Shown here piece after piece: positions 1-12,083 of a stretch of 12,083 bases of DNA. The first letter of the stretch is position 1; every line of letters begins with the position of its first letter. A model generated the notes under the pieces. The model saw only the letters and a list, made by a program, of their open reading frames with translations, did not search any database and was not told where the DNA came from. Origin of the DNA: Methylococcaceae bacterium (lineage in GTDB: Bacteria; Pseudomonadota; Gammaproteobacteria; Methylococcales; Methylomonadaceae); assembly GCA_947505055.1 (NCBI GenBank), contig CANNLO010000119.1, positions 1 to 12,083 of the forward strand, given 5' to 3'. The position numbers were made by a program, and so were the translations under genes.

Positions 1-650
1 AAGTGACGATTAAGTACATTGATGGTAAGCCGAGTGCGATTGATACGGTTGTCGTGTCGACGCAGCATGCGCCAGAACTCGCATTAAAAGATATCCGCGA
101 AGCGGTGATTGAGGAAATCATTAAACCGATGTTGCCCAAAGAGTTGATTAAGGGCGACATTAAGTTCCTGGTCAATCCAACCGGGCGCTTTGTGATTGGC
201 GGTCCTCAGGGCGACTGTGGCTTGACGGGTCGCAAGATTATTGTGGATACCTATGGGGGTGCCGCGCCACACGGTGGCGGTGCATTCTCAGGTAAAGACC
301 CTTCAAAAGTAGATCGTTCTGCCGCCTACGCGGGCCGTTATGTGGCGAAGAATATCGTTGCAGCGGGCCTGGCTTCTCGTTGCTTGGTGCAAGTGTCTTA
401 CGCCATTGGTGTTGCACAACCGACCAGCGTGATGGTCGAGACCTATGGCACCGGGAAAGTATCCAATGAAGTGTTGAGGCAGTTGGTGCTGGATCACTTT
501 GATCTACGTCCAAAAGGCATTGTGAAAATGTTAGATTTATTGCGTCCGATTTATACTAAGACAGCCGCTTATGGTCACTTTGGTCGTGACTTGCCAGAGT
601 TTACCTGGGAAGCGACAGATAGGGCCGCAGCGCTGAAAGCTTCGGTTTGA
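1..650 (+). CDS. metK: S-adenosylmethionine synthetase, C-terminal part (5' end outside window)
   Basis: MetK makes S-adenosylmethionine from methionine and ATP in the cytoplasm. About 215 residues are present, ending in a TGA stop at 648-650. The fragment carries the diagnostic glycine-rich phosphate-binding motif GGGAFSGKD at fragment residues 91-99, followed by the [10 protein letters not shown] segment, with [10 protein letters not shown] at 70-79 and the C-terminal GHFGR..PEFTWE region. The enzyme is usually about 385-390 residues, so roughly 167-175 N-terminal residues lie left of the window. The GTG at base 3 is internal, not the start. The gene has higher G+C than the genes to its right and is the chromosomal anchor of the locus; nothing suggests it takes part in polysaccharide synthesis. 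The next gene begins 55 bases later with no clear terminator between. Identification is secure. Confidence 0.97.
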
Positions 651-705
651 TTTTATAGTTATTTTGCTAAATTTTTGTAATAAATAATAAGCACATCAAG
701 CGCTA

Positions 706-2166
706 ATGAATAAGATAAATACTCATAAAGTCATTCCGGTCATTCTGTGTGGTGGCTCTGGCACTCGCCTGTGGCCATTGTCGAGGGCGGGTTTTCCTAA
801 GCAGTTTTTAGTACTGTCGGGCACGACGAGTTTATTTCAGCAGGCCATTGAGCGTGTAAATGGCCTGGCGGCAGAGGACATTGTGGTCGGCGACACCTTG
901 ATCGTGACGGGGGAAGAGCATCGGTTCTTGGCATTGGATCAGCTACGTGAGATGCCTGAGGTGAGTGCGACTTTATTGTTAGAGCCCTTAGGACGTAATA
1001 CCGCGCCAGCGTTAACCTTGGCGGCATTACATGCCATTGAAAACGGTGATGATCCTATTCTAGTGGTGACCCCCGCGGACCAAACGGTAATGGATGGAGC
1101 AGCGTTTACCAAAGCCTTGCAACAAAGTGTTCGCGCTACGGCCGATGGCAGCATTGTCATTTTAGGTATTACGCCTGATAAGCCTGAGACCGGTTATGGT
1201 TACATCAAGCACCAAGGTCTGCAAGGTGTAAACAGTGAATACACTGTCGCTCAGTTCGCAGAAAAGCCAGATTTAGCCACAGCAGAGCGTTATCTAGCCA
1301 GTGGTGACTATGCCTGGAATAGTGGTATGTTTGTCTTAAAAGCCAGTACTTGGCTGAAAGCCTTGGCGCATTTTAGTCCAGCGATTTTAAGTAGAACGCA
1401 ACAAGCTTTCTCCCAAAAAACCGTTGATGCGCAGTTTGTTCGCCCTGATCAAGTGGCTTTTACCAATATTCCCAGCGACTCCGTCGACTACGCCGTTCTA
1501 GAAAAATGTCCTAGCTCAGCCTTTACCATCAAGATGGTGCCGCTAGATGCGGGGTGGAATGACTTAGGCGCTTGGGATGCGGTATGGCAAGTGAGTGCTC
1601 AGGATGGAGAGGGTAACGTCACGCACGGCGATACCTTATTGGCCGATACGACCAACACCTTTATTCATGCCAGCAGTCGCCTAGTTGGCACTGTGGGCGT
1701 AAATAATCTGATTGTGGTAGAAACCGCAGATGCGATTCTGGTGGCGGATAAGAGCCAAAGTCAGCATGTGAAAAAGTTAGTGAGTGAACTAGTAACATTA
1801 AAACGTTCTGAGCACATTCTCCCACGTAAAGTGTATCGTCCCTGGGGATGGTATGACAGCATAGACGAAGGTGTAGGTTTTAAAGTCAAGCGTATCCAAG
1901 TGAAACCTGGAGCAAGTTTAAGTCTTCAGAAGCATGTACACAGGGCCGAGCACTGGGTCGTTATCAAAGGATCTGCAGAAATTACGAACGGTGAACACGT
2001 CCTAAATTTATCAGAGAATCAATCCACCTATATTCCTCCTGGAACGCTACATCGCTTATCCAATCGTGGAGATATTCCACTTGAGATAATTGAAGTACAA
2101 TCCGGAAGTTATGTAGGTGAGGACGATATCGTGCGCTTAGAGGATGTCTATGGACGGGTTTTATGA
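706..2166 (+). CDS. manC: Mannose-1-phosphate guanylyltransferase / mannose-6-phosphate isomerase (bifunctional, type II)
   Basis: The enzyme forms GDP-mannose from GTP and mannose-1-phosphate; the fused C-terminal domain isomerises fructose-6-phosphate and mannose-6-phosphate. It has 486 residues, close to the usual 470-480. Nucleotidyltransferase domain: [12 protein letters not shown] at 16-27, PKQF at 31-34, [10 protein letters not shown] at 93-102, FAEKP at 184-188 and YAWNSGMF at 202-209. The cupin isomerase domain starts near 370, with RPWGWYDS at 378-385 and the metal-site region around Q408, H410, E415 and H416 ([10 protein letters not shown]). Both halves look intact. The ATG at 706 leaves ten residues before the first strand, as in relatives, but no strong ribosome binding site is seen. 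It overlaps fcl by ATGA at 2163-2166, implying translational coupling. G+C falls from about 55-60% near base 900 to about 40% near base 2000, so the 3' third looks more like the acquired cluster. No phosphomannomutase gene accompanies it here. Confidence 0.95.
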
Positions 2167-3134
2167 GTATTAAACAATCAAAAATTTATGTAGCAGGGCA
2201 TCGTGGTATGGTGGGCTCAGCTATTGTGCGTGAGTTACAAAAACAGAATAAAACTAACATTGTCGTACGCGCTCATTCAGAGCTCGATCTTTGCAATCAA
2301 CAGGCAGTTAGAGAGTTTTTTCAATCAGAGAAGCCTGACCAGGTGTATTTAGCAGCCGCTAAAGTCGGTGGTATCCATGCAAATAATACCTATCCAGCTG
2401 AGTTTATTTATGACAATTTAATGGTTCAGGCTAATGTTATTCATGAGGCTTGGCAAGCTGGAATTAAAAAATTACTTTTTTTAGGTTCAAGTTGTATCTA
2501 TCCAAAAGCTGTTAGTCAGCCGATGAAAGAGGAAGCACTGTTAACTGGTGAGCTTGAAGCTACTAATGAGCCTTACGCAATAGCAAAAATTGCAGGCATT
2601 AAGTTATGTGATAGTTACAATCGGCAATATGGCGTGGATTATCGTAGTGTAATGCCAACCAATCTATATGGTGTTGGAGATAATTATCACCCAGAGAATA
2701 GCCACGTTATTCCTGCCTTAATACGTCGCTTTCACGAGGCAAAGATCAATCATTTACATGAAGTTATTATTTGGGGATCTGGAACACCGATGCGTGAGTT
2801 CCTGTATGTTGATGATATGGCCGCGGCCAGTGTGTACGTGATGAACTTGGATAAAAGTGTCTATGATCTACATACGAAGCCAATGTTGGGCCACATCAAT
2901 GTAGGTTATGGTTACGATGTCACTATTAAAGAATTAGCGCAGAGCATTTCTGAAGTGGTGGGCTATCATGGATCGATTGGCTTTGATACTACAAAACCAG
3001 ATGGCACTCACAGAAAGTTAATGGATAGCAGTCGTTTAAATAGCTTGGGTTGGCAAACTAAAATTAAATTGAAGGATGGGCTTGCCATGGCCTATCAAGA
3101 TTATTTAGTGAACAATGAAGTGTTGAGGAAGTAG
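2163..3134 (+). CDS. fcl: GDP-L-fucose synthase (WcaG/Fcl type)
   Basis: This NADPH-dependent enzyme epimerises GDP-4-keto-6-deoxy-D-mannose at C3 and C5 and then reduces C4, giving GDP-L-fucose. It is an extended short-chain dehydrogenase of 323 residues, normal for the family. Visible features: the Rossmann motif GHRGMVG at 12-18, KVGGIHANN at 67-75, GSSCIYP at 108-114, the YxxxK pair Y138/K142, PTNLYG at 165-170 and H181. By alignment from memory with E. coli WcaG, S109, C111, Y138, K142 and H181 match its catalytic Ser, Cys, Tyr, Lys and His, so both epimerase and reductase activities should be intact. The start overlaps the manC stop by four bases and gmd follows five bases after its stop. 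Placing fcl before gmd reverses the commoner gmd-fcl order. A second, divergent homologue lies at 7013-7933. Confidence 0.95.
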
Positions 3135-3139
3135 GGATA

Positions 3140-4264
3140 ATGAGCAAACAAAAGATTGCATTAATAACAGGCATAACTGGGCAGGATGGCTCTTACTTGG
3201 CTGAGTTCTTGCTAGAAAAAGGCTACATGGTACACGGTATTAAGCGTCGCGCTAGCTCCCTTAATACGCAGCGCATAGATCATATATATCAAGATCCGCA
3301 TATTGAGAATGCGCATTTTAAATTGCACTACGGCGACCTAAGTGATACTAGTAACTTGATTCGTATTGTTCAAGAAACACAACCTGATGAGATTTATAAC
3401 TTAGGCGCACAAAGTCATGTGGCAGTCAGCTTTGAGAGCCCTGAATACACGGCGGATGTCGACGCATTAGGTACCTTAAGGCTACTTGAAGCTATACGCA
3501 TCTTAGGGCTCGAGAAAAAAACGCGTTTTTATCAGGCGTCTACTTCTGAGCTCTATGGTCTAGTACAAGAAATTCCACAAAAGGAAACCACGCCGTTCTA
3601 TCCGCGCAGCCCTTATGCGGCAGCTAAGATGTATGCCTATTGGATTACTGTAAATTATCGCGAGGCGTATGGTATTTATGCATGTAATGGGGTTTTATTT
3701 AATCATGAGAGTCCACGTCGCGGAGAAACTTTTGTGACACGCAAAATTACTCGTGGTTTAGCTAATATCGCGCAGGGCTTAGATGTCTGTCTTTACATGG
3801 GTAATTTAGATGCGTTGCGCGATTGGGGGCATGCAAAAGACTATGTTCGGATGCAATGGATGATGTTACAACAAGAATTACCTGATGATTTTGTAATTGC
3901 GACAGGTGTGCAGTACAGCGTACGTCAGTTTATTGAGTGGTCAGCGGCAGAACTTGGCATTAGATTGAGATTTGAAGGCAAAGGCGTCAATGAGATTGCA
4001 GTTGTAGCTTCGATTGACGGAAATGAAGCGCCTGCGATTAAGGTTGGTGATACTGTTGTGCGAATAGATCCACATTATTTCCGACCTACTGAAGTTGAGA
4101 CCTTGCTAGGTGACCCAACCAAAGCGAAAGAAAAATTAGGATGGGTGCCGGTGATTACTGTTCAAGAAATGTGCAAGGAAATGGTGGAAAGCGATTTGGC
4201 ACAGGCGAAAAAATTTGCTCTATTAAAACAGCATGGGTACCAGGTATCAATAAATGTTGAATAA
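3140..4264 (+). CDS. gmd: GDP-mannose 4,6-dehydratase
   Basis: Gmd converts GDP-D-mannose to GDP-4-keto-6-deoxy-D-mannose, the first committed step to GDP-L-fucose and also the entry to GDP-rhamnose, perosamine and related sugars. It has 374 residues, about the usual 372. Visible features: the NADP-binding motif GITGQDG at 11-17, [13 protein letters not shown] at 87-99, ASTSELYG at 133-140 with the likely catalytic T135 and E137, and YAAAK at 159-163 giving Y159 and K163. The [16 protein letters not shown] stretch typical of Gmd is at 188-203. A good ribosome binding site, GAGGAAG at 3125-3131, lies at the end of fcl eight bases before the ATG. All catalytic residues are present. Its product may feed both the adjacent fucose synthase and the transketolase/epimerase genes downstream; the second role is inference. 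Confidence 0.97.
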
Positions 4265-4301
4265 AGAGTGACTTTTACTAATTTTATTTTGAAAGTTTAA
4301 T

Positions 4302-5078
4302 ATGGATAAAACAGTTATAAATAAAATGAAGCGACAAATAGTTCTTGCCGCACATTCTGCTGGTGAAGGACATATTCCGAGCGCATTTTCTATTTTGGAT
4401 TTGATTTGGATACTATATGACCGTGTAATGAATTTTGATGTATCTCGACCTAATGATATAGCAATGGACCGTTTTATTCTTAGTAAAGGGCACGCTTCTT
4501 TAGCTCTTTATTCAGTATTGGCAGTAAAAGGATTTTTCCAATTAGAGGATTTGACTACTTTCTGTAAATATGACAGTAAGTTTGGAGGTCATGCTGATTG
4601 CAATAAGCTTGCTGGAATTGAAGCTTCAACTGGATCGCTTGGTCATGGATTGCCGATATCGGTTGGCATTGCACTTGGTTCAAAAATTCTTAAACACGAT
4701 AATAGAATTTTTTGTTTAATTGGTGACGGTGAGTGCAATGAAGGGACGGTATGGGAATCCGCTCTGTTGGCGTCACATCATGAACTTTCTAATCTATGCT
4801 GCATCGTTGATTTTAATCATTCAACAGATCGTGCACTTAAGCTTGGTGACTTGGCAGGGAAGTTCTTGTCGTTCGGTTGGGAAGTCATAACAATACAAGG
4901 TCACAATCACGAAGAAATTTATGATGCCCTGACTCATGTCCCTACTCATAAGCCTGTCGCGATAATTGCAGAAACAATTAAAGGGTATGGTATTAAGCGC
5001 ATGGAAAACGAGCCAGCGTGGCATCATCGTGCCCCCAATGCAGATGAACTCAATAATATTCTCGAGGAACTGAAATGA
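4302..5078 (+). CDS. Transketolase, N-terminal (ThDP pyrophosphate-binding) subunit
   Basis: This is the first half of a two-gene transketolase and binds the pyrophosphate and Mg2+ of thiamine diphosphate. It has 258 residues; classical single-chain transketolase is about 660. Visible features: GHIPSAFS at 23-30 and SKGHASLALY at 61-70 (conserved substrate/cofactor-loop histidines), GSLGHGLP at 111-118, and the ThDP motif beginning GDGECNEG at 141-148 and ending DFN at 170-172. HHRAP lies at 241-245 near the C terminus. The pyrimidine-binding half is the next gene, which overlaps this one by ATGA at 5075-5078, so the two are probably made in equal amounts and form one enzyme. A cluster-embedded split pair next to nucleotide-sugar SDR genes suggests two-carbon ketol transfer to a sugar nucleotide rather than pentose-phosphate work; that is inference. 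The 37-base AT-rich gap before it carries only a weak GAAAG ribosome binding site at 4291-4295. Confidence 0.93.
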   Translation: MDKTVINKMKRQIVLAAHSAGEGHIPSAFSILDLIWILYDRVMNFDVSRPNDIAMDRFILSKGHASLALYSVLAVKGFFQLEDLTTFCKYDSKFGGHADCNKLAGIEASTGSLGHGLPISVGIALGSKILKHDNRIFCLIGDGECNEGTVWESALLASHHELSNLCCIVDFNHSTDRALKLGDLAGKFLSFGWEVITIQGHNHEEIYDALTHVPTHKPVAIIAETIKGYGIKRMENEPAWHHRAPNADELNNILEELK

Positions 5079-5965
5079 GCATGAGAAAACAATTTGTCAA
5101 GACCGTTGAAACGCAATTGGCCCATGATGATAAAGTTATTCTTCTGCTTGGAGATATTGGCGTATTTGGATTTCAGAAAGCATCTAAAGAGTTTGTTGGT
5201 CGAATCCATAATATTGGGATTTTGGAGCCAACCACAATTGGTTTAGCAGCTGGACTGGCTAAAACTGGATTTATACCAATTGTACACACGATTGCGCCGT
5301 TTTTGGTAGAACGAAGTTTTGAGCAGATAAAAATTGATTTTGGATATCAACGTCTCGGCGGTAATTTTGTAAGTGTTGGTGCCTCTTATGATTATGCATC
5401 ATTGGGTTGCACTCATCATTGTCCAGGCGATGTGGGGGTTTTGCAGAACATTCCTGGGATGGAAATTGTTGTGCCTGGAACAGCGACTGAATTCGATAGC
5501 CTTTTTCAAGAAGCCTATGCCAATGGGAATCCTACATATTATCGATTGAGTGAGCGTGAAAATCTTAGCTCACAACCTGTCAGATTTGGTCGAGCTAATG
5601 TGCTTAAAAAAGGCTCTCTTGCCACCATAGTGGCTGTTGGACCCACCCTTGACTATATCTTGCCGGCTGTCGAAGATCTAGATGTGGGTGTCATCTACTA
5701 CACAACAATTGCGCCTTTTGATTATGTGACACTCAACGAAAATTTGGCTGCCTCTGGCAAAGTTCTGTTAGTTGAACCTTTTTATTCCGGAACACTTACT
5801 CGAGAAGTTGCACAAGCAGCGAATCCAAAACCTGTAGTAATTGATAGCGTGGGTGTTCCACGTGAATTTTTGACCCATTATGGGCAAGCAACAGAACATG
5901 ACAAAGCTCTTGGTTTTACTTCGGAGAATATTCGTGTCAAATTAGAGGCACTTATCTATGGCTAA
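5075..5965 (+). CDS. Transketolase, C-terminal (pyrimidine-binding) subunit
   Basis: This is the second half of the split transketolase, carrying the ThDP pyrimidine-binding domain (about residues 5-165) and the transketolase C-terminal domain (about 180-290). It has 296 residues. The cofactor-activating glutamate is probably E51, in GILEPTTIGLAAGLA (48-62). Most relatives have E followed by Q or N here, so the proline at 52 is unusual. GCTHHCPGD at 111-119 matches the conserved histidine-bearing loop, and IPGMEIVVPG (126-135) and YYRLSE (155-160) are typical of this domain. Start choice: the ATG at 5075 overlaps the previous stop, and GAGGAA at 5064-5069 serves either this ATG or the one at 5081. 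Its end overlaps the next gene by eight bases. With 4302-5078 it should form one heteromeric active site; the acceptor substrate cannot be told from sequence. Confidence 0.92.
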   Translation: MSMRKQFVKTVETQLAHDDKVILLLGDIGVFGFQKASKEFVGRIHNIGILEPTTIGLAAGLAKTGFIPIVHTIAPFLVERSFEQIKIDFGYQRLGGNFVSVGASYDYASLGCTHHCPGDVGVLQNIPGMEIVVPGTATEFDSLFQEAYANGNPTYYRLSERENLSSQPVRFGRANVLKKGSLATIVAVGPTLDYILPAVEDLDVGVIYYTTIAPFDYVTLNENLAASGKVLLVEPFYSGTLTREVAQAANPKPVVIDSVGVPREFLTHYGQATEHDKALGFTSENIRVKLEALIYG

Positions 5966-7013
5966 TCTACTAGTTTCAATAATTGAAAATGATGCAAAAA
6001 AGCTGGTGGATGCAGCTAAACTCCATGACCTTGCTGGTAAATCTATTTTGCTAACCGGGGCCTCTGGCCTTCTTGGTATATATTTTTTAGCCAGTTTACG
6101 TGAATTATCCCATAGAGGCCTTGCCCCGCTATCTGTGACTGCAGTAGTGCATTCTGAGCTTGTGTATCCATTCAAGGAATTCCTGGATTTTGATGGTGCC
6201 AGTATAGTTCAGGGCGATTTAACTAATTTGGATTTTGTGAATGGACTAGGCAGTTTCGATTATATTATCCATGCGGCAGGTTATGGCCAACCGGGCCGGT
6301 TCATGGAAGATCAAGTAAAAACACTCCAACTTAATACTTCAACAACACTTGCTTTATTTAATTGTCTAGCAAAAGATGGCCACTTTCTCTTCCTTAGCAG
6401 TAGCGAAGTATATAGTGGGTTGCCTAACCCTCCTTATAAAGAAACTCAAATTGGCACAACTAATACAACACATTCAAGATCCTGTTATATTGAAGCTAAG
6501 AGATGCGGCGAAGCTATTTGCAACGCATATCGTGCTAGAGGAGTCAATGCAAACTCCGCTCGTTTAGCATTAGCCTACGGCCCTGGAACTAAACCTGCTG
6601 ATCGTCGCGTGATTAACTCATTCATTGAAAGAGGCGCCACTCAAGGAAAGATAACTCTTCAGGACATGGGTGCAGCCAGACGCACCTATTGTTATGTTTC
6701 GGATGCCGTTGAAATACTTTGGCACATTTTGCTGCGTGGAACTGAGCCTATTTACAATGTTGGGGGAATGTCAAGAACGACCATTGCAGAACTTGCTAGT
6801 AAAGTTGGGCACTATATGAATGTACCGGTTGAATTTCCAAAAGACTCGAAAGAGCTCGGCGGAGCCCCAGAAGACGTTTATTTAGATATGAGCTTAGTGC
6901 GACAAGAATTTAACAAGACACAGTTCATTTCATTTGATGAAGGCATTGCTCAAACTATTGAATGGCAGAAAGCACTCTATTCTACGGAATCAAAAACGAA
7001 GGACAAAAATTGA
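5958..7013 (+). CDS. NAD(P)-dependent nucleotide-sugar epimerase/dehydratase (extended SDR)
   Basis: This is an extended short-chain dehydrogenase of 351 residues acting on a nucleotide sugar; which one is not clear. About 27 residues precede the Rossmann motif TGASGLLG at 33-40. HAAGYGQPGRF (105-115) replaces the commoner H-A-A-x-x-G segment, SSSEVYSG is at 147-154, and the catalytic pair is Y177/K181 (YIEAK). RLALAYGPG (202-210) and the R-x-Y-C-Y-V-S-D-A stretch (242-250) are the sugar-binding and C-terminal family features. It looks nearest to the UDP-glucuronate decarboxylase/dTDP-glucose 4,6-dehydratase branch, but could be a 4-epimerase or a 4-ketoreductase. Ribosome binding site AGAGG at 5944-5948. 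The gene overlaps the transketolase gene by eight bases and ends in TGATG, sharing one base with the next start, so it is probably co-translated with both and acts in the same pathway. Confidence 0.85.
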   Translation: MANLLVSIIENDAKKLVDAAKLHDLAGKSILLTGASGLLGIYFLASLRELSHRGLAPLSVTAVVHSELVYPFKEFLDFDGASIVQGDLTNLDFVNGLGSFDYIIHAAGYGQPGRFMEDQVKTLQLNTSTTLALFNCLAKDGHFLFLSSSEVYSGLPNPPYKETQIGTTNTTHSRSCYIEAKRCGEAICNAYRARGVNANSARLALAYGPGTKPADRRVINSFIERGATQGKITLQDMGAARRTYCYVSDAVEILWHILLRGTEPIYNVGGMSRTTIAELASKVGHYMNVPVEFPKDSKELGGAPEDVYLDMSLVRQEFNKTQFISFDEGIAQTIEWQKALYSTESKTKDKN

Positions 7014-7933
7014 TGACAAAAACAATTGTTACAGGGGCAGATGGGTTGGTTGGTTATGCAATTCGACAAATTAACCTGTCAAATACAACTTATCTGGCAA
7101 GGCGGGATGTTGATCTTACAGATTTCACAACTACTAAAGATAGATTCTTAGAATTAAAGCCAGAAAATGTAATCCATTTGGCAGCGCAAGTAGGAGGAAT
7201 CGGTGGTAATTTGATTCACTCAGGGGAGTATTTTCGTAACAACATCCTGATTAATACAAATGTACTCGAAAGTGCTAGGGTTGCGGGAACCAAGAAACTT
7301 ATTTCATTTATGTCCACATGCGTATTCCCGGACAAATGCACTTATCCGTTGAATGAAAAAGATCTGCATAATGGCCCGCCTCATCCTTCAAACTTTGGAT
7401 ATGCTTATGCTAAGCGCATGCTTGAGGTGCAAAGTAGTGCGTATCGCAAAGAGTGGAATTGTAATTATATCGTAGCAATTCCAACCAATATATATGGACC
7501 GAATGACAACTTTAGCTTAACTGAAGGACATGTGGTGCCTGCTTTGATTCATAGAACATATCTAGCAAAGAAAAATAATACTAATCTCAGTGTTTGGGGA
7601 AGTGGGAAACCACTACGTGAATTTGTTTATTCGGATGATATTGCAAGGTTGACGTTATGGGCTATTGAAAACTATTCTGATGATACACCTATCATCTTTA
7701 CCTCCGGAATTGAAGTGTCCATTCGCGAACTAACAGAAGTTGTAGCAAAGAAAATGAAGTTTAAAGGCAACTTGATTTTTGATTCAAGCAAGCCCGATGG
7801 ACAATTTCGTAAACCATCGGATACAACAAAATTGAAAAGTTGCCTTCCTGATTTTAACTGGACGCCACTTGAAGAAGGCATTGAACGAACCGTTGATTGG
7901 TTTCAAAGTAATTACCCAAATGTGAGGATGTAA
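7013..7933 (+). CDS. Second GDP-L-fucose-synthase-type epimerase/reductase (GFUS/TSTA3-like)
   Basis: This extended SDR has 306 residues. The ATG at 7013 shares one base with the preceding TGA and has GAAGGA at 6998-7003 nine bases upstream; in-frame upstream codons belong to the previous gene. Visible features: TGADGLVG at 7-14, HLAAQVGGIGGN at 55-66, STCVFPDK at 101-108, YAYAK at 130-134 (Y130/K134), PTNIYGPNDNF at 157-167 and H173. C103 and H173 match the two acid/base residues of GDP-fucose synthases, so epimerisation plus reduction is expected. Motifs such as STCVFPDK, HNGPPHPSNFGYAYAKRM (119-136) and SKPDGQFRK (259-267) resemble animal GFUS more than the WcaG-like enzyme at 2163-3134. 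Its substrate is probably a GDP-linked 4-keto-sugar other than, or as well as, the fucose precursor. Calling it simply fcl would hide that difference. Confidence 0.88.
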   Translation: MTKTIVTGADGLVGYAIRQINLSNTTYLARRDVDLTDFTTTKDRFLELKPENVIHLAAQVGGIGGNLIHSGEYFRNNILINTNVLESARVAGTKKLISFMSTCVFPDKCTYPLNEKDLHNGPPHPSNFGYAYAKRMLEVQSSAYRKEWNCNYIVAIPTNIYGPNDNFSLTEGHVVPALIHRTYLAKKNNTNLSVWGSGKPLREFVYSDDIARLTLWAIENYSDDTPIIFTSGIEVSIRELTEVVAKKMKFKGNLIFDSSKPDGQFRKPSDTTKLKSCLPDFNWTPLEEGIERTVDWFQSNYPNVRM

Positions 7934-7940
7934 CTTGATT

Positions 7941-8888
7941 ATGGACAATAATTTAAATAGTAATGCAGTGAAGTCTCTTTCAGTTGAGGATTTTGAAATT
8001 GCTTTTGGTGAAAAACTAAGTCCCTATGTGATAGAGCGGATTAACCAATACTCATTTCAGTATGAAGAATTCTCATTGGAGGAAAATGAAAGTCTTTTGA
8101 TTAAAATTGTCGAGACGTTACTTGACCCAAATCTTCTGCAATCAGGAGAGCATCGACTTGATCAATGGGAATCAGGGTGGGGCGAGAATTTAGAGTTGTT
8201 TTTAAAAAATCCATCTAATATTGATTTGATTATTCCTAAATATTTTAATAAATATGGTGCTGTACGTTGGTGTGGACGCTTTATAAGGCCTATTTCAGAA
8301 AAATTTGAGTGTCATTCACTTGCAATCATTCAAGACTGGTTGTTTGATAAATATTTACGTGATGCCTCCGCTATTTATGAATTCGGCTGTGGTACAGGAC
8401 ACAATCTACTACGTGCTCGTAAGGTAAATTCTAATGCCAGTCTTTATGGTTTGGATTGGGCAACAGCTTCTCAGAATATTATTAATCGTTTAGGTGAACA
8501 TAAAGTTGACCCTGATATTCAGGGTAGGCGTTTTGACTACTTTAATCCTGATGAATCGTTTCAACTATCGCCCAATTCAGTCATATATACGGTGGCATCG
8601 CTTGAGCAAGTAGGTACCCGCTGGGATAAGTTTATAGAATATATTCTACGAAATCGGCCAAAACTTTGTATTCATATTGAGCCTGTTGCTGAGCTACTTG
8701 ATTCATCTAAATTAATTGATTACTTGTCGATTGAATATTTTAAAAAACGTAACTATCTAAATGGCTTTCTTGACGGTTTACGTCAGCTTGAAAAAGAAGG
8801 GCAAGTGCAAATTCACTTTGCTCAACGCACTCATATTGGAAGCCTTTTTATTGAAGGATATTCAGTTGTGGTATGGTCGCCAACTTAA
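7941..8888 (+). CDS. Class I SAM-dependent methyltransferase with a long N-terminal region
   Basis: The predicted protein has 315 residues. The SAM-binding motif I, YEFGCGTGHNLL at 146-157, is followed by LYGLDWA at 168-174, where D172 would hold the ribose hydroxyls. About 140 residues precede motif I and include the tryptophan-rich segment HRLDQWESGWGENL (71-84), probably a substrate-recognition domain specific to this family. No signal peptide or membrane segment is evident. Start choice is open: GAGGA at 7924-7928 is six bases before a TTG at 7935 and twelve before the ATG at 7941. I chose the ATG; the alternative adds two residues. It begins seven bases after the fcl-like gene, so it belongs to the same transcription unit, and C- or O-methylation of the sugar made by that block is the likely role. 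The acceptor cannot be read from the sequence. Confidence 0.8.
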   Translation: MDNNLNSNAVKSLSVEDFEIAFGEKLSPYVIERINQYSFQYEEFSLEENESLLIKIVETLLDPNLLQSGEHRLDQWESGWGENLELFLKNPSNIDLIIPKYFNKYGAVRWCGRFIRPISEKFECHSLAIIQDWLFDKYLRDASAIYEFGCGTGHNLLRARKVNSNASLYGLDWATASQNIINRLGEHKVDPDIQGRRFDYFNPDESFQLSPNSVIYTVASLEQVGTRWDKFIEYILRNRPKLCIHIEPVAELLDSSKLIDYLSIEYFKKRNYLNGFLDGLRQLEKEGQVQIHFAQRTHIGSLFIEGYSVVVWSPT

Positions 8889-8903
8889 CTAAATCATAAC
8901 TTT

Positions 8904-8925
8904 GCTAAAACAAGGATTTGTTAGC
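8904..8925 (+). other. Imperfect stem-loop between methyltransferase and glycosyltransferase genes
   Basis: GCTAA at 8904-8908 pairs with TTAGC at 8921-8925, and CAA (8911-8913) with TTG (8918-8920), leaving a two-base bulge and a GGAT loop. No T-run follows, so it is not an intrinsic terminator. It lies 14 bases before the ribosome binding site of the next gene and could affect RNA stability or translation; chance pairing is also possible. Confidence 0.3.
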
Positions 8926-8949
8926 GTAGAATAAAACTAGGGGTTAACT

Positions 8950-9909
8950 GTGAGAGATTTTGTTTTTGATTTAGATCGGAAGTCACCGAAAAGTCCTGCC
9001 ATATCAGTAATTTGTATTAATAAGAATCATTCTGAGCTTATTGAGAGCAATATATTATCAGTACTGTCACAAAATTATGAAGATTTTGAATTTATCATTG
9101 CGGATGGTGGATCAGAAGACTCATCATTAGAAGTTATTAATAGATATAAGTTTATCAGATTGGTGTCTGGGAAAGATTCATCTCGAATAGAAGGTTTAAA
9201 TCGTGCTTTACAAGCTGCACATGGCCGTTATGTAATGGTGACAACTTCTACGGATGGATATTTATCCCGAGAATGGTTTAAGAATGCAGCATCATTATTA
9301 GATAATGACTCACGTATTTCATTAGTATTTGGTGCCAGTGCAAATATGAATGAAGATGGAGTTTTGGGCACCATTACTTTCCCAACTCTTTTTCCATTTT
9401 ACAAAGTGCCCATGAAAGAGAAATGGTCTGATATGTGGCTAATGAGAGGCCTAGCAAAATCCTATCTTCCGGAGTTAAATTATTGCGTACGAATGGATAT
9501 TTTTAAGAAGTTAATGGGGCCAAGCATCGAATTTCCCGAGCTAAATGAGATCGATCCTATTTTGAGATTTCATTTCGAATTTAATAGACTAGGCTACCTT
9601 CCAAATTATATGCCAATATTAGCCAATTTTGGCCGTACTCATAACAACCAAGAGCAACATAGTGAAAGAAATCAGAGTTATATTCGTATATATGATAAAG
9701 CTTGGAAAAAGTATCGTAAAGGCGTGATATTTGGAAGTTATTTACACGGCATTCGAGATGCCAAAGGGAAAGTAATTGCTCAAAGCTTTATACATGCATT
9801 ATTAATGCGAATATGTTTGGTATTAGATATGTTCTTTATTCAACTGTTTATAACGAACACTGTACATTATGCTAAATGTCTCCTAAAGAAATGCATTGGT
9901 TTTAGGTGA
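8950..9909 (+). CDS. Glycosyltransferase family 2 (GT-A fold)
   Basis: This probably transfers a sugar from a nucleotide-sugar donor to the lipid-linked repeat unit on the cytoplasmic face of the inner membrane. It has 319 residues. The GT-A start SVICINKNHSELI is at 19-31, ADGGSEDSS (51-59) is the nucleotide-binding loop, and the position of the metal-binding DxD motif reads T-S-T-D-G (99-103), retaining only the final aspartate. NRALQAAHGRYVMV at 84-97 precedes it as in other family 2 enzymes. Residues about 281-304 are hydrophobic and may attach to the membrane. The start is GTG, supported by AGGGG at 8939-8943 six bases upstream. It follows the methyltransferase gene after 61 bases and is followed by a 176-base gap. 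Donor and linkage cannot be predicted; a fucose or modified-sugar transferase would fit the context. Confidence 0.87.
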   Translation: MRDFVFDLDRKSPKSPAISVICINKNHSELIESNILSVLSQNYEDFEFIIADGGSEDSSLEVINRYKFIRLVSGKDSSRIEGLNRALQAAHGRYVMVTTSTDGYLSREWFKNAASLLDNDSRISLVFGASANMNEDGVLGTITFPTLFPFYKVPMKEKWSDMWLMRGLAKSYLPELNYCVRMDIFKKLMGPSIEFPELNEIDPILRFHFEFNRLGYLPNYMPILANFGRTHNNQEQHSERNQSYIRIYDKAWKKYRKGVIFGSYLHGIRDAKGKVIAQSFIHALLMRICLVLDMFFIQLFITNTVHYAKCLLKKCIGFR

Positions 9910-9938
9910 GTTCTAGCATTGCCAGCCTAAATTTTTTT
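9901..9938 (+). terminator. Weak candidate Rho-independent terminator
   Basis: TTTAGG at 9901-9906 is the reverse complement of CCTAAA at 9926-9931, and a run of seven T follows at 9932-9938. The stem has six pairs, only two of them G-C, with a 19-base loop, so it is weak. It overlaps the stop codon of the glycosyltransferase gene and precedes a long gap, which favours a partial transcription stop here. Confidence 0.3.
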
Positions 9939-10085
9939 CATTATCTGAGTCTTGTATGTTAAATCACTTTATTTTAAAGACTTTACTTGATTCGATTTGG
10001 CTTAGTAAATTTTAATTGTGATTTAAATAGAATTAAACAAAATGAGCAATCTGAATAGATTTTACCCGCAGATAATAGGCATTAA
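9910..10085 (+). other. AT-rich intergenic gap before the flippase gene
   Basis: This 176-base stretch has no coding sequence I can support. It holds the T-run of the weak candidate terminator, a small AT-rich palindrome (CTTTA/TAAAG at 9967-9979) and the candidate promoter at 9987-10016. No JUMPstart/ops-like element was found. It is the first long break after about 9 kb of closely packed genes. Confidence 0.6.
9987..10016 (+). promoter_or_regulatory. Candidate sigma-70 promoter for the flippase gene
   Basis: TTGATT at 9987-9992 (four of six to TTGACA) and TTTAAT at 10011-10016 (five of six to TATAAT) are separated by 18 bases. The -10 box lies 69 bases before the flippase ATG. Such matches are common by chance in AT-rich DNA; the position just after a possible terminator is the only added support. 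Confidence 0.28.
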
Positions 10086-11585
10086 ATGAATAGTGTGAGA
10101 CGTAACGTAATTGCCAATTATGTTGGAAGTGGGTGGAATGCACTGATGGGTGTTGTTTTTACGCCATTATATATTTACTACCTTGGCATCGAGGCATTTG
10201 GTGTTATTGGTGTATTCACTTTACTGCAATCTTGGTTGTTTTTTTTAGACATGGGTATAACCCCTACAATGAGTCGAGAGATGGCTCGCTTTGATGCTGG
10301 GGCATATACATCTCAAAATATCTGTGATTTGGTTCGCTCACTCGAAGTAATATATTTGCTAATTGCTTTAACTATTGCAACTGTTATGACTATAGGTAGT
10401 GCATGGCTAACAGCTAATTGGCTACAAATTAGCCTTCTTCCAGAAGCTGATGTTGAAAAGGCGTTATCCCTAACCGGATTCTTTATAGCATTACGATTTT
10501 TTGGTGGCCTTTATCGAGGTGCTATTGTAGGCCTTCAGCAGCAGGTATGGTTGAATGGTTGCAGTTCTGTATTTGCCACAATGCGTGGTTTAGGCGTAGT
10601 AGTGATATTGGCATGGGTGTCTCCTACAATACTTGCATTTCTAGTATTTCAAGGTGTGATGGCAGCCTTAGAAGCAGTGGTTCTGGCATTTAAGATGCAT
10701 CGTCTATTACCTATACCACAAGAATCTGCAGGCTTTCGATGGGGTTCATTACAGAAAATTTGGCGATTTGCCGCAGGTATGACTGCAAATACGTTGCAAA
10801 TACTTTTTCTTACTCAAGTTGATAAACTATTATTATCAAAACTTCTTCCGCTATCTGAGTTTGGATACTACACCCTAGCAACAACCCTGGCGGGTGGATT
10901 GTTTGTAGTGATGGGAGCAATAACTAATGTTGCTTACCCGCGTTTTACAAAGCTAGTTACAAGTGGGAATGCTATTACTTTGATTGAAAATTATCATAAA
11001 TTTGCTCAAATTTTTAGCGTGATAATTATCCCTACAGCATTAGTTCTATCGATATTTTCAGAGCATATATTACTACTTTGGACACATAATACATTGATAA
11101 CTGCCAAAGTGGCTCCACTACTTTCATTATTGGTAATTGGTAATATGCTTAATGGTTTAACGCAAATACCATATTTTCTACAATTGGCTTATGGATGGAC
11201 TAGACTTAATATAATAGTTAATTTTTTGTCAATGTTAGTGCTTATACCAGCAGTATATTTTTTTGTTCCTTTGTACGGGGCAATTATCGCTCCTATTATT
11301 TGGATTGTTCTTAATATTGGTTTTATTAGCTTATCAATACCAATAATGCACCGTAGGTTACTCCCTGCTGAAATGTGGCGTTGGTACTGGCAGGATGTAA
11401 TATTGCCTGTTATTGGAGCGTTAGTGCCTATTAGTATTATGTATTTCTTGTTTCCCTTGCCTATACTTGATAAACCATTAATTAGTTTAATTGGTGTAAG
11501 CCTGGCTGCAATTACTGGACTTGTATCAGTTGCTATGACTACGCGAATTGGCAGAAGTTTTATCTATAGTTATACAAAAAGCTAG
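10086..11585 (+). CDS. wzx: Wzx-type polysaccharide flippase (MOP superfamily)
   Basis: This inner-membrane protein would move the undecaprenyl-diphosphate-linked repeat unit from the cytoplasmic to the periplasmic face. It has 499 residues, within the family's usual 400-510, and consists almost wholly of hydrophobic segments (for example about 15-33, 38-56, 88-110, 128-150, 168-200, 262-285, 308-330, 342-365, 372-394, 396-420, 438-458 and 464-486), giving about 12-14 membrane spans. The N-terminal pattern RRNVIANYVGSGWNALMG (5-22), then PLYIYYLGIEAFGVIG (27-42), is typical of the Wzx/PST family. The ATG at 10086 has only a weak AGG nearby, at 10077-10079. No Wzy polymerase is visible. The call rests on topology and family pattern; which glycan it exports follows only from its neighbours. 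G+C here is about 33% in sampled lines, among the lowest of the window. Confidence 0.88.
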   Translation: MNSVRRNVIANYVGSGWNALMGVVFTPLYIYYLGIEAFGVIGVFTLLQSWLFFLDMGITPTMSREMARFDAGAYTSQNICDLVRSLEVIYLLIALTIATVMTIGSAWLTANWLQISLLPEADVEKALSLTGFFIALRFFGGLYRGAIVGLQQQVWLNGCSSVFATMRGLGVVVILAWVSPTILAFLVFQGVMAALEAVVLAFKMHRLLPIPQESAGFRWGSLQKIWRFAAGMTANTLQILFLTQVDKLLLSKLLPLSEFGYYTLATTLAGGLFVVMGAITNVAYPRFTKLVTSGNAITLIENYHKFAQIFSVIIIPTALVLSIFSEHILLLWTHNTLITAKVAPLLSLLVIGNMLNGLTQIPYFLQLAYGWTRLNIIVNFLSMLVLIPAVYFFVPLYGAIIAPIIWIVLNIGFISLSIPIMHRRLLPAEMWRWYWQDVILPVIGALVPISIMYFLFPLPILDKPLISLIGVSLAAITGLVSVAMTTRIGRSFIYSYTKS

Positions 11586-11790
11586 TGTAAAAGCCATAAA
11601 AATTGTCTGAGGACATTCATTGAATTCCTGGACATTACCTCTTGTCGCCACGTAATTAATAGCTAAAGATAAGCGAAGAAGTCGAATGTAACAAAATACT
11701 TGTTATGGTTGGTATGTATAATTTGATTTAAATTACGTATATAGCAGTATCCCTAGCATATGATGGTTTTGAAAATAAGAGGAAGAAAAT
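11586..11790 (+). other. AT-rich intergenic gap after the flippase gene
   Basis: I see no gene in these 205 bases. The stretch holds a direct repeat of GGACATT (11611-11617 and 11630-11636), an inverted repeat ACGTAATT/AATTACGT (11650-11657 and 11731-11738), and a perfect TATAAT at 11717-11722. No strong terminator or ops element is present. Confidence 0.55.
11717..11722 (+). promoter_or_regulatory. Candidate -10 box upstream of the last gene
   Basis: TATAAT matches the sigma-70 -10 consensus exactly and lies 68 bases before the TTG start at 11791. There is no convincing -35 box at the right distance (AAATAC or AATACT), so it would need an activator or be fortuitous. Confidence 0.25.
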
Positions 11791-12083
11791 TTGAAAAGAA
11801 TAATAAAAGTTATACACAGAACAATATCAATGAATGGCTTAAATGTGATGACTATCATATTTTCAATTCGTGGTTTTATACCATTCATAGGTGATTTAGT
11901 TAAATATTGGCGTAATACAACTCGTGACGGATTGCCTATTGAGTTTTCAAATTTATTTGTTGTTCTAGCCGATCGATATAAATCTGCAGGGCAAGCAAGA
12001 GGACATTATTTTTTTCAGGACTTGTGGGCTGCAAAAAAAATATACTCTAGGAGGCCAGCTAGGCATGTCGATATTGGATCATC
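11791..12083 (+). CDS. DUF268-like protein, N-terminal part (3' end outside window)
   Basis: 97 complete codons are visible before the window ends. An in-frame TAA at 11776-11778 limits the start, and TTG at 11791 is the first possible start, with the strong ribosome binding site GAGGA at 11779-11783 seven bases before it. The next ATG, at 11830, has no good site. The N-terminal part is basic and partly hydrophobic (about 17-36). Residues 71-79 (GHYFFQDLW), followed by AAKKIY at 80-85 and RHVDIGS at 91-97, look like the start of a DUF268 domain, a family often met in surface-polysaccharide clusters and thought to have a methyltransferase-like fold. This match is from memory, not a search. The HVDIGS strand could be a SAM-type glycine-rich loop, so a methyltransferase is the main alternative. 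Function is unknown. Confidence 0.7.
   Translation, partial: MKRIIKVIHRTISMNGLNVMTIIFSIRGFIPFIGDLVKYWRNTTRDGLPIEFSNLFVVLADRYKSAGQARGHYFFQDLWAAKKIYSRRPARHVDIGS

What the first reader, a model, noticed from the sequence alone, without database searches (positions are those of the whole stretch)
4302..8888. Five-gene coupled module: split transketolase, two nucleotide-sugar SDRs and a methyltransferase, a candidate pathway for an undescribed branched GDP-sugar
The genes overlap by 4, 8 and 1 bases and the last is 7 bases away, so they are probably translated together. A ThDP ketol-transferase has no place in GDP-fucose synthesis, which the three upstream genes already complete. Because the fourth enzyme belongs to the GDP-fucose-synthase family, the substrate is probably GDP-linked, for example GDP-4-keto-6-deoxymannose from Gmd. 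A coherent scheme is two-carbon transfer to the keto group, then epimerisation, reduction and methylation, giving a branched or extended sugar. The gene identities are seen; the scheme is inference.
Basis: partly seen in the sequence, partly recalled or inferred. Interest (0 to 1): 0.72.

Follow-up and report, generated by a model that had tools for sequence, protein, structure and literature searches.

The report
Transketolase-based branched GDP-sugar module
Next to ordinary GDP-fucose genes, this bacterial surface-sugar cluster carries a set of enzymes that probably adds a two-carbon branch to a GDP-bound sugar with a transketolase, and phages carry versions of the same set.

Summary
The window has a contiguous run manC-fcl-gmd-TKN-TKC-SDR1-SDR2-MT, with overlaps of 4, 8 and 1 bases and a 7-base gap. 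TKN-TKC-SDR1 is a conserved unit, patchy in bacteria and found in dozens of IMG/VR phage contigs. Of 53 dereplicated viral groups, 50 carry SDR1 and 41 carry GMD, ColD or a GDP-fucose-synthase relative within 7 kb. Whole-record searches found the GMD family in 31 of 50 records, CDP-glucose dehydratase in 0, the dTDP family in 3.

TKC keeps the catalytic Glu and His, but the Asp of its closest solved relatives is Leu in 118 of its 119 closest homologues. Of 79 phage SDR1 loci, 61 have the transketolase pair and 12 instead another split ThDP pair (E1alpha/E1beta) directly upstream of SDR1. Best reading: ketol transfer to a GDP-4-keto-6-deoxyhexose, then reduction of the branch ketone by SDR1, a GDP, transketolase-type analogue of the CDP-linked yersiniose pathway. 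No reaction was tested; branch carbon, product and MT target are unknown. A review knows split transketolases for such chemistry only as unassayed proposals from Streptomyces (PMC12247030, section 2.3 read).

The parts
706..2166 (+). manC, bifunctional mannose-1-P guanylyltransferase/mannose-6-P isomerase: supplies GDP-mannose
   Evidence: TIGR01479 607.7 bits, cut-off 372.95
2163..3134 (+). fcl, GDP-L-fucose synthase
   Evidence: NF047922 527.4 bits, cut-off 500
3140..4264 (+). gmd, GDP-mannose 4,6-dehydratase: makes GDP-4-keto-6-deoxymannose, the proposed acceptor or its precursor
   Evidence: TIGR01472 588.2 bits, cut-off 415
4302..5078 (+). TKN, N-terminal (ThDP pyrophosphate) half of a split transketolase
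   Evidence: PF00456 134 bits; 202 bits to the N chain of the split transketolase 6yak
5075..5965 (+). TKC, pyrimidine and C-terminal half of the split transketolase
   Evidence: PF02779 69.2 and PF02780 34.5 bits; 81 bits to the C chain 6yaj; 57-71% identical proteins in L001-L004
5387..5422 (+). TKC signature YDYASLGCTHHC; Leu110 (codon 5402-5404) stands where 6yaj and DXS have Asp, His114 kept
   Evidence: Leu110 in 118 of the 119 closest proteins and 50 of 53 viral groups; His114 in 119 of 119 and 53 of 53
5958..7013 (+). SDR1, extended SDR, proposed NADP(H)-type reductase of the ThDP-made branch ketone; core partner of the pair
7013..7933 (+). SDR2, GDP-fucose-synthase-like epimerase/reductase; best solved match 4e5y/4b8w (326 bits; human, recalled), 1bsv (E. 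coli, recalled) 173
   Evidence: NF047922 239.2 bits, below the 500 cut-off; Ser/Cys/Tyr/Lys/His kept
7941..8888 (+). MT, class I SAM-dependent methyltransferase of an unnamed family with an extra N-terminal helical part; target atom unknown
   Evidence: no Pfam or NCBIfam match; model pLDDT 93.6, methyltransferase fold; 33 of 48 viral relatives lie with TKC
8950..9909 (+). family 2 glycosyltransferase, downstream context (surface polysaccharide cluster)
   Evidence: PF00535 54 bits
10086..11585 (+). Wzx-type flippase, downstream context
   Evidence: PF01943 50 bits

Best explanation
The run is a branched-chain nucleotide-sugar pathway attached to GDP-fucose genes of a surface-polysaccharide cluster. 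Gmd makes GDP-4-keto-6-deoxymannose (established for this family, recalled). The Fcl-like SDR2 epimerises it (inferred). The split transketolase TKN/TKC takes a two-carbon ketol unit from a ketose phosphate or hydroxypyruvate and adds it to the ring ketone, most simply C4, giving a tertiary alcohol with a hydroxyacetyl branch (inferred). SDR1 reduces that branch ketone with NADPH to a 1,2-dihydroxyethyl branch (inferred). MT methylates the product at an unknown position (fold predicted, target unknown). The sugar would then go through glycosyltransferases into the repeat unit. It works like yersiniose synthesis (4,6-dehydratase, 3-dehydratase, ThDP carboligase, reductase) but with GDP instead of CDP and a split transketolase instead of YerE. 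Phage versions swap parts: ColD-like or MT, RmlC-like or Fcl-like epimerase, transketolase pair or E1alpha/E1beta pair.
For: (1) Linkage: 50 of 53 dereplicated viral groups with TKC have SDR1 within 7 kb and 52 have TKN; 4 of 4 genome loci at 57-71% TKC identity have TKN, SDR1 and an Fcl relative. (2) GDP substrate: GMD family in 31 of 50 viral records (8 above its cut-off), dTDP-glucose dehydratase family in 3 (none above cut-off), CDP-glucose dehydratase in 0; ColD-like dehydratase with His-His at the PLP-lysine site in 36 of 37 sequences, best solved matches WbdK/ColD at 214-218 bits against 109 for perosamine synthase (one representative), in 24 of 53 groups. (3) ThDP chemistry: TKC Glu51 and His114 invariant, the Asp of split TK and DXS is Leu110 in 118 of the 119 closest proteins and 50 of 53 viral groups. 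(4) Swap: of 79 phage SDR1 loci (not dereplicated), 61 have the TK pair, 12 have E1alpha/E1beta directly upstream of SDR1 instead, none both, 6 neither; examples E1a-E1b-SDR1-ColD-SDR2-like and E1a-E1b-SDR1-ColD-x-GMD. Two-subunit alpha-keto-acid-dehydrogenase-type ThDP enzymes branch sugars in antibiotics (PMC12247030, passages read). (5) SDR1: best structural match is an NADP-dependent nucleotide-sugar reductase; no acidic residue in the beta-2 strand. (6) Fcl-like and RmlC-like genes never occur together in the 50 viral groups with SDR1, as if each supplies one epimerisation.
Against: No biochemistry, no polysaccharide structure. The window has no ColD. GMD was not found in 19 of 50 viral records (many are fragments) nor in G004. 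The Leu110 motif is not a strict marker: the Azospirillum TK pair beside a gmd keeps Asp, and L074 and L077, which have SDR1, have Glu. The ColD/MT exclusion (2 both, 21, 20, 7; Fisher p 2.9e-6) ignores kinship; on the TKC tree about 3 of 4 independent pairs go the expected way and none the other, which cannot reach significance. MT also occurs with ColD-like genes in E1-type loci, so MT and ColD need not act on the same carbon. ColD alone is not tied to TK: 3 of the 80 best ColD loci have TKC. The E1 pair is not tied to SDR1 (5 of its 80 best loci), and 5 of those 80 also hold a distant TK pair at 27-33%. SDR2-type enzymes can reduce C4 themselves (recalled), which would compete with branching. 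SDR1 is by sequence closest to UXS, a redox-neutral decarboxylase. The same proposal for miharamycin is still unproven (PMC12247030).
Confidence: 0.6

Rival explanations
1. The ThDP enzyme does branch a GDP sugar, but SDR1 acts before it (making or moving a ring ketone) and the branch goes on another carbon such as C3; SDR2 or another reductase finishes.
For: SDR1 keeps the Ser/Thr and Glu of its S-x-E-V-Y motif and the Tyr-x3-Lys, as dehydratase and UXS-type SDRs do, and scores highest against UXS. Known ThDP branching occurs at C3 or C4 (PMC12247030, passage).
Against: Best structural match is an NADP-dependent reductase and the beta-2 strand holds no acidic residue in 119 proteins. SDR1 follows two differently paired ThDP enzymes, as expected of an enzyme acting on their product.
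Confidence: 0.16
2. Two pathways lie side by side: GDP-fucose (manC-fcl-gmd) and an unrelated TK-SDR1-SDR2-MT pathway on another nucleotide or free sugar phosphate.
For: fcl and gmd already suffice for GDP-fucose from GDP-mannose; GMD was not found in 19 of 50 viral records; phage contigs with GMD and Fcl relatives but no TK are common.
Against: SDR2 is itself in the GDP-fucose-synthase family; 41 of 53 viral groups have GMD, ColD or an Fcl relative; CDP dehydratase in 0 of 50 and dTDP family in 3 of 50; an annotated GDP-mannose 4,6-dehydratase also lies near the TK pair on an Azospirillum plasmid.
Confidence: 0.13
3. The pair makes a free higher sugar phosphate (heptulose or octulose) that is later activated, as in GDP-heptose or lincosamide octose routes (recalled).
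For: Normal transketolase chemistry needs only an aldehyde acceptor.
Against: The Asp of TK and DXS relatives is mostly lost; the best solved matches of the window's SDRs are nucleotide-sugar enzymes; a long-chain sugar route would not explain replacement by E1alpha/E1beta next to ColD.
Confidence: 0.06
4. The pair is an extra pentose-phosphate transketolase, in phages an auxiliary metabolic gene, as a virome survey reads viral tkt (PMC4053976, passages read).
For: Transketolase domains and catalytic residues kept.
Against: Tied to SDR1 in 50 of 53 viral groups and to GDP-sugar genes in 41; motif change; neighbours identified are glycosyltransferases and sugar enzymes.
Confidence: 0.05

Closest known systems
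Yersiniose A pathway (YerE, CDP-3,6-dideoxy-4-keto-glucose; Yersinia and other O-antigens)
   Same: ThDP-dependent C2 addition to a nucleotide-bound 4-keto deoxy sugar, then proposed reduction of the branch, in surface polysaccharide (PMC12247030 and PMC4753412, passages read). A PLP/His 3-dehydratase accompanies many phage versions, as recalled for yersiniose.
   Different: GDP instead of CDP; split transketolase (ketol, hydroxyacetyl) instead of the single-chain pyruvate-decarboxylating YerE; SDR1 as proposed reductase; in the window no 3-dehydratase but a methyltransferase.
Split-gene transketolases of miharamycin and amipurimycin clusters, and 13 Streptomyces sequences of Krug et al. 2024 (both as cited in PMC12247030)
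   Same: Split transketolase proposed to move a hydroxyacetyl group onto a keto sugar; not assayed.
   Different: Those are nucleoside-antibiotic and other Streptomyces clusters; here GDP-sugar clusters of proteobacterial and candidate-phylum genomes and of phages. Their sequences were not held, so kinship was not tested.
Two-subunit alphaKADH2 (E1alpha/E1beta-type) sugar-branching enzymes: AviB1/B2, Pau11/12, KbDH
   Same: Two-subunit ThDP enzymes adding C2 to keto sugars (PMC4753412 and PMC12247030, passages); an E1 pair replaces the TK pair upstream of SDR1 in 12 of 79 phage loci.
   Different: Pyruvate donor giving acetyl; E1_dh plus Transket_pyr domains instead of TKN/TKC. That AviB and Pau proteins are E1-type is recalled; no sequence comparison was made.
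GDP-colitose pathway (Gmd, ColD, ColC; recalled)
   Same: Gmd, ColD-like and Fcl-like genes accompany many phage modules; WbdK/ColD entries are the best solved matches.
   Different: Colitose synthesis has no ThDP enzyme (recalled); no ColD-like gene was found in the window or in L001-L004 (L001 is a 4-kb contig).
Carboxydothermus hydrogenoformans split transketolase (6yaj, 6yak)
   Same: Closest solved sequence to both halves.
   Different: It keeps the Asp before Gly-x-x-His; TKC has Leu110.

Membership tests
Split transketolase (ThDP enzyme) | Transketolase_N, pyrimidine-binding and C-terminal domains on two chains | tested here: met
   PF00456, PF02779 and PF02780 all above cut-off
Split transketolase (ThDP enzyme) | ThDP-activating Glu and active-site His of TKC | tested here: met
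   Glu51 and His114 in 119 of 119 proteins and 53 of 53 viral groups; role of these positions recalled
Pentose-phosphate transketolase | Asp before Gly-x-x-His that contacts the 2-hydroxyaldehyde acceptor (role recalled) | tested here: not met
   Asp in 6yaj and DXS, Leu110 here
YerE-type carboligase | single-chain acetolactate-synthase-like ThDP enzyme (recalled) | tested here: not met
   TKN and TKC are two chains matching transketolase models; TPP_enzyme_C only 19.4 bits, below cut-off 21.9
Yersiniose-type pathway | CDP-glucose 4,6-dehydratase as source of the 4-keto sugar | tested here: not met
   0 of 50 viral records; 1 of 4 genomes, G001, a bin with 10 gmd hits and probably mixed; the window has gmd
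Yersiniose-type pathway | PLP 3-dehydratase with His in place of Lys | tested here: inconclusive
   near TK in 24 of 53 viral groups; absent from the 12-kb window, whose flanks are not held
ThDP sugar-branching pathway | C2 transfer to a ring ketone giving a tertiary alcohol | not testable with these tools
   needs enzyme assay
GDP-mannose 4,6-dehydratase (gmd) | TIGR01472 score above 415 bits | tested here: met
   588.2 bits
GDP-L-fucose synthase (SDR2) | NF047922 equivalog cut-off of 500 bits | tested here: not met
   239.2 bits
GDP-L-fucose synthase (SDR2) | epimerase/reductase residues Ser, Cys, Tyr, Lys, His (roles recalled) | tested here: met
   all present in SDR2; across 27 relatives in TK loci Ser, Cys, Lys, His 27 of 27 and Tyr 26 of 27
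NADP(H)-dependent SDR reductase (SDR1) | no acidic residue at the end of beta-2; catalytic Tyr and Lys | tested here: met
   no Asp or Glu in columns 60-65 of 119 proteins and 55 locus rows; Glu is common at 67; Tyr 117 of 119, Lys 119 of 119. Cofactor use itself was not tested
UDP-xylose synthase (SDR1) | NAD-binding Asp after VV in beta-2 (VVDNF in human UXS; role recalled) | tested here: not met
   SDR1 has VVHSE. HMMER's printed alignment to UXS is shifted by three columns there; its alignment to 8v4g pairs His65 with Arg
ColD (phage cluster c3) | active-site His instead of PLP Lys; WbdK/ColD as best solved match | tested here: met
   36 of 37 His-His; 214-218 bits to WbdK/ColD entries for one representative

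The most novel reading that the evidence does not exclude
Bacteria and phages share an undescribed, modular GDP-sugar branching system in which a split transketolase adds a ketol unit to a ring ketone of GDP-4-keto-6-deoxyhexoses and SDR1 reduces the branch. It would hold natural ketone-accepting transketolases outside antibiotic clusters, make 4-C-(1,2-dihydroxyethyl)-6-deoxy or 3,6-dideoxy sugars that I know from no glycan, and in phages swap the ThDP enzyme (TK or E1alpha/E1beta), the epimerase (RmlC-like or Fcl-like) and the tailoring step (ColD or MT).
Probability: 0.47. Interest if true: 0.82.

Novelty: new variant of a known kind. Interest (0 to 1): 0.7.

Why it matters
A 2025 review states that transketolases acting on ketones to make branched sugars are only proposed, with 13 split-gene Streptomyces candidates and none characterised in vitro (PMC12247030, section 2.3 read). 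This module gives a family of assayable candidates with a predicted nucleotide, a predicted substrate (the Gmd product) and a predicted next enzyme. It would add a GDP branch to a field whose polysaccharide examples in that review's passages are CDP-linked, and give a concrete function to part of the viral 'transketolases' that a virome survey read as pentose-phosphate enzymes (PMC4053976, passages read). It also suggests that phages carry pathways for elaborate sugars.

Tried and rejected

Choices behind the counts. One search took 81 of 87 loci; L089-L094 (TKC 98 bits or less, L092 without a usable ORF) were dropped, and duplicates L008-L014 left out. Each 90% group is represented by its member with most partner genes, which favours presence. 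ColD was counted as cluster c3 with His-His anywhere in the protein. Scans were capped: 80 kept of 85, of 544 or more, of 109 and of 336; one search returned all 48. The 79 SDR1 loci, 48 MT loci and 80 ColD and E1 loci were not dereplicated and hold near-duplicates. Each IMG/VR scan needs an exact short pattern, so distant relatives are missed.
Full report
What is there. The window is part of a bacterial surface-polysaccharide cluster. After a partial metK-like gene (identity recalled from the sequence) it has manC, fcl and gmd (all above their NCBIfam cut-offs), then TKN, TKC, SDR1, SDR2 and MT, then a family 2 glycosyltransferase and a Wzx-type flippase. Since manC/fcl overlap by 4 bases, fcl/gmd are 5 apart and gmd/TKN 37 apart, all eight genes may be one operon (inference).

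It is a conserved unit. A scan of species genomes with TKC found seven loci; the four with 57-71% identity (L001-L004) all have TKN-TKC-SDR1 in that order and an Fcl relative, two have gmd nearby, three have SDR2 and two have MT. The three at 40-42% (L005-L007) have the transketolase halves without SDR1. Exact longest-contig lengths shared between protein-search lists give 45 coincidences for TKC and SDR1 against 0.7 by chance. It is rare: searches of 369 and 379 genomes at E 1e-70 found SDR1 only in the two centre genomes.

Phages carry it. A scan of IMG/VR (2.9 million contigs) with a TKC alignment kept the best 80 of 85 relatives. After dropping six weak loci and collapsing at 90% TKC identity there are 53 viral groups: TKN in 52, SDR1 in 50, GMD in 23, ColD-like in 24, Fcl-like in 22, MT in 22, RmlC-like in 15, all within 7 kb. 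Neighbouring genes match PHROG families for clamp loader, late sigma factor, SbcD-like nuclease, UvsY-like protein, helicase and translation repressor; 20 of 53 groups have at least one of nine such markers in the fetched stretch, 10 a T4-type core one. Of 50 records searched whole, 12 have a Gp23 capsid match and 12 a terminase match. For the others the viral label rests on IMG/VR's own classification. Other neighbours include GT10 and GT11 (fucosyltransferase-type) families (one representative each), which use GDP-sugars (recalled).

Which nucleotide. Over whole records, the GMD family matches 31 of 50 at E 1e-40 or better (8 above the curated cut-off), the dTDP-glucose dehydratase family 3 (none above cut-off) and the CDP-glucose dehydratase family none. 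Cluster c3 is ColD-like: the best solved matches of a representative are WbdK/ColD entries at 214-218 bits against 109 for perosamine synthase, with His-His where aminotransferases have the PLP lysine in 36 of 37. ColD acts on GDP-4-keto-6-deoxymannose (recalled). SDR2 is in the GDP-fucose-synthase family (326 bits to 4e5y/4b8w, human as recalled), below the equivalog cut-off. In the four genome loci's genomes, gmd was found in 3 of 4 and the CDP enzyme in 1 of 4, that one (G001) having 10 gmd hits and so probably a mixed bin.

What the transketolase does. TKC keeps the catalytic Glu (51) and His (114) in all 119 closest proteins and 53 viral groups. The Asp of the Asp-Gly-x-x-His motif in the closest solved split transketolase and in DXS is Leu110 in 118 of the 119 and 50 of the 53. 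In transketolase that Asp contacts the hydroxyl of the aldose acceptor (recalled), so its loss fits a different acceptor. The motif is no strict marker: the Azospirillum pair beside a gmd keeps Asp. TKN keeps the GDG motif and the histidines seen in the alignment.

The swap. An SDR1 scan of IMG/VR (best 80 of 109 relatives) gave 79 loci with a clear SDR1: 61 have the TK pair, 12 have instead an E1alpha/E1beta pair (PF00676 and PF02779 in the three pairs scanned) ending just before SDR1, none has both, and 6 have neither, 4 of these being near-identical contigs. In L238 the order is E1alpha-E1beta-SDR1-ColD-SDR2-like, in L251 E1alpha-E1beta-SDR1-ColD-x-GMD; in L019 it is TKN-TKC-SDR1-ColD-Fcl-GMD. 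Two differently paired ThDP enzymes thus occupy the same slot in front of the same reductase-like enzyme. Two-subunit ThDP enzymes of the alphaKADH2 type are known to add two-carbon units to keto sugars in antibiotic pathways (PMC4753412 and PMC12247030, passages read). The E1 pair is not specific to SDR1: 5 of its best 80 loci have SDR1, while 48 have a ColD-like gene and 5 a distant TK pair.

Exchangeable parts. Among 50 viral groups with SDR1, ColD and MT occur together in 2, ColD alone 21, MT alone 20, neither 7; RmlC-like and Fcl-like together 0, alone 15 and 21, neither 14 (Fisher p 2.9e-6 and 3.6e-5). These p values ignore kinship. On the TKC tree (49 labelled rows, quick method) ColD changes at least 7 times and MT 10; independent pairs never go the same way, but there are too few for significance.

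Verdict. The evidence favours a GDP-linked, transketolase-type member of the ThDP sugar-branching pathways: new in its enzyme class, nucleotide and hosts, not in its basic logic. No reaction was shown. Branch carbon, stereochemistry, donor and final sugar are inference. My literature searches (open-licence library) found the transketolase idea only in one review, for Streptomyces, and none linking transketolase with colitose and phage or split transketolase with polysaccharide. On checking, the odds of the main reading were lowered slightly (0.62 to 0.60, novel case 0.48 to 0.47) because the Leu110 motif has exceptions, one of them beside a gmd.

Noticed in passing
L142-L221 (viral loci): Phage contigs carry a GMD - ColD-like - Fcl-like set without transketolase, i.e. 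a likely GDP-colitose-type pathway: of 55 loci of 14 kb or more, 46 have GMD and 43 an Fcl relative. No paper in the library held both 'GDP-L-colitose' and 'bacteriophage'.
   Followed up: partly
L304-L383 (viral loci): A second phage module: E1alpha/E1beta ThDP pair with RmlC-like (56 of 80) and ColD-like (48 of 80) genes; product unknown.
   Followed up: partly
L105:7932-8813 and relatives in L101, L102, L106, L107, L110, L119, L121, L130: An unnamed protein of about 293 aa (no Pfam match) directly after MT in the E1-type loci.
   Followed up: no
L224 (Azospirillum sp. TSA2s plasmid p2): A split transketolase pair at 37.5% TKC identity lies near an annotated GDP-mannose 4,6-dehydratase and directly before a SAM methyltransferase; it keeps the Asp that TKC has lost.
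   Followed up: partly
L227, L228, L248, L263: Near-identical phage contigs with GMD, Fcl, ColD-like and SDR1 but no ThDP enzyme recognised within 7 kb.
   Followed up: partly
INPHARED records H21-H24: Four short unannotated 'Listeria phage' records match TKC at 28-29%; perhaps host DNA.
   Followed up: no
window 238-513 (-), 11791-12081 (+): An antisense ORF inside the first gene, probably spurious, and a partial ORF at the window's end, unidentified.
   Followed up: no
P0302 and one further SDR1 homologue: The catalytic Tyr177 is Phe in 2 of 119 SDR1 homologues (P0302 seen).
   Followed up: no
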